A stretch of DNA of 64,000 nt from Promicromonospora sp. Populi (GTDB lineage Bacteria > Actinomycetota > Actinomycetes > Actinomycetales > Cellulomonadaceae): the NCBI RefSeq assembly GCF_041081105.1, contig NZ_CP163528.1:1550001-1614000 (forward strand). Direction: 5' to 3'. Below, in pieces: positions 1 to 64,000 of this stretch. Below the pieces are notes generated by a model. That model did not search any database. It had not been told where the DNA came from and worked only from the letters and a program-made list of their open reading frames with translations. Numbering within the stretch: the first letter of the stretch is position 1; every line of letters begins with the position of its first letter. The position numbers were made by a program, and so were the translations under genes.

Positions 1-47
1 AGGAGCACGAGCGCATGCACGAGTTAGGCATCGCACACTCGCACTGA
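1..47 (+). CDS. possible 3' end of an upstream gene (partial)
   Basis: One frame is open from the window edge to a TGA at 45-47 and would encode a 14-residue tail rich in His and Glu, ending in Ser-His. It contains a TTA codon, rare in this genome. The fragment is too short to identify a family, and the reading is only a possibility. From here to the cbs start at 173 I see no other gene or clear signal. Confidence 0.2.
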   Translation, partial: EHERMHELGIAHSH

Positions 48-172
48 GCGGCGCGCGCCGCTACAGTTGGGCACGTGCTCGCACTCTCCTGTTGCTGTCG
101 CTGACTCCCCTCGTCGCAGGCCCGTCAGTCCTTCGCGCATACCGCGCGCCCAGAAACAGGAAGTGAAAACAG

Positions 173-1540
173 GTGCAGTACGCCAATTCTGTCGTTGAGC
201 TTGTCGGCAACACGCCCCTCGTCCGGCTCCACCGGGTGACCGAGGGCGTGACCAGCGCGACCGTGCTCGTCAAGCTCGAGTACGTGAACCCGGGCGGCTC
301 CTCGAAGGACCGCATAGCGGGCCGCATCATCGAGGCCGCCGAGCGCGAGGGCAAGCTCCTCCCGGGCGGCACCATCGTCGAGCCCACGTCGGGCAACACC
401 GGCGTCGGCCTCGCCCTGGTCGCCCAGCAGCGGGGCTACCGCTGCGTATTCGTGCTGCCGGACAAGGTGGGCGAGGACAAGCGCAACGTCCTGACGGCGT
501 ACGGCGCCGAGGTGGTGGTGACGCCCACCGCCGTCGCACCGGACAGCCCCGAGTCGTACTACTCGGTGAGCGACCGCCTGGTCCGTGAGATCCCCGGCGC
601 CTTCAAGCCCGACCAGTACTCCAACCCCAACGGGCCGCGCTCGCACTACGAGACCACCGGCCCCGAGATCTGGCGGGACACCGAGGGCAAGGTGACGCAC
701 TTCGTCGCCGGCGTCGGCACGGGCGGCACCATCACGGGCACCGGCCGCTACCTGCGCGAGATCTCCGGCGACCGGGTGCGGATCGTCGGCGCCGACCCCG
801 AGGGGTCGGTCTACTCGGGCGGCACCGGCCGCCCGTACCTCGTCGAGGGCGTCGGCGAGGACTTCTGGCCCACCGCGTACGACCCGAGCGTGCCCCACGA
901 GGTCATCGCGGTCAGCGACGCCGAGTCGTTCGCCATGACCCGGCGCCTGGCCCGCGAGGAGGGCATCCTCGTGGGCGGGTCGAGCGGCATGGCAGTCGTC
1001 GCAGCCCTGCGGGCCGCGCGCGACCTCGGTCCCGACGACGTGGTGGTGGTCCTGCTGCCCGACGGCGGCCGGGGTTACCTCGGCAAGATCTTCAACGACA
1101 CCTGGATGCGGTCCTACGGTTTCTCCCCCGCCATCGAGGACCACACCGTCGCCGACGTGCTGGCCGCCAAGGCGGACCGCACCCCGGCGCTGCTCTACGT
1201 GCACAAGACCGACACCGTGCGCGACGCGATCGACCGGATGACCCGCTCCGGCGTCTCCCAGCTGCTCGTGCTCACCGCGGAACCGCCAGTGGTGCTCGGC
1301 GAGATCGCGGGCGCGGTGCACGAGGACGAGCTGCTCGACGGCGTGTTCGCGGGCAAGGTGAACCTCTCCGACGAGGTGGGCGGGCTCATCGGCCGGTCCC
1401 TGTCGCTCGTCGGCGTCAACGAGCCCGTCGGGACGCTGCGCGCGGCGCTCGCCGGCGAGACAGCTCTGCTCGTGACCGACGGCGGCAAGGCGCTCGGCGT
1501 GGTCTCCCGCTCCGACCTGCTCGAATACCTCGCGGTCTGA
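173..1540 (+). CDS. cbs: cystathionine beta-synthase
   Basis: PLP enzyme condensing serine (or O-acetylserine) with homocysteine to cystathionine in transsulfuration. The N-terminal fold-type-II domain (about residues 1-310) shows VGNTPLVRL, the PLP lysine K45 in GGSSKDR and the TSGNTG phosphate loop. Two CBS regulatory domains follow (about 325-455), the layout of actinobacterial Cbs proteins. Without the CBS domains it would look like cysteine synthase, so O-acetylserine sulfhydrylase activity cannot be excluded. The GTG start is chosen because AGGAAG lies 9 nt upstream and the family N-terminus begins here. metB follows after 34 nt, so the two are probably cotranscribed. Confidence 0.93.
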   Translation: MQYANSVVELVGNTPLVRLHRVTEGVTSATVLVKLEYVNPGGSSKDRIAGRIIEAAEREGKLLPGGTIVEPTSGNTGVGLALVAQQRGYRCVFVLPDKVGEDKRNVLTAYGAEVVVTPTAVAPDSPESYYSVSDRLVREIPGAFKPDQYSNPNGPRSHYETTGPEIWRDTEGKVTHFVAGVGTGGTITGTGRYLREISGDRVRIVGADPEGSVYSGGTGRPYLVEGVGEDFWPTAYDPSVPHEVIAVSDAESFAMTRRLAREEGILVGGSSGMAVVAALRAARDLGPDDVVVVLLPDGGRGYLGKIFNDTWMRSYGFSPAIEDHTVADVLAAKADRTPALLYVHKTDTVRDAIDRMTRSGVSQLLVLTAEPPVVLGEIAGAVHEDELLDGVFAGKVNLSDEVGGLIGRSLSLVGVNEPVGTLRAALAGETALLVTDGGKALGVVSRSDLLEYLAV

Positions 1541-1574
1541 CCCGCACACCACAAACTTCGAAGAGAGACGAACC

Positions 1575-2744
1575 ATGAACGACGCACGACCGAGCCGGTT
1601 CGACACGCTCGCCATCCACGCGGGACAGCAGCCCGACCCCACCACCGGCGACGCGATCCCCGCGATCCACGTCACCTCCACCTACGCGCAGGACGGCATC
1701 GGGGGGCTGCGGGGCGGGTACGAGTACTCGCGCGGCGGCAACCCCACACGCACGTCGCTCGAGGAGCAGCTAGCCGCGATCGAGGGCGGCGCCCAGGGCA
1801 TCTCGTTCGCCTCGGGCCTGGCCGCGGAGGACGCCCTCCTGCGGGCGACGCTCGCGCCGGGCGACCACGTGCTCGTGCCGAACGACGTCTACGGCGGCAC
1901 GCACCGCCTGGTGCGCACCATCCACGGGAAGTCGGGCATCGAGCACACGACCGTCGACACCGCCGACCTCGACGCCGTGCGCGCGGCCGTGCGGCCCGAG
2001 TCGAAGATCCTGTGGGTCGAGACGCCGTCGAACCCGCTGATGAAGATCAGCGACATCCCCGCGCTGGCCCAGCTGGCGCACGACGCCGGCCTGCTCCTGG
2101 TCGTCGACAACACGTTCGCCTCGCCGGCGCTCCAGCGCCCGCTGGACCTCGGCGCGGACGTCGTCGTGCACTCCACCACCAAGTACCTCGGCGGGCACTC
2201 CGACGTCGTCGGCGGGGCCGTCGTGGTGGCGAACGGCGCCGACGAGCTCGCGGAGCAGGTGCGCTACGTGCAGTTCGCCGCGGGCGCCGTCTCCAGCCCG
2301 TTCGACGCGTTCCTCACCACGCGCGGCATCAAGACGCTCTCGGTGCGGATGCAGCGCCACTCGGAGACCGCCCAGACGCTCGCCGAGCGCCTGGTGCATC
2401 ACCCGGCCGTGGCCCGCGTGCTCTACCCCGGCCTGCCCGACCACCCCGGGCACAAGATCGCGGCGCACCAGATGTCGCGGTTCGGCGGCATGATCTCGCT
2501 CGACCTCGCGGGCGGGGAGCAGGCGGCGCGCACGTTCGCCGAGTCGACGCAGGTCTTCCTGCTGGCCGAGTCGCTCGGCGGTGTCGAGTCGCTGGTCAAC
2601 TACCCGAGCGAGATGACGCACGCCTCGGTGCGCGGCACGGAGGCCGAGGTGCCGCCGTCGATCGTCCGCCTCTCGGTGGGTCTGGAAGACGTGACGGACC
2701 TGCTGGACGACGTCCTCCAGGCCCTGGACCGCATCCCCCGCTGA
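1575..2744 (+). CDS. metB: cystathionine gamma-synthase (or gamma-lyase)
   Basis: Cys/Met-metabolism PLP enzyme of 389 residues, the full length of the family. It acts on cystathionine: synthesis from O-activated homoserine plus cysteine, or the reverse gamma-elimination. Visible motifs are the N-terminal DTLAIHAGQ, the YSRGGNPTR substrate loop and the Schiff-base lysine in HSTTKYLGGHSD. The location 34 nt after cbs is the arrangement known from other actinobacteria. With Cbs making cystathionine, a gamma-lyase role completing reverse transsulfuration is plausible. Sequence alone does not separate synthase from lyase. The ATG is preceded by a GAGAGACG purine tract. Confidence 0.9.
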   Translation: MNDARPSRFDTLAIHAGQQPDPTTGDAIPAIHVTSTYAQDGIGGLRGGYEYSRGGNPTRTSLEEQLAAIEGGAQGISFASGLAAEDALLRATLAPGDHVLVPNDVYGGTHRLVRTIHGKSGIEHTTVDTADLDAVRAAVRPESKILWVETPSNPLMKISDIPALAQLAHDAGLLLVVDNTFASPALQRPLDLGADVVVHSTTKYLGGHSDVVGGAVVVANGADELAEQVRYVQFAAGAVSSPFDAFLTTRGIKTLSVRMQRHSETAQTLAERLVHHPAVARVLYPGLPDHPGHKIAAHQMSRFGGMISLDLAGGEQAARTFAESTQVFLLAESLGGVESLVNYPSEMTHASVRGTEAEVPPSIVRLSVGLEDVTDLLDDVLQALDRIPR

Positions 2745-2802
2745 CCCGGGCGCGGGCCCGGGCGCGCGCAAGCAGGCGATCTCACGGATTAGCCTGGGGC
2801 GC

Positions 2803-3078
2803 GTGACCGAACATGCGCCCGTCAGTTCCGCGATGCACCGGGCCAAGGCCGATGCTCGCGCCTCTCACGTCACCGTGGGGCTCGTGCGGCACCTGGCCGG
2901 CGACCGCGAGGAGATCGACTGCTCCTGCGGCATGACGCTGACCAACGGGCCGCAGTGGTCGCTCGACGAGCACATCCGCCTGCACCGCGCCGAGGCGCGC
3001 TACCTGGCCCTGAGCACGGTGGCGCCGCCGGGCATGCCGCGGCTCATCCCGGTCGACCCGGCTCGCCGACCCCGCTGA
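2803..3078 (+). CDS. small Cys/His protein, possible zinc-binding
   Basis: A 91-residue protein with no enzyme signature. Its centre has a CSC pair followed about 20 residues later by HIRLH, so the spacing C-x-C...H-x4-H could bind a metal such as zinc (inference). The tail is Pro/Arg-rich. The GTG start has no Shine-Dalgarno sequence, but a -10-like TAGCCT at 2790-2795 ends 7 nt before it, which fits a leaderless transcript. It lies after metB and before the glgX region with no evident functional link. Third-position GC is very high, so I consider it a true gene. Confidence 0.75.
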   Translation: MTEHAPVSSAMHRAKADARASHVTVGLVRHLAGDREEIDCSCGMTLTNGPQWSLDEHIRLHRAEARYLALSTVAPPGMPRLIPVDPARRPR

Positions 3079-3162
3079 CCCTCCCCTTCGAGACCTAGGT
3101 TGCTCCTCTTTCGACGGGCTCAAAGCGAAGAAACTTGAGACTCGAAGCGAAGAGCCGAGGAG

Positions 3163-3426
3163 TCAGAGCTCGTCCGGGTCGTCCCAGGACACCCCGCTCG
3201 ACGAACCCGAGATGGGTTCCAGCTCGCAGCCGGCAAGATTGCGCGGCGCCTTGGAGACGTCACCGCCGCCCAGCAGGCCGCGGCGGGTTGCGACGCGGCG
3301 GACAGCCGGCGGCGCGATGTGGGCGTAGGAAGCATTCGACTCGTCGATCAGATCGGTCGGTACCGAGCCGAGCGGGTCGAGCGAGTCGAGCGGGTCAGAG
3401 GCGGGCTGGGGTTCCCCCGTGATCAT
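3163..3426 (-). CDS. small acidic hypothetical protein
   Basis: An 87-residue minus-strand gene divergent from glgX. The ATG at 3426-3424 is preceded by AAGGA at a good distance, and nearly all codons end in G or C, so it is real despite its size. The N-terminus is rich in Asp, Ser, Leu and Pro. The centre is basic (RRVATRRG) with a GGGD turn. The end has a single Cys, a run of Ser/Gly and an acidic WDDPDEL terminus. There is no signal peptide or membrane segment. I do not recognise the family. The leader-like layout recalls peptide precursors, but no maturation enzyme is nearby. Confidence 0.7.
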   Translation of the reverse strand: MITGEPQPASDPLDSLDPLGSVPTDLIDESNASYAHIAPPAVRRVATRRGLLGGGDVSKAPRNLAGCELEPISGSSSGVSWDDPDEL

Positions 3427-3567
3427 TGCCCCATCCTTGCAGGCGCCAGGACCTTGGCGCATCCGCTTGACACAGTATTTCGGATTCGTGCGAAGCCTCC
3501 ACCCAGACGGCACGCCCAGCACGCAGATCTCCCCCCACGCACCGCGCCAGGGTGTGATGATCATGCG

Positions 3568-5718
<2,151 letters not shown>

Positions 5719-5728
5719 GCTGTCCGCC

Positions 5729-7549
5729 GTGACCGGACCGAGGAGTGGAGCCGGGGGGAGCACACCGCCGCCCCGTCCCGGGCCTGACATGCCTGTTCCC
5801 GGGCCCAGGCCGGTGGTGTGGGCCCCGCGTGCCCGGATCATCGAGGTACTCGTCCCCTACGACCCGTACGAGGAACCCGAGCACATGCCGTTGCGCCTGG
5901 TCGGCGCGGGCGAGCCCGGGTACTGGGGCGCGGACAGCGTGCTGGGCCACGGCACCGACTACGGCTACTCCGTCGACGGCGGCCCGCTGCTGCCCGACCC
6001 GCGCAGCGTGTGGCTGCCGCAGGGCATCCATGGGCCCACCAGGGTCTTCGACCCTGCCTTCGAGTGGTCGGACGGCGCCTGGTCCCCGCCCGACCTCTCC
6101 ACGAGCGTGCTGATGCACGTCGACGTCGAGACGTTCACCCCGCAGGGCACCCTGGACGCCGCGGCCGAGGTGCTGCCGTCGGTCGCCGAGCTCGGGGTGC
6201 AGGGTGTCGAGCTCGCGCCCGTCGCCGCGTTCGACCCCGCGCTCGGTCCGTCACGCGGGGTGCGCCTCTACTCGGTGCACGAGCCCTACGGCGGCCCGCG
6301 GGCCCTGCAGCGGTTCATCGACGCCGCGCACGCCCTGGGCCTCGCCGTCGTCCTGGACATCCCCTACCGCTGGGCGGTGGCCGACGAGCTCGGGCTGGAG
6401 GCCTACGGCCCGTACCTCATGGGCGGCGGGGGCCGGACCCGCACCCCGCGCCCCGAGCTGGGCGACCCGGGCCAGCACGCCCTGCAGGCGATGCGCCCCC
6501 GGACCGGGCAGGTACCCCTGGACCGGCCGCGCACCGGCCCGATCCAGCTCCGCAGCGGCGGGGTGCCCTCGATCGGCACGCGGGCGGGCAAGGTCCCGTC
6601 CGCCCCGACGGTCCGCACGGACTACGTCGGCGACCGGATCAACCTCGATGGCAGCGGCAGCCGTGGCCCGCGCGACTTCCTCGTCGACGACGCCCGGCAC
6701 TGGCTGCGCGAGTACCACGTGGACGGCCTGGTGCTCGACGTCGACGCGCTCGTGGACCGCTCGCCCACGCCGTTCCTCGGCGAGCTCGCGGACTACGTCG
6801 TCGGCATGGGCGAGCAGCTCGAACGGCGCTTCAGCCTGCTCGTGGACGGCCCCGGGCGCAGCGACCGGCTCACCACCATCCTGCTGCGCCTCCTGTCCGG
6901 CCCCGGCAAGACCGAGGACATCCAGGCGCTGCAGATGCTCGCCGACCTGGTGCACCCGTCGGTGCGGCGGGCCACCCGGCAGAACGGCGGGCGCCGCAAC
7001 AAGGTCCGGGCCGGCGCGGCAGTGGTGGAGGACATCACGCGGCTCCCCGCCGCCCAGCTCACCGTCCCGTGGGCAGGTGAGGACAGCCCCGCCACGGCCC
7101 TGCTCGGGGTGGACGACGTCGACATCCGGGCCAGCGTGCTCGCCTCCGTCATCCTCGCGGGCAACCCGCTCGTCCTGGACACCGTGCATGCCCCCGTCGC
7201 CCCCCGCAACGAGAGCGAGCGGCGGCTGGCGCGCTGGGCGCACGAGCTGATCGCCGTCCGGCACGACATCTCCGACGAGCTGGACCTCCCGCTGGAGGTC
7301 CGGTCCACTGCCGACCGCTCGGTCATCGCGGTGCTGCGCGGCAGCCTCGCGTTTGTGCTCAACACGGGCCACGGCCTGGCGGCCCTGCGCCTGGGTAGCC
7401 TGCTGCGACCCGCCGAGGGAGCGACCAAGGCCCCGCTGCCCGGCGCGTACCGGCTCGCCGCCGCGTGGGAGCCGGGGGCCACGCGGCTGGTCGGCGACAC
7501 CCTCACGGTGCCGCCCCGGATGACCGCCGTGCTGCGGGCGGAGCGCTGA
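5729..7549 (+). CDS. TreZ-like GH13 protein with degenerate active site
   Basis: A 606-residue protein with the layout of maltooligosyltrehalose trehalohydrolase: N-terminal CBM48-like part (VVWAPRA, YGYSVDGG, LPDPRSVWLPQGIHGP), an H-x-D-V-E-T-F-T-P entry and a GH13 barrel. The catalytic motifs have decayed. Region I reads DIPYRW (210-215) without the Asn-His pair. Region II reads DGLVLD, keeping D337 but losing the invariant Arg (V335). The acid/base region reads VDG (D373 instead of Glu). No NHDQ is visible. An insert rich in Pro, Arg and Gly (about residues 230-300) carries RTG.V-type repeats. TAGGCT at 5716-5721 ends 7 nt before the GTG, so it may be leaderless. I infer a non-catalytic, perhaps glycan-binding or regulatory, partner of GlgX. 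Confidence 0.75.
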   Translation: MTGPRSGAGGSTPPPRPGPDMPVPGPRPVVWAPRARIIEVLVPYDPYEEPEHMPLRLVGAGEPGYWGADSVLGHGTDYGYSVDGGPLLPDPRSVWLPQGIHGPTRVFDPAFEWSDGAWSPPDLSTSVLMHVDVETFTPQGTLDAAAEVLPSVAELGVQGVELAPVAAFDPALGPSRGVRLYSVHEPYGGPRALQRFIDAAHALGLAVVLDIPYRWAVADELGLEAYGPYLMGGGGRTRTPRPELGDPGQHALQAMRPRTGQVPLDRPRTGPIQLRSGGVPSIGTRAGKVPSAPTVRTDYVGDRINLDGSGSRGPRDFLVDDARHWLREYHVDGLVLDVDALVDRSPTPFLGELADYVVGMGEQLERRFSLLVDGPGRSDRLTTILLRLLSGPGKTEDIQALQMLADLVHPSVRRATRQNGGRRNKVRAGAAVVEDITRLPAAQLTVPWAGEDSPATALLGVDDVDIRASVLASVILAGNPLVLDTVHAPVAPRNESERRLARWAHELIAVRHDISDELDLPLEVRSTADRSVIAVLRGSLAFVLNTGHGLAALRLGSLLRPAEGATKAPLPGAYRLAAAWEPGATRLVGDTLTVPPRMTAVLRAER

Positions 7550-7604
7550 CCTGGGAGCCTGAGGTGGAGACCGGCACCCGCCGGACCGCTTAAGGAGGCT
7601 GGCG

Positions 7605-8567
7605 ATGGCGAAGAAGCCGGAGAAGGCAAAGCCCGAGAAGGCGAAGCGGCCGGAGAAGGCGCAGCGGCCCGACAGCGCCAAGCAGCCGGAAAACGCGAAG
7701 CCGGACAAGGCCGCGAAGCCGGACACGCTCTGGAAGACCCCGGCGGACGAGGCCCTGCGCTGGGTCCGCGGCACTGACCTGAGCACCCTGGATGAGACGT
7801 CCACCCCCGGCTGGGCCGGCAAGCGGGCCGACGGCGAGGCCCTGCTCGCGGCGCGCGCGCCTCAGCTGGCGGAGCTGCAGGAGCGGCTCTTCGCGCACGG
7901 CCGCACCGGCGGGGACCGGTCGGTCCTGCTGGTGCTCCAGGGCCTCGACACCTCGGGCAAGGGCGGGATCGTGCGGCACGCCGTGGGCATGGTGGACCCG
8001 CAGGGGGTGCAGCACCGCGGGTTCGGTGTGCCCACCGAGGAGGAGCGGGAGCACGACTACCTGTGGCGCGTCCGGAACGCGCTGCCCCGCCCCGGATATC
8101 TCGGTGTGTTCGACCGGTCCCACCACGAGCAGGTCCTGGTGGTGCGGGTGGACCGGCTCGAACCCGTGCGGACGTGGCGCAAGCACTTCCGCGAGCTGAA
8201 CGACTTCGAGGCCGAGGTCGCGGCGTCGGGCACCCTGATCGTGAAGGTTGCGCTCTTCGTCTCCCCCGACGAGCAGAAGAAGCGCCTGGCCGAACGCCTC
8301 GACCGGCCGGACAAGCACTGGAAGTACAACCCGAGCGACATCGACGTGCGCGAGAAGCTCCCGCAGTACCTGGCGGCGTACCAGGAGATGCTGGACCGGA
8401 CGTCCACACCGGTGGCGCCCTGGTACGCCGTGCCGGCGGACCGCAAGTGGTACGCGCGCCTGGCCGTCACCGAGCTGCTGACGGGCGCCCTGCGCTCCCT
8501 CGACCTGGACTGGCCCCCAGCCACCTTCGACATCGAAGCAGAAAAGGCCCGCCTCGCGGCGAGCTGA
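7605..8567 (+). CDS. ppk2: polyphosphate kinase 2 family phosphotransferase
   Basis: PPK2 proteins move phosphate between polyphosphate and nucleotides (ADP, GDP or AMP depending on class). The core has Walker A GLDTSGKGG (K119), the lid region and Walker B FDRSHHEQVLVVRV (D170). The FDRSHxE...VRV form is common in actinobacterial polyphosphate:nucleotide phosphotransferases. The first 42 residues are a Lys/Pro/Glu/Ala-rich repeat (KPEKAK-type units) that is not part of the fold and may bind polyanions. A very strong AAGGAGG at 7592-7598 precedes the ATG. It follows the TreZ-like gene after 55 nt. Substrate preference is not readable from sequence. Confidence 0.9.
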   Translation: MAKKPEKAKPEKAKRPEKAQRPDSAKQPENAKPDKAAKPDTLWKTPADEALRWVRGTDLSTLDETSTPGWAGKRADGEALLAARAPQLAELQERLFAHGRTGGDRSVLLVLQGLDTSGKGGIVRHAVGMVDPQGVQHRGFGVPTEEEREHDYLWRVRNALPRPGYLGVFDRSHHEQVLVVRVDRLEPVRTWRKHFRELNDFEAEVAASGTLIVKVALFVSPDEQKKRLAERLDRPDKHWKYNPSDIDVREKLPQYLAAYQEMLDRTSTPVAPWYAVPADRKWYARLAVTELLTGALRSLDLDWPPATFDIEAEKARLAAS

Positions 8568-8601
8568 CCGGAAGTCTTGGTGGTGAGCGCGACCGTTGCG
8601 A

Positions 8602-9690
8602 CTAAGCGCCCGTCCTGGGCGCAATGATCGCGCCCACGACCAAGGGGGTGGTGAGCTTGCGGCCTTCCTCAGCCAGAGCGCCTAGGCGGGACAGGGCGCG
8701 GTAGTACTTCTTGCGGTAGCCGCCGGTCAACATCTCGTCGGTGAACAGGCCGCGGGTGTCGCCGGCGCCGCTGAGCAGGACCGGTACGTCGCGGTCGTAG
8801 AGGCGGTCCACGAGCACCACGAGGCGCAGTGCCACCTCCTGCGCCGTCACGGGGTGCACACCGGTCAGGGCGACCACGGAGACGCCGTCGAGCAGCGCGC
8901 CGTAGCGGCTGGGGTGCACGGTGGCGAGGTGGTCGAGCAGGTCGTCGAACGCGTCGAGCGTGGCGCCCGGCCGGGCCCCGGCCGCCGTGACCTCGGCCTC
9001 GGTCAAGGGCTCGGAGTCGGTGACGACATCACGGTGCCGGTAGTCCGGGCCGTCGACCCGGAGGGTCTCGAAGCGGTCGGACAGGGCCTTGATCTCGCGC
9101 TGGAAGTCCGCAGCGGCGAACCGGCCCTCGCCGAGCGCGTCGGGCAGCGTGTTCGACGTCGCGGCGAGCGCCACGCCCCGGTCCGCGAGCTCGCGCATGA
9201 GGCGGGACATGAGGGTCGTGTCGCCCGCGTCGTCGAGCTCGAACTCGTCGATGCAGACCAGCTTCTTGGCGGCGAGCGCTTCGACGGTCGGGAGGAACCC
9301 GAGCGCCCCGACGAGGTTCGTGTACTCGACGAACGTGCCGTAGGCGACCTTGTCCGTGCCGAGCGCCTCGCCGACGGCGTGGGCCAGCGAGGTGAGCAGG
9401 TGCGTCTTGCCGACGCCGAAGCCGCCGTCGAGGTAGACCGCCGGTGCGGCCTGGCGGCGGGCGAACAGGCCGCGCCTCGGGGCCGAGACCTGCTGGGCGA
9501 TCTCCTGCAGCCGGGCCAGGGCGCGGCCCTGGCTGGGGTGGGCCGGGTTGGCGCGGTAGGTGGCGAACCGGGCCTGCGCGAAGTGGCGCGGCGGCACCAG
9601 GTCGGTGACGAGCCTGTCGACGGGGACCTGCGGTCGGACCGCGCAGAGGGCGGTCGTCGCGATCTGTGTGTCGCTGGTGAAGACTGTCAC
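8602..9690 (-). CDS. zapE: AFG1/ZapE-family ATPase
   Basis: AAA-type P-loop ATPase of the AFG1/ZapE family (in proteobacteria ZapE acts at the division ring; the actinobacterial role is less clear). Visible are the family N-terminus LVPPRHFAQARFATYR, Walker A GGFGVGKTHLL and Walker B LVCIDEFELDD, then a sensor region with TSNTLPDALGEGRF. I chose the GTG at 9690 because the conserved region starts shortly after. An alternative GTG at 9747 overlaps the stop of the preceding SDR gene (GTGA) and would add 19 poorly conserved residues with translational coupling. It is probably in one operon with that SDR gene. Confidence 0.85.
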   Translation of the reverse strand: MTVFTSDTQIATTALCAVRPQVPVDRLVTDLVPPRHFAQARFATYRANPAHPSQGRALARLQEIAQQVSAPRRGLFARRQAAPAVYLDGGFGVGKTHLLTSLAHAVGEALGTDKVAYGTFVEYTNLVGALGFLPTVEALAAKKLVCIDEFELDDAGDTTLMSRLMRELADRGVALAATSNTLPDALGEGRFAAADFQREIKALSDRFETLRVDGPDYRHRDVVTDSEPLTEAEVTAAGARPGATLDAFDDLLDHLATVHPSRYGALLDGVSVVALTGVHPVTAQEVALRLVVLVDRLYDRDVPVLLSGAGDTRGLFTDEMLTGGYRKKYYRALSRLGALAEEGRKLTTPLVVGAIIAPRTGA

Positions 9691-9743
9691 GAGGCAAAAG
9701 ATTACCGGCGGGGCGGCCCGCTGGGCGGGCCAGGAGAGCAACG

Positions 9744-10427
9744 TCACACGTGCACGACGGTGGGTGCGTCGGCGTGGTCGAGCAGCTCGCCGAGGGCATG
9801 GACGACCTGGGCCGGCGTCCGGGTCTGGGCCGGGTTCTCATTGCGGTCGTCGCCGGATACAGCGTGGTCGACGACGAGCTCGTGGAACCGCACGGACCGT
9901 GCCGGCTTCCCCGCGACCGAGCCGGCCGAACGGTCCGAGCCCGCCTCCAGCCGCAGCACCTGCACCAGCATCGCCAGTCCGGCCCCGGTCACGCAGATCG
10001 CGCCGGCCCCGGCCATCGGCTCGCGCGACGCGGCGCCGTTGAGCACCACGTACGGGTCGCCCGGCTCCAGCAGCGGCACCAGCGCGCGTGCGGCCTCCAG
10101 GTGGGCGGTGAGGTGGGAGGCCAGGGTCGCGGACCACTGGTCCGGGTCGGCCGCCAGCAGCGGTTCGCCCTTGTGCCAGCCGCCGATCGACGCGACGACG
10201 GCCCCGGGCAGCGGGAGCCCGGTACGCGCGCAGGCGGCGCGGACGGCGTCGGGCAGGGTGGTCAGGTTCCGGTAGGTGACGTGCACGACGGCGTCGTCGT
10301 GCTCCTCCGGCGGCGCCGAGCGGGAGGCGGCGAGCACGGGGCGACCGTCGGCAGCCAGGCCGCGTACGACCCGGCTGCCGACGTACCCGCTCGCCCCGAC
10401 AACGAGGACGGGGCGTGGGTTGTTCAT
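9744..10427 (-). CDS. short-chain dehydrogenase/reductase family protein
   Basis: A Rossmann-fold NAD(P)-binding protein of 227 residues. The N-terminus VLVVGASGYVGSRVVRGL carries the glycine-rich nucleotide loop. The middle has VVASIGGWHKG and VVLNGAAS strands typical of SDRs. A canonical YxxxK is not obvious (the AGAGAICVTGAGLA segment occupies the position), so catalysis is uncertain. A TAGCCT hexamer on the minus strand (10439-10434) ends 6 nt before the ATG, fitting a leaderless mRNA whose promoter overlaps the stop of the DUF805 gene. The substrate is unknown. Confidence 0.75.
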   Translation of the reverse strand: MNNPRPVLVVGASGYVGSRVVRGLAADGRPVLAASRSAPPEEHDDAVVHVTYRNLTTLPDAVRAACARTGLPLPGAVVASIGGWHKGEPLLAADPDQWSATLASHLTAHLEAARALVPLLEPGDPYVVLNGAASREPMAGAGAICVTGAGLAMLVQVLRLEAGSDRSAGSVAGKPARSVRFHELVVDHAVSGDDRNENPAQTRTPAQVVHALGELLDHADAPTVVHV

Positions 10428-10441
10428 GCGGTCAGGCTAGG

Positions 10442-10897
10442 TCAGACGGCGGGGGCCTGCTCCACGGCCTTCGGGTCCGGGCCGTACTGGTTCGGGCCCG
10501 GGGTGCCCTCGGTCGCTTCCCAGACGATCAGGATGATGCCACCGACGATCGGGACCAGGGCCAGGAAGACCCAGAAGCCGGACCGGTCCGTGTCGTGCAG
10601 ACGGCGGACGGTGACGCCCAGGCCCGGCAGCAGCAGGGCGAGGCTGATGAGGGACAGCACGGTGTAGCCGGTCAGGAGGGAACCAGGCATCGCCGGCGGC
10701 GTCGTCGTCTGGGTGACCATGGCCTCGGACAGGGCCGCGGAGTACGCGCTGAGGCCCGGCACGATCAGCAGCACGTAGAGGATCGTCTGAAGGATCGTCA
10801 CGGCCAGGGCGTACCACCAGTACTCGGAACGCCTCGCGCGCCCGTTGAACACCGCGTACTTGGACAGCACGGTGCGGATCGACTCGATGAACGACAT
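10442..10897 (-). CDS. DUF805 membrane protein
   Basis: A 151-residue inner-membrane protein. The N-terminus KYAVFNGRARRSEYWWYAL is the DUF805 hallmark. Hydrophobic segments at about 28-50, 75-95 and 108-128 predict three to four membrane helices, and VRRLHDTDRSGFW between the last two is the second conserved motif. The tail is Pro-rich. The family has no established function, although members lie near transport and envelope genes. A purine-rich GAGAGAGG lies upstream of the ATG. The long inverted repeat at 11029-11088 separates it from the ATP-grasp gene. Confidence 0.88.
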   Translation of the reverse strand: MSFIESIRTVLSKYAVFNGRARRSEYWWYALAVTILQTILYVLLIVPGLSAYSAALSEAMVTQTTTPPAMPGSLLTGYTVLSLISLALLLPGLGVTVRRLHDTDRSGFWVFLALVPIVGGIILIVWEATEGTPGPNQYGPDPKAVEQAPAV

Positions 10898-11028
10898 CGG
10901 GAAAAACCTCTCTCACGTCTTATGCCGGAAATCTCCAGCAAGTGCGCACACAGTGTCCCGATACGCCACACAACACGCAAGGCTGAAAATGGGTAAAACT
11001 CCCCACCCCCTGACACACAGGGCACGAA

Positions 11029-11088
11029 GTCGGCACTTGGCGTCGAGATCGGCCCAGGGCTGGACCGATCTCGATGCCAAGTGCCGAC
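11029..11088. terminator. large inverted repeat, putative terminator of the ATP-grasp gene
   Basis: Arms at 11029-11052 and 11065-11088 are 24 nt each and match at 23 positions, with a 12-nt loop. It starts 16 nt beyond the stop of the minus-strand ATP-grasp gene and is about 130 nt upstream of the DUF805 gene. There is no T-tract, so it may be an actinobacterial I-shaped terminator, an mRNA 3'-end stabiliser, or a copy of a dispersed repeat. Confidence 0.6.
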
Positions 11089-11104
11089 ATCAGGCTCCTG
11101 ACGG

Positions 11105-12409
11105 TCAGTAGCCCGTCGCCGTGGGCTCCGGGTAGTACTGCGCGTACTTGCGGCGGTAGTTCTGGGTGATCGCCTCGACGATGAGCCGGCGCTTGAGGCC
11201 GGAGTCAGCGTCGTACTTCAGCGGGTTGACCACGGCGTCGCGCGCCTTGAGCGCCTTGAGCCGGGCCTTGAGCTCCGGGTCCAGCACGTACTTCGACAGC
11301 AGGCCGAACGGCACCACCGTGTACAGCACCTCCTGTACCGCCCGCACCGGGCGGATCGGACGGTGCAGCACCCGGTCCTCCACCAGCACGCGGGCCACGT
11401 TGGCCCCGCCCGCCGTGACGTAGTAGTTGTTCCGCCCGATCCGGGGGTTCACCTCGAAGTACACGTGCTGGCCCGTTCGCGGGTCCAGCTTGTAGTCGAA
11501 GTTGGCGAAGCCCACGTAGCCGGTAGTGTGCAGGAACCTCGTCGCGGCATCCATGGCGTCGTCGTACGCCTCCACGAGGATCGCGGCGGGGACGCCGAGC
11601 GTGCCCGGCGTGTGCTCCTCCAGGAGCACGCGGCCCGTCGCCAGCAAGGTCACCTCCCCCGTCGTGTCGCGGTACGCGGTCAGGGACCGCATCTGCGTCT
11701 CGTCGCCCGGGATGAACTCCTGCACCAGGAACGTGCCCGGGAACTTCGCGTCCGCGAGGTGGCCCAGGAGCTCGTCGAGCTCGGCGCGGGAATCGATGTG
11801 GTGGATCTTCTTCTTGCCGGGGAAGTCCACGTAGTACCACTCGGCGCTGTTGGACGGCTTGCCGACCACCGGGTACTGCAGGTCCACCTCCAGCGCCCCG
11901 ACGGCCGCCCGGCCGCCGTCGGCCACCAGCTTGGCGACGTCGACCGCTACCGTGCGCGGCGTCGGGATGCCGAGGCGGGCGCACACCTGCGCGAAGCCCT
12001 CCTTGCTGCTCACCTGCTCCAGCACGGGCAGCGACGGGTACGGCAGCACGTAGCCCGCCGCCTCCAGCCGCTCCCGGTGCAGGATGAGGGTGCGCACGTG
12101 CCAGTCCGCGTTCGTCAGCAGCACCAGCACCTTGTCCCGGTGCTGCTGCGCAAGGCCCTCCAGCGTCGAGAGGAGCACGTCCACCTCGTCGATGCCGGGC
12201 ACCACCACGTTCTCGATGATCGCCGAGTCCTGCATCGCGCGGGTGGCGACCTTGGAGAGCACCACCCCGTGGGTGCCGTACTGCTCGTGGAACGCACGCA
12301 CCAGGGCGTACGCCCCGACGTCGCCGCCGATCCCCACCACCAACATCTCCGGGACGGCTACCTCGCCGCCGCCGTCCACCGGCCCCTTGTCCGCGGGGTA
12401 TCCCCTCAC
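11105..12409 (-). CDS. ATP-grasp carboxylate-amine ligase, D-aspartate-ligase-like
   Basis: An ATP-grasp enzyme of 434 residues. The N-terminal pre-ATP-grasp segment (VVGIGGDVGAYALVRAFHEQYG) and the central PVVGKPSNSAEW resemble the carboligases that attach D-Asp to the peptidoglycan stem lysine (Aslfm type, from memory of that family). The metal/ATP site FEVNPRIGRNNYY is intact. I infer a role in building the interpeptide bridge, consistent with the FemAB transferase encoded 3.5 kb upstream. The GTG start overlaps the gnd stop by 4 nt (GTGA) and has GGAGG 7 nt before it, so it is translationally coupled to gnd. Another amino-acid substrate is possible. Confidence 0.8.
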   Translation of the reverse strand: MRGYPADKGPVDGGGEVAVPEMLVVGIGGDVGAYALVRAFHEQYGTHGVVLSKVATRAMQDSAIIENVVVPGIDEVDVLLSTLEGLAQQHRDKVLVLLTNADWHVRTLILHRERLEAAGYVLPYPSLPVLEQVSSKEGFAQVCARLGIPTPRTVAVDVAKLVADGGRAAVGALEVDLQYPVVGKPSNSAEWYYVDFPGKKKIHHIDSRAELDELLGHLADAKFPGTFLVQEFIPGDETQMRSLTAYRDTTGEVTLLATGRVLLEEHTPGTLGVPAAILVEAYDDAMDAATRFLHTTGYVGFANFDYKLDPRTGQHVYFEVNPRIGRNNYYVTAGGANVARVLVEDRVLHRPIRPVRAVQEVLYTVVPFGLLSKYVLDPELKARLKALKARDAVVNPLKYDADSGLKRRLIVEAITQNYRRKYAQYYPEPTATGY

Positions 12410-13842
12410 GCCTCGACCTCCGCGCGGTCGCCCGACCACTCGGTGTGGAACGTGCCCTCGCGGTCGACCCGCTTGTAGGTGTGCGCCCCGAAGAAGTCAC
12501 GCTGCGCCTGCACCAGGGCGGCCGGCAGCCGCTCGGCACGGACGCCGTCGTAGTACGCCAGCGAGGAGGAGAACGCGGGCGTAGGCACGCCGTTCTGTGC
12601 CGCCCCGGCGACGACGCGACGCCAGGCGGGCAGGCCGCTCGCGACGGCGTCGGTGAAGTACGGGTCCGCGAGCAGCAGCGGGAGGTCCGCGTCGCGCTCG
12701 TACGCCTCCGTGATGCGGTTCAGGAACCGGGCGCGGATGATGCAGCCGCCGCGCCAGATGCGGGCCATGGCGCCGCGGTCGATCGCCCAGTCGTACTCCG
12801 CCGCCGCCGCCGCGATCTGGTCGAAGCCCTGCGAGTAGGCGACGACCTTGGAGGCGTACAGGGCCTGGCGGACGTCCTCGATGAAGGCGTCCCGGTCCTT
12901 GACTTCCCACTCCTGCGTGTGCGCCGGCAGGGCCGCCCGGCCCGCCGTGCGCTGCGGCACGGAGCCGGACAGGGCACGCGCGAACGTGGCCTCCGCGATG
13001 CCCGTGATGGGCACACCGAGGTCCAGGCCGTTCTGCACGGTCCAGCGGCCCGTGCCCTTCTGCTCGGCCTGGTCCAGCACGACGTCGACAAACGCCTGGC
13101 CGGTGGCCGCGTCGACGTGCTGCAGCACGTCGGCGGTGATCTCGATGAGGAACGACTCCAGGTCGCCCGTGTTCCACTGCGCGAAGATCTCGCCGATCTC
13201 CGCCGCGCCGGCGCCCAGGCCCTGGCGCAGCAGGTCGTACGCCTCCGCGATGAGCTGCATGTCGGCGTACTCGATGCCGTTGTGCACCATCTTGACGAAG
13301 TGCCCGGCGCCGTCGGAGCCCACGTAGGTGCAGCACGGGGTGCCGTCCACCTTCGCGGAGATGTCCTCCAGGATGGGGCCGAGCGACTCGTAGGCCTCGG
13401 GCGTGCCGCCCGGCATGATGGACGGGCCGTTGAGCGCACCCTCCTCGCCGCCGGACACACCGGTGCCCACGAAGTGCAGGCCGTGCTCCTTGAGGGCGGC
13501 CTCGCGCCGGATCGTGTCCGGGAAGTGCGCGTTTCCGGCGTCGACCACGATGTCGCCCTCCTCAAGGAGGGGCACCAGCTCGTCGATGACGGCGTCGGTG
13601 GGACCGCCGGCCTTGACCATGATCACTACCTTGCGCGGCCGCTCGAGCGACGCGACGAAGTCGGCCATCGACTCGCTGGGAACAAACTCGCCGTCGCTCC
13701 CGTGCTCCGCGATCAGCGACTCGGTCTTGGCGTAGGAGCGGTTGTGCACCGCCACCGTGTAGCCGTGACGTGCGAAGTTCCGCGCGAGGTTGCGACCCAT
13801 CACCGCCAGCCCGGTGACGCCGATCTGTGCTGTGCCTGACAC
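12406..13842 (-). CDS. gnd: 6-phosphogluconate dehydrogenase, decarboxylating
   Basis: Oxidative pentose-phosphate enzyme converting 6-phosphogluconate to ribulose-5-phosphate with CO2 and NAD(P)H. The 478 residues have the long-form layout: N-terminal Rossmann IGVTGLAVMGRNLARN, NRS at the NADP site, the signature VSGGEEGALNGPSIMPGG, KMVHNGIEYADMQ with catalytic Lys, and the C-terminal helical domain ending in a tail with TYKRVDREG. The GTG at 13842 is chosen because AAGGAG lies about 9 nt upstream and the Rossmann strand begins five residues later. The downstream ATP-grasp gene overlaps its stop. Confidence 0.95.
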   Translation of the reverse strand: MSGTAQIGVTGLAVMGRNLARNFARHGYTVAVHNRSYAKTESLIAEHGSDGEFVPSESMADFVASLERPRKVVIMVKAGGPTDAVIDELVPLLEEGDIVVDAGNAHFPDTIRREAALKEHGLHFVGTGVSGGEEGALNGPSIMPGGTPEAYESLGPILEDISAKVDGTPCCTYVGSDGAGHFVKMVHNGIEYADMQLIAEAYDLLRQGLGAGAAEIGEIFAQWNTGDLESFLIEITADVLQHVDAATGQAFVDVVLDQAEQKGTGRWTVQNGLDLGVPITGIAEATFARALSGSVPQRTAGRAALPAHTQEWEVKDRDAFIEDVRQALYASKVVAYSQGFDQIAAAAAEYDWAIDRGAMARIWRGGCIIRARFLNRITEAYERDADLPLLLADPYFTDAVASGLPAWRRVVAGAAQNGVPTPAFSSSLAYYDGVRAERLPAALVQAQRDFFGAHTYKRVDREGTFHTEWSGDRAEVEA

Positions 13843-13998
13843 GTTCTTGCTCCTTCTGCAGTGGGAACGGGCGCCGCGCGCGTGGCGCGCGGTGACCCCC
13901 GGCCAGCCTAGTGCCCACCCGGGGACGACGACGCAGGTCACCATCGAGCGTCTGCCGCGCGCCTCCTTCTTGCGGCAGACCTGCGGACGTACCGTGAA

Positions 13999-14688
13999 GT
14001 GGTGACCAGCGGCCCGCCCACCGGCGTTCCCGTCGACTTCGCAGCGGCTCTCGCCGACCTGCGTGCGGCAGCCCTGCGCGCCGAGGTGCGCCTCACGGAG
14101 ATCCCGGCTCCGCGCAGGGTGGCCCCCTACAGCGTGGCACTCTCGGGTGACGTGCTCCCCGCCGTGCCACCGGCTCGGCCAGGCCGCGGCGCCGGTCCGG
14201 GCCGGGCCGACGACGGCGACCACGACCACGACGAGGACCCGCTCGCCACGGGCCGCTTCGTCGTCCTGTACGACCCGGCCGGCCAGGAGGCCTGGCACGG
14301 CACCTTCCGGGTGGTGACGCTGGTGCGCGCCACGCTGGAGCCGGAGATGGCCGCCGACCCCATGCTGGCCGACGTCGCCTGGTCCTGGGTGGGCGAGAGC
14401 CTTCAGGCCGCGGGGCTCGCCCCCGGCACGGATACCGTGGCCGACGGCGGCACGGTCACCCGGGTCCTGTCGCACAGCTACGGCGCGCTGGAGGGCAGCC
14501 CGGATGCCGTCGACCTCGAGATCCGCGCGTCGTGGACGCCGCTCGGCACGCACCTCGGCCCGCACCTGCACGCGTGGGCGGCGCTGCTGACCACGGCGGC
14601 GGGGGTGCCTCCGCTGCCCGAGGGCGTCGCAGCGCTCACCAGGCGTTTTACCGACGGTTCCAGGCAACGCCATACGGTAGGTCCATGA
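13999..14688 (+). CDS. DUF3000 family protein
   Basis: A cytoplasmic protein of 229 residues from a family of unknown function confined to actinobacteria. Recognisable features are the FAAALADLRAAALRAEVRLTEIPAPRRVAPYSVAL start, a variable Asp/His-rich loop (DDGDHDHDED), the ATGRFVVLYDPAGQEAWHG strand and HLHAWAALL near the end. The His/Asp loop might bind metal (inference). Two adjacent GTG codons at 13999 and 14002 could start it. TACCGT at 13990-13995 ends 6 nt before the second, suggesting leaderless translation. Its stop overlaps the ATG of the RNase D gene (ATGA), a linkage common in actinobacteria. Confidence 0.85.
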   Translation: MVTSGPPTGVPVDFAAALADLRAAALRAEVRLTEIPAPRRVAPYSVALSGDVLPAVPPARPGRGAGPGRADDGDHDHDEDPLATGRFVVLYDPAGQEAWHGTFRVVTLVRATLEPEMAADPMLADVAWSWVGESLQAAGLAPGTDTVADGGTVTRVLSHSYGALEGSPDAVDLEIRASWTPLGTHLGPHLHAWAALLTTAAGVPPLPEGVAALTRRFTDGSRQRHTVGP

Positions 14689-15950
14689 CCACCACGGAGC
14701 GAGGAGTCCCTGCGGAGACATCGCCGCCCGTGCCGGCCCCAGTCACACCCCTGACCGAGCCTGCCGACGGGCTGCCTGACGTCGTCGCGACCGAGGGCGC
14801 CTTCGCGCGCGTCGTCGAGGCGTTCGCTGCCGGTTCCGGGCCTGTGGCCGCCGACGCGGAGCGTGCCTCCGGGTACCGGTACGGCCAGGCGACGTACCTG
14901 GTCCAGGTGCGGCGGGCGGGCGCGGGGACGGCCCTGATCGACCCGGTAGGTGTCCCGGACCTGTCGCCGCTGGGCGAGGCCGTCGGCGACGCCGAGTTCG
15001 TGCTGCACGCGGCCTCCCAGGACCTGCCCGGGTTCGCCGAGCACGGGCTGCGGCCCGCGCGGGTCTTCGACACGGAGCTGGCCGCACGGCTGCTCGGCAT
15101 GGAGCGGGTGGGGCTCGCCGCCGTCGTCGCCGAGGTGCTCGGCCTGGGGCTGGCGAAGGAGCACTCCGCCGTCGACTGGTCCACCCGCCCCCTGCCCGAG
15201 GACTGGCTGCGGTACGCCGCCCTCGACGTCGAGGTGCTCGTCGAGCTGCGCGACCGGCTCGCCGAGCGACTGGAGGCCGCGGGCAAGGCCGAGTGGGCGG
15301 CGCAGGAGTTCGAGGCCGTACGCACTGCGCCCCAGCCGGCCGCGCGGGTCGATCCCTGGCGGCGTACCTCCGGCATGCACGTGCTGCGCAACCCTCGCCA
15401 GGTCGCCGCCGTGCGCGCGCTGTGGGTCGCGCGGGACACCAGCGCCCAGACGCGGGACATCTCGCCCGGCCGCGTCCTGCCCGACCGCGCAATCGTCGCG
15501 GCGGCCAAGGCCATGCCGAAGACCGCCGGGCAGCTCGTGCTGCTGCCCGAGTTCGCCGGCAAGGGCACCAAGCGCCGGGCCGGCTACTGGCAGAAGGCGA
15601 TCGACGAGGCCCGGGCCCTGCCCGACGCCGAGCTGCCCAGCGTGCGTGGCCCTCGTTCCGACGGCCCGCCGCCCCCGCGGACCTGGGGCGACCGCGACGC
15701 CGCGGCGGCCCGCCGGCTCGCGACGGCTCGCGAGCTGGTCACCGCGCTGTCCGAGGAGCGGTCCGTGCCCGTCGAGAACCTGCTGCAGCCGGACGCGCTG
15801 CGCCGCCTGTGCTGGACACCGCCGACGCCGGCCGACGCTGCGGGGATCGCCGAGTTCCTGCTCAGCCGCGGTGCGCGCGAGTGGCAGATCGACCTGCTGG
15901 CGCAGGGCCTGGAGCAGGCGTTCGCCGACGCAGCGCACGAACCGGTGTGA
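14685..15950 (+). CDS. rnd: ribonuclease D-like 3'-5' exonuclease with HRDC domain
   Basis: A DEDD-family exonuclease (421 residues) that probably trims RNA 3' ends. The exonuclease domain starts after a Pro-rich N-terminal 35 residues and contains the catalytic D57-A-E59, LHAASQDLPGF and the RYAALDVEVLVELRDRL motif III. The HRDC nucleic-acid-binding domain covers about 225-310, followed by a second HRDC-like helical region. The ATG overlaps the DUF3000 stop by 4 nt. A TACGGT hexamer ends 6 nt before it, so an internal leaderless promoter is also possible. Confidence 0.9.
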   Translation: MTTTERGVPAETSPPVPAPVTPLTEPADGLPDVVATEGAFARVVEAFAAGSGPVAADAERASGYRYGQATYLVQVRRAGAGTALIDPVGVPDLSPLGEAVGDAEFVLHAASQDLPGFAEHGLRPARVFDTELAARLLGMERVGLAAVVAEVLGLGLAKEHSAVDWSTRPLPEDWLRYAALDVEVLVELRDRLAERLEAAGKAEWAAQEFEAVRTAPQPAARVDPWRRTSGMHVLRNPRQVAAVRALWVARDTSAQTRDISPGRVLPDRAIVAAAKAMPKTAGQLVLLPEFAGKGTKRRAGYWQKAIDEARALPDAELPSVRGPRSDGPPPPRTWGDRDAAAARRLATARELVTALSEERSVPVENLLQPDALRRLCWTPPTPADAAGIAEFLLSRGAREWQIDLLAQGLEQAFADAAHEPV

Positions 15951-15983
15951 ACGCGGCACGCGCACCCCAGTAGAGTCGTCCCC

Positions 15984-17060
15984 ATGTCTGCCCTGTCGGA
16001 GCCCCTCACGCTCGCCGTCGACGTCGTCACCGAACCTTCGACCTGGGATCGCGAGGTGCTCGCCCTGGGTGGACACCCGCTCCAGCTGTGGGGATGGGGC
16101 GAGGTCAAGGCGGCCGGGAGCTGGCGCGCGCACCGCCTGCGGGTGACCGAGGACGGCTCGACCGTCGGCCTGGCGCAGCTGCTCGTGCGGCCCCTGCCGG
16201 CCCAGTTCAAGGCCCTCTCCTACGTGCCGCGCGGCCCCGTCGTCGCGCACCACGAAGGCAAGACGGCGCAGGCGGTCTTCGGCGTCGGCGACACCGCGAC
16301 CCGCAACGCCGTGACCAACGCCGTCGTCGAGTGGGCGCGCGAGAACGTGGGCGGCGTCGGCATCACGATCGAGCCGGACTGGCCGGTCGGCACCACCGTG
16401 ACCCTCGAGGACAAGCGGCTCGCGCCGAACCCGATCCTGTACCCCTCGACGCTCATCCTCGACCTGCTCAAGAGCGAGGACGAGCTGATGTCGGTGATGT
16501 CCAAGAAGACGCGCCAGTACATCCGCAAGTCGCAGCGCGAGGACCTGGACTTCCGCGAGGTCACGCTCCCCGAGGAGCTGGATGCGTGCCTGGAGATCTA
16601 CCGCCAGACTGCCGAGCGCGCCGGGTTCGGCCTGCACTCGGACGACTACTACCGGCTGGTGAAGTCGGCCCTGGGACCGGCCTCCCCGGTGTACGCGGCG
16701 TTCGCCCGCTCGGTCGAGGGCGGCCCGCACGACCGCCCGGTCTCGTTCGTCTGGTTCGCGGCCTCCAGCACGACGTCGTTCGAGCTGTACGGCGGCATGA
16801 ACGACGACGGCATGAACCTGCGCGCCAACTACGGCCTGAAGTGGTACGCGATCACCCGCATGAAGGAGCGCGGCGTGGTGCGCTACGACGTCAACGGCCT
16901 GCTCAACGACGGCATCTCGAACTTCAAGCGCGGCTTCGCCGACCACGAGGACGAGCTGGTGGGCAGCATCGACGTGCCGTTCTCGCGCTGGTACTCGACC
17001 TGGAACCAGGCGCTGCCGGCAGCCAAGAAGGTAGTCCGCAAGCTCCGCGGCAACGGCTGA
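15984..17060 (+). CDS. FemAB-family peptidoglycan bridge aminoacyltransferase
   Basis: Member of the FemA/B/X family, which transfers an amino acid from aminoacyl-tRNA to the stem-peptide lysine of lipid II on the cytoplasmic face. The 358 residues contain two GNAT-like subdomains. Signatures include LQLWGWGEVKAAGSW near the N-terminus, KKTRQYIRKSQREDL, WFAASSTTSFELYGGMN and the C-terminal YDVNGLLNDGISNFKRGF. With the D-Asp-ligase-like gene nearby, it probably adds the first bridge residue (inference). TAGAGT at 15971-15976 ends 7 nt before the ATG, suggesting a leaderless transcript. An intrinsic terminator follows at 17097-17142. Confidence 0.9.
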   Translation: MSALSEPLTLAVDVVTEPSTWDREVLALGGHPLQLWGWGEVKAAGSWRAHRLRVTEDGSTVGLAQLLVRPLPAQFKALSYVPRGPVVAHHEGKTAQAVFGVGDTATRNAVTNAVVEWARENVGGVGITIEPDWPVGTTVTLEDKRLAPNPILYPSTLILDLLKSEDELMSVMSKKTRQYIRKSQREDLDFREVTLPEELDACLEIYRQTAERAGFGLHSDDYYRLVKSALGPASPVYAAFARSVEGGPHDRPVSFVWFAASSTTSFELYGGMNDDGMNLRANYGLKWYAITRMKERGVVRYDVNGLLNDGISNFKRGFADHEDELVGSIDVPFSRWYSTWNQALPAAKKVVRKLRGNG

Positions 17061-17096
17061 GCGCGTATCCCGGGCGGCGCCCGGGTGATCGGTAGA

Positions 17097-17142
17097 GGGT
17101 CAGGTGATCGGTAGCTCGGGCTGCCGATCACCTGACCCTTTT
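17097..17142 (+). terminator. intrinsic terminator after the FemAB gene
   Basis: Arms at 17097-17113 and 17122-17138 are 17 nt with one mismatch and an 8-nt loop, and are followed by TTTT. A smaller GC hairpin lies just upstream near 17069-17085. GGTGATCGGTAG is directly repeated at 17084-17095 and 17103-17114. Confidence 0.8.
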
Positions 17143-17252
17143 GCCGATCATCCGTCGCGAGCCGAGAGGCGTGCGTCACATCTGGGACTCAGTCTCGGGT
17201 CCGGCGCCAGATCTGGCGGACCGGGTCTCATCTCGTGCGTGCTTTTTACCGG

Positions 17253-17263
17253 TACTCGCGGTA
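17253..17263. promoter_or_regulatory. candidate fatty-acid regulator operator upstream of fadA
   Basis: A short near-palindrome, TACTCGCGGTA, in the fadA promoter region about 70 nt before the ATG. It resembles the ACTCGCGAGT-type sites of TetR-family fatty-acid regulators in actinobacteria as I remember them, with one base missing. A TAGCGT at 17262-17267 could be the -10. The assignment is tentative. Confidence 0.3.
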
Positions 17264-17330
17264 GCGTGTATCTCGATCCAGCGGCGTCGCTCACCGGACG
17301 CCGCCGTCCCCAAAACCAGGAGTTCTGCTG

Positions 17331-18581
17331 ATGCCCGCAGCCCCGGAAACACCGCGTGCCCGCCGTGCGGTTCGCGACGTCGTCTTCGTCGACGGCGCCC
17401 GCACGCCGTTCGGCAAGGCCAAGCCCGACGGCCAGTACGCCCAGACGCGCGCCGACGACCTGATCGTGAAGGTGGTGCGCGAGCTGCTGCGCCGGCACCC
17501 CGAGCTCCCCCCGGAGCGGATCGACGAGGTGGCCATCGCCGCCACCACCCAGCAGGGCGACCAGGGGCTCACGCTCGGCCGCACGGTCGGCATGCTCGCG
17601 GGCCTCCCCCAGTCCGTGCCGGGCTACGCCATCGACCGCATGTGCGCCGGGGCCATGACGGCCGCCACGACCACCGCCGCGGGCATCGCCATGGGCGCCG
17701 CAGACGTCGTCATCGCGGGCGGCGTGGAGCACATGGGCCGCCACCCGATGGGCTTCGCCGCCGACGTGAACCCCCGCTTCGTCGCCGAGAAGCTCGTGGA
17801 CCCGCAGGCCCTGAACATGGGCATCACGGCCGAGAACCTGCACGACAAGTTCCCGCACCTCACCAAGGAGCGCGCGGACCGGTTCGCCGTCGAGTCGCAG
17901 GCCAAGTACGCCAAGGCGCTGGCCAACGGCAACATCGAGCCGGACCTCGTCCCGGTAGCGATCCGCTCCAGCGAGCTGGGCTGGGGCCTGGCCACCACCG
18001 ACGAGCTGGCCCGGCCCGAGACCACCTTCGAGTCCATCCAGGGCCTCAAGACGCCGTTCCGCCCGGGCGGCCGGGTCACCCCCGCGACGTCGTCGCCCCT
18101 GACCGACGGCGCGACCGCCGCGATCCTCGCCTCAGGCGACGTCGTCGCCGAGCTGGGCCTGCCCGCGAAGATGCGCCTGGTGTCCTACGGCTACGCCGGC
18201 GTGCCCCCGGAGATCATGGGCTACGGCCCGGTGCCCTCCACGGAGAAGGCCCTGAAGAGCGCGGGCCTGACGATCGACGACATCGGCCTGTTCGAGCTGA
18301 ACGAGGCGTTCGCGGTCCAGGTGCTCTCGTTCCTGGACCACTACGGCATCGCCGACGACGACCCGCGCGTCAACCAGTACGGCGGCGCGATCGCCATGGG
18401 CCACCCGCTGGCCGGCTCCGGGGTGCGGCTGATGACACAGCTCGCCCGGCAGTTCGAGCAGCACCCCGAGGTCCGCTACGGCCTCACCGCCATGTGCGTG
18501 GGCCTGGGCCAGGGCGGCAGCGTCATCTGGGAGAACCCGCACCACGCCGACTACTCCGGCCACACGGACGAGGAGAACTGA
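17331..18581 (+). CDS. fadA: acetyl-CoA acyltransferase (beta-oxidation thiolase)
   Basis: Thiolase catalysing CoA-dependent cleavage of 3-ketoacyl-CoA. The 416 residues show the acyl-accepting Cys C105 in IDRMCAGAMTA, the NEAFAVQ loop, GGAIAMGHPLAGSG with the catalytic His, and CVGLGQGG with the second Cys. AGGAG lies 8 nt upstream of the ATG. fadB begins 4 nt after its stop, so the two encode the subunits of a trifunctional-type complex. The 270-nt upstream gap holds the FemAB terminator, a candidate operator and the promoter. Confidence 0.94.
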   Translation: MPAAPETPRARRAVRDVVFVDGARTPFGKAKPDGQYAQTRADDLIVKVVRELLRRHPELPPERIDEVAIAATTQQGDQGLTLGRTVGMLAGLPQSVPGYAIDRMCAGAMTAATTTAAGIAMGAADVVIAGGVEHMGRHPMGFAADVNPRFVAEKLVDPQALNMGITAENLHDKFPHLTKERADRFAVESQAKYAKALANGNIEPDLVPVAIRSSELGWGLATTDELARPETTFESIQGLKTPFRPGGRVTPATSSPLTDGATAAILASGDVVAELGLPAKMRLVSYGYAGVPPEIMGYGPVPSTEKALKSAGLTIDDIGLFELNEAFAVQVLSFLDHYGIADDDPRVNQYGGAIAMGHPLAGSGVRLMTQLARQFEQHPEVRYGLTAMCVGLGQGGSVIWENPHHADYSGHTDEEN

Positions 18582-18584
18582 CCC

Positions 18585-20732
18585 GTGTCTGAGACCCCCA
18601 CCCCCACCGCTCCGACGGAGCGCGTCACCCACTCGCTCGTCCGGGACGTCACCCTGCCCGGCGGCGCCGGTGTGCTCGCCCTGGTCACGCTGGACAACGG
18701 CCTGGACCACACGAAGCCCAACACGCTCGGGCCGGCCGGCATGGCCGAGCTCAAGGCCGCCCTGGAGGGCATCCGCACCCGCGCGGAGGCCGGCGAGATC
18801 GCGGCCGTCGGTGTAACCGGCAAGCCGTACTTCGTCGCCGCGGGCGCCGACCTCAAGGGGATCACGTCGGTGAGCGGCCATGCCGAGGCCGTCGAGCTGG
18901 CCCGCATGGGCCACGCCGCCTACACGATCCTCGGCGACCTGCGCGCGGCCACCGGCGTGCCGACCTTCGCGTTCGTGAACGGCCTGGCGCTGGGCGGCGG
19001 CCTCGAGGTCGCCCTGAACTGCGACTACCGCACGGTGGCGTCCGACGCCGCGGCGCTCGGCCTGCCCGAGACCGGCATCGGCCTCATCCCCGGCTGGGGC
19101 GGCGCCTACCTCGTGCCACGCCTGGTCGGCGTCGAGAAGGGTGTCGAGGTCATCCTCACGCGGCCGGCCGCGAACAAGCCGTACAAGCCCGCGGAGGCCC
19201 TGAAGATCGGGCTGGTCGACGAGCTGTTCGAGGCCGCCGACTTCCTGGAGCAGTCCATCATCTGGGCGGCCAAGGTGGTCACCGGCGAGATCGAGGTGCC
19301 CCGCCGCGAGCTCGACCCGCAGCCCGTGTGGGACGGCGTCGTAGCGGCCGCGAAGGCACAGCTCGACACCCTGGTCGGCAACTCGCGGCCCGCGCCGCAC
19401 CGCGCGCTGGAGCTCATCGCCGCGGCCCGCAACGCCACCAAGACCGACGCGTTCGCCGCGGAGGACCAGGCGCTGGCGGACCTGGTCATGACCGACGAGA
19501 TGCGCGCCAGCATCTACGCGTTCAACCTCGTGGGCGGCGGCAAGAAGCCCGCGGGCGCGCCCGACCCCAAGCTCGCCCGGCCGGTCACCCGGGTCGGCGT
19601 CGTGGGCGCCGGTCTGATGGCCGCCCAGATGGCGTTCCTCTTCGCACAGCGCCTCGGCGTGCCCGTCGTCATGCGCGACCTGGACCAGGACCGCGTGGAC
19701 AAGGGCCTGGCCTTCGTGCAGGAGACCGCCGAGAAGCTGGCCGGCCGCGGACGGCTGACGCCCGACGCCGCCGCCCGCATCGTGGCGTCGGTCTCCGGCA
19801 CCACGGACATCGGCGAGTTCGCCTCGTGCGACTTCGTGATCGAGGCCGTCACCGAGGTCATGGGGCTCAAGAAGAAGGTGTTCGCCGAGCTGGAGGACAT
19901 CATCGCCCCCGAGGCGATCCTGGCGACCAACACCTCCGCGCTGTCCGTCACCGAGATGGCAGCCGACCTGCGGCACCCCGAGCGCGTCGTCGGCATCCAC
20001 TTCTTCAACCCGGTGGCCCAGATGCCGCTGGTCGAGGTGATCAACGCAGAGCACACCTCCGACGAGGCCCTCGCCACGGCGTTCGCCATCACCAAGAAGC
20101 TCCGCAAGACGGCGATCATGTCGGCGGACCGCCCGGGCTTCATCGTGAACCGCCTGCTGCTGCTCGTGGCGGGCCAGGTCGTGGACGCGATCGAGGGCGG
20201 GACGGCCGTCGAGATCGCGGACCGGGCGCTCGCGCCGCTCGGCCTCCCGATGCCGACGTTCGAGCTGACCGACCTGGTCGGCCCCGCCGTCGCGCAGCAC
20301 GTCCTCACCTCGCTCCGCGAGAACCTGGGCGACCGCATCCCGGCCTCGCAGGGCCTGGCCAGGATCGTCGAGGACGGCACCCGCGTGGTGCTGGACGCCC
20401 CCAAGGGCCAGCCGAAGCCGGTCAACCCGGCCATCCAGGAGTACTTCGGCCCGGCGCTGACCCCGGGTGAGCCCGGCAGGCACGGGCAGGTCGTGCTCGA
20501 CGCCGACGGTGTGCTCGACTCGGTGCTGACGGCGCTGACCACCGAGATCGGGCTGCTGCTGGACGAGGGCGTGGTGCCCGGCCCGCAGCAGATCGACCTC
20601 GCGATGATCCTCGGCGCCGGCTGGGGCTTCCACACGGGCGGCATCACGCCGTACCTGGACCGCACCGGCTACAGCGAGAAGGTCCTGGGCAGGCGGTTCC
20701 TGCCCGACGGCGTGGCGAACGTCCCCGCCTGA
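18585..20732 (+). CDS. fadB: fatty acid oxidation multifunctional protein (enoyl-CoA hydratase / 3-hydroxyacyl-CoA dehydrogenase)
   Basis: Fusion of a crotonase domain (about residues 15-300; AAGADLKGI and NGLALGGGLEVALNCDYR oxyanion motifs; catalytic Glu in LPETGIGLIPGWGG) with a 3-hydroxyacyl-CoA dehydrogenase (from about 335: RVGVVGAGLMAAQM NAD loop; GIHFFNPV with the catalytic His; DRPGFIVNRLL). It performs the hydration and oxidation steps of beta-oxidation. The 715 residues match the alpha-subunit type. The GTG start has GAGGAG inside the end of fadA. A hairpin at 20793-20826 follows. Confidence 0.95.
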   Translation: MSETPTPTAPTERVTHSLVRDVTLPGGAGVLALVTLDNGLDHTKPNTLGPAGMAELKAALEGIRTRAEAGEIAAVGVTGKPYFVAAGADLKGITSVSGHAEAVELARMGHAAYTILGDLRAATGVPTFAFVNGLALGGGLEVALNCDYRTVASDAAALGLPETGIGLIPGWGGAYLVPRLVGVEKGVEVILTRPAANKPYKPAEALKIGLVDELFEAADFLEQSIIWAAKVVTGEIEVPRRELDPQPVWDGVVAAAKAQLDTLVGNSRPAPHRALELIAAARNATKTDAFAAEDQALADLVMTDEMRASIYAFNLVGGGKKPAGAPDPKLARPVTRVGVVGAGLMAAQMAFLFAQRLGVPVVMRDLDQDRVDKGLAFVQETAEKLAGRGRLTPDAAARIVASVSGTTDIGEFASCDFVIEAVTEVMGLKKKVFAELEDIIAPEAILATNTSALSVTEMAADLRHPERVVGIHFFNPVAQMPLVEVINAEHTSDEALATAFAITKKLRKTAIMSADRPGFIVNRLLLLVAGQVVDAIEGGTAVEIADRALAPLGLPMPTFELTDLVGPAVAQHVLTSLRENLGDRIPASQGLARIVEDGTRVVLDAPKGQPKPVNPAIQEYFGPALTPGEPGRHGQVVLDADGVLDSVLTALTTEIGLLLDEGVVPGPQQIDLAMILGAGWGFHTGGITPYLDRTGYSEKVLGRRFLPDGVANVPA

Positions 20733-20792
20733 GCCGGAGGTGCAGCGCAGGGTGAGGGCCGAGGAACGAGGCACTCGCCTGCAGCGGAACCG

Positions 20793-20826
20793 CAGGCTCA
20801 GGCGGATCGGACAGAGCCTGAGCCTG
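20793..20826 (+). terminator. hairpin terminator after fadB
   Basis: Perfect 11-bp arms at 20793-20803 and 20816-20826 with a 12-nt loop, about 60 nt after the fadB stop. There is no T-tract. Confidence 0.5.
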
Positions 20827-20831
20827 ACCTC

Positions 20832-20884
20832 CCGGACCCTCCGGCAACGAGCGCACTTTGTGTGCCCGATGTCGGAGGGTCCGG
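20832..20884. promoter_or_regulatory. inverted repeat just upstream of the RCK-domain gene
   Basis: Perfect 12-bp arms at 20832-20843 and 20873-20884 flank a 29-nt spacer that contains its own weaker GCGCAC/GTGTGC pairing. The right arm abuts the TACGCT -10 hexamer (20886-20891) of the next gene, so the repeat occupies its core promoter. It could be an operator for a repressor, or a terminator continuing from fadB. Confidence 0.5.
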
Positions 20885-20899
20885 CTACGCTCGGCGACC

Positions 20900-22675
20900 A
20901 TGACAGCCCCCGGACCTGGCACGAACGCGCACTACGTCGTAGTCGGTGCCGGCGCGCTCGCCTTCCGCCTGACCCGCGCGCTCAGCACGCGCTTCAGCGG
21001 CACCGTGACCGTGGTCGTGCCCGACCGCAACTTCCGGTACGCCGTCGAGATGGACGCCCTCGACCGGGTCGACCTCGTGGTGGCGGACCGGGTCGACGAG
21101 AAGGTCCTCACCGCGGCCGGAGCGGACCGCGCAGTGGCTGCGGCGCTGGTGGACCAGGACGACGGCGGCAACGTCTCGCTGGCGCTCCTGCTCCGCGAGG
21201 CCTGGCCCGAGCTGCACGTTGTGGTCCGGATCTTCGACGAGTCGCTGGGGCGGCACCTGGAGCGTGACAACTGCACTGTGCTGTCCTCGTCGGCGTTTGC
21301 GGCACCTGAGATCGTCGGCGCCGCGCTGGGCCGCCTGATCCGTCTCCCGGTGCAGCATCGCCGCCTGGTGGCCGTGTCGGACGAGGCGACGCCCCTGCCG
21401 ACCCGAATGGTCCTGTTCGCGACCGCCGAGGACGGCACCGTCACGGCGCTCCCGAGCGACGAGCAGCTGCGCGGCCTCACCCCCAAGGTGCTCCTGGCGG
21501 ACGCCGCCGAGGCCGACGTCCTGCCGGAGGTGAAGGCCGAGCTCGAGCCCGACGAGGACGAGGTGGACCCGCACCGCCGCCGCCGGTTCGGCGAGTACGT
21601 GCGCACGCTCGCGGTCACGTCCGGGTGGAACCTCCTGCTCGCCGCGGGGGTGCTGCTGGTGGTCGTGGTCATCGGGGCGACAACGATGATGCTCGCCACG
21701 GGCTCCTCCTGGGGCGGTGCGCTGTACGAGGCGGTGCTGCCCGCCCTGGCCGGCAGCGACCCGGACCACGAAGCGAACCCCGTGGTCAAGGCCACCCAGG
21801 TGGCCCTGACCGTGGTGAGCGTCGCCGTCATCCCGTGGGTCACCGGTGTGGTGGTCGACGGCGTGGTGCGGACCCAGCGCCTGCTCGACGCGGGCTCCCC
21901 GCTGCACGCGATGGCCGACCACGTGGTCGTCGTCGGGCTCGGCGATCTCGGCACCCGCATCGTGCGGTCCCTGGACCGGCGGGGCGTGCCGGTGGTCGCC
22001 GTCGACATGAACGAGTCCGCGCGCGGTATCGCGGTGGCGCGCGCGCGGGACGTCCCCGTCGTGATCGGCGACGCCCGCCGGGCGGCGACCCTGCGCGCGG
22101 CGTACGTGGACACCGCCCAGGCGATCGTCGTGGTCACGAGCGGCGGGGCGATGACCATCGGCATCGGCTTCGCGGCTCGGGCGATCCAGCGGGCCACACC
22201 CACGCAGCTGCGCACGGTCCTGCGGGTGTACGACAGGGACCTGGCGCGCCGGATCCGCCGCGAGATCCCCGACTCGGCCGGGCTCAGCTCCTCGTTCCTC
22301 GCCGCGCCGTGGTTCGCCGCCGCGATGATCGGCCAGGAGGTCAAGGCCACGATCCCCTACCGGGACCGGGTGCTGGTGCTCGCCGAGATCGTGATCGCGA
22401 ACAACAGCCGCCTCGCCCGCATGCAGCCCGACGACGTCGACCTGGACGGCGCCATGGGGGCGGACGAGGAGGCCGTCGGGAGGTCCGACGAGGGCGACTC
22501 GAAGAGCCGCCTGCTGGCGATCCGCACCAAGGCCCAGCCGGGCGGCGGCGGGGGGCTGATGATCGAGCCCTCGGACGGGCGGTTCCTGCACGCCGGAGAC
22601 ACGCTCTTCGTCATCGCGACCACCGCCGGGCTGCGCCGGCTGCGCGAGCTGGCGAGCACGCGACAGCCGGTATGA
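20900..22675 (+). CDS. two-TM membrane protein with two RCK/TrkA-N NAD-binding domains
   Basis: A 591-residue protein with a Rossmann RCK-N domain at each end of a membrane pair. Domain 1 starts at HYVVVGAGALAFRLTRAL. TM1 covers about 244-268 and TM2 about 294-322. Domain 2 starts near 340 with HVVVVGLGDLGTRIVRSLDRRG and is followed by an RCK-C-like part. This is the layout of ion-conducting RCK channels such as the CASTOR/Kch type, but the loop between the helices (SSWGGALYEAVLPALAGSDPD) lacks the TVGYG potassium filter. It may conduct another ion or act as a sensor. TACGCT ends 8 nt before the ATG, suggesting a leaderless mRNA. Confidence 0.8.
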   Translation: MTAPGPGTNAHYVVVGAGALAFRLTRALSTRFSGTVTVVVPDRNFRYAVEMDALDRVDLVVADRVDEKVLTAAGADRAVAAALVDQDDGGNVSLALLLREAWPELHVVVRIFDESLGRHLERDNCTVLSSSAFAAPEIVGAALGRLIRLPVQHRRLVAVSDEATPLPTRMVLFATAEDGTVTALPSDEQLRGLTPKVLLADAAEADVLPEVKAELEPDEDEVDPHRRRRFGEYVRTLAVTSGWNLLLAAGVLLVVVVIGATTMMLATGSSWGGALYEAVLPALAGSDPDHEANPVVKATQVALTVVSVAVIPWVTGVVVDGVVRTQRLLDAGSPLHAMADHVVVVGLGDLGTRIVRSLDRRGVPVVAVDMNESARGIAVARARDVPVVIGDARRAATLRAAYVDTAQAIVVVTSGGAMTIGIGFAARAIQRATPTQLRTVLRVYDRDLARRIRREIPDSAGLSSSFLAAPWFAAAMIGQEVKATIPYRDRVLVLAEIVIANNSRLARMQPDDVDLDGAMGADEEAVGRSDEGDSKSRLLAIRTKAQPGGGGGLMIEPSDGRFLHAGDTLFVIATTAGLRRLRELASTRQPV

Positions 22676-22741
22676 CTGGCCTGAACATCCGGGCCCAGAT
22701 CGGCCCGTTCGACGGTCCACCCGGCGCCTAGCGTGAGGTCC

Positions 22742-24067
22742 ATGAAGAACGGTCTCAGTGTTCCCCAGGGTGCGGCACTCACCATCGGTGCCATGCTCGG
22801 CACCGGCGTCATCTCGCTCCCGGCCCTCGCCGCCGGCGTCGCTGGCCCGGCCTCGCTCGTGGCGTGGGCAGGGCTCGTCCTCCTGTCGATCCCGCTCGCC
22901 ACGACGTTCGCCGCCCTCGGCGCCCGGCACCCCGACGGCGGCGGTGTGGCCACTTACGCGCGCCTCGCGTTCGGCGAGCGGGCCTCCACGATGGTGGGCT
23001 GGGCGTTCTACGCGACGATCCCCGTGGGCGCTCCCGCCGCGGCGGGCTTCGCGGGCGCCTACGTCGCCGACGCGACCGGCGGCGGACCGGGCACCGCCCT
23101 GGCCACGACGGTAGCGATCATCGCGCTGTGCGCGGTCATGAACTGGTTCGACCTGCGGGTCTCCGGCACGGCCCAGCTCGCCATCGCCGGAGCGGTCGCG
23201 CTCCTGCTGGCTGTCGCCGTCGTCGTGGCGCTGCCGCACGCGCAGGCCGGCAACCTCACGCCGTTCGCGCCGCACGGCTGGGGGGCCGTCGGCTCGGCCG
23301 CCGCGCTGCTGGTCTGGGCCTTCGCCGGGTGGGAGATCCTGGGCTCGCTGTCCGCCGAGTACCGGCAGCCGGCGCGGGACATCCCGCGGGCCACGGCGAT
23401 AGCGGTGGCCGTGGTGGGTGTGCTGTACCTGGGCGTCGCGTTCGCCACGGTCGCGGTGCTCGGCCCGACGCCGGGGCCTGCGCCCCTCTCGGACCTGCTG
23501 GTGCTCGGCTTCGGCGAGGGCGCGCGGCCGGTCACCGCGGTGGTGGCCGTGCTGCTGACCGTCGGCGCCATCAACGTCTACTTCGCGGGCGGCAGCCGGA
23601 TGGGCGCGGCGCTGGCCCGGGACGGCGCGCTCCCGGCCTGGCTGGCCGCCGAGCCGGGCCGCACGCCCCGCCGCTCGCTCGCGCTGATCACGGTTGTCGC
23701 CCTCGGCACGACGGCGGTGCTCGCGCTGCTGCACCTGTCCACCGACGCGATCCTGCTCATGGCGACCGCTACGTTCTCCCTGCTCTACGTGGTGGGCACG
23801 GCCGCAGCGCTGCGCCTCCTGCCCCGCTGGGGCATCGCCTGGTGGTGCGCGGCGGTGTCGCTGGTGGCCGCGCTGGGCCTGCTCGTGATGACCGGGGCGC
23901 ACATGGCCGGACCCGTGGTCGCTGCACTGGGCGGGCTCGCCTGGGCGACGTGGCGGCGACGCCGGGCGCGGGTGGCCGCTGCTGCGGCCACAACCGCGGC
24001 AGCGGCCGCCCTCACGGCTCCAGCAGCCGCCCCAGAGCCCGGATGCCTGGCCGGATCGAGCTCGTGA
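22742..24067 (+). CDS. APC-superfamily amino acid permease
   Basis: An integral membrane protein of 441 residues with about 12 predicted helices. The first is the APC unwound helix with GAMLGTGVISLPALAA (a substrate-binding GxG). No binding partner is fused. The substrate is not readable; the closest flavour is the YjeH/YifK amino-acid exporter and importer group. The C-terminus is an Ala/Thr-rich tail. TAGCGT at 22729-22734 ends 7 nt before the ATG. The last 56 nt overlap, tail to tail, with the convergent MocR regulator gene, which may control it. Confidence 0.87.
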   Translation: MKNGLSVPQGAALTIGAMLGTGVISLPALAAGVAGPASLVAWAGLVLLSIPLATTFAALGARHPDGGGVATYARLAFGERASTMVGWAFYATIPVGAPAAAGFAGAYVADATGGGPGTALATTVAIIALCAVMNWFDLRVSGTAQLAIAGAVALLLAVAVVVALPHAQAGNLTPFAPHGWGAVGSAAALLVWAFAGWEILGSLSAEYRQPARDIPRATAIAVAVVGVLYLGVAFATVAVLGPTPGPAPLSDLLVLGFGEGARPVTAVVAVLLTVGAINVYFAGGSRMGAALARDGALPAWLAAEPGRTPRRSLALITVVALGTTAVLALLHLSTDAILLMATATFSLLYVVGTAAALRLLPRWGIAWWCAAVSLVAALGLLVMTGAHMAGPVVAALGGLAWATWRRRRARVAAAAATTAAAAALTAPAAAPEPGCLAGSSS

Positions 24068-25442
24068 CCGCACCGCCGATCCCGAGCACTATCCCGTCCC
24101 GGTGGGGACCCACCGCGAAGGCGCCGAGGGACTCGCACGCGACCGACCGCCGTCGGGCACTGGCCACGAGGGCCGGCGAGGCCACCCGGGCGTCAGCCGG
24201 CAGGTAAGCCGCCAGGTGCAGGCCCGCCGCGGACGGGACCGGCTCGACCGGCAGCTCCGCGAGCGCGTCCAGCAGGATCTCGTGCCGCTCCGCGTAGTGC
24301 GCGGACGCCTTGCGGACGTGCCGGGCGAGCAGGCCGTCGTCGATGAAGCGCGCCAGCGCCGCCTGCACGTGCACTGCCCCGTGGCCGTCGGTGAGCTGGC
24401 GCGCGGCAAGCAGGGCGTCGCGCAGGGACGACGGCGCCACGAGGTACCCGACACGCAGGCCGGGCAGCAGCGACTTCGAGAAGGTGCCGACGTACACCAC
24501 CCGGCCGTCCCGGTCGAGCGCCTGCAGGGACTCCAGCGGGCGGCGGGCGCGGCGGAACTCGCTGTCGTAGTCGTCCTCGATCACTGCCGCCCCGTGCCGC
24601 GCCGCGTGCGCCAGCAAAGCCCGCCGCCGGGTCAGAGACAGCGGCATACCAAGGGGGAACTGGTGCGACGGGGTGGTGTAGACCAGCCGGGCGCCCGCGG
24701 GAATCCGGTCTACGACCAGGCCCTCGGCGTCGACCGGCACCGGTACCACTCGCGCCCCGTGCAGCGCGAAGAGCTCCCGCGCCTCCGGATACCCCGGGTC
24801 CTCCATGGCGACGACGTCCCCCGGCTCCAGCAGGACGCGCGCCACGAGGTCGAGGGCCTGCTGGGCACCGGTGGTGGCGATGACGTCGTCAGCCCCCGCG
24901 CGGACCCCGCGGGAGCCGGCGACGTAACGGGCGACGGCCGCGCGGAACCGGGGCAGACCCGCGGGGCCGCCGTACGAGCCCGCCGCCGGGCCGCCGGCCC
25001 GGGACTCGGCGGCCAGCAGCCGCCGCCAGGTGTCGAACGGGAAGAGGCTCGCGTCCGGGATGCCGACGCGGAAGTCGTGCGCCGGGGCTGGGGCGTCGCC
25101 GCTCGCGGGCCGCACGGTCCAGCGCCAGCCCGCCCGCGGCCGCAGTGCCCCCGGGGTCCGGCGGCGCGGGGGCGGCGTGTCGCTCGCCGCCGCGGTCGCG
25201 AACGTGCCCGCGCCGGTCCGGGTCTCCAGGAACCCCTCCGCGATCAGCCGTTCGTACGCGGTGGCAACGCTCGCGCGCGCGACGCCGAGGTCGCGGGCGA
25301 GGTCACGCGTGGAGGGCAGCCGCTCCCCCGCCGGGACCCGGCCCGTGGTCAGGGCCGTGTGCAGCGCACGATAGATGGCGTCGGTGCGTCCGGTGCGCTG
25401 GCTGAGATCGACGGCGAGGTCCACCCGCCGATCATGACTCAT
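24012..25442 (-). CDS. MocR/PdxR-type GntR regulator with aminotransferase domain
   Basis: Fusion of an N-terminal GntR winged helix (LPSTRDLARDLGVARASVATAYERLIAEGFLETRTGAGTF) and a fold-type-I aminotransferase domain binding PLP (DPGYPEARELF; Schiff-base lysine in GTFSKSLLPGLRVGYLV). Such proteins sense PLP or an amino-acid adduct and control vitamin B6 or amino-acid genes. The ATG at 25442 is chosen because GAGG lies upstream; an in-frame ATG at 25454 is also possible. It overlaps the end of the APC permease gene and is divergent from the unknown membrane protein at 25543. The target genes are unknown. Confidence 0.92.
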   Translation of the reverse strand: MSHDRRVDLAVDLSQRTGRTDAIYRALHTALTTGRVPAGERLPSTRDLARDLGVARASVATAYERLIAEGFLETRTGAGTFATAAASDTPPPRRRTPGALRPRAGWRWTVRPASGDAPAPAHDFRVGIPDASLFPFDTWRRLLAAESRAGGPAAGSYGGPAGLPRFRAAVARYVAGSRGVRAGADDVIATTGAQQALDLVARVLLEPGDVVAMEDPGYPEARELFALHGARVVPVPVDAEGLVVDRIPAGARLVYTTPSHQFPLGMPLSLTRRRALLAHAARHGAAVIEDDYDSEFRRARRPLESLQALDRDGRVVYVGTFSKSLLPGLRVGYLVAPSSLRDALLAARQLTDGHGAVHVQAALARFIDDGLLARHVRKASAHYAERHEILLDALAELPVEPVPSAAGLHLAAYLPADARVASPALVASARRRSVACESLGAFAVGPHRDGIVLGIGGAVTSSIRPGIRALGRLLEP

Positions 25443-25542
25443 CAGGCCTCGCATTACAGTTCGGACTCATCCGGACACTTCACCCGGCCCGAACTGGCGC
25501 TTTCGGGATTTCTCGGTAGTTATCGGCCCTAACATCCGGCTC

Positions 25543-27177
25543 ATGAGCACTGACGCCGCGCCGCCGGCGCCCGCCGAGGAACCCACCGAGGAACCCACCG
25601 ACGCGACCGCCGACCTGACGCCGCCGGCCGAACAGGTGACCGAACAACTGCCGATCGAGTCGCCCACCGAGGAGCTGTCGGTCGAGCAGCCTGCTGGCGA
25701 GCCGCCGATCGAGGAGCCGCCGACTGACGAGCCGCCGACTGAGCAGCCCGCTCCGCCCCACCCCCTGACCGCCGCTCTGCTCAACCTGAGCGGCCTAGGG
25801 CTGGGCTACCTGCACCTGCGCGCCTGGGTCCGCCTGGTCGTTGCACTGGCCGCGACCGCGGGCCTCGTGTGGGTCGCGCTGCCGATCGGGCGCGAGCCGA
25901 TCGCCGTCTGGTGGCCTTTGGGCTACCTGGGTGCGCTGGTCCTGTTCTCGCTGGACGCGGCACTCCTCGCCCGACGCCGGGCCCGGCGGCCGGAACGTCG
26001 TCGCACCGTGTGGTCGCCCCGCGCGGCAGGCCGGGTGGCGTGGGCGACGCTCGCGGTGGTGCCCCTCCTGGGCGCCGCGTACGTGGTGACGCAGCACGAG
26101 GTGCTGGAGCAGTACCTCGCGTACGACCTGGACCAGGCCGAGGCGACCCTGGACGAGACTGCCAGCAGCTTCGCCCCGTACAAGGACGTCTACAACGCCG
26201 CGTACGCGACCTACGTGCGAACCGCGTCCGAGCACCCGGGCACCCGCGCCGCCGACCGGGTGCCCGGCCTCGTCGACGACCTGTACACGCGCGCCAAGGG
26301 TGACGGCGTGTGCAACGCGCTCACCGTGGTGCGGCACTTCGCACAGCCCGGCACCGACGGCCCGCTGCAGAGCGTCGCGGAGGGCGAGCTGCCCGGTGCG
26401 CTGCACGACTGCGGGATGCAGTACACGGAGGCCGGCGAGTTCCAGCTCGCGGAGAGCACGCTCACCGACCTGCTGACCGACCACCCCGCCAGCGAGCAGG
26501 CCGCCGCACTGCCTGCGGAGCTCACGACCTGGCGTGACACGGTGATCAAGAAGCTGGCCGGCGAGCAGGGCTGCCTGAGCCCGATGGTGGCCACGGGCTC
26601 GGAGGCGTTCCTCGCCAGCTTCGACTCCGGCAAGGTCAGCGCCCTCGCGGACGAGGCGCGCACACAGGTGCCGGCGGGGCTGCTGAAGTGCGCCGTGCAA
26701 CAGTTCCAGGACGGTGATCACCTCAGGACGCAGGGCATCCTGAACGGCCTCCTCGACTCGTACCCGAGGGCCAAGGAGACCGACTACGCCGAGCGGATCC
26801 AGATCGCCACCGGCATCGCGCTGGCGGACCCGGAGGTGGAGGTCGGGCTGCCGGCACGCGACGAGCCGGAGGGGACGGTCACCCTCACCGTCTTCAACTA
26901 CAGCCCCGATCCGTTCGAGATGGTCTACACGGGGCCGGCGACCGGCGTCGTCGCGATCGACGCGTGCGATGACTGCACCTACTACGCGGATGGTGACTCG
27001 CCCGACTGCGTGGGCTACTCGTTGACGATTCCGAGCACGACGGTCACGATCCCGGCGGGCGACTACCTCACCGCGACCCGGGAGGACGGCACGGTGTACG
27101 GCTGGCGCGACGACGGAGTGCAGGAGGAGAGCTACACCGCCGACTACGGGCTCTGCACCTGGACCCCTGAATCCTGA
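25543..27177 (+). CDS. membrane protein of unknown function with Pro/Glu-rich N-terminus
   Basis: A 544-residue protein. Residues 1-75 are a Pro/Glu/Thr-rich low-complexity region with EEPT and PPTDEPP-type repeats. Hydrophobic helices follow at about 78-95, 97-118, 126-145 and 165-185. The remaining 360 residues are probably extracytoplasmic and repetitive in feel: paired helices with FxxAESTLTDLLTDHPASEQA recall tetratricopeptide units. The last 100 residues look beta-rich with CDDC and two further Cys that may form disulfides. TAACAT at 25530-25535 ends 7 nt before the ATG, fitting a leaderless transcript divergent from the MocR gene. I do not recognise the family. Confidence 0.8.
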   Translation: MSTDAAPPAPAEEPTEEPTDATADLTPPAEQVTEQLPIESPTEELSVEQPAGEPPIEEPPTDEPPTEQPAPPHPLTAALLNLSGLGLGYLHLRAWVRLVVALAATAGLVWVALPIGREPIAVWWPLGYLGALVLFSLDAALLARRRARRPERRRTVWSPRAAGRVAWATLAVVPLLGAAYVVTQHEVLEQYLAYDLDQAEATLDETASSFAPYKDVYNAAYATYVRTASEHPGTRAADRVPGLVDDLYTRAKGDGVCNALTVVRHFAQPGTDGPLQSVAEGELPGALHDCGMQYTEAGEFQLAESTLTDLLTDHPASEQAAALPAELTTWRDTVIKKLAGEQGCLSPMVATGSEAFLASFDSGKVSALADEARTQVPAGLLKCAVQQFQDGDHLRTQGILNGLLDSYPRAKETDYAERIQIATGIALADPEVEVGLPARDEPEGTVTLTVFNYSPDPFEMVYTGPATGVVAIDACDDCTYYADGDSPDCVGYSLTIPSTTVTIPAGDYLTATREDGTVYGWRDDGVQEESYTADYGLCTWTPES

Positions 27178-27251
27178 CCACAGGGGCCCCGGCCCGCGCC
27201 GCCGAATTCGATTCCCCTCGGCGGCGCGGGAGCGGTTGAATACGTCCTGAC

Positions 27252-27884
27252 ATGACTACGCACTACACGTCCGACCTGCACTTCGGACACCTGAACATCA
27301 TCCGCTTCTGCGACCGCCCCTTCGCGGACGTCGCCACGATGGACGCCCGGCTCGTCGAGCTCTGGAACGAGAGCGTGGCCGGCGACGACACCGTGTGGGT
27401 GCTGGGCGACGTCGCACTCGGCGTCCTGGAGGAGTCCCTCGCCAGCATCGGCCGGCTCGCGGGGCACAAGATCCTGGTGCCGGGCAACCACGACCGCTGC
27501 TGGGAGGGCGAGCGCGCCCTGCGCAAGGGTGAGCCGGAGGCGCGGGAGCGGCGTCGGGCGATCGCCCGGGAGCGCTACCTGGCCGCGGGCTTCGCCGAGA
27601 TCCACGACCGGCCGGAGCCGGTCGTCATCGGCGACGAGAAGGTGGTGCTGTCGCACTTCCCGTACCAGGGCGACTCGCACGGCGAGGACCGGTACGTCGA
27701 GTACCGGCCGGCGGACCAGGGTGGCTGGGTCGTGCACGGCCACGTGCACGACACCTGGCGTCAGCGTGGGCGGCAGATCAACGTCGGCGTCGACGCCTGG
27801 GGCGGGCGGCCCGTACCCGCTGAGACGATCGCGGGACTGATCGCCGACGGTCCCCGCGAGCTGGCCCCGTTGAGCTGGTCCTGA
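27252..27884 (+). CDS. calcineurin-like metallophosphoesterase
   Basis: A 210-residue cytoplasmic phosphoesterase with the complete metal-binding set: SDLHFGH near the N-terminus, WVLGDVA, PGNHDRCW, a later LSHFPY and GHVHDTW. This is the compact single-domain form often annotated as a phosphohydrolase of unknown substrate. No helicase or nuclease partner lies next to it. A bidirectional-looking hairpin follows 23 nt after the stop. Confidence 0.88.
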   Translation: MTTHYTSDLHFGHLNIIRFCDRPFADVATMDARLVELWNESVAGDDTVWVLGDVALGVLEESLASIGRLAGHKILVPGNHDRCWEGERALRKGEPEARERRRAIARERYLAAGFAEIHDRPEPVVIGDEKVVLSHFPYQGDSHGEDRYVEYRPADQGGWVVHGHVHDTWRQRGRQINVGVDAWGGRPVPAETIAGLIADGPRELAPLSWS

Positions 27885-27907
27885 GCAGACTGGTCGGGAC
27901 ATGACAA

Positions 27908-27940
27908 GAGCGCACGTTCGCAGGTGATGAACGTGCGCTC
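27908..27940. terminator. hairpin terminator after the metallophosphoesterase gene
   Basis: Perfect 12-bp arms at 27908-27919 and 27929-27940 with a 9-nt loop. It lies between convergent genes (stop at 27884 on plus, stop at 28028 on minus) and could serve both. Confidence 0.65.
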
Positions 27941-28027
27941 AGGCGTCAGTGTGCGTGGCTTCGCAGGTTCGCGAGCTGCACGCACTGCGTCAGCGGAAGC
28001 GCCAGGGCGCCGGCCGCGACGCGGGGG

Positions 28028-28255
28028 TCATGCGGATACGAGGGACTCCGTGTCGCGGTGCTCGCGGTCCGACTTGTAGGACTCGATCTCCGCTGCGTTG
28101 AACATGAGGTCGGCGCCGACCATGTGGTAGTCGAACTCACCGGCTTCGAGGAGATCGATGACGTGCAGCTTCGAGACTCCCAGCAGCCGCGCTGCTTCGA
28201 GCACTGTGAGGTCCTGGTGCTGCCTGGCTTCTGCTTCCAATGTGATTTCGTTCAC
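28028..28255 (-). CDS. excisionase-type helix-turn-helix protein
   Basis: A 75-residue protein. After an acidic N-terminal helix, LTVLEAARLLGVSKLHVIDLLEAGEFDYHMVGADLMFNAAEIESYK matches the pattern of the excisionase/MerR-like HTH_17 fold: a short helix-turn-helix plus a wing ending in a DNA-facing helix. Such proteins are either integrase directionality factors or antitoxin-like regulators; the acidic start favours the latter. There is no integrase nearby. The GTG start lacks a ribosome site. It is divergent from the methyltransferase gene across about 255 nt of AT-richer DNA that shows no further gene. Confidence 0.7.
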   Translation of the reverse strand: MNEITLEAEARQHQDLTVLEAARLLGVSKLHVIDLLEAGEFDYHMVGADLMFNAAEIESYKSDREHRDTESLVSA

Positions 28256-28510
28256 ACGGCAAGTGTTGCGCGTCCGGACGGCCAGAGTCCAGTCGAATCG
28301 CTGCGAGTTTCACTAATCTTTCGGTGATTCTTTTCTTCGCGAGACCCGGGGTCGAGGTAATTGATCTCGCACAGAAGGGTCGAACGAGTGAAAGCAAGGG
28401 CACTCAAGTTGTGACACGATTGGCGCCATTCGGCCGATCCAGATTGCGAATCGGCGGCTTCATGGCCAACCAGCGGATCGAGACGATCCATCGCGCGCGA
28501 GGGGGTATGG

Positions 28511-29254
28511 ATGACCGCGCTGTCGCCCGATCTCCAGTCAATTCTTGATATCAATCGCGCCGCGTACGACATGCTCGCCGGTACATACAAGGGCACTACC
28601 GAGGTCCGTCAACAGAGTGCCAAGAAATGGCTCACCCAGCGACTGCCGGAGATCACCTCCGCAGGACGTCCGACGGCACTGGACGTCGGCTGTGCGGACG
28701 GCACCCACTCCCGCGTCCTGGCCGCACTCGGATATGCCGTCACCGGCATCGACTTCTCGGCGCAGATGATCTGCGCGGCGCGTGAGCTCGCGGCCGACCC
28801 GACCCTACCGAACAAGCCGTCCCTGCTGCTCGGCGAGTTCCTGGCCGGCCGGTACGTCGACGAGGACGGGGCGGACGCACCGCTCGACGGCGCACGCTTC
28901 GACCTGGTGCTCGCCACGGCCTTCGTCCATCTCTTCCCTCCCGAGGCGGACGACGACGCCGTGCGCAAGGTGCTCAGGCATGTCGCCACCGGCGGCACCG
29001 CCCTGATCTCGACGACGGCCGCCCTGTCGAACCGGCAAGGCCTCGAGGCGAAGGCGGGAGCGGGCGGGCAGGTCGCCCGCCGCTGGCGGAACCACTACAC
29101 GCTCGAGTACTTCGTCTGGCTCGTTCGTGAGGCCGCCCGCGACGTGTACGGCGTCAGGGTCCCGGTCCAGCCCTGGGTCGTCGTCGACCCGGACGCCGAA
29201 GGAAAGGTCTGGGTCGACGTCGTCGTGACCCGGCCGGCCAGATCACGGCCCTGA
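28511..29254 (+). CDS. class I SAM-dependent methyltransferase
   Basis: A 247-residue enzyme with a Rossmann methyltransferase core: motif I ALDVGCADGTHSRVLAALG, the acidic loop GIDFSAQM and motif IV FDLVLATAFVHLF. This is the small-molecule (Methyltransf_11/25-like) type with no visible nucleic-acid-binding domain, so the substrate is unknown. GAGGGGG lies upstream of the ATG. The gene ends 20 nt from the convergent metallophosphoesterase gene, and the junction carries three near-copies of GATCACGGCCC. Confidence 0.82.
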   Translation: MTALSPDLQSILDINRAAYDMLAGTYKGTTEVRQQSAKKWLTQRLPEITSAGRPTALDVGCADGTHSRVLAALGYAVTGIDFSAQMICAARELAADPTLPNKPSLLLGEFLAGRYVDEDGADAPLDGARFDLVLATAFVHLFPPEADDDAVRKVLRHVATGGTALISTTAALSNRQGLEAKAGAGGQVARRWRNHYTLEYFVWLVREAARDVYGVRVPVQPWVVVDPDAEGKVWVDVVVTRPARSRP

Positions 29255-29274
29255 TCACGGCCCGGACCCTCTGA

Positions 29275-30021
29275 TCACGTCCCCTGGTACCCGCGGTACA
29301 CCGCGGTGCGCAGCTCGATCGCGTACGGCGCGAGTGCCGGCATCCCGAGCCTCGCGGCCGCATCGATCTCCGCCTCGATGTCGTACGGCACCCGGATGAG
29401 GTGCAGGCCGAACGGCGCCGGGTCGGGCTCGTCGACCAGGCCCTCGAGAATCGCATAGCTGGGGATCGGCTCGTCCAGCGGGTTGCCGACACTCCCGACG
29501 TTGAAGAGAGTCCTGCCGCGCTCGACCTCGACGAAGGCGTCGTGGATGTCGCCGTAGCCCACCATCGACGGTCGCGCCCCACCACCCGTCATCGGGGTGT
29601 TGGCGAACATCCCGTCGAACTCCTCGGTCGTGTGGTGCGCGTGCACCCGCACGTGCGGGCTCGTCGCGGAGGCGTGGAACAGCCTGATGTGCCGCCCGCT
29701 GATCAACAGGTCGTGGCTCAGCGGCAGCATCCGGAGCCAGTCGTGCTGGTCCTGACGCAGCTCGTCGCGCCACCAGATCATCTCCGGGGCCGACTCGTCG
29801 CTCCACACGGGTAGGTGGTCGTCCCAGTTCCCCCGGATGTTTACCTCGCACGCCTTGTCGCACCGGTCGACGACCTCACTCCCCCGCGGCCCCTTTCCGA
29901 CGAAGTCACCGAGATTGATGATCCGTTCGATCCCACGCGACTCGATATCAGCGAGCACCGCATCGAGCGCGGTGAGGTTGCCATGGACATCACTGATCAG
30001 GGCAATCCGCTCCAAAGACAC
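29275..30021 (-). CDS. YfcE/MJ0936-like metallophosphoesterase
   Basis: A 248-residue calcineurin-like phosphoesterase: RIALISDVHGNLTALDAVL, INLGDFVGKGP, RGNWDD (a Trp where many relatives have His or Cys), LFHASA and NVGSVGNPLDEP. The family hydrolyses phosphodiesters, including nucleotides. The GTG at 30021 is chosen because the fold begins four residues later. The start codon lies 32 nt inside the end of the upstream membrane-protein gene, so the two are cotranscribed and probably coupled. Confidence 0.82.
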   Translation of the reverse strand: MSLERIALISDVHGNLTALDAVLADIESRGIERIINLGDFVGKGPRGSEVVDRCDKACEVNIRGNWDDHLPVWSDESAPEMIWWRDELRQDQHDWLRMLPLSHDLLISGRHIRLFHASATSPHVRVHAHHTTEEFDGMFANTPMTGGGARPSMVGYGDIHDAFVEVERGRTLFNVGSVGNPLDEPIPSYAILEGLVDEPDPAPFGLHLIRVPYDIEAEIDAAARLGMPALAPYAIELRTAVYRGYQGT

Positions 30022-30895
30022 GCTCTGGATAGTGCCACATCCCGATCCCCGCTCGTCCGCCTTCCTCGCCCGGCCCCAGGGCCGGCGGCCTGCGTTCGGC
30101 CGGCACCGGATGCCCCACTGCCAGAGCAAGCGAGTGCAGGACGTGCTGCAGGATCGGCGGGTTCAGATCGTCGTCGCCGTCGTACTGCTTCAGACCGATG
30201 CCCAGGCGCTCGATGGACTTCCGGTAGAGGTGGAACTCCACGTAACCAGAGGCCTCTGACGTTCCGGGATCCCGGATCGATCCGCTGTACTGGACGGTGG
30301 TCCGGTAGGTGTGGATGTTCAGCTGACCACGCCCCGCCGCGTTGATCTGAAGGGCGAGTCTTTCGAGGCGGTCGTGCGCCTGCAGCACCTGCCCGATGAA
30401 CGCCTCGTCCCGGTCGTAGTACCCGTCGATGGTCGAGGCGATCGCCGGGTGGTCCACGAGCCACCCGGGGTCGACCTTGATGACGTCGACGTCCACGCCA
30501 CGGTTGACCATCGCCCAGATCAGGTTGGGGTCGCGCGCCACGCTCGTCATGCCGAAGCCGAACACGACGACCTGATGACGCGCGGCCTTCCAGATGTCGA
30601 GCGAGGCGTTCCGGTGCTCACGGTCTGCGCTCACCCACTCGATGCCCCGGTACTGACGCAGTTCGTTCAGCAGGCGCGCCCGTTCCAGCTCGGCGTCGCG
30701 CTCGAGGCGCTGGCGGGCCGCGATGGTCTGCTCGAACAGGTAGACGACGGCGATGACAACCGTCGCGACGGCCGTGCACCAGACGATCGGGATCGTCACG
30801 CTGCGCGGCATCACATCGGGAATGAAGGTGAGAGCGAGGTTCGACATCGCACCGAGTGCGACGACCAGGAGACTTCCCCGAGCCCAGTTCTGCAT
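29990..30895 (-). CDS. membrane-anchored protein of unknown function
   Basis: A 301-residue protein with two N-terminal membrane helices (about 7-27 and 34-57), a short coiled-coil (QRLERDAELERARLLNELRQYRG) and a soluble C-terminal domain. The latter, from DIWKAARHQVVVFGFGMTSVARD, has alternating strands and helices and resembles phospholipase-D-like or DUF5919-type sensor folds without an HKD catalytic motif (tentative). GGGGGTGG precedes the ATG. Its last 32 nt overlap the metallophosphoesterase start. The 110 nt upstream are AT-rich and contain TTGACC-type -35 candidates (30968-30963). Function unknown. Confidence 0.7.
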   Translation of the reverse strand: MQNWARGSLLVVALGAMSNLALTFIPDVMPRSVTIPIVWCTAVATVVIAVVYLFEQTIAARQRLERDAELERARLLNELRQYRGIEWVSADREHRNASLDIWKAARHQVVVFGFGMTSVARDPNLIWAMVNRGVDVDVIKVDPGWLVDHPAIASTIDGYYDRDEAFIGQVLQAHDRLERLALQINAAGRGQLNIHTYRTTVQYSGSIRDPGTSEASGYVEFHLYRKSIERLGIGLKQYDGDDDLNPPILQHVLHSLALAVGHPVPAERRPPALGPGEEGGRAGIGMWHYPERVFGADCPDQ

Positions 30896-31005
30896 GTCGA
30901 CCACCCCCAGGATCCGCGCACAACGACCTGGTTCCAGTGATTCGATGCTAAGTCAACAAATTGGTCAAGTCCAGATATTAACGAAACATCAGTTATGCAA
31001 AGCGA

Positions 31006-33516
31006 TCAATCGACGCCGAGCGCCCCCGCCTCCGCCCTGGCCTCTCGCGCCTCGTCGAACCGTTCCTGGTCGTGCAGCAGGAGCGCCAGCTTCCTCAGGC
31101 GCCCCGCCAGCCGCTCCCGGTACACCCCGGGGTGCTCGACGGCGAGCTCCCGCAGGAGCGTGACCGCCTCGCCGGCCGGCAGCGTCGCCTCGTCGCCGAG
31201 CTTGAGGACGGAGAGGATCGAGGTGAGGTTCTCCAGGGACTGCACCAGCCGGGGGCGGTGGCGGGGGTCGGAGCGGACCAGCTCGCGCCAGGTCCGGGTC
31301 GCCTCGCGCTCGGCGTCGAGGGCGTCCTGCGGCCGGTCCAGCCGGGAGCAGGTGACACCGAGGTCGGACAGCGCCTCGGCGAGCTCCGCGGTGTACTGCC
31401 CCGGACGGTCGGCCGCGAGCCGGCGTCGCACGCCGACCGCCTCCTGCTGCAGGTCGAGGCCCTCCTCCCACCGGCCGAGGGCCGAGAGCTGCGTGCCCAG
31501 CGCCTGGAGCGATTCCGCGAGTCCTGCCAGGTACCGGCCCGGGTTCTCCTGGGCGGTCCGCCGCCGGATCCGGACGGCCTCGTCGATGTACCCCACCGCC
31601 TCTTCGGTGCGGCCCTGATCGGCAAGCACGCTGCCCATGACCTGCAGCGAGCTGCCCAGGCTGCAGATGTGCTCGTCCGGATCGGCGGCGGCCAGGCGCC
31701 GTCGGACCTCCAGCGACTCCTCGGCCGGCTCCAGCGCCTCCGCGCCCCGGCCGAGCTCCAGCAACCGCCGGGCCACGTTGAGCTGGGACCGGGCCAGCCC
31801 CGAGGAGAACCGGACCGGGTTTGCCTCCGCGAGCCTCCGCCAGAGCCCTACCGCCTCCCGGCCGGGGCCGAGCGCAGCCAGTGGCTGCCCCAGCTCGGCC
31901 AGGGTCACGGCCAGGTTCGACAGCGCCATCGTCAGGTCGAGGGTGACAACGCCCGGGTGGTCCGCCTCGACGAGCCGCAGCAGGTCCACCGCCTCCGCCT
32001 CGCAGCGCAGCGCGTCCCAGGGGCGCCCCTGGTCGGAGCAGGCGGTGCCGAGGGTGACGAGCAGCGCGGCCAGCCGGGATCGGTACCGCTGCGGGTCCGC
32101 CTCGGCGAGCTCGCCCAGCAGCACGACGGCGGGCCCCACGTACCGTTCGGCGTCGGCCGCGCGGCCCACGTCGACGAGCGCCACCCCGACGTCGCGCAGG
32201 GCCTCGGCGCGCCACGCCGGGTCGTCCTCCGGCGTCACCGCGAGCGTGCGCAGGGCAACCTCTACGCGCAGCTCGCCGAGCGCGAGCGACGGGTGGGGCA
32301 GCACTCCGGAGACCGAGCGCAGGGCGTCGTAGTCGTCGGGGAGGGCGGCGACCGCAGCGCCGAGCTGGTCGAGCGCGGGGCTCAGGCCCTCGGACCGTCC
32401 GGCGAGCCGTTCGACGACCATCGCGGCCGCGCGCTGCGCGGCCCGCCGGGCAAACGCCGTGCTCGCCCCCGACAGGCACGCCCCAAGCAGCCCCGGGATG
32501 TCCGTGAGCTCGGCCAGCAGGTGCGGGTCCACCAGCCGCCCGGGCAGGGCCCGGTGCGGATCCAGGTCCAGCAGCCACTGCCCGACGGCGGCTGCCGCAC
32601 CCGGCTGCACCCCCGGTACGACGGCGGCGACGCGGCTCACGAGGTTCTGGGCGGCGTCCGGGGTCCGCACCCCCGTCAGCGTCGCCGCGGCGACCAGAGC
32701 GTCGACGGCCTCCGGCAGGAAACCGGCCTCGCCGAGCACACCGGCCTCCTCAGCACTGCGGAACCAGGTCCAGCGCTCGTGCTCAAGAAGCTCGTCGAGG
32801 GCGTCGGACACGTCGACCGGCAGCACGTCCTGCGCATCTGGTGCCTGCGCGCGCAGGACGGCGCAGAGCGCCGCGGCCTGCAGGTCCAGCATCGGGGTCC
32901 CGCCCGCCTGCGCGGCGACCGCGACCTGCGGCACGGGGAGGCCGAGCGCCAGCGCGTACGGCTCCACGAAGGCCGCCACGAGCCGCCCGTCCACCTGCCC
33001 GGGCAGCACCTCGGCCCCGAGGTCCTCCCCCGTGCGCGCCGGTTCGAGCAGCGCCCGGGCCGCCAGGCTCGTCGTGGTGAGCCGGTTGAACCACTGCCCC
33101 GCACCGAGGGACACCAGCAGCACACGCAGCGCGCCGTTCCGGCCGCGCGCGGCGGACCGCAGCAGCTCCGCGAGCGCTGAGCCGCGCGTCTCGGCGCCGT
33201 CGACGATCAGGAGTGCGGGGGCGCCGTCGGGCACCATGGCCAGGGCGGCGTGCTCCGCGCCGTCGGGCACGTTCAGGCAGGTCCAGCCGGCGCGCGCCAT
33301 GGCGTACGCGGCCTCGCGGGCCAGCCGCGTCTTGCCGACGCCGCGCGCGCCGCTGACGAGGCGTACCGCGACGGTGTCGGGTCCGTTGCACCACTCGACG
33401 AGCGATGCCAGCTCGGCGGTGCGTCCGAGGAACGGAACGATGCGTCGTTCCGGGGCGAGCAGCCGTCCTGGCGAGACAAGACGAGCGACCGCCGCGCCGG
33501 GTTGTGACGTCAGCAT
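31006..33516 (-). CDS. STAND-like NTPase with tetratricopeptide-type repeats
   Basis: An 836-residue protein. The N-terminus holds a P-loop NTPase: FLGRTAEL (NB-ARC/AAA entry), Walker A GARGVGKTRLA and Walker B-like ALLIVDGAE. A helical winged region follows to about 330. From about 400 to the end there are helical repeats of roughly 45-50 residues with motifs such as ALxxLGxxLxxLGRxxEALxxxxEAVxxxRxLA, i.e. TPR-like. This is the layout of STAND signalling NTPases (regulators or defence sensors), but no N-terminal effector domain is present. The ATG at 33516 is chosen; its ribosome site is poor. A phased TGCG repeat lies 80-135 nt upstream. Confidence 0.82.
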   Translation of the reverse strand: MLTSQPGAAVARLVSPGRLLAPERRIVPFLGRTAELASLVEWCNGPDTVAVRLVSGARGVGKTRLAREAAYAMARAGWTCLNVPDGAEHAALAMVPDGAPALLIVDGAETRGSALAELLRSAARGRNGALRVLLVSLGAGQWFNRLTTTSLAARALLEPARTGEDLGAEVLPGQVDGRLVAAFVEPYALALGLPVPQVAVAAQAGGTPMLDLQAAALCAVLRAQAPDAQDVLPVDVSDALDELLEHERWTWFRSAEEAGVLGEAGFLPEAVDALVAAATLTGVRTPDAAQNLVSRVAAVVPGVQPGAAAAVGQWLLDLDPHRALPGRLVDPHLLAELTDIPGLLGACLSGASTAFARRAAQRAAAMVVERLAGRSEGLSPALDQLGAAVAALPDDYDALRSVSGVLPHPSLALGELRVEVALRTLAVTPEDDPAWRAEALRDVGVALVDVGRAADAERYVGPAVVLLGELAEADPQRYRSRLAALLVTLGTACSDQGRPWDALRCEAEAVDLLRLVEADHPGVVTLDLTMALSNLAVTLAELGQPLAALGPGREAVGLWRRLAEANPVRFSSGLARSQLNVARRLLELGRGAEALEPAEESLEVRRRLAAADPDEHICSLGSSLQVMGSVLADQGRTEEAVGYIDEAVRIRRRTAQENPGRYLAGLAESLQALGTQLSALGRWEEGLDLQQEAVGVRRRLAADRPGQYTAELAEALSDLGVTCSRLDRPQDALDAEREATRTWRELVRSDPRHRPRLVQSLENLTSILSVLKLGDEATLPAGEAVTLLRELAVEHPGVYRERLAGRLRKLALLLHDQERFDEAREARAEAGALGVD

Positions 33517-33594
33517 GGACACAACTTCAGTGAACCCCAATCCCGCCTCAACGGGGTATCACACTCAAATAGGTCGCCTTTGGTGCTTTCATGG

Positions 33595-33650
33595 TGCGCG
33601 CAGATGCGCTTCAGATTGCGCAAATATGCGTAGAAGTGCGTCAGATAGCG
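33595..33650. repeat. 10-bp-phased TGCG repeat, putative regulatory site
   Basis: TGCG recurs at 33595, 33605, 33617, 33627 and 33637, with AGCG at 33647: spacings of 10, 12, 10, 10 and 10 bp, about one helical turn each, with AT-rich bases between. It straddles the stop of the SNF2 gene and lies upstream of the STAND NTPase start on the same strand, suggesting several copies of a regulator bound on one face of the DNA. Confidence 0.5.
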
Positions 33651-35863
33651 CGGCTGAGCCGTTCTTTCTCCTCGGCGAGGATGGTGCGCGACAGCGAGGC
33701 CTCGGCCGGTGCCTCGACGTCCACGGCCGACGGCGACGCGTCGGTGATCTCCGAGTGCCGGGCGAACTCCTCGAACAGGGCCGCCTTGGAGCCGAGGATC
33801 TCCATCATGCGCTGGTCGACGGAGGTCTCGACCAGGAGCCGGTGCACCTGGACCGTGCGGGTCTGGCCCATGCGGTGCGCCCGTGCCACGGCCTGCGCCT
33901 CGATGGTGGGCTTGACCTGGGGCTCGCAGAAGATGACGACGCTCGCCGCCTGCACGTTCAGCCCGACTCCCCCGGCTGTGATCTGGCTGACCAGCACCGC
34001 GGGCCCGCCGGGCTCGGACAGGGCGTCCACCATGGCCTGCCGCTCGGAGACGGGCACCGATCCGTTCAGCGGTCCCACGGCGAGATCCCCGAGGAGGTCC
34101 ATCACCTGCTCCAGCACCGACAGGAAGTAGGAGAAGACGATGACGCGGCGGCCACCGTCGACCGCCTCGGTGACAAGCTCGCGCAGGCGCACCAGCTTCG
34201 CCGACTCCTCCGCGTCGGACACCGCGAAGGCGGCCCGCCGCATCGCCATGAAGTTCCCCGCGAGCACGGCGGCGCGGTAGGCGGCGCCGTCGACCGGGCC
34301 GAACTGCTCCCACTCCTCGACCTGCACCATCTCGGGCAGCTCGGTGAGCACGTCCTCCTGGTTGCGGCGCAGGTAGGCAGGCGCGACGATCCGGCGGAAC
34401 GCCTTGGCGCCCGACAGGCCGGCGTTGGGGTCGAGCTGGCCCGCGACCTCCGGCTGGAGGTAGCCCACCATGTTCTTGAACTCGGCGACCTTGTTCTCCA
34501 TCGGGGTGCCGCTAAGGAACAGGACGCGGTCGGACCGGTCGGCCCAGCGCCGCACCTCGCGGCCGCGGATGGTCTCGGGGTTTTTCACGTAGTGCGCCTC
34601 GTCGACGACCAGGAGCGCGGGCCGCAGGTCGTAGGGCAGGTCGAGCCGGCCGAGCACCTCGAACGTCGTGATGGCGACGCCGCCGCCGTCCAGCCAGCCC
34701 GCCGCTGCCTGCTCACGGTCGTTCCCGTGCATCACCACGGCGGTCAGGTCGGAGTGCTGCTCCACCTCGCGCTTCCAGTTGGTCACCACGCTCGCCGGGC
34801 ACACCACCAGCACGTGCGTGCTGCCGGTGGCCACGAGGTGCGCGGCCACCGCGATGGACTGCATGGTCTTGCCCAGGCCCATCTCGTCACCGAGGATCGT
34901 GCGCCGCTGCACCAGCGCGTACTTGGCGCCGAACTGCTGGTAGCCACGCAGGTTGGCGCGCAGCAGGGTCCGGTCCAGCGGCTGCGCCTCGACCCGCCGC
35001 ACGACGTCGGCGGGCAGGCCGCCCTCGGCGGCCTCGTGGTCGTCACCCAGGTCCACCACCTGCGACAACAGGCCGTAGTACTCCGCGGACCGCGCCTCGA
35101 AGTCCGCCCACACCTCGGCCCCTTCGGGCGGCTGCCCGACGGCGGCGCGTACCGCGCGAGCGTCGTCCGTCAGCCGCGCACCGGCCACCTGGTCCGCGAG
35201 CGCCGAGACGGCCCTGAGCGCGGCGGCCTTGCGGTCGGCGGGCGCGACCAGCCGCCGCCAGACGCTGGTGGCGGTCCGGGCGGGCTCCAGGTGCGCGGGC
35301 ACGACGGCGGCCACGCGGCGCGCCTCGTCGAGGTGCCGGTGCCGGGCGTCGGTGGCCAGCCCGAACGCGTACAGGGTCTGGACGAGCACGGTGGCGTACG
35401 GGTCGTCGGGGTCGACGTCGATGCGGAACCGCAGGTCGGCGTCGACCTCGTCGGCGAGCTCGCGGACCGCCGAGGTAGCGAGCTTGGCGGTGCCGGCGCC
35501 GATGCCCGCCTCGACGAGCCGGTCGGTGCCCGCGACGAGGACCTGGGTGGCGCTCTTGTACCCGGCCTTCTCCAGGACGGCGACGCGCAGCTTCTTGCGC
35601 CGGTCCTCCAGGGCCGTGACACCGACCGTGCGCAGGACGGCGTGGACGCGCACCTCGCGGGTGGCCGTGTAGGCGTCGCGGACCCGCTCGCGCAGGCCGT
35701 GGTCGGCGGTGGTGAGCAGCTTGGCGTCGTCGAGCAGCGCCTGGGCCTGCTCCACTACCCGGCGGGCCGCGCGGGGCTTCCACGACCGGGGCGGGCCGGG
35801 GCGGGGCGAGCTGGCGGGGGCGTCTGCTGCGGCTGGGCTGGGGAGGGTCGTCTGCTCGGTCAT
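33641..35863 (-). CDS. SNF2-family DEAD/DEAH-like helicase
   Basis: A 740-residue SF2 ATPase. The first 320 residues are helical and include a helix-hairpin-helix-like stretch (LVEAGIGAGTAKLATSAVREL) that may bind DNA. The SNF2 core follows: LRGYQQFGAKYAL, Walker A ILGDEMGLGKTMQSI, DEAH in LLVVDEAHYVKNP, LSGTPMENK, then the helicase C domain with QITAGGVGLNVQAA and ARAHRMGQ. It probably remodels DNA-protein complexes, with no known partner. The ATG at 35863 is chosen; TACGCT ends 9 nt before it. It is upstream of, and on the same strand as, the STAND NTPase gene. Confidence 0.88.
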   Translation of the reverse strand: MTEQTTLPSPAAADAPASSPRPGPPRSWKPRAARRVVEQAQALLDDAKLLTTADHGLRERVRDAYTATREVRVHAVLRTVGVTALEDRRKKLRVAVLEKAGYKSATQVLVAGTDRLVEAGIGAGTAKLATSAVRELADEVDADLRFRIDVDPDDPYATVLVQTLYAFGLATDARHRHLDEARRVAAVVPAHLEPARTATSVWRRLVAPADRKAAALRAVSALADQVAGARLTDDARAVRAAVGQPPEGAEVWADFEARSAEYYGLLSQVVDLGDDHEAAEGGLPADVVRRVEAQPLDRTLLRANLRGYQQFGAKYALVQRRTILGDEMGLGKTMQSIAVAAHLVATGSTHVLVVCPASVVTNWKREVEQHSDLTAVVMHGNDREQAAAGWLDGGGVAITTFEVLGRLDLPYDLRPALLVVDEAHYVKNPETIRGREVRRWADRSDRVLFLSGTPMENKVAEFKNMVGYLQPEVAGQLDPNAGLSGAKAFRRIVAPAYLRRNQEDVLTELPEMVQVEEWEQFGPVDGAAYRAAVLAGNFMAMRRAAFAVSDAEESAKLVRLRELVTEAVDGGRRVIVFSYFLSVLEQVMDLLGDLAVGPLNGSVPVSERQAMVDALSEPGGPAVLVSQITAGGVGLNVQAASVVIFCEPQVKPTIEAQAVARAHRMGQTRTVQVHRLLVETSVDQRMMEILGSKAALFEEFARHSEITDASPSAVDVEAPAEASLSRTILAEEKERLSRAI

Positions 35864-35973
35864 GGCGTTGCGAGCGTACCCGGATGGTCCGACATGCCCC
35901 ATTCGCGCCGCGCGCATCTTGATCGTGCACAGTTTGCTGGTCGCTGACATCGTGCCCGGCTTATCGTGACTGC

Positions 35974-36642
35974 ATGACCAACCAGGCGAGCGACCAGCCG
36001 ACCGGCCGGCCGAGCAGGTTCGGCGGGATTCCGGTGACCACCGTCGAGGAGCTCCGCGAGATCATTCCCCCGCCCCTCGGCCCGGCCGCGGGCAAGGTGC
36101 GCACGGCCCTCCACGACCTCGACCGGCAGTGGCTGGAGGCCTCGCCGTTGTGCCTGGTCGCGACCTCGGACGCCGACGGCAACGTCGACGTCTCCCCCAA
36201 GGGCGACCCGGCCGGCTCCCTGGTGCGGGTGCTGGACGAGCACACGATCGCGATCCCCGAGCGCCCCGGCAACCGCCGCGTCGACGGGTTCCTCAACGTG
36301 CTGGCCAACCCGCACGTGGGGCTCATCTTCGTGGTCCCCGGCCGCGGGGACACGCTGCGGATCAACGGTGCGGCCCGCCTGGTGCGCGACGCGCCCTACC
36401 TCGCCGGGCTCCAGGTGCGCCGCAACGTCCCGGTGCTCGCGCTGGAGGTCGACATCAGCGAGGTCTTCTACCACTGCTCCAAGGCGTTCCTGCGCTCCAA
36501 GACCTGGGACCCCGAGGCCTGGGACCTGGAGACGGTGCCCAGCCGGGCCGTCATCTCGCACACCCTGGAGCGGCCGGAACAGACGCTCGCGCAGGTCGAG
36601 GCGTACTACGGCCCGCAGTACGCTGAGACGATCTACGGATGA
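35974..36642 (+). CDS. PPOX-class flavoprotein, MSMEG_1061 family
   Basis: A 222-residue split-barrel protein of the pyridoxamine-phosphate-oxidase superfamily. The residues LCLVATSDADGNVDVSPKGDP and the following RRVDGFLNVLANPHVGLIFVVPG are hallmarks of the MSMEG_1061 type, thought to bind FMN or F420. The later FYHCSKAFLRSKTWDP is also family-typical. The reaction is unknown. TATCGT at 35962-35967 ends 6 nt before the ATG (leaderless). Its stop overlaps the start of the next gene by 4 nt. Confidence 0.87.
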   Translation: MTNQASDQPTGRPSRFGGIPVTTVEELREIIPPPLGPAAGKVRTALHDLDRQWLEASPLCLVATSDADGNVDVSPKGDPAGSLVRVLDEHTIAIPERPGNRRVDGFLNVLANPHVGLIFVVPGRGDTLRINGAARLVRDAPYLAGLQVRRNVPVLALEVDISEVFYHCSKAFLRSKTWDPEAWDLETVPSRAVISHTLERPEQTLAQVEAYYGPQYAETIYG

Positions 36643-37307
36643 GCACACCTCCCCAGGGCGGCGCGGCGTACGGCTACCCCGCTCCCCAGTACCCGGCACC
36701 GCAGTACCAGGCACCCCGGGCGCGAAAGACGGGGCCCAAGATCCTGACGTTCACCGGCATCGCGATCCTGCTGGCGGGTGTGATCACGGGCATCGTGGGT
36801 GTCGTCGGAGCTACCAGGGGTGTCGTGGACCTGCTCCCCACCGACCTCGTCACGACCGAGGGCACCGCGGGCAGCGACGCCGTCGCTTTCGGGCCGAGCA
36901 CAGAGCCGCTGACCCTCGACGTCCCGCAGGTGGGCGCCTACCTCGTCTTCGAGGTCTCGCGAGGCGAGTCGGCCCGGCTGCCCTTCTCGGCGGTGACCGC
37001 CGAGGGACCGTCCGGCCCGGTGAGCATCGAGCCGCCCGACCAGACCACGCCGCTGCCGACCAACGGCTGGTCGGTGTTCGCGGTCGGGATCCTCGTCCCG
37101 GAGGAGAGCGGCCCCCACACGCTCGTCGTGGACCCGGCCCTGGCGGCCGACGACGTCAGCCTCGCCGTGAGCAGCCCCATCAACATCGGCAGCGTCGCCG
37201 GCCTCGGCGGCAGCGCGCTCGTCGTGGGGCTGGGGTTCCTGGTCGGCGGGCTGGGCTTCCTGCTGCTCATCGCCGGCATCATCTGGTGGGCGGTCGCCAA
37301 GAAGTAA
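36639..37307 (+). CDS. membrane protein of unknown function
   Basis: A 222-residue protein coupled to the flavoprotein gene by an ATGA overlap. It has a Tyr/Pro/Gln/Ala-rich cytoplasmic start (YPAPQYPAPQYQAP repeats), a membrane helix at about 35-58, an extracytoplasmic domain of about 115 residues that looks beta-rich, and two closely spaced C-terminal helices (about 178-218). No family is recognised. The topology suggests an envelope-located sensor or assembly factor, without direct evidence. Confidence 0.78.
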   Translation: MSTPPQGGAAYGYPAPQYPAPQYQAPRARKTGPKILTFTGIAILLAGVITGIVGVVGATRGVVDLLPTDLVTTEGTAGSDAVAFGPSTEPLTLDVPQVGAYLVFEVSRGESARLPFSAVTAEGPSGPVSIEPPDQTTPLPTNGWSVFAVGILVPEESGPHTLVVDPALAADDVSLAVSSPINIGSVAGLGGSALVVGLGFLVGGLGFLLLIAGIIWWAVAKK

Positions 37308-37322
37308 CGCTCAAGCCCCGGC

Positions 37323-38410
37323 TCACGCCAGGGTTGCGTCCGCCGCTCGCAGCGCTACGACGCCGAGGTCGCCGTCGGCCTCGAGAGCCCAGGCGCGCTG
37401 GCGTGCCGCGGCGTCGCCCCCGGCCCAGTGGTTGCCGAGCAGCTCGGTCACGGTGTCGAGGTCGCCGGAGTCCACCAGGGCGTCGCGTACGTGGTCCACC
37501 AGCGCGCCGACGACGTCGTGCGCCGGGGCCGGCCGCCAGGTCCGGGGATCCACGAGGTCGCCGGCGAGCCCCGAGCGCCCGGCCCGCCAGTGCGCGGTGC
37601 GCAGGATCTCGACGGGCGCGTCGGGCGGCGGCGAGTCGGCCGCCCGCGCCGCCGTCTCCACCAGGCCGCGGGCCAGCGCGGCCAGCAGCGTGGCCGTGTC
37701 CGCGGAGAGGCACACGTCGGCGACGCGGATCTCCACGGTGGGGTACGTCGCCGACAGGCGCGCGTCGAAGTAGACCATGCCCTGGTCCAGGATCGTGCCG
37801 GTCGCGACCAGGCCGTCGACAGCCGCGTGGTACGCCTCGGGGGTGCCGAACAGCCGCGTCGGACCGGCTGTGGGCCAGCGGGCCCAGACCTGGGAGCGGA
37901 AGCTCGAGTACCCGGAGTCGACACCCATCCAGTAGGGCGAGTTCGCCGACAAGGCCAGCAGCGGTGCGAGCCACGGCCCGATCCGGTCCAGCACCGCCAC
38001 GCCCTCGGCGTCATCGGCCACCGATACGTGCACGTGGCAGCCGCTCGTGAGCTGCTCACGGGCGGTGAGGCCGAACTCCTTGCGCGCCGAGAGGTACCGG
38101 AGCTTGCCGACCGTCGTGCCGTCGAACGGCAGCGGCGAGGTGCCGAGCGCGGCGATCCGGGCGTCGTGCCGATCGGCCGCCGCCTGGGCGCCCGCCCGGC
38201 CGGCCCGGATCGACGCGGCGACCTCCTCGATCGTCGCGTGCGGCGGCGTGGCCGTCTCGATCTGCTCCTCCATGAGCTCAGGCTCGAGCGGCCCGTCACC
38301 GGGCTCGGCGCTGTCGAGCACGGCCTGGGCGCGCGGGACCGGAGCCCCGTCGTGCCCGACCAGCATCAGCTCCTCCTCGACGCCGATGGTCCGCAGTGCC
38401 CCGGAACCCG

Positions 38411-38414
<4 letters not shown>
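37323..38414 (-). CDS. YbdK-family carboxylate-amine ligase (glutamate-cysteine ligase type 2 fold)
   Basis: A 363-residue enzyme of the GCS2/YbdK group. Motifs are [43 protein letters not shown] and [16 protein letters not shown]. YbdK members can make gamma-glutamylcysteine weakly; the physiological product in actinobacteria is uncertain. The start overlaps the dxs stop (ATGA) and carries its ribosome site within dxs, so it is translated from the dxs message. The gene converges on the unknown membrane protein with only 15 nt between them. Confidence 0.88.
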
Positions 38415-41929
<3,515 letters not shown>

Positions 41930-41951
41930 CCCGTCAGCCGGCTCAGCCGAC

Positions 41952-44000
41952 TCAGCCGACTATGGCCAGCCGGCGCGTCGGGCGGGTGAGCGCCACGTAG
42001 AGGTCGCGCTCGCCGCCTGGCCGGGCGGCGGTGATCCCGTCCGGGTCGGCGACCACCACGGCGTCGAACTCCAGGCCGCGCACCTGGGAGACGGGCACCA
42101 CCCGGACCTCGGTGCCCGCCAGCGCCTCGGCGATCCCTGGGACAGTCGCATCGGCGGCGACCACCGCGACCAGGTCGTCCGGTTCCGCGGCTGCCTGGGC
42201 CCTGGCCTCCGCGACGACGGCGGCCACCAGATCGCCGTCCGCCACCACTCGCCGCGGCTCGTCGCCGTGCCGCACCGCGACGGACGCCGCCTGGTCGGGA
42301 GCGATCCGCGCGAGCAGCGGCGCCGCCGCGTCCAGCACCTCGGCGGTCGTGCGGTAGCAGACCGTCAGGGTGCGCACGTCGGCGCGCTTCGCCAGGTCGC
42401 TGCCCAGGGCGTCGGCCCACGAGCCAGCGCCGGTCGCCGGGCCGGCCTGCGCCAGGTCGCCGACCACGGTCATCGACCGGCCCGGGCAGCGCCGCAGCAC
42501 GGACCGCCACTGCATCGGCGTCAGCTCCTGGGCCTCGTCCACCACCACGTGCCCGTAGCTCCGGGTGGGTGGCCCGTTCAGCAGGTGCTCGGCCTCGTCG
42601 AGCAGCGGCAGGTGGGCGGCGGTCCAGGCAGGTTCGCCGGGAGCGCCATCGACGGCAAGCCCCGGGTGCCCCGCCAGCAGGTCCAGCACCACGTCGTCCG
42701 CCGTCAGGCGGGGCCACGCGGCCTCGACGGCCCGCTCCAGCGCAAGGTCCTCGACCAGCTCGGCCCGCAGTGCGCCCGGGTCCAGCTCGGCCACGGCGGC
42801 GGCGTGCCCGAAGGCCCCGCCGTCGTCCGGGGCGAAGCCCAGCCGCGCCAGGTCCGCTGCCGCCGCCTTGTCGACGTTCACGCCGCCCGTGAGCACCTCG
42901 ATGTCCTCGTCCAGCTTGGCGAGGAACACGCGGGCCCGCGCCTGGACCTCGTCGGCCACGAAGTCCACCACGAGGTCCTTGAACAGCGACCGGGCCTGGT
43001 GGTGCGGCAGCCCGGAGCCGCCGGCGGTCACGCGCGCCTCGGCGAGGGCGTGCTCGTCCAGCGTGACGGGATCGCCGTCGACCAGGACCGTCAGCGTGCC
43101 GGCGGGCGCCTGGTGCTGTCGCACGGCCTCCGCCAGCTCGTCGGCCAGGGCGACGTCGCCCGCGGCGCGGCGCAGCTCGTGGCTCGCCGCGGGGGCCTCG
43201 GCCAGGCCCAGGGCGTCGGCGACCAGGCGGTCGGCGGTGCTCATCGCCACGTCGTTCTCGCCCAGGGACGGCAGCACCTCCGCGATGTAGTCGAGGAACC
43301 GGGAGCCCGGGCCGAGCACCAGCACGCCGTCGGCCCGCGCCTCGTCGAAGCCCGCCAGGACGTAGGCGGCGCGGTGCAGGGCGACCACCGTCTTGCCCGT
43401 GCCCGGGCCGCCCTCCACGACGGTGACGCCGCGGTGCGGGGAGCGGATGATCGCGTCCTGCTCGGCCTGCAGCGTGGAGACGACGTCACGCATGCGGCCG
43501 GTGCGCCGCGCGCTGATCGCCTCCAGGAGCGGCCCGTCGCCGACGACGTCGTGCGGCCCAGGCTCGGCGCCGTCCAGGAGCTCGTCGCTGACCCGGGTGA
43601 CCTTGCGGTCGTCCAGGCGCAGGTGCCGGCGGCGGCGCAGGCCCATCGGGTGGGCGGCCGTGGCGGCGTAGAACGGGCGCGCGGCCTCCGCGCGCCAGTC
43701 GACGAGGAGCTGCTCGTCGTCGTCACTCAGGCCGGTGCGGCCGATGTGCAGCGAGCTGCCGTCCGCCCGGTCGATCCGGCCGAAGCAGAGGTGGTGCTCG
43801 GCGGCGCCGAGGGTGCGCGCCCGCCGGCCCAGCATGGCGACGCGCACCTCCCGGGTGTACGCCTCGTCGGGGTCTGACGACGAGGCGCGTACCGCGGCGT
43901 CGAGGTCGGCACGGACACGTGCCACCTCGCCGTCCAGCCGCGCATACAGCGCGTCGACGTGCTCCTGCTCGGCGGACTGCTGGGTCTGGCTTGGCTGCAC
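41952..44000 (-). CDS. helD: HelD-like UvrD/Rep-family ATPase
   Basis: A 682-residue SF1 ATPase with the HelD layout: an N-terminal coiled-coil (EQEHVDALYARLDGEVARVRADLDA) that in characterised HelD inserts into RNA polymerase, Walker A EGGPGTGKTVVALHRA, a large insertion, VVVDEAQELTPMQW (motif II), VCYRTT and VYVALTRPTRRL-like motif VI. HelD releases stalled RNA polymerase and some actinobacterial forms protect against rifampicin. The GTG at 44000 has AAGGAG 8 nt upstream. The gene converges on guaB1. Confidence 0.92.
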   Translation of the reverse strand: MQPSQTQQSAEQEHVDALYARLDGEVARVRADLDAAVRASSSDPDEAYTREVRVAMLGRRARTLGAAEHHLCFGRIDRADGSSLHIGRTGLSDDDEQLLVDWRAEAARPFYAATAAHPMGLRRRRHLRLDDRKVTRVSDELLDGAEPGPHDVVGDGPLLEAISARRTGRMRDVVSTLQAEQDAIIRSPHRGVTVVEGGPGTGKTVVALHRAAYVLAGFDEARADGVLVLGPGSRFLDYIAEVLPSLGENDVAMSTADRLVADALGLAEAPAASHELRRAAGDVALADELAEAVRQHQAPAGTLTVLVDGDPVTLDEHALAEARVTAGGSGLPHHQARSLFKDLVVDFVADEVQARARVFLAKLDEDIEVLTGGVNVDKAAAADLARLGFAPDDGGAFGHAAAVAELDPGALRAELVEDLALERAVEAAWPRLTADDVVLDLLAGHPGLAVDGAPGEPAWTAAHLPLLDEAEHLLNGPPTRSYGHVVVDEAQELTPMQWRSVLRRCPGRSMTVVGDLAQAGPATGAGSWADALGSDLAKRADVRTLTVCYRTTAEVLDAAAPLLARIAPDQAASVAVRHGDEPRRVVADGDLVAAVVAEARAQAAAEPDDLVAVVAADATVPGIAEALAGTEVRVVPVSQVRGLEFDAVVVADPDGITAARPGGERDLYVALTRPTRRLAIVG

Positions 44001-44074
44001 CGGGTCTCCTTGTTGTCGAGGCCTGGTGTCAACGCGACGACGTCGCAAAACGTTCCCGCGCTACTCGTTCACTG

Positions 44075-44611
44075 TTACTCGTTCACCAGGACCGGCACCC
44101 CGACGGCGGCCGCGGCCACCGTTCCCTCGATGTCATCGGGGACCGCGATCTCGAACTCCTCCTCCGGGGTCGGCGGGCCCTCGTGGCTGTGCGCACCCTC
44201 GGCCTCGTGGTGGACAAACCGGCCGGTGCCGAGCAGCTCGCCGTCGGCGTCGTAGAAGCCGGCGAGCACCTCCAGCTCGATCAGCGTGCTGACGTCGCTG
44301 GTGATGGTCACGGTGCCGGTCACGGTGCCGTCGTCGGCGAGCCCCAGGCCGCTGAGCTCGAACCGGTCGTCGAACGGTCCGGCCACCACCCCGACGCTGC
44401 CCGGCTCGGGGTGGGCGGTGGCGAGCCCGGGCAGGTCCGGGTCGCCGGTGGCGGCCGTGAGGCCAGGAAACTCGGTGCGGGGCGCGGACGCCGGGTCGGG
44501 CAGGGCTTCTGCCTCCGACCCGGCGCCGCGCACGAGCAGCGTGGCGGCCACGCCGACTGCACCGGCAGCCAGCAGGACGACGATCCAGAGCACGACGGCG
44601 CGGACGCTCAC
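44075..44611 (-). CDS. membrane-anchored protein with FxLYD-like domain
   Basis: A 178-residue protein with one N-terminal membrane helix (about 7-28) and an extracytoplasmic region. The latter contains ADDGTVTGTVTITSDVSTLIELEVLAGFYDADGELLGTG, which fits a beta-sandwich of the FxLYD type (F-Y-D variant). The C-terminal part is Glu- and His-rich (HHEAEGAHSHEGPPTPEEE), conceivably metal-binding. The GTG start has no strong ribosome site. It ends 74 nt from helD and follows the alkaline phosphatase gene on the same strand with 19 nt between, so it may share its transcript. Confidence 0.7.
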   Translation of the reverse strand: MSVRAVVLWIVVLLAAGAVGVAATLLVRGAGSEAEALPDPASAPRTEFPGLTAATGDPDLPGLATAHPEPGSVGVVAGPFDDRFELSGLGLADDGTVTGTVTITSDVSTLIELEVLAGFYDADGELLGTGRFVHHEAEGAHSHEGPPTPEEEFEIAVPDDIEGTVAAAAVGVPVLVNE

Positions 44612-44630
44612 GATGATGTACCGGGCCCGG

Positions 44631-46127
44631 TCAGCGGGTCACGCGCAGGGCGCGGCCCATGACGTCGAACAGGTCCGTGTTGTCCACGGTCGCGGCGAGG
44701 GACTGCGTGCCGGGACCGTACGCGAAGATCGGCACGTTCGCGCCCGTGTGATGGCCCGTCAGGAACGTCAGCCACAGGCTGGCCTCCGGCGAACCGTCCT
44801 CGACTCCCTCCGGGTCGTCAGCGGTACGGAACGTGGCCGGGGCGAAGTTGCCGGGGTCCGAGGAGCCGGAGCCGTTGATCGGGCCCGTCGAGCGGGTCGG
44901 GTCCAGCGCCCCGGAGGACGCGCGGCTCGGGGTCGAGCTGTTCGCGGGGTTGCCGGAATCGACGTTCGCGGGCGGGGTGAGCGTCTCGGGGTTGGTGACC
45001 ATGCCCTTGCCGACGATGTTGAAACCACCGGTCTCGTGGTCGGCGGTCACGATCACTGTCGTGTTGCCGTCCTTCTTGGCGAAGTTCAGCGCGACCCGCA
45101 CGGCCTCGTCGAACGCCTTCATCTCCTCGAGCGCCTGCGCGGCGTCGTTGGCGTGCGTGCGCTTGTCGATCAGCGCGCCCTCGACCTGCAGGTAGAAGCC
45201 CTTCCGGCTGCCCTTGAGCAGGCTGATCGCCTCGGTGGTCAGCTCGGCGACGCTCGGCTCCTCGGCCTGGACCGAGTCCGGGTTCTCGCGCTTGAACTTC
45301 TCGATGGTCAGATTGCCCCTGCTGAACAGGCCGAACACCTTGCGGCCCTCGGCGTTCTCCAGCTCTTCGCTGGTGGCGACCGTCTGGTCGGCGAACGAGC
45401 CGAGCACGTCGTAGCCCTGCGCCTCCAGCGCCTCCTGGTCGGCGGCGTCGAAGCGGGCGAGGCCACCACCAAGCACCACGTCGGCGGTGCCGTTGCGGGC
45501 CATCTGGTCGGCGACCGGCGTGACACGCACGTCGTCGGTGGGCAGCGGCTCGCCGGTGATCGCCAGGTCCTGGCAGGCCGCCGCGGAGTAGTCCGGTCCC
45601 TGGCAGCCGCGGGCGATCACGTGGCTCGCCTGGCTGGCGGGCGTGGCGTCAGTGATCTCCGCGGTCGAGACGTTACCGGTGCGGTAGCCGGCGTCCTTGG
45701 CGAGCTCCATGAGCGTGGGCACCACCTCACCCTTGCCGTCGACGCCGAGGGCGGCGTTGTACGACTTCACACCGGACGCCCAGGCCGTGGCCGACGATGC
45801 CGAGTCCGTGACGTACTCGGGAACGAAGTCGTCCTCGCCCGGCTGGCCCGAGTTCTTCTGGATGGCGTACGTCGTGACCTGGCCGACGACGGGCAGGGTC
45901 TCCATGGCCAGCCTGCCGTCGGCGCCGTAGTAACGGATGCGCGCGGCGTCGACGTGGTTGCGGCCCATGCCGTCGCCCACGAGGTAGATGACGTTCTTGG
46001 CGCGGTTGCTGTCCGGCTGAGCGGTGGCGGCGGCGGTCGTGACGACCGAGCCGGCCACGACGGCCAGGGCGACCGCGGCTGCTGCCATGACACGGCGGCT
46101 GACGCTGCGTTGCGAGCTGGTGCGCAT
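44631..46127 (-). CDS. phoA: secreted alkaline phosphatase (PhoA family)
   Basis: A 498-residue exported phosphomonoesterase. A signal peptide with Arg residues and a hydrophobic core ends near TTAAATAQP. The mature part has the first metal motif NVIYLVGDGMGRNH, the nucleophile Ser in TDSASSATAWASG, the ADHETGGF zinc site and GHHTGANVPIFAYGPG near the end. A Ser/Pro/Gly-rich insert lies at about 390-430. The ATG at 46127 has AGAGGAG upstream. A PHO-box-like double repeat lies about 90 nt upstream, consistent with induction under phosphate limitation. Confidence 0.92.
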   Translation of the reverse strand: MRTSSQRSVSRRVMAAAAVALAVVAGSVVTTAAATAQPDSNRAKNVIYLVGDGMGRNHVDAARIRYYGADGRLAMETLPVVGQVTTYAIQKNSGQPGEDDFVPEYVTDSASSATAWASGVKSYNAALGVDGKGEVVPTLMELAKDAGYRTGNVSTAEITDATPASQASHVIARGCQGPDYSAAACQDLAITGEPLPTDDVRVTPVADQMARNGTADVVLGGGLARFDAADQEALEAQGYDVLGSFADQTVATSEELENAEGRKVFGLFSRGNLTIEKFKRENPDSVQAEEPSVAELTTEAISLLKGSRKGFYLQVEGALIDKRTHANDAAQALEEMKAFDEAVRVALNFAKKDGNTTVIVTADHETGGFNIVGKGMVTNPETLTPPANVDSGNPANSSTPSRASSGALDPTRSTGPINGSGSSDPGNFAPATFRTADDPEGVEDGSPEASLWLTFLTGHHTGANVPIFAYGPGTQSLAATVDNTDLFDVMGRALRVTR

Positions 46128-46215
46128 GTACTCCTCTTCCGATCTCGGGCGCCGGAGTGGCACCCGCGCGGACGCTAACCCGACGGGTGAAACCGAGGGG
46201 GCGGCGTTGATGGCG

Positions 46216-46237
46216 TACACATGAACGCAGGGTGAGC
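46216..46237 (-). promoter_or_regulatory. PHO-box-like direct repeat upstream of phoA
   Basis: On the minus strand two 11-nt units lie side by side, GCTCACCCTGC then GTTCATGTGTA, close to the GTTCACC-type direct repeats bound by PhoP in Streptomyces. TTGACA (46249-46244) sits 6 nt upstream and could be the -35 of the phoA promoter. The site is about 90 nt before the phoA ATG. Confidence 0.55.
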
Positions 46238-46245
46238 GAAACCTG

Positions 46246-46674
46246 TCAAGACTCTGAGGCTCGCTGCCCGAACGTCCCGTCGGTGACGGTCGCCCACGAG
46301 CGCCGGACGATCTCCTCCAGCACCGCGAGGTCGACCCGTTCGAGGTCCTTCAGATACAGGCAGCCGACGCCGGTCGTGTGCGGGCCGAGCCGGGCCAGCA
46401 GGTCCGCGTGCGCGCCGACGCCCTCGGGCAGGTACACCGTGCTGGCCGCCTTGCGGGGCGCGAACCCCGCGGCGGCGGCGTGCCCGGAGTGGCCGCTCGG
46501 GTACTCGTAGTGGTACTCGCCGAACCCGATGACCGAGGTGCCGAACATCCGCGGCGCCGCGCCCGTGACCCGCTCCATGAGGTCGCGGAGGGTGTGCGCG
46601 TCCCGCCGCCGCACGGCAGGCGTCACCGCGTCGAGGTAGGCGGCCGGATCGCCGTCGGTCCAGGTGGTGGCCAT
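46246..46674 (-). CDS. DUF1801 domain protein
   Basis: A 142-residue single-domain protein of the DUF1801/YdhG-like fold: RDAHTLRDLMERVTGAAPRMFGTSVIGFGEYHYEYPSGHSG at the N-terminal half and GCLYLKDLERVDLAVLEEIVRRSW at the C-terminus are typical. It is cytoplasmic, with no catalytic motif known. The gene ends just before the phoA PHO-box region and is oriented the same way. The function of the family is not established. Confidence 0.82.
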   Translation of the reverse strand: MATTWTDGDPAAYLDAVTPAVRRRDAHTLRDLMERVTGAAPRMFGTSVIGFGEYHYEYPSGHSGHAAAAGFAPRKAASTVYLPEGVGAHADLLARLGPHTTGVGCLYLKDLERVDLAVLEEIVRRSWATVTDGTFGQRASES

Positions 46675-46714
46675 GGAGCCAGTATCTCCCTGTGCTGGTT
46701 CGACTGCGTGCTGG

Positions 46715-47443
46715 TCAGACGGTCGCCGGCGCGGTGGTTACCGCCTCGGCCGCGTCTTCTTCGTCGTCCTCGTCGAGGTCCGGGCCGGCGACGAGCAGGT
46801 CGATGTGCACACCGAGGAGCGACCCGTCGGCGGCGTGGGTGGTGACGACGGGGTAGAAGCCGTCGCCCCAGCCGGAGTGGCTCAGCACAACGTTCTCGCC
46901 GTCGACGGCCAGCGGCATCGTCACGTTGGCACTCCCCTCCACGTAGTGGTCGGGGCTGTCCATGAGGCTGAACCACGAGTCGGGCGTGCCGTTGTCGAAG
47001 ACGTCGTCATACCAGGTGTCGTCGCCGTCGCTGTCCTCAGGGGGCATGCCGGACTCGATCGCCTCGGCATCCACGAAGGCGACGGTTCCCGCATCGACCG
47101 GGACACCGTAGAACTCGCCGTCGCCGAGCGGCTCGGTGTCCTCCGGGGTGACAAGCCGAACCTCGGCGACCGGTGCGGCGTCGGACACCACGAGCGAGAG
47201 GTACGCCTCGCGCAGATGGCTCCCGTCACGGGCGTCGGAGACGTCCGCGACGGTCACGAACGCGGGGTAGGAACCCGGCGGGATCTGGGTGACGATGCCG
47301 TCGCCCAGGCCCACGTACGGGTCGGATGCCTCCAGCCGCCCCGAGGGCACGTGCAGGATGCCGAGGCCGTGCACTGTCTGGGGGTACGGGGTCCCGTCGG
47401 GCGTGCCGTCAAGGAGGGCGAAGAAGGGCTCGTCGTAGGTCAT
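46715..47443 (-). CDS. DUF4241 family protein
   Basis: A 242-residue protein of a family with unknown function. Conserved segments are the central PPGSYPAFVTVADVSD, FYGVPVDAGTVAFVDAE and the C-terminal VLSHSGWGDGFYPVVTTHAADGSLLGVHID. A very acidic tail (DLDEDDEEDAAE) ends it. The ATG at 47443 is chosen: TACCTT on the minus strand ends 6 nt before it, suggesting leaderless translation, and the extension upstream does not resemble the family. Confidence 0.82.
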   Translation of the reverse strand: MTYDEPFFALLDGTPDGTPYPQTVHGLGILHVPSGRLEASDPYVGLGDGIVTQIPPGSYPAFVTVADVSDARDGSHLREAYLSLVVSDAAPVAEVRLVTPEDTEPLGDGEFYGVPVDAGTVAFVDAEAIESGMPPEDSDGDDTWYDDVFDNGTPDSWFSLMDSPDHYVEGSANVTMPLAVDGENVVLSHSGWGDGFYPVVTTHAADGSLLGVHIDLLVAGPDLDEDDEEDAAEAVTTAPATV

Positions 47444-47584
47444 GCGAGGAAGGTAGCCGGAGCCACCGACACTCAGGTGAACAGATGCAGATCGCAGTCC
47501 CAGGACGGGCCGGTAGCGTTGACCGCTTGCGCAGCGCTGACATGCGCAGACAAGCCTGGTTAGCACAAGACAAGGAGGCCCGCC

Positions 47585-48475
47585 CTGGTCGCCGCCGACC
47601 TCGACGTCACCGTCGACCTCGCCCGTTCCCTACTGACCGAACAGCATCCCGACCTCGCCGACCGCTCCCTCACGCTGGTCGCCAACGGGTGGGACAACGT
47701 GATGTTCCGGCTGGGTGACTACCTCGCGCTGCGCCTGCCCCGGCGCGCGCTCGCGGGCCGGCTCATGCGCAACGAGCACCGCACGCTCCCGCTGCTGGCC
47801 CCGCGCCTGCCGGTCCCGATCCCGGACCCGGTCCGCACGGGCGCGCCGAGCGCCGCGCTCGGCTACCCGTGGCCGTGGGGCGTCGTGCGCTGGGTCGACG
47901 GCGTCCCGGCGGCCAGCGTCCCCGCCGCGGAGCGCACGCCGTGGGCCGAGCACCTGGCGCGCGTGTTCGTGGCGCTGCACCGGCCCGCGCCCGACGACGC
48001 CCCCGGGAACCAGTTTCGCGGGGTGCCGATCGAGACGCGATCGGAGAGCTTCGAGGAGCGGCTCCAGCTCCTGCCGGACCGGCTCCACGAGCGCGCCCGC
48101 GCCATCTGGTCCGCGGCCCTGGCCGCCCCGGCGTACGACGGCGCCCCCGTGTGGCTGCACGGCGACCCGCACCCAGCCAACCTCGTGGCCGATCGCGGCC
48201 GGCTCGCCGCCGTCATCGACTTCGGGGACGTGACCAGCGGCGACCCGGCGTCCGACCTCGGCATGATGTGGCTCACCTTCGACGCCGAGGGCCGCGAGAA
48301 GTTCCGCGGGGTGATCGACGCCGAGGCCCGCGACGGGCAGGGGTGGGACGCCGGGATGTGGGACCGGGCGCACGGCTGGGGGCTGCTGTACGCCGCCATC
48401 TGCTTCGCCTACCCGGACACACACCCGATCATGGTCGGCGTCGGGGAGCACGCGGTGGAGCAGCTCTTCGACTGA
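47585..48475 (+). CDS. aminoglycoside phosphotransferase family kinase, apparent CTG start
   Basis: A 296-residue APH/choline-kinase-fold protein: GWDNVMFRLGD and LRLPRR (ATP loop and lysine-equivalent region), the catalytic WLHGDPHPANLV and AVIDFGDVTSGDPASDLG. The substrate is unknown; most chromosomal members are not true resistance genes. No ATG, GTG or TTG exists in frame between the stop at 47561-47563 and 47699, which is inside the conserved GWDNVMF segment. A perfect AAGGAGG at 47572-47578 is followed, 6 nt later, by CTG in frame, and the extra 38 residues (DVTVDLARSLLTEQHPDLADRSLTLV...) fit the family N-terminus. I therefore place the start at CTG 47585. The conservative alternative is GTG 47699. 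Confidence 0.75.
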   Translation: MVAADLDVTVDLARSLLTEQHPDLADRSLTLVANGWDNVMFRLGDYLALRLPRRALAGRLMRNEHRTLPLLAPRLPVPIPDPVRTGAPSAALGYPWPWGVVRWVDGVPAASVPAAERTPWAEHLARVFVALHRPAPDDAPGNQFRGVPIETRSESFEERLQLLPDRLHERARAIWSAALAAPAYDGAPVWLHGDPHPANLVADRGRLAAVIDFGDVTSGDPASDLGMMWLTFDAEGREKFRGVIDAEARDGQGWDAGMWDRAHGWGLLYAAICFAYPDTHPIMVGVGEHAVEQLFD

Positions 48476-48490
48476 GCGTCGCGGACCGGT

Positions 48491-49423
48491 TCAGAACCGC
48501 ACAGCCGTAGTGTTCGCCCCGCAGACCAGCACCGCCACGCGCTCCCCCGGCTCGGGCACGTACCTCCCGGACAGCAGCGCCGCGAGCGCCGTCGCGCCGC
48601 CCGGCTCGGCGACGACGCGGGCCGCGTCCCAGAGGGACGCCTGGGCGGAGACGATCGCGTCGTCGGTGACCAGCAGCGACTCGGCAACGAACTGCTGGGC
48701 CAGCGGGAACATGTGCTGTCCGACCCGCAGGGGCGCGAGCGAGTCCGCGGCGATCCCCTCGGTGGGCGCGTCGACCGGTTCCCCGGCCGCGAGCGCCCGG
48801 TGCAGGGTGGGCGAACCCTCGGGTTCCACGGCGACGATGCGCACGTCGCCGCGGTACCAGGCGGCGATGCCGCCGATCAGCCCGCCGCCACCCACGGCGA
48901 CCAGGAGCGTGTCGACGTCGGGCAGGTCGCCCGCGATCTCCAGCCCGAGCGTGCCCTGGCCGATGAGTGTCTCGGGCTGGTCGTAGGCGTGCACCGTCAT
49001 GGCGCCCGTGCCGGCCACGAACTCCTCGCTCGCGGCCAGCGCGTCGGCGTACCGGTCGCCGCCCACGACGAGCTTGGCGCCGTACCCGCGGATGCGCTCG
49101 GCCTTGGCCTGGGAGGTCACGCTGGGCACAAAGATGGTCGCCGGGATCCCGAGCCGGGCCGCGGCGTAGGCGACGGCGGCCCCGTGGTTGCCGCCCGAGG
49201 CGGCGACCACGCCGGCGTCGGGCACGTCGCGGGTCAGGAGGCTGGTGAACGCGCCGCGGGCCTTGAACGAGCCGGAGTGCTGCAGGCACTCGAGCTTGAG
49301 CGCGACGGGCTGCGCCGGGCGGCCGAAGTCCGCCAGGTCGACCTCCAGCACGGGGGTGTGCCGCACGTGCGGGCGGATCAGGTCCGCTGCGGCGCGGATC
49401 GCGTCGCGGGTCACTTCGGTCAT
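48491..49423 (-). CDS. serine/threonine dehydratase-like PLP enzyme
   Basis: A 310-residue fold-type-II PLP enzyme. Visible are KLECLQHSGSFKARGA with the Schiff-base lysine, ASGGNHGAAVAYAA for phosphate binding, and the VGGGGLIGGIAAW glycine loop. This is the short catabolic type without an ACT regulatory domain; serine/threonine ammonia-lyase or serine racemase are the likely activities. A GAGGAGGA ribosome site precedes the ATG. It converges on the kinase gene and is followed on the same strand (upstream) by the Nudix gene. Confidence 0.88.
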   Translation of the reverse strand: MTEVTRDAIRAAADLIRPHVRHTPVLEVDLADFGRPAQPVALKLECLQHSGSFKARGAFTSLLTRDVPDAGVVAASGGNHGAAVAYAAARLGIPATIFVPSVTSQAKAERIRGYGAKLVVGGDRYADALAASEEFVAGTGAMTVHAYDQPETLIGQGTLGLEIAGDLPDVDTLLVAVGGGGLIGGIAAWYRGDVRIVAVEPEGSPTLHRALAAGEPVDAPTEGIAADSLAPLRVGQHMFPLAQQFVAESLLVTDDAIVSAQASLWDAARVVAEPGGATALAALLSGRYVPEPGERVAVLVCGANTTAVRF

Positions 49424-49460
49424 CGGGTCCTCCTGAGTCGGGTGAACGGCATGGCGAGCT

Positions 49461-50150
49461 TCACGGCGTGATGGCCAGCTCTCGCGTGCGGTCCCAGTCC
49501 TCGGTCCAGCCGAGCTGGTCGAACATCGCGTCCAGGATCCCGGCGGTGAATCCCCACACGAGGTGGGTCACGTCGCCGTCGTGCACGTGGAAGCCCGGGC
49601 CGCGCCAGGTCTGGCGGTCGCGGTGCAGCACGGTGGTGAACCGGTTGGCGGGGTCGAGCAGGTCGGCGACGGGGGCGCGGAAGACGTGCGCGGACTCGGC
49701 GGTGTCGACCACGCCCACGGGTGTGGGATGGGCCCACCAGCCGAGCACCGGCGTGACCACGTGGTTGCTGACCGGCATGGGCAGCTCGTCGAACGTGCCG
49801 AGCACCTCGACGCCCGACGCGTCCAGGCCGGTCTCCTCGACGGCCTCGCGCAGGGCTGCCGCTACGGCGTCCTCCCCGTCGTCGGCACGGCCGCCCGGGA
49901 AGGCGACCTGCCCGGCGTGGCTGCGCAGCGTCGCGGCGCGTGCCAGCAGCAGGACGTCGAGGTCGGCGGGCACCGCGAGGTCGGCCGCGCCGCGGTCGGC
50001 GGCAAGAGCGTCCAGCACCCCGAACAGCACCAGGACCGACGCCGGGCGGGCTCCGCCCGAGAAGTCACCGCGCGCGTGCCGCCACGGCCCCTCGAAGCCC
50101 TGCTCGGCGAGGGCGACCAGCTGCTTGCGTGCGGATGCGGAGGAGCTCAC
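49461..50150 (-). CDS. Nudix hydrolase, CoA-pyrophosphatase type
   Basis: A 229-residue Nudix protein with the complete box GGRADDGEDAVAAALREAVEETGL and the preceding LRSHAGQVAFPGG, which is the CoA-diphosphatase (NudL/YeaB) signature. It probably hydrolyses CoA or related dinucleoside compounds to 3',5'-ADP and phosphopantetheine. The N-terminal 45 residues resemble the UPF0035 extension. The GTG start at 50150 is 6 nt after TAAGGT on the minus strand (50162-50157), fitting leaderless transcription. Confidence 0.88.
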   Translation of the reverse strand: MSSSASARKQLVALAEQGFEGPWRHARGDFSGGARPASVLVLFGVLDALAADRGAADLAVPADLDVLLLARAATLRSHAGQVAFPGGRADDGEDAVAAALREAVEETGLDASGVEVLGTFDELPMPVSNHVVTPVLGWWAHPTPVGVVDTAESAHVFRAPVADLLDPANRFTTVLHRDRQTWRGPGFHVHDGDVTHLVWGFTAGILDAMFDQLGWTEDWDRTRELAITP

Positions 50151-50192
50151 GAGGCGACCTTAACCCCGGCCGCGGAGCCGCCGGACATCGCG

Positions 50193-50843
50193 CTAGCCCG
50201 GTGCACCGAGCACGGCCGGATCCGCGCCGCGCGCCACCAGGAGCGCCCGCATCGCCACCAGCGCGCGGTCGTACACGTCGTCGTCGTCGAACAGGAGGGA
50301 GCGGTCGTTCGCGGCGTTCAGCATGGCGTTGAGCTCGAACGACACCTGGAGCGCGTCAACGCCGGGAGCCAGCTCGCCCGCGTCGACCGCGGTCCGCACC
50401 TGGTGCGCCACGTACGACTCCCAGGAGCGCTGCGCCTCTGCGACGGCGTCGCGTACGGGACCCTCCCGCATGTCGAACTCCATCTCGACGGTACGGAAGA
50501 AGCACCCACCCAGGAACACCCGCGAGCGCGAGTACTCGGTCCAGGCGAGCACCAGCGCCCACACCCGCGCCAGGCCGCGCTCCGCGGACCGCGCCGGGAC
50601 CACCACGTGCTCCCGGTAAATCTCCGCCGCGCGCTCGACGGCGGCGAGCTGCAGCTTCTCCTTGGAACCGAACAGCCCGGCGATCGCGCTCTTGTTCACG
50701 GGGGCGGACTCGGCGAGGCCGCCGAAGGACAGGGCCTCCAGCCCGCGCACGGACGCCTGCTGCACCGCGTGGTCGAGCACGGCGCCGCGGGTGCGGTCGC
50801 CGCGGACGCGGCGCAGGTCGGTCGGCTCCGGAAGCTCGGTCAT
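50193..50843 (-). CDS. TetR-family transcriptional regulator
   Basis: A 216-residue regulator with an N-terminal HTH (VLDHAVQQASVRGLEALSFGGLAESAPVNKSAIAGLFGSKEKLQLAAV) and a helical ligand-binding domain containing FLGGCFFRTVEMEFD, of the TetR_C_6/YcdC-like kind. It is divergent from the alpha/beta hydrolase gene, and a 15-bp inverted repeat occupies the shared intergenic region, so it probably represses itself and the hydrolase. The ligand is unknown. Confidence 0.9.
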   Translation of the reverse strand: MTELPEPTDLRRVRGDRTRGAVLDHAVQQASVRGLEALSFGGLAESAPVNKSAIAGLFGSKEKLQLAAVERAAEIYREHVVVPARSAERGLARVWALVLAWTEYSRSRVFLGGCFFRTVEMEFDMREGPVRDAVAEAQRSWESYVAHQVRTAVDAGELAPGVDALQVSFELNAMLNAANDRSLLFDDDDVYDRALVAMRALLVARGADPAVLGAPG

Positions 50844-50852
50844 AAAAGAAAG

Positions 50853-50896
50853 TGTACGACCGTTCGCTCATGCGATAGTGTGCGAACGATCGTACA
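50853..50896. promoter_or_regulatory. TetR operator-like inverted repeat
   Basis: Arms at 50853-50867 and 50882-50896 (TGTACGACCGTTCGC against its complement, 14 of 15 matching) with a 14-nt spacer, exactly in the divergent promoter region. Each arm also contains a CGAnCGTTCG-type half palindrome, so two TetR dimers could bind. A TAGTGT at 50876-50881 in the spacer may be the -10 for the hydrolase. Confidence 0.65.
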
Positions 50897-50925
50897 GATA
50901 TCCCGTGTCCTCGTCGGAGGTTCCT

Positions 50926-51813
50926 GTGCCCCAGACACAGCGCGCGACCCGCGCCATGTTCCGCACCCTTTCCCGCACCGTCCCGCCGGTCGCCCTGGCC
51001 CTCGGCGCCGCCACCTACTGGCGGGTCGGCCCGCCGGCCCAGGTCCGCCCGGCCGACCAGGCGATCCATGAGGCCGCACGCCGCGGCTCGCTCCCCCACC
51101 GCCCCACGTTCCGCGGCAGCCGGGGAACGATCACGGTCGCCACGTACACCTGGGGCGACCCCGGCGCGCCGGCCGTCCTGCTGGTCCACGGCTGGCAGAC
51201 CCGCGCCTCGGCGTTCGGCCGGATCATCGAGGACCTCACCGGCGCCGGGCTCCGAGTAGTCGCCTACGACGCGCCCGCCCACGGCGCCTCCGACGGGCGC
51301 CGGCGCACCGCGCTCGACGACGTCGCCATCATCCGCCGGCTGTCCGACGCCGAGAACGCGCCGTGGGCGGCAGTGGTCGGGCACTCGCTCGGGGTGCTCG
51401 CGGCGGGTATCGCCCTGCACGAGGGTGTCGCGGCGGAGCGGTTCACCAGCATCGCCGGCCTCGCATCGGTCCGCGCCGCCACCGACGAGTTCGTCCGGGC
51501 GGCCGGGATCCCCTGGGCGCTGGGCGACCGCTTCGCGACGGCCGTGCAGCGATACAGCCTGCCCGACCACCCCGACGTCTACGAGCGCTTCGACCTGCGG
51601 ACCCGCACCCTGCCGGCGTCGATCCCCGCCCTGTGGGTGCACGACGCCGGGGACCCGATGAACCCCCACCGCCTGTCCGAGCAGCTCCACGAGGCCCACG
51701 CGACGTCGAGCGAGCTGTTCACCACAACCGGGCTGGGGCACAACAAGATCCTCGGCGACCCCGTGGTGCGGTCCAGGATCCTGGACCACCTGGCGGCGCC
51801 CGCGTCGGCCTAG
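50926..51813 (+). CDS. alpha/beta hydrolase
   Basis: A 295-residue hydrolase. After an N-terminal hydrophobic stretch (about 15-32, possibly a membrane anchor) the fold shows PAVLLVHGWQTRASAFG, the nucleophile elbow GHSLGVLA with Ser, an acid in WVHDAGDPMNPHR and a His in TTTGLGHNKIL. The substrate is unknown. GGAGG lies upstream of the GTG at 50926. It is controlled, by inference, by the divergent TetR through the operator at 50853-50896. Confidence 0.87.
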   Translation: MPQTQRATRAMFRTLSRTVPPVALALGAATYWRVGPPAQVRPADQAIHEAARRGSLPHRPTFRGSRGTITVATYTWGDPGAPAVLLVHGWQTRASAFGRIIEDLTGAGLRVVAYDAPAHGASDGRRRTALDDVAIIRRLSDAENAPWAAVVGHSLGVLAAGIALHEGVAAERFTSIAGLASVRAATDEFVRAAGIPWALGDRFATAVQRYSLPDHPDVYERFDLRTRTLPASIPALWVHDAGDPMNPHRLSEQLHEAHATSSELFTTTGLGHNKILGDPVVRSRILDHLAAPASA

Positions 51814-51924
51814 CCCCCGGTATCACCGGCAAGCACGGAGCACATCACAAGCAATCCTTCCCTGACCTGCGGAAAGAACCCTAGGGTGCTGTCCGGTTTG
51901 TTCCGGTTCTGTGGAAGGACGACG

Positions 51925-52539
51925 ATGGCTTACCCGAGCGACCACGCCCTGGCGGCGACGGCGGTCGGCGTCCTGGCGGCCCTCTGGTTCGCCTGGACCC
52001 TGCGGCACGCGAGCCCCTGGACGCGGCTCACGCCCGTCGTCGGCCTGGCGCTGGCCGTGGTCGTCGTGATCCTCGGCGCACTGACGGCCGCGAGCGCCTG
52101 GCCCGAGGGCACGGTGGTGACCGGGCGGGTGGTGAGCATCTACGCCGCGGCGCTCGTCGCCCACGGCGTCCTGACGCGGCTGTGCACCGGGCTCATCGCG
52201 AGCCGGTACCGCCACGCGGTGGCGGTGGCCAAGGACGAGGACAAGGCGGGGGTCACCGTCGGCAAGGCGCGGATCCACCTGATCCCGACCGTCGTCTCCG
52301 CCTCCACGGCGATCCAGGTGGGCATCATCGCCAACACCCTGGACGTACCCGTCCTGTACCTGGGCGCCGCCGCCGGGCTCCTCGTCGCGGGGCTGGCGTG
52401 GCCGCTGGGCTGGCTGCTCCGCACGGCCGGCGGCCGGCGGTTCCGGCGCCCGACGGCGGCGCTCGTGCACCCGCTGACCGGGCTGCTGACCGGGGTGACC
52501 CTGCTGTGCACCGCAATCTTTACCTGGGCGGGCCAATGA
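51925..52539 (+). CDS. integral membrane protein of unknown function
   Basis: A 204-residue protein with about five to six predicted membrane helices (roughly 5-25, 32-52, 63-83, 112-135, 140-160 and 180-202). A cytoplasmic loop carries VAVAKDEDKAGVTVGKAR. The MAYPSDHALAATAVG start faintly recalls PAP2 phosphatases (PSDH), but the rest of that motif is not seen, so I give no function. The ATG at 51925 has GGAAGGAC upstream. Confidence 0.75.
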   Translation: MAYPSDHALAATAVGVLAALWFAWTLRHASPWTRLTPVVGLALAVVVVILGALTAASAWPEGTVVTGRVVSIYAAALVAHGVLTRLCTGLIASRYRHAVAVAKDEDKAGVTVGKARIHLIPTVVSASTAIQVGIIANTLDVPVLYLGAAAGLLVAGLAWPLGWLLRTAGGRRFRRPTAALVHPLTGLLTGVTLLCTAIFTWAGQ

Positions 52540-52567
52540 AGTATGGCGCTGTTCCTTCATCTTTTGC

Positions 52568-52596
52568 TTGACACTCGGCAGAAGTCGCCATAGGTT
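52568..52596 (+). promoter_or_regulatory. sigma70-type promoter of the laccase cluster
   Basis: TTGACA at 52568-52573, a 17-bp spacer and TAGGTT at 52591-52596 make a near-ideal promoter, about 190 nt before the laccase ATG. The resulting 5' leader has no gene. It contains a palindrome TGACA-N4-TGTCA at 52697-52710 that could be an operator. Confidence 0.6.
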
Positions 52597-52786
52597 CACA
52601 ACGCCACTTTGTGGTGCACAACACGCATGCGAGCCATCCGAGGTCTTCCCGACATGGGCATTTCCGAACGAGGCGGCCGCATGGGTCATGAGGTCGTGAC
52701 AACGCTGTCAACACCCGCTCCCTCCTGATCCCCTGTCTCGTCGGTACGGCCCGACCCGCCGGCCCGATGGTGTCGAACGGAGACTC

Positions 52787-53842
52787 ATGCCTGAGAACAG
52801 CACTGATGCCCAGACCCTCCCCGGCGGGATGTCCCGCCGCACCGTCCTGACCGGGACCCTCGCCGGGCTCATGGTGCCGGCGGCGGCCTTCTCGCTCGGC
52901 GCCGACACCGCGGCCGCCGTCGCGCCGGGGGCCGTGCGGCCGCTGGCCACCACCCGGCACATCACCATCTACGCGGAGCCGCTCCCCGGCGGCCAGTTCG
53001 GGTACGGCCTCGCCCCCGGCAAGGCCACCATCCCCGGCCCCCTGCTGGAGATGTGGGAGGGCGACACGCTCCAGATCGAGCTGGTGAACAACACCACCAA
53101 GCGCCTGTCGATCCACCCCCACGGCGTCGACTACAAGACCGACTCGGACGGCAGCCCGTTCAACGACTCGTTCAACGAGCCGGGCGAGACCCGTACCTAC
53201 ACCTGGAGCAGCCACAAGCAGACCCAGCTCGACGACGGCCACTGGCGGCCCGGCACCGCGGGCTACTGGCACTACCACGACCACTCGATGGACGGGGAGC
53301 ACGGCACCGTCGGCCTGCGCAAGGGCCTCTACGGCGGGCTGATCGTGCGGCGCCTGGGCGACGTCCTGCCCGACCGCACGTACACCGTCGCGTTCAACGA
53401 CATGTCCATCAACAACAAGGTGGCGCCGGACACCCCGATGTTCGAGGCGAACCTCGGCGAGAAGGTCGAGTTCCTCGCCATCGGGCACGGCGACCAGTTC
53501 CACACGTTCCACCTGCACGCCCACCGCTGGGCGGACAACCGCACCGGCTACCTGACCGGCCCCGACGACCCGAGCCGGGCCATCGACACCCGCGACCTCA
53601 ACCCGGGCGACTCGTTCGGGTTCCAGGTCAAGGCCGGAGAGAAGGTCGGCGCGGGCGCCTGGATGTACCACTGCCACGTCCAGCTCCACTCGGACACCGG
53701 CATGGCCGGCATCTTCCTGGTCCGCAACGCCGACGGCACCATGCCTGCGGGAGCGCAGGAAGCGATCGACCGCTTCCACGAGCACGACCACGCGGCCGTC
53801 AGCACGGGCGAGACCGAGGCAGCCGACCACACCGGTCACTGA
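52787..53842 (+). CDS. Tat-exported two-domain laccase (small multicopper oxidase)
   Basis: A 351-residue secreted multicopper oxidase of the two-domain SLAC/EpoA type. A twin-arginine signal (SRRTVLTG...AAA) leads into domain 1 with H110-P-H112-G and W161-H162-Y-H164-D-H166. Domain 2 has H239..H242-L-H244-A-H246-RWADNRTG, then H295-C296-H297 and M306. Together these supply the type 1, 2 and 3 copper ligands. It oxidises phenolic or other substrates with O2. GGAG precedes the ATG. It is first in a cluster with two secreted proteins, including a cupredoxin, so protein-derived electrons are a possible alternative substrate (inference). Confidence 0.94.
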
Positions 53843-53873
53843 TCGCCACACACTCACGCGCAAAGGAGCAGTG

Positions 53874-56800
53874 ATGGAACGGACAGTAAGAGGCACGACC
53901 CGCGGGGCAGCCGCCTCGCGCAGGACGGCGCGCAGCGCACTCGCAGCAGTCGCAGGCGCCGCCCTCGTCGTCTCGCTGGCGGCAGTCCCGGCGCAGGCCC
54001 AGCGGAGCGCCGTCGTCGACACCGCCCCCGTGGCCGCGGCCGCGGAAGACATCAACGTGCTGGTGTTCCACGGAGCAGCCGCCGACCAGACCGACCCGGT
54101 CACGCTGGCCAGCAAGACCATCCGGGAGCTCGGCGCGGAGCACGGTTTCACCGTGCACACCGCCACCGACCCGCAGGCCTTCACCGCCGAGAACCTCGCG
54201 GACTACCGCGGCGTGGTCTTCCTCTCGGCCGAGGGCGTGGAGCTCACCACGGCGCAGGAGGCGGCGCTCAAGGCGTACGTGCAGGGCGGCGGCGGGTTCC
54301 TCGGGGTCCGCGACGCCGCGCGGGCGCAGGCGCGCTCGCAGTGGTTCACCGGCCTGATCGGCACGCGCCCGGCCGGCAACCTGCCGGACCCGCTGCCGAT
54401 CGCGAGCGCCACCGCGAGCGCGGAGAACCCGCCGAACGAGATCGCCTCGAACCTGATCGACGGCGACTCCGCCACCAAGTGGCTGGCGTTCGAGCCGACG
54501 GCCTGGATCGAGCTGGAGCTGGACGAGCCACTGGTGGCCAGCCGGTACGCGCTCACCTCGGCCAACGACTCCGCCGGCCGCGACCCGCAGGACTTCACGC
54601 TGCAGGGCTCCGCGGACGGCGAGACCTGGACGGACCTGGACGCGCAGACGGGCGTGGAGTTCCCCGACCGGTTCGCCACGCTCGACTACTCGTTCGATAA
54701 CGACGTCGCCTACCAGCACTACCGCCTCGACATCACGGCGAACGCGGGTGACGGCCTCACCCAGCTCGCCGACATCCAGCTCTTCGACGCGAGCGGCGAG
54801 GGCGAGCCCGAACCCGAGATCCCGGTGCAGGAGGCGACGGTCAACGTCCTCGACCCCGCGCACCCGGCCAACGAGGGGCTCCCGCAGAACTGGACCCGCT
54901 CGGACCGCTGGCTCAACTGGGCGCCCAACCCCATCGGCGACGTGCACACCGTCGCGCAGGTGCAGGAGTGGGACTACGACGCCGGCGAGGGCGCGAACGG
55001 CCCGTTCCACCCCATCTCCTGGTGCCGTGACTACGACGGCGGCCGGTCGTTCTACACCGGCATGGGCGGCACCGCCGAGAGCTACGCGGAGGACGAGTTC
55101 CGCGACCACCTGCTGGGCGGGCTGCTCTGGTCGACCGGCATGGTGCGCGGCGACTGCCAGGCGACCATCGCGGCGAACTACGAGACCGAGCGCCTGACCG
55201 ACGTGAACGCCGCCGGCATGCTCGACCAGATGGGTGAGCCGCACGGGCTCACGGTGGCGCCCGACGGCGGCGTCTTCTACATCGGCCGGGGCGCGTGCCC
55301 GACCGGGCCGATCGTCTCCTGGGACGACCCGAACGTCGGCCTGGGCTGCGGCACGATCCACCGCTGGGACCCGGAGGAGGGCGAGACCAACCTCCTGACC
55401 ACCCTCGACGTCATGGGCAACCGGGGCAGCGGCAGCGAGCTGGTCAAGAACGAGGAGGGCCTGCTCGGCATCACCCTCGACCCGCAGTTCGAGGAGAACA
55501 ACTGGATCTACGCCTACTGGATGCCGCACGAGTCGATCGACCGCGAACGCCGGGTCGGTCTGCGGACGGTGTCGCGCTTCACGTACGACGCCGAGGCCGA
55601 CACGATCGACCAGTCCACCCGCGAAGACCTGCTGGAGTGGGAGACGCCGATCCATAGCTGCTGCCACGCGGGCGGCGGCATGGACTTCGACAACGAGGGC
55701 AACCTCTACATCGGGTCGGGTGACAACAACTCCTCTGGCGGTTCGAGCGGCTACTCCGGCAACAACTGGACGCTGGAGTACGCGGGCATCTCGTTCCAGG
55801 ACGCCCGCCGCACGGCCGGTAACACGAACAACCTGAACGGCAAGATCCTGCGGATCCACCCGGAGCCCGACGGCACGTACTCGATCCCCGAGGGCAACCT
55901 GTTCCCAGAGGTGGACGACCCGGGCGACAAGACCCTCCCGGAGATCTACGTCATGGGTGTCCGCAACATCTCGCGGCTGGAGTACGACCTGGAGAACGAC
56001 TGGCTGACGGCGGCCTGGGTGGGGCCCGACGCGGGCCTGCCGAACCCTGAGCTCGGCCCGGCCAAGTACGAGACCGCCACGATCATCACGTCGGCGGGCA
56101 ACCAGGGCTGGCCCTACTGCATGGGTAACGGACAGCCCTACCGCGATCGCAGCAACACCGACGCGTCGGTCCTGACCGGCTGGTACGACTGCGACAACCT
56201 GAAGAACACCTCGCCGCGCAACACCGGCCTGGTCGACCTCCCGCCGGTGCGCGACAACATGATCTGGTACTCGCCGAGCGGCGGCGGCCCGGTCTTCCCC
56301 GTGGGCGAGGACGGCATCCCGTCCTATGCCGACGACGAGGCCACCTACACCCAGCCGTACCTGCGCGGCGGCGGTCAGGCCATCATGAACGGCCCGACCT
56401 ACCACCGGTCCGAGGTCGACACCACCAGCGGCGTCGCGTGGCCGGCGTACTGGGACAACAAGTGGTTCATCGGCGACCAGTCGAACTCCACCAACCGGAT
56501 CGCCGTCACGGTGAACCCGGACACCGTCGAGGAGGCTGGTCCCCCGGTCTTCGCCGAGGACCTGCGCAAGATCATCCAGGGCGGCAGCGGCAACCAGCAG
56601 GTCCAGAGCTGGATGGACGCCAAGTTCGGTCCGGACGGCGCGCTGTACCTCCTCGACTACGCGACCGGCTTCTTCTCCCTGACCGACAACCAGAAGCTCG
56701 TCCGGATCTCGTACACGGGCGGTCCGGCCACGCCGGTAGCGGCCGCATCCGGGGCCAGCGTGCAGAGCAACCCGCTCACCGTCGCCTTCACCGGTGACAG

Positions 56801-57857
56801 CTCGGGCGGCGTCTCCTACGCCTGGGACTTCGGGGACGGGACCACCTCGACCGAGGCCAACCCGCGCCACACCTACAAGCGTGTCGGCGAGTACGCCGCG
56901 ACGCTCACGGTGACCTACGCCGACGGCGAGACGACGACTATCGACGTGCCGGCCGAGACCACGTGCACCATCCCGGACGATCGGAAGAACGTCTGGCTCG
57001 GTACCACCAAGACCAGCGTCGTGAGCGTCGACCTGGGCGGCTGCACCATCAACGACCTCATCAACGACGAGGCAGAGTGGGACACGAACGGCCGGTTCGT
57101 CAACCACGTGACCGCGGTCGCCAAGCAGCTCGTGGCCGACAAGGTCATCACCAAGCTGGCGCAGACGAAGCTGGTCCAGGCCGCGAAGACGTCCGGCATC
57201 GGCGCGGAGGGCAGCACCGGGTACCGGTGGCTGTTCGACGGCACGGCCGAGACGCTGGCCGACTGGCGGCAGGCGCCGGGCGGGAGCTTCGAGCTCCAGC
57301 CCGACGGGTCGATCCTCTCCACCGGCGGGCTGGGCATGCTCTGGTACCCGGGTGAGGAGCTGGGTGACTTCTCGCTCAGGCTCCAGTTCAAGGACTCGTC
57401 GGCCGGGACCGTCCACGCCAACAGCGGCGTCTTCACCCGGTTCCCCGACCCGCGGATCCCGCAGGACGAGCGGCCGGAGTGTGGTCAGCTCACCGACCAG
57501 GAAGCCTGGGTGGCGATCTACTGCGGCCAGGAGATCCAGATCTACGACGGGCCGGCCGGCGAGCCCCAGAAGACGGGATCGGTGTACAACTTCGACCCGA
57601 ACAACCTGGAGCAGGCCGGGGCCACGCCCAAGGGCGAGTGGAGCGACTACGAGATCCAGGTGGTCGGCCAGCAGTACACGATCATCCGCAACGGCGTGGT
57701 CATCAACGAGTTCGAGAACTCGCCGGGCAAGCAGTCCTCGCGCCCGGGAGACCCGCCCACCGACCTGCGCCAGTTCCTCGAGGGGTACATCGGCCTGCAG
57801 AACCACGGCAACGCGGACGCCATGGAGTTCCGCAACATCCGGGTGCGTGACCTGTGA
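53874..57857 (+). CDS. secreted fusion: ThuA / discoidin / PQQ-type sugar dehydrogenase / PKD / DUF1080
   Basis: A 1,327-residue exported protein. A signal peptide (1-43) precedes a ThuA-like glutamine-amidotransferase fold (60-175 and 320-425). This is interrupted by a discoidin (F5/8 type C) carbohydrate-binding domain (about 177-307). Residues 440-950 form a PQQ-dependent glucose/sorbosone-dehydrogenase propeller (GEPHGLTVAPDGGVFYIGRG; LLGITLDP; HAGGGMDFD). A PKD domain follows (957-1029), then an unrecognised module (1031-1108) and a DUF1080 lectin-like hydrolase domain (1115-1327). ThuA and DUF1080 proteins are linked to 3-keto-sugar breakdown, so a sugar-oxidation role is likely. AAAGGAG precedes the ATG at 53874. 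Confidence 0.88.
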   Translation: MERTVRGTTRGAAASRRTARSALAAVAGAALVVSLAAVPAQAQRSAVVDTAPVAAAAEDINVLVFHGAAADQTDPVTLASKTIRELGAEHGFTVHTATDPQAFTAENLADYRGVVFLSAEGVELTTAQEAALKAYVQGGGGFLGVRDAARAQARSQWFTGLIGTRPAGNLPDPLPIASATASAENPPNEIASNLIDGDSATKWLAFEPTAWIELELDEPLVASRYALTSANDSAGRDPQDFTLQGSADGETWTDLDAQTGVEFPDRFATLDYSFDNDVAYQHYRLDITANAGDGLTQLADIQLFDASGEGEPEPEIPVQEATVNVLDPAHPANEGLPQNWTRSDRWLNWAPNPIGDVHTVAQVQEWDYDAGEGANGPFHPISWCRDYDGGRSFYTGMGGTAESYAEDEFRDHLLGGLLWSTGMVRGDCQATIAANYETERLTDVNAAGMLDQMGEPHGLTVAPDGGVFYIGRGACPTGPIVSWDDPNVGLGCGTIHRWDPEEGETNLLTTLDVMGNRGSGSELVKNEEGLLGITLDPQFEENNWIYAYWMPHESIDRERRVGLRTVSRFTYDAEADTIDQSTREDLLEWETPIHSCCHAGGGMDFDNEGNLYIGSGDNNSSGGSSGYSGNNWTLEYAGISFQDARRTAGNTNNLNGKILRIHPEPDGTYSIPEGNLFPEVDDPGDKTLPEIYVMGVRNISRLEYDLENDWLTAAWVGPDAGLPNPELGPAKYETATIITSAGNQGWPYCMGNGQPYRDRSNTDASVLTGWYDCDNLKNTSPRNTGLVDLPPVRDNMIWYSPSGGGPVFPVGEDGIPSYADDEATYTQPYLRGGGQAIMNGPTYHRSEVDTTSGVAWPAYWDNKWFIGDQSNSTNRIAVTVNPDTVEEAGPPVFAEDLRKIIQGGSGNQQVQSWMDAKFGPDGALYLLDYATGFFSLTDNQKLVRISYTGGPATPVAAASGASVQSNPLTVAFTGDSSGGVSYAWDFGDGTTSTEANPRHTYKRVGEYAATLTVTYADGETTTIDVPAETTCTIPDDRKNVWLGTTKTSVVSVDLGGCTINDLINDEAEWDTNGRFVNHVTAVAKQLVADKVITKLAQTKLVQAAKTSGIGAEGSTGYRWLFDGTAETLADWRQAPGGSFELQPDGSILSTGGLGMLWYPGEELGDFSLRLQFKDSSAGTVHANSGVFTRFPDPRIPQDERPECGQLTDQEAWVAIYCGQEIQIYDGPAGEPQKTGSVYNFDPNNLEQAGATPKGEWSDYEIQVVGQQYTIIRNGVVINEFENSPGKQSSRPGDPPTDLRQFLEGYIGLQNHGNADAMEFRNIRVRDL

Positions 57858-57895
57858 CCAGGTCCGCGCAGAGATCTGCGCAGAGAGGAGCCTCC

Positions 57896-59755
57896 GTGTT
57901 CCGACAGAAGCTGTCCCGTGTTCTCGCGGGGCTGGCGGTGAGCGCCTTCGTGGCGGTCCCGCTGGCTCCGGCCACGGCGTCCGCCGTCCAGTACCCGGCA
58001 GCAGTCACGGCGGACCAGGCCGTGGCGGACGTCGCAGCCGACCAGGTGCTGACCTGGACCGCCGACGGCGGCGTCTCGGCGTACAAGTCGGCGCCCGCCA
58101 CGGCGGTCGCCGGGCCGACGACGATCATCTTCGAGAACAGCAGGGCCACGGGCAACACCATCGGGATGTCCCACACCCTGACGTTCGCGACCGACTCGCC
58201 GGGCTACAACTCGGACGTCACCCTCGACATCCTGGCCAACCCCCTGGACGCCAACGGCGGGCGGTACGAGGCCGAGGTCGTCCTGACTCCGGGCACGTAC
58301 CGGTACTTCTGCGCGATCCCGGGCCACAGCACGATGTCCGGGGAGCTCGTCGTCACCGCGGACCCGGGCCCGGACACAACGGCACCGGTAGTGACTGCTG
58401 AGGTCACCGGCCAGCAGGACGCCGACGGCGCCTACATCGGCTCGGCGACCGTGAACCTCGCGGCGGAGGACGACATCTCCGGCGTCGCGAGCATCGAGTA
58501 CTCGGTCGACGGCGGCGCGTACGTGCCGTATTCCGAGCCCGTCGTGTTCGACGAGCCGGGCATGTACATGCTGGAGCACCGGGCCACCGACAACGCGGGC
58601 AACGTCTCGGAGCCCGGGATGGTGCACCTGGTGGTGGTGCCCAGCGACGGGGAGGACACGACGGCCCCCGTCGTGTCCACGGAGGTGACCGGCGACCTGA
58701 ATGCCGACGGCGCCTACCTCGGGTCCGCGACCGTGAACCTCACGGCCACGGACGCCGGTTCGGGCGTGGCGAGCGTCGAGTACGCACTCGACGGCGCCGA
58801 GTACGCGCCCTACACGGATCCGGTCGTCGTCGACACGCTCGGCGAGCACACCGTGACCTACCGGGCCACGGACGTCGCGGGCAACACGTCCACGGAGGGT
58901 TCGGCGACGTTCACCGTCGTCGAACGGCCCGACGAGGACAACACCGCGCCGTCGGTCACCGCCGAGGTCACGGGCGAGCAGGACGCCGACGGCAACTACG
59001 TCGCCGCGGCCACGGTCTCGCTCCTGGCCGAGGACGCCGGCTCGGGCGTGGCGAGCGTCGAGTACAACCTCGACGGCGCCGGCTGGGCGGCCTACACGGC
59101 CGCCCTGGTCATCGAGCTCAACGGCGCCCACACGGTGACCTACCGGGCCACCGACAACGCCGGGAACGTCTCCACGCCCGGCACGGTGAACCTGGTGGTG
59201 GTCGACGGGACGGACCCGCCGGACACGAGCCAGCCGATCACCTCGGCACAGGTCGACGGTGAGCAGGACGACGACGGCAACTACATCGACTCGGCGACGA
59301 TCACCATCAACGCCCGGGACGAGGAGTCGGGGGTGGCATTCATCGAGTACGCCCTGGACTCGGTCATCTTCCGGGAGTACACCGGCCCGATCGAGGTCAC
59401 CGTCGGGGGCGCGCACGCGCTGCAGTACCGGGCGACCGACAACGCCGGGAACGTGACCCGGACGGGCACGCTCAGGTTCTCCGTCTCGCGGGAGGGGATC
59501 GACGCCTGCCCCGTCTCGGACGAGCGGCCGACGGTCATCATGGGGAACGTGGACAGCAAGGTGGCCAACGTCGACACGGGTAACGGGTGCACCATCGCCG
59601 ACCTGATCGACGCGGACGGGCAGTGGTTCAGCCACTGGGCGTTCGTGCGGCACGTGACCCAGATCGCCGACCAGCTCAGGGCGGACGGCGTCATCACCGA
59701 GACGAAGCGCGTCAAGCTGATCAACGTGGCCAAGCGCTCCGACGTCGGGGTGTAG
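57896..59755 (+). CDS. secreted cupredoxin with four Ig-like repeats
   Basis: A 619-residue exported protein. A signal peptide (about 1-35) precedes a plastocyanin-like cupredoxin domain with the complete type 1 copper ligand set H93, C139, H144 and M147 (MSHTL...YFCAIPGHSTM). Four repeats of about 93 residues follow (160-535), each with SGVASVEYxLDG...YxPYT...HTVTYRATDNAGN, the OmpL47-type Ig-like fold. The final 82 residues repeat the module found inside the previous protein. GAGGAG lies 6 nt before the GTG at 57896; a GTG at 57854 overlapping the previous stop is less likely. It probably shuttles electrons between the dehydrogenase and the laccase (inference). Confidence 0.9.
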   Translation: MFRQKLSRVLAGLAVSAFVAVPLAPATASAVQYPAAVTADQAVADVAADQVLTWTADGGVSAYKSAPATAVAGPTTIIFENSRATGNTIGMSHTLTFATDSPGYNSDVTLDILANPLDANGGRYEAEVVLTPGTYRYFCAIPGHSTMSGELVVTADPGPDTTAPVVTAEVTGQQDADGAYIGSATVNLAAEDDISGVASIEYSVDGGAYVPYSEPVVFDEPGMYMLEHRATDNAGNVSEPGMVHLVVVPSDGEDTTAPVVSTEVTGDLNADGAYLGSATVNLTATDAGSGVASVEYALDGAEYAPYTDPVVVDTLGEHTVTYRATDVAGNTSTEGSATFTVVERPDEDNTAPSVTAEVTGEQDADGNYVAAATVSLLAEDAGSGVASVEYNLDGAGWAAYTAALVIELNGAHTVTYRATDNAGNVSTPGTVNLVVVDGTDPPDTSQPITSAQVDGEQDDDGNYIDSATITINARDEESGVAFIEYALDSVIFREYTGPIEVTVGGAHALQYRATDNAGNVTRTGTLRFSVSREGIDACPVSDERPTVIMGNVDSKVANVDTGNGCTIADLIDADGQWFSHWAFVRHVTQIADQLRADGVITETKRVKLINVAKRSDVGV

Positions 59756-59760
59756 CAGAC

Positions 59761-59806
59761 ACAACAAGAGCTCGGGGCACCTTCCGGTGCTCCGAGCTCT
59801 TGTTGT
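59761..59806. terminator. strong bidirectional terminator
   Basis: Arms at 59761-59781 and 59786-59806 are 21 nt with one mismatch and a 4-nt loop. It begins 5 nt after the cupredoxin stop and ends 1 nt before the acnA stop on the other strand, so it closes both transcripts. Confidence 0.8.
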
Positions 59807-59807
59807 A

Positions 59808-62567
<2,760 letters not shown>

Positions 62568-62699
62568 TGTGGCTCCTTCTGCGGGGCTGACGGCGCGTCG
62601 GCTCTCACAGGCGCGGTCGTCGCGCAAAGGAGCCGTCGCATGGGTTCCAGGGGGCTTCACCCAGCCTAGGCCGGGCTGCTGTGGCCAGCATATCGCATT

Positions 62700-62717
62700 T
62701 ATCTTGACGTCAAGATA
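62700..62717. promoter_or_regulatory. 18-bp perfect palindrome upstream of acnA
   Basis: TATCTTGACGTCAAGATA is a perfect palindrome. It contains a TTGACG that could be the -35 of acnA and includes the stop codon of the SGNH hydrolase gene. This placement fits an operator for a regulator of aconitase. Confidence 0.55.
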
Positions 62718-63498
62718 TCTGCGCGATCACCCGTCGGGCGATGGCGGCGTAGCCGTCGTCGTTGACGTGGACGTTGTCCTCGTCGACGAACCGGTCCAGC
62801 ACGACGTCGGGGTCGACGAGCGAGACGTACGTCGCGTCGTACCGCTCGGCGGCGGCCCGCACGGCGCTGTCCAGGGCGTGCACCTCCAGCCCGATGTCCC
62901 ACGGCGTGGACGGCCCCACGGCCACGAGCTCGGCCTCCGGGAAGCGCTCGGCCGCCAACCGGAAGGTCCGCGAAACGGCGCGGTACACCTCTTGGGGGTC
63001 GTCGCGCAGCTCGGGGAAGTCGTTCTGGCCGCCCGCGATCACCACGAAGTCGACGCCGTCGGTCGGCGCCGCACTGAGCTGCTCCTCGTAGGACAGCTTC
63101 GGGATGTCGGGGTTGTTGCTCACGTAGCCCGTGCCGCCCTGGGCCACGTTCACCTCGACCCAGTCCAGCTCGCGCGACACGACGGTGCTCCAGCGCTGCT
63201 CGGGTGACGACGCGCCCTCCCCCACGGTGTAGGAGTCGCCGACGAAGAGCGCCACTGCCTGCTCCTCCTGCTCCTCGACCACCGTGGTCACCGACGCGGG
63301 CGCGCCCGTGGACGGCGCGGCCGTGCCTGTCACGAACGGGGACGGCGCCGCCCGCGGCGCCGGCGACGACCCTTCCGTACGCCCGACGGCGACGCCGCTG
63401 GACCCCAGGCTCATGCCTACCAGGAGGGCAGCGGCAATGGCCACCACCACGGACACGGCGATCCCGCCGTTCACCAACCACCGCTTCACGATGCGCAT
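62710..63498 (-). CDS. SGNH/GDSL-family hydrolase, membrane-anchored
   Basis: A 262-residue protein. An N-terminal membrane anchor (about 9-30) is followed by a Pro/Ser/Ala-rich linker and an SGNH hydrolase: [14 protein letters not shown] (nucleophile Ser, block I), VAQGGTGY (Gly, block II), [10 protein letters not shown] (Asn, block III) and [10 protein letters not shown] (Asp and His, block V). It acts outside the membrane on an ester or acetylated polysaccharide; the substrate is unknown. The gene ends inside the palindrome upstream of acnA. Confidence 0.88.
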
Positions 63499-63537
63499 CC
63501 TATGCGCTGCGACCTGGGAGTTTTCTCCGTAGATCGG

Positions 63538-64000
63538 TCAGTCCTGACGATCCAGGACCGCTACCGCCTCCACGTGGTGCGTGTGCGGGAACAAGTCGAA
63601 TCCGCGCACGCTCGTGAGCGGGTAGCCGTGCGCGGCGAGGTAGCCGATGTCGCGCGCGAGCGCCGCCGGGTCGCACGCCACGTACACGATGCGGCGCGGG
63701 GCGCGGGCGGCGATCGCGTCGACCACTGCTCGCCCGGCGCCCGACCGCGGCGGGTCCAGCACCACGACGTCGGCGTGCGGGAGCACACCTGACTCTCCCC
63801 CGCTGGTCAGGATCCGGTCCACTGCGCCCACTTCTAGCGACACCTGCGGATGCGCGTGCGCGTTGCGGCGCGCGTCCTTCGCGCCCTGCTCGTCACCCTC
63901 GACCGCGATCACCCGCCCGTCCGGCCCGACGGCGTCCGCCAGCGGGAGCGTGAACAGCCCCGCGCCGGAGTACAGGTCCAGCACGGTGGCCCCTGCGAGC
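63538..64000 (-). CDS. TrmA/RlmD-family RNA uracil-C5 methyltransferase (partial, N-terminus outside window)
   Basis: The C-terminal 153 residues of a class I methyltransferase, cut by the window end. LDLYSGAGLFTLPLAD is the SAM motif I, VVVLDPPRSGAG is motif IV, and YVACDPAALARD holds the nucleophilic Cys typical of uracil-5-methyltransferases. The terminal PHTHHVEAVAVL motif supplies the catalytic Glu. Whether it modifies tRNA or 23S rRNA cannot be told from this part. Confidence 0.88.
   Translation of the reverse strand, partial: LAGATVLDLYSGAGLFTLPLADAVGPDGRVIAVEGDEQGAKDARRNAHAHPQVSLEVGAVDRILTSGGESGVLPHADVVVLDPPRSGAGRAVVDAIAARAPRRIVYVACDPAALARDIGYLAAHGYPLTSVRGFDLFPHTHHVEAVAVLDRQD

Follow-up and report, generated by a model that had tools for sequence, protein, structure and literature searches.

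What does a small laccase do outside the cell that secretes it, and with which partners? Small laccases are widely used and have been crystallized. One study (PMC13151041) nevertheless calls the physiological functions of two-domain multicopper oxidases poorly understood. We addressed this question using a gene set from Promicromonospora sp. Populi located in a 64,000-nucleotide stretch of contig NZ_CP163528.1 (the window, whose coordinates are used below).

Three genes follow each other on the forward strand, as proposed in the initial annotation. The open reading frame (ORF) list and Pfam and PDB matches identify a SLAC-type two-domain laccase gene at 52787–53842. It is followed by a gene for a secreted ThuA-GSDH-DUF1080 fusion (53874–57857, by Pfam matches), whose ATG is at 53874 with an alternative start at 53871, and by a gene for a secreted cupredoxin protein (57896–59755, by ORF and Pfam). 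For the latter, an ORF start at 57854, which overlaps the stop of the fusion gene (57857), is also possible; the GTG at 57896, preceded by GGAG, is the likelier start. The export signals claimed for all three products can be recognized by eye: the laccase leader contains a twin-arginine motif (SRRTVL), and the leaders of the fusion and the cupredoxin protein are Sec-like. The strong terminator proposed downstream corresponds to a real terminator-like hairpin at 59761–59806 of the forward strand, with an unbroken 21-pair stem (−46.5 kcal/mol and a z score of −8.2 for the 59750–59820 stretch). Since it has no separate T-run, it is absent from the list produced by the terminator scanner. The hairpin separates the unit from a convergent aconitase-like gene on the minus strand (59808–62660), recognized by its translation and by a homologous neighbor in one of the related loci (L009; Pfam Aconitase). 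A strong promoter placed at 52568–52596 was not recovered. The scan found no consensus sigma-70-type promoter in 52400–60000; the TTGACA at 52568 is perfect, and TAGGTT, 17 bases on (52591–52596), matches TATAAT at only three of six positions.

The laccase carries Pfam Cu-oxidase_2 and Cu-oxidase_3 domains, and its initial description as a two-domain enzyme holds; its SLAC membership had been overlooked. Its best PDB matches are small laccases (3t9w, E = 5.7e-126; 3cg8, E = 8.5e-119). The positions that we take to be copper ligands from the HxH, HxxHxH, and HCH patterns (ten His, Cys, and Met) are invariant in all 61 aligned sequences. Trimer formation with phenol oxidase activity also belongs to the definition of this laccase type. 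In another genome (G143), the laccase shares 298 of 321 aligned residues with crystallized Streptomyces coelicolor SLAC (3cg8), and its gene partners match those of the laccase of the window. The three-gene module is one genomic context in which SLAC-type laccases occur. In S. coelicolor itself, SCO6710–SCO6712 would be expected to encode a cupredoxin-DUF1080 protein, a ThuA-GSDH protein, and SLAC.

Synteny and co-occurrence, suggested earlier as a test of the gene set, gave a strongly positive result. Among 148 sampled Actinomycetes genomes, the two-domain laccase is found in 29 and the cupredoxin in 29, the two sets of genomes being identical; the fusion ortholog is present in 28 of them and in no other genome (raw counts that ignore kinship). 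In each of the 28 fusion-bearing genomes, it lies at most 2.3 kb from a laccase match. The 29 laccase-bearing genomes span eight genera and five families, and full-length relatives of the fusion are present in 68 loci, a few of them truncated by contig ends. Incomplete sets also occur and speak against the chain proposed below. One genome (G053) has laccase and cupredoxin with the fusion not nearby, two others (G105 and G150) have second laccase and cupredoxin copies without a fusion nearby, and two laccase matches (G053 C15 and G062 C3) have neither partner near. Locus L060 has no laccase and no cupredoxin with 8 kb present on either side, and in L053 the laccase is missing from the 4.8 kb of upstream and 8 kb of downstream sequence present. 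Overall, the gene set is genuine: it is a conserved, co-localized unit retained in many soil bacteria, including around close relatives of the Streptomyces small laccase.

In 38 of the 68 loci, more than half, none of seven sugar-type neighbor groups was found, which also counts against a sugar role; in part of the loci sugar-type regulators, transporters, and sugar epimerase-like genes adjoin the unit. A good part of the relatives have an exported-looking TIM-barrel isomerase-like protein and Gfo/Idh dehydrogenases nearby.

The fusion protein had been annotated as a ThuA/PQQ-dehydrogenase/DUF1080 protein, and ThuA, GSDH, and DUF1080/3keto-disac_hyd each score above their Pfam cut-offs. The domain order is more complex, however, than that annotation recognized. 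ThuA is split into two halves, which match profile positions 1–142 (54054–54488) and 109–208 (54816–55130), by a Pfam-matched F5/8 type C (galactose-binding-like) domain at 54408–54749, which overlaps the end of the first half and whose best PDB match is a GH92 mannosidase domain (7nsn). The GSDH six-bladed-propeller domain follows (55158–56714, PF07995 over cut-off), then a Pfam-matched PKD domain (56727–56939), an unnamed domain of ~85 amino acids (56955–57212), and the DUF1080, or 3-keto-disaccharide hydrolase, domain (57225–57848; PF06439, 113.9 bits with a cut-off of 26.8). All are encoded on the forward strand. The unnamed domain, hereafter X, was delimited by alignment with a second copy and has no Pfam match at E 10. 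The split of ThuA, PKD, and X had been missed. In ten SLAC-type loci, DUF1080 is placed after the cupredoxin and not at the end of the fusion.

The PQQ label is disputed by the cofactor site, where the residues whose loss was to be looked for are partly kept and partly gone. The propeller retains sGDH His144 (as H599), Arg228-Asn229 (R698-N699), and the calcium-loop Gly-Pro (G718-P719; sGDH residues in Acinetobacter calcoaceticus numbering), and the roles of these catalytic and calcium-loop residues are described in the available text of PMC6881810. The catalytic His, the Arg-Asn pair, and the calcium-loop Gly-Pro-Asp are also retained in aligned bacterial and archaeal members of the subfamily. 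The RxR anchor of the PQQ carboxylates near the C terminus, which we take to be Arg406/Arg408 and to occupy this place in sGDH, is not found in the fusion, which reads SWMDAKFGPDG when compared by eye in the ungapped register from the PDG motif, a stretch where MAFFT introduces gaps. Two canonical paralogs of the host (L088 and L089) have GRLR shortly before (S/P)DG, and a third host paralog (L090) has the first Arg only. RxR is found at that position in none of eight aligned subfamily members, electron carrier–fused relatives included. Arg408 is named in PMC6881789. Other basic residues might replace RxR; the Lys377-equivalent position falls in a gapped part of the alignment. An adjacent Cys-Cys directly precedes the catalytic His.

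A profile search gave no PqqC match in the host genome and no PqqE over cut-off, the control genomes likewise having no PqqE over cut-off. Of the 28 fusion-bearing genomes of the Actinomycetes sample, only 2 have a PqqC above cut-off; in a second sample, the model finds the gene in 12 of 40 genomes of relatives. Own synthesis is not strictly defining, as Escherichia coli takes PQQ from the environment according to the available text of PMC6881789. The missing RxR, the host without PqqC, and the rarity of PqqC among fusion-bearing genomes argue against the PQQ label and also weigh against the chain favored below.

Behind its cupredoxin domain, the third protein carries four OmpL47-type repeats and then another copy of X. 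The initial blue-copper assignment is upheld by a Copper-bind match (58136–58354, forward strand; PF00127, 23.1 bits with a cut-off of 21.2) and by the H-C-H-M ligands, invariant in all 64 aligned sequences. The X copy (59495–59752, forward strand) was defined by alignment, with Pfam matches below cut-off only. Its structure model has a pLDDT of 91.5, and a Foldseek search gave no PDB match at E ≤ 0.001, which does not by itself prove a new fold. Within the searched cluster loci, X is limited to 126 predicted proteins with GSDH, cupredoxin, or DUF1080. Genome-wide, it is also present on M14 and S15 peptidases, GH31, BNR-repeat, TIM-barrel, and free-standing DUF1080 proteins, and this spread on other secreted enzymes ruled it out as a private docking domain. 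Since X is generic to secreted actinobacterial enzymes, its occurrence on both proteins is no proof of a private fusion-cupredoxin complex.

Related propellers occur as fusions with cytochrome c (in Runella, as GSDH-PKD-cytochrome c) or with cupredoxins (in haloarchaea), and these fusions fit an electron-transfer chain. Because of the co-occurrence, the intact ligands, the carrier fusions, and the mobile DUF1080, we favor a chain from sugar through propeller, cupredoxin, and laccase to O2. The propeller would oxidize a hydroxyl of a sugar or glycoside using a quinone-type cofactor in a remodeled site and would hand electrons singly to the cupredoxin, which would reduce the T1 copper of the laccase; the laccase would turn O2 into water. 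The oxidized product, probably a 3-keto-glycoside, would be cut by DUF1080 and could be processed further by ThuA and, in many relatives, by the TIM-barrel isomerase-like protein and Gfo/Idh dehydrogenases. We assign this reading, an extracellular sugar-oxidation unit in which DUF1080 cleaves the product, a probability of roughly 55%. The SLAC-type laccase may thus burn electrons drawn from extracellular sugars, and its physiological donor would be a sugar-fed cupredoxin, not (or not only) phenols.

Could the laccase and the dehydrogenase instead be linked by small molecules? In plant-polymer attack, the laccase would oxidize phenols and the dehydrogenase would reduce quinones or phenoxy radicals, with the cupredoxin being marginal. 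Such redox cycling is compatible with the export-type leaders read on all three proteins and with the oxidation of the phenol 2,6-dimethoxyphenol by SLAC in vitro and its reported ability to oxidize lignin (PMC7036934 and PMC13151041); however, it leaves unexplained both the exact match of the cupredoxin to the laccase distribution in the sample and the fusion of related propellers to cytochrome c or cupredoxins. Work published in 2026 on a different type-B enzyme also judged efficient degradation of lignin polymers in vivo unlikely (PMC13151041), and we consider redox cycling unlikely here. The carrier fusions are equally hard to square with a propeller that has lost its redox chemistry and only binds sugar or plays a structural part, like the related propeller of hedgehog-interacting protein, with a hydrolytic fusion and a laccase and cupredoxin engaged in unrelated oxidation. 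The retention of the catalytic His, Arg-Asn, and calcium-loop residues in the aligned bacterial and archaeal members further makes a non-redox propeller improbable.

The constant co-occurrence of the two copper proteins in the sample would also be expected if they handled copper, with the laccase oxidizing cuprous ions, the cupredoxin binding copper, and the sugar enzymes being incidental. Yet neither a P-type ATPase motif (DKTGT) nor a CopZ-like motif was found in 906 predicted ORFs of the 68 neighborhoods, and sugar-type regulators and transporters adjoin part of the loci. A scan with a CsoR operator consensus (PMC3902906, available text) found no site with two or fewer mismatches upstream of the window’s unit and none in the intergenic stretches tested at six SLAC-type loci; three-mismatch sites occur in those stretches of four of the six. 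A two-mismatch site at 57774 lies inside the fusion coding sequence, and there are eight such sites across the whole window. We regard copper handling as very unlikely.

Returning to the sugar-oxidation chain, a wider version of it is speculative, and we hold it rather doubtful: SLAC-type laccases would be the oxidases at the end of a soluble, extracellular wire that respires sugars. The propeller cofactor would be bound unlike the PQQ of sGDH or be other than PQQ, glycosides would be oxidized at C3, a dedicated cupredoxin would pass the electrons to the laccase, and a DUF1080 domain hopping between partners would cleave the keto-glycoside; haloarchaea and Bacteroidota would have versions in which the cupredoxin or cytochrome c is fused. 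If the chain is true, it would link sugar oxidation outside the membrane to O2 and offer a way to 3-keto-sugars. The named partners, cupredoxin and sugar-enzyme fusion, make the role of small laccases open to simple bench tests in laboratory Streptomyces.

In the open-access literature, as far as its text was available, we found no description of a laccase-fusion-cupredoxin module, and gene neighbors of SLAC are nowhere named as partners, which does not establish absence in print. We also found no open-access paper pairing a ThuA domain with a multicopper oxidase or joining 3-keto, DUF1080, and ThuA. A 2024 study is said to deal with 3-keto glycan breakdown in gut bacteria. The window laccase is a homolog of SLAC and the small Streptomyces laccases with ligands kept; the SLAC literature, in its available parts, considers the enzyme by itself, in work on phenols, dyes, lignin, or electrodes, whereas here it appears with gene partners. 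The fusion shares the six-bladed propeller, catalytic His, Arg-Asn pair, and calcium loop with sGDH, Asd/YliI, and fungal AA12, but it lacks the RxR anchor, has the Cys-Cys, is joined to ThuA, PKD, and DUF1080, and belongs to a host without a PqqC match. Fungal CcPDH (AA8 cytochrome b-AA12; PMC6881789, available text) and the Runella fusion likewise couple a propeller to a one-electron carrier; in the module, a cupredoxin protein of its own takes the carrier's place, with an oxidase gene alongside in all 28 sampled genomes that have the fusion. As in 3-keto-glycoside catabolism by the LacABC dehydrogenase with a DUF1080 hydrolase (PMC9007349), the module pairs a secreted dehydrogenase with DUF1080 and, in part of its loci, with sugar epimerase-like genes. 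The module differs from LacABC in that its propeller belongs to another dehydrogenase family, cupredoxin and laccase replace the membrane-bound dehydrogenase, and its enzymes are fused, with DUF1080 switching between proteins.

Genome contigs were scanned for relatives of the fusion, and the best 80 of 85 confirmed stretches were kept, giving 79 loci. Eleven matched by the F5/8C domain only and were left out; the other 68 contain the fusion (62 to 87% identity in the best segment), and among the best 80 of 85 stretches the closest relatives come from Promicromonospora. The initial annotation had grouped the three genes into one cluster, and this grouping recurs: a translated search (at least 80 bits for laccase, at least 60 bits for cupredoxin) found a laccase in 65 and a cupredoxin in 64 of the 68 loci. 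The order laccase-fusion-cupredoxin on one strand holds in 33. In 18 loci, a cupredoxin with its own DUF1080 lies upstream of laccase and fusion; an opposite-strand cupredoxin lies upstream in 8 and an opposite-strand laccase in 3, and both partners are downstream of the fusion in 2. Since the gene set is kept through several rearranged orders, the neighborhood is unlikely to be merely an inherited frozen stretch. In three loci neither partner was found, and one has a laccase without a cupredoxin. The misses are L060 (neither partner, 8 kb searched on each side), L053 (neither, within 4.8 kb on the upstream side and 8 kb on the downstream side), L051 (contig end inside the fusion; L051 and L061 begin inside it), and L070, where no cupredoxin was found with 3.6 kb available upstream.

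The second sample comprised 148 genomes of the class Actinomycetes. At E-value limits of 1e-180 for the propeller, 1e-40 for laccase, and 1e-12 for cupredoxin, 28, 29, and 29 genomes were positive, respectively. The laccase and cupredoxin genome sets are identical, and the fusion set is the same minus one genome, G053, so the three genes co-occur as the initial reading anticipated (hypergeometric p = 2.3e-29 for fusion-laccase overlap, phylogeny ignored, the 29 genomes representing 8 genera and 5 families). The laccase lies within 2,251 bases of the propeller in 28 of 28 genomes and the cupredoxin within 1,653 bases in 27; in the exception, G171, propeller and cupredoxin are on two contigs, each near a contig end. 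Another 12 genomes, with more distant GSDH matches only, served as an internal control; 11 lacked both laccase and cupredoxin, and the twelfth was G053. Eight of the 39 laccase matches had no fusion within 20 kb, and six of these had a cupredoxin match within 2.4 kb. Laccase and cupredoxin are thus the tighter pair, with the fusion as the usual third partner. At three places (L108, L109, and G150:C54), laccase pairs adjoin a cupredoxin gene with no fusion nearby.

The host genome is a single 5.22-Mb contig, with the window at 1,550,001 to 1,614,000. ORF translation places all three genes on the + strand, 52787 to 59755, as annotated. The laccase gene ends 31 bases ahead of the fusion ATG at 53874. 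Gene 3 could start at GTG 57854, overlapping the fusion stop codon; GTG 57896, preceded by GGAG, is the more likely start. At the terminator proposed at 59761 to 59806, an unbroken 21-pair hairpin (folding energy of the stretch −46.5 kcal/mol, z −8.2) separates the unit from a convergent aconitase-like gene. The proposed strong promoter gains no support from a consensus scan; a perfect TTGACA is followed by TAGGTT at 17-base spacing. Directly upstream, a hydrophobic-looking 217–amino acid ORF (51886 to 52539) without a Pfam match has homologs at 65 to 74% identity in seven loci, all Promicromonospora.

The gene 1 product is a two-domain multicopper oxidase whose nearest solved structures are small laccases. 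The fusion reads ThuA (split by F5/8C), GSDH propeller, PKD, an unnamed domain of ~85 amino acids (domain X), and DUF1080; in the gene 3 product, a cupredoxin is followed by four OmpL47-type repeats and another domain X. All three begin with export-type leaders, as judged by eye. Among proteins recovered by the ORF caller, the ten ligand-position His, the Cys, and the Met of the laccase are invariant in 61 sequences (window plus 60 loci), and all 64 cupredoxin domains keep the H-C-H-M set unchanged. The F5/8C domain (54408 to 54749) best matches a GH92 mannosidase domain in the PDB. The domain X copies (56955 to 57212 and 59495 to 59752) have no Pfam entry over the cut-off; two cysteines are largely conserved, and the domain is modeled with confidence (pLDDT 91.5). 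Many secreted actinobacterial enzymes carry domain X (M14 and S15 peptidases, GH31, BNR, DUF1080, GSDH, and TIM barrels), with up to 20 matches per genome; besides the window, it was noted at loci L116, L117, L118, L120, L122, L126, and L127.

Plasmid-borne relatives, five of 19 matching records examined, include a Runella GSDH-PKD-cytochrome c-CBM6 protein, a Haladaptatus ThuA-GSDH-malectin-cupredoxin protein (with an N-terminal cupredoxin match below the cut-off), a second Haladaptatus protein with GSDH flanked on both sides by cupredoxin matches over the cut-off, a Halocatena cupredoxin-GSDH, and a Natronococcus DUF1080-GSDH that has a multicopper oxidase gene and a TIM-DUF1080 protein in its vicinity. 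Such fusions to cytochrome c or cupredoxin argue that propellers of this subfamily pass their electrons to one-electron carriers. The haloarchaeal plasmids L099, L100, and L101 encode propellers joined to cupredoxins or to DUF1080; two of these have sugar isomerase genes in the vicinity, and one has sugar-type ABC genes. The component parts, their co-occurrence, and the copper ligands are demonstrated here; we infer, at roughly 55%, a flow of electrons from sugar through propeller, cupredoxin, and laccase to O2. Oxidation of the sugar at C3 is suggested by general knowledge of ThuA and by that of the DUF1080 family (PMC9007349).

The leading rivals are phenol/quinone cycling, a non-redox propeller, and copper handling. 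PqqC had no match in the host genome or in control genomes of the same search, and PqqE had none over the cut-off in the host. Of the genomes behind the 68 loci, 40 were searched for PqqC, and 12 exceeded the cut-off, which provides a positive control for the model; of the 148 sampled genomes, 2 did so, and each of them carries the fusion, as 28 in that sample do. Most tested hosts would therefore import PQQ or rely on a different cofactor. We put the odds that PQQ serves the propeller at about even. As for copper handling, no copper-ATPase or CopZ motif was found among 906 predicted proteins in the neighborhoods of the 68 loci. Sugar-type neighbors are present in 30 of the 68 loci: TIM-barrel isomerase-like (27), Gfo/Idh (15), ABC ATPase (14), substrate-binding (8), ROK (7), permease (6), and a second TIM type (5), each family name being taken from one or two members of the group. 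The host contig (G000:C1) has additional GSDH genes at 526000 to 540000 and 2570000 to 2582000 (L114 and L115); one adjoins a TIM-barrel protein bearing domain X, and at the other locus a ThuA-GSDH gene is accompanied by another GSDH gene.

The chain from sugar to O2 that we favor would extend to a crystallized enzyme. The laccase of genome G143 is identical to S. coelicolor SLAC (3cg8) at 298 of 321 aligned residues, and its neighbors encode ThuA-GSDH (827 amino acids) and cupredoxin-OmpL47-X-DUF1080 (758 amino acids; Copper-bind 20.1 bits, just below the Pfam cut-off of 21.2). The G107 laccase scores 529.8 bits against 3cg8 and has the same partner set. All 10 SLAC-type loci examined, from nine genomes of one genus in the second sample and a Streptomyces fungicidicus plasmid, have the laccase and then, on the opposite strand, ThuA-GSDH, cupredoxin, and DUF1080. 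In the five where the ORF caller gave both proteins whole (L097, L102, L104, L105, and L106), the cupredoxin protein carries DUF1080, and ThuA-GSDH lacks it. Five of the 10 loci (L097, L102, L103, L106, and L130) have a LacI regulator no more than ~1.1 kb from the laccase; L104, L105, L129, L131, and L132 do not. Other named Streptomyces of the first sample have a fusion of the window's type. In S. coelicolor, SLAC is SCO6712 (PMC3918160), and SCO6710, two locus tags away, is reported as a putative glycosyl hydrolase (PMC6414726); we infer that SCO6710 is the cupredoxin-DUF1080 protein.
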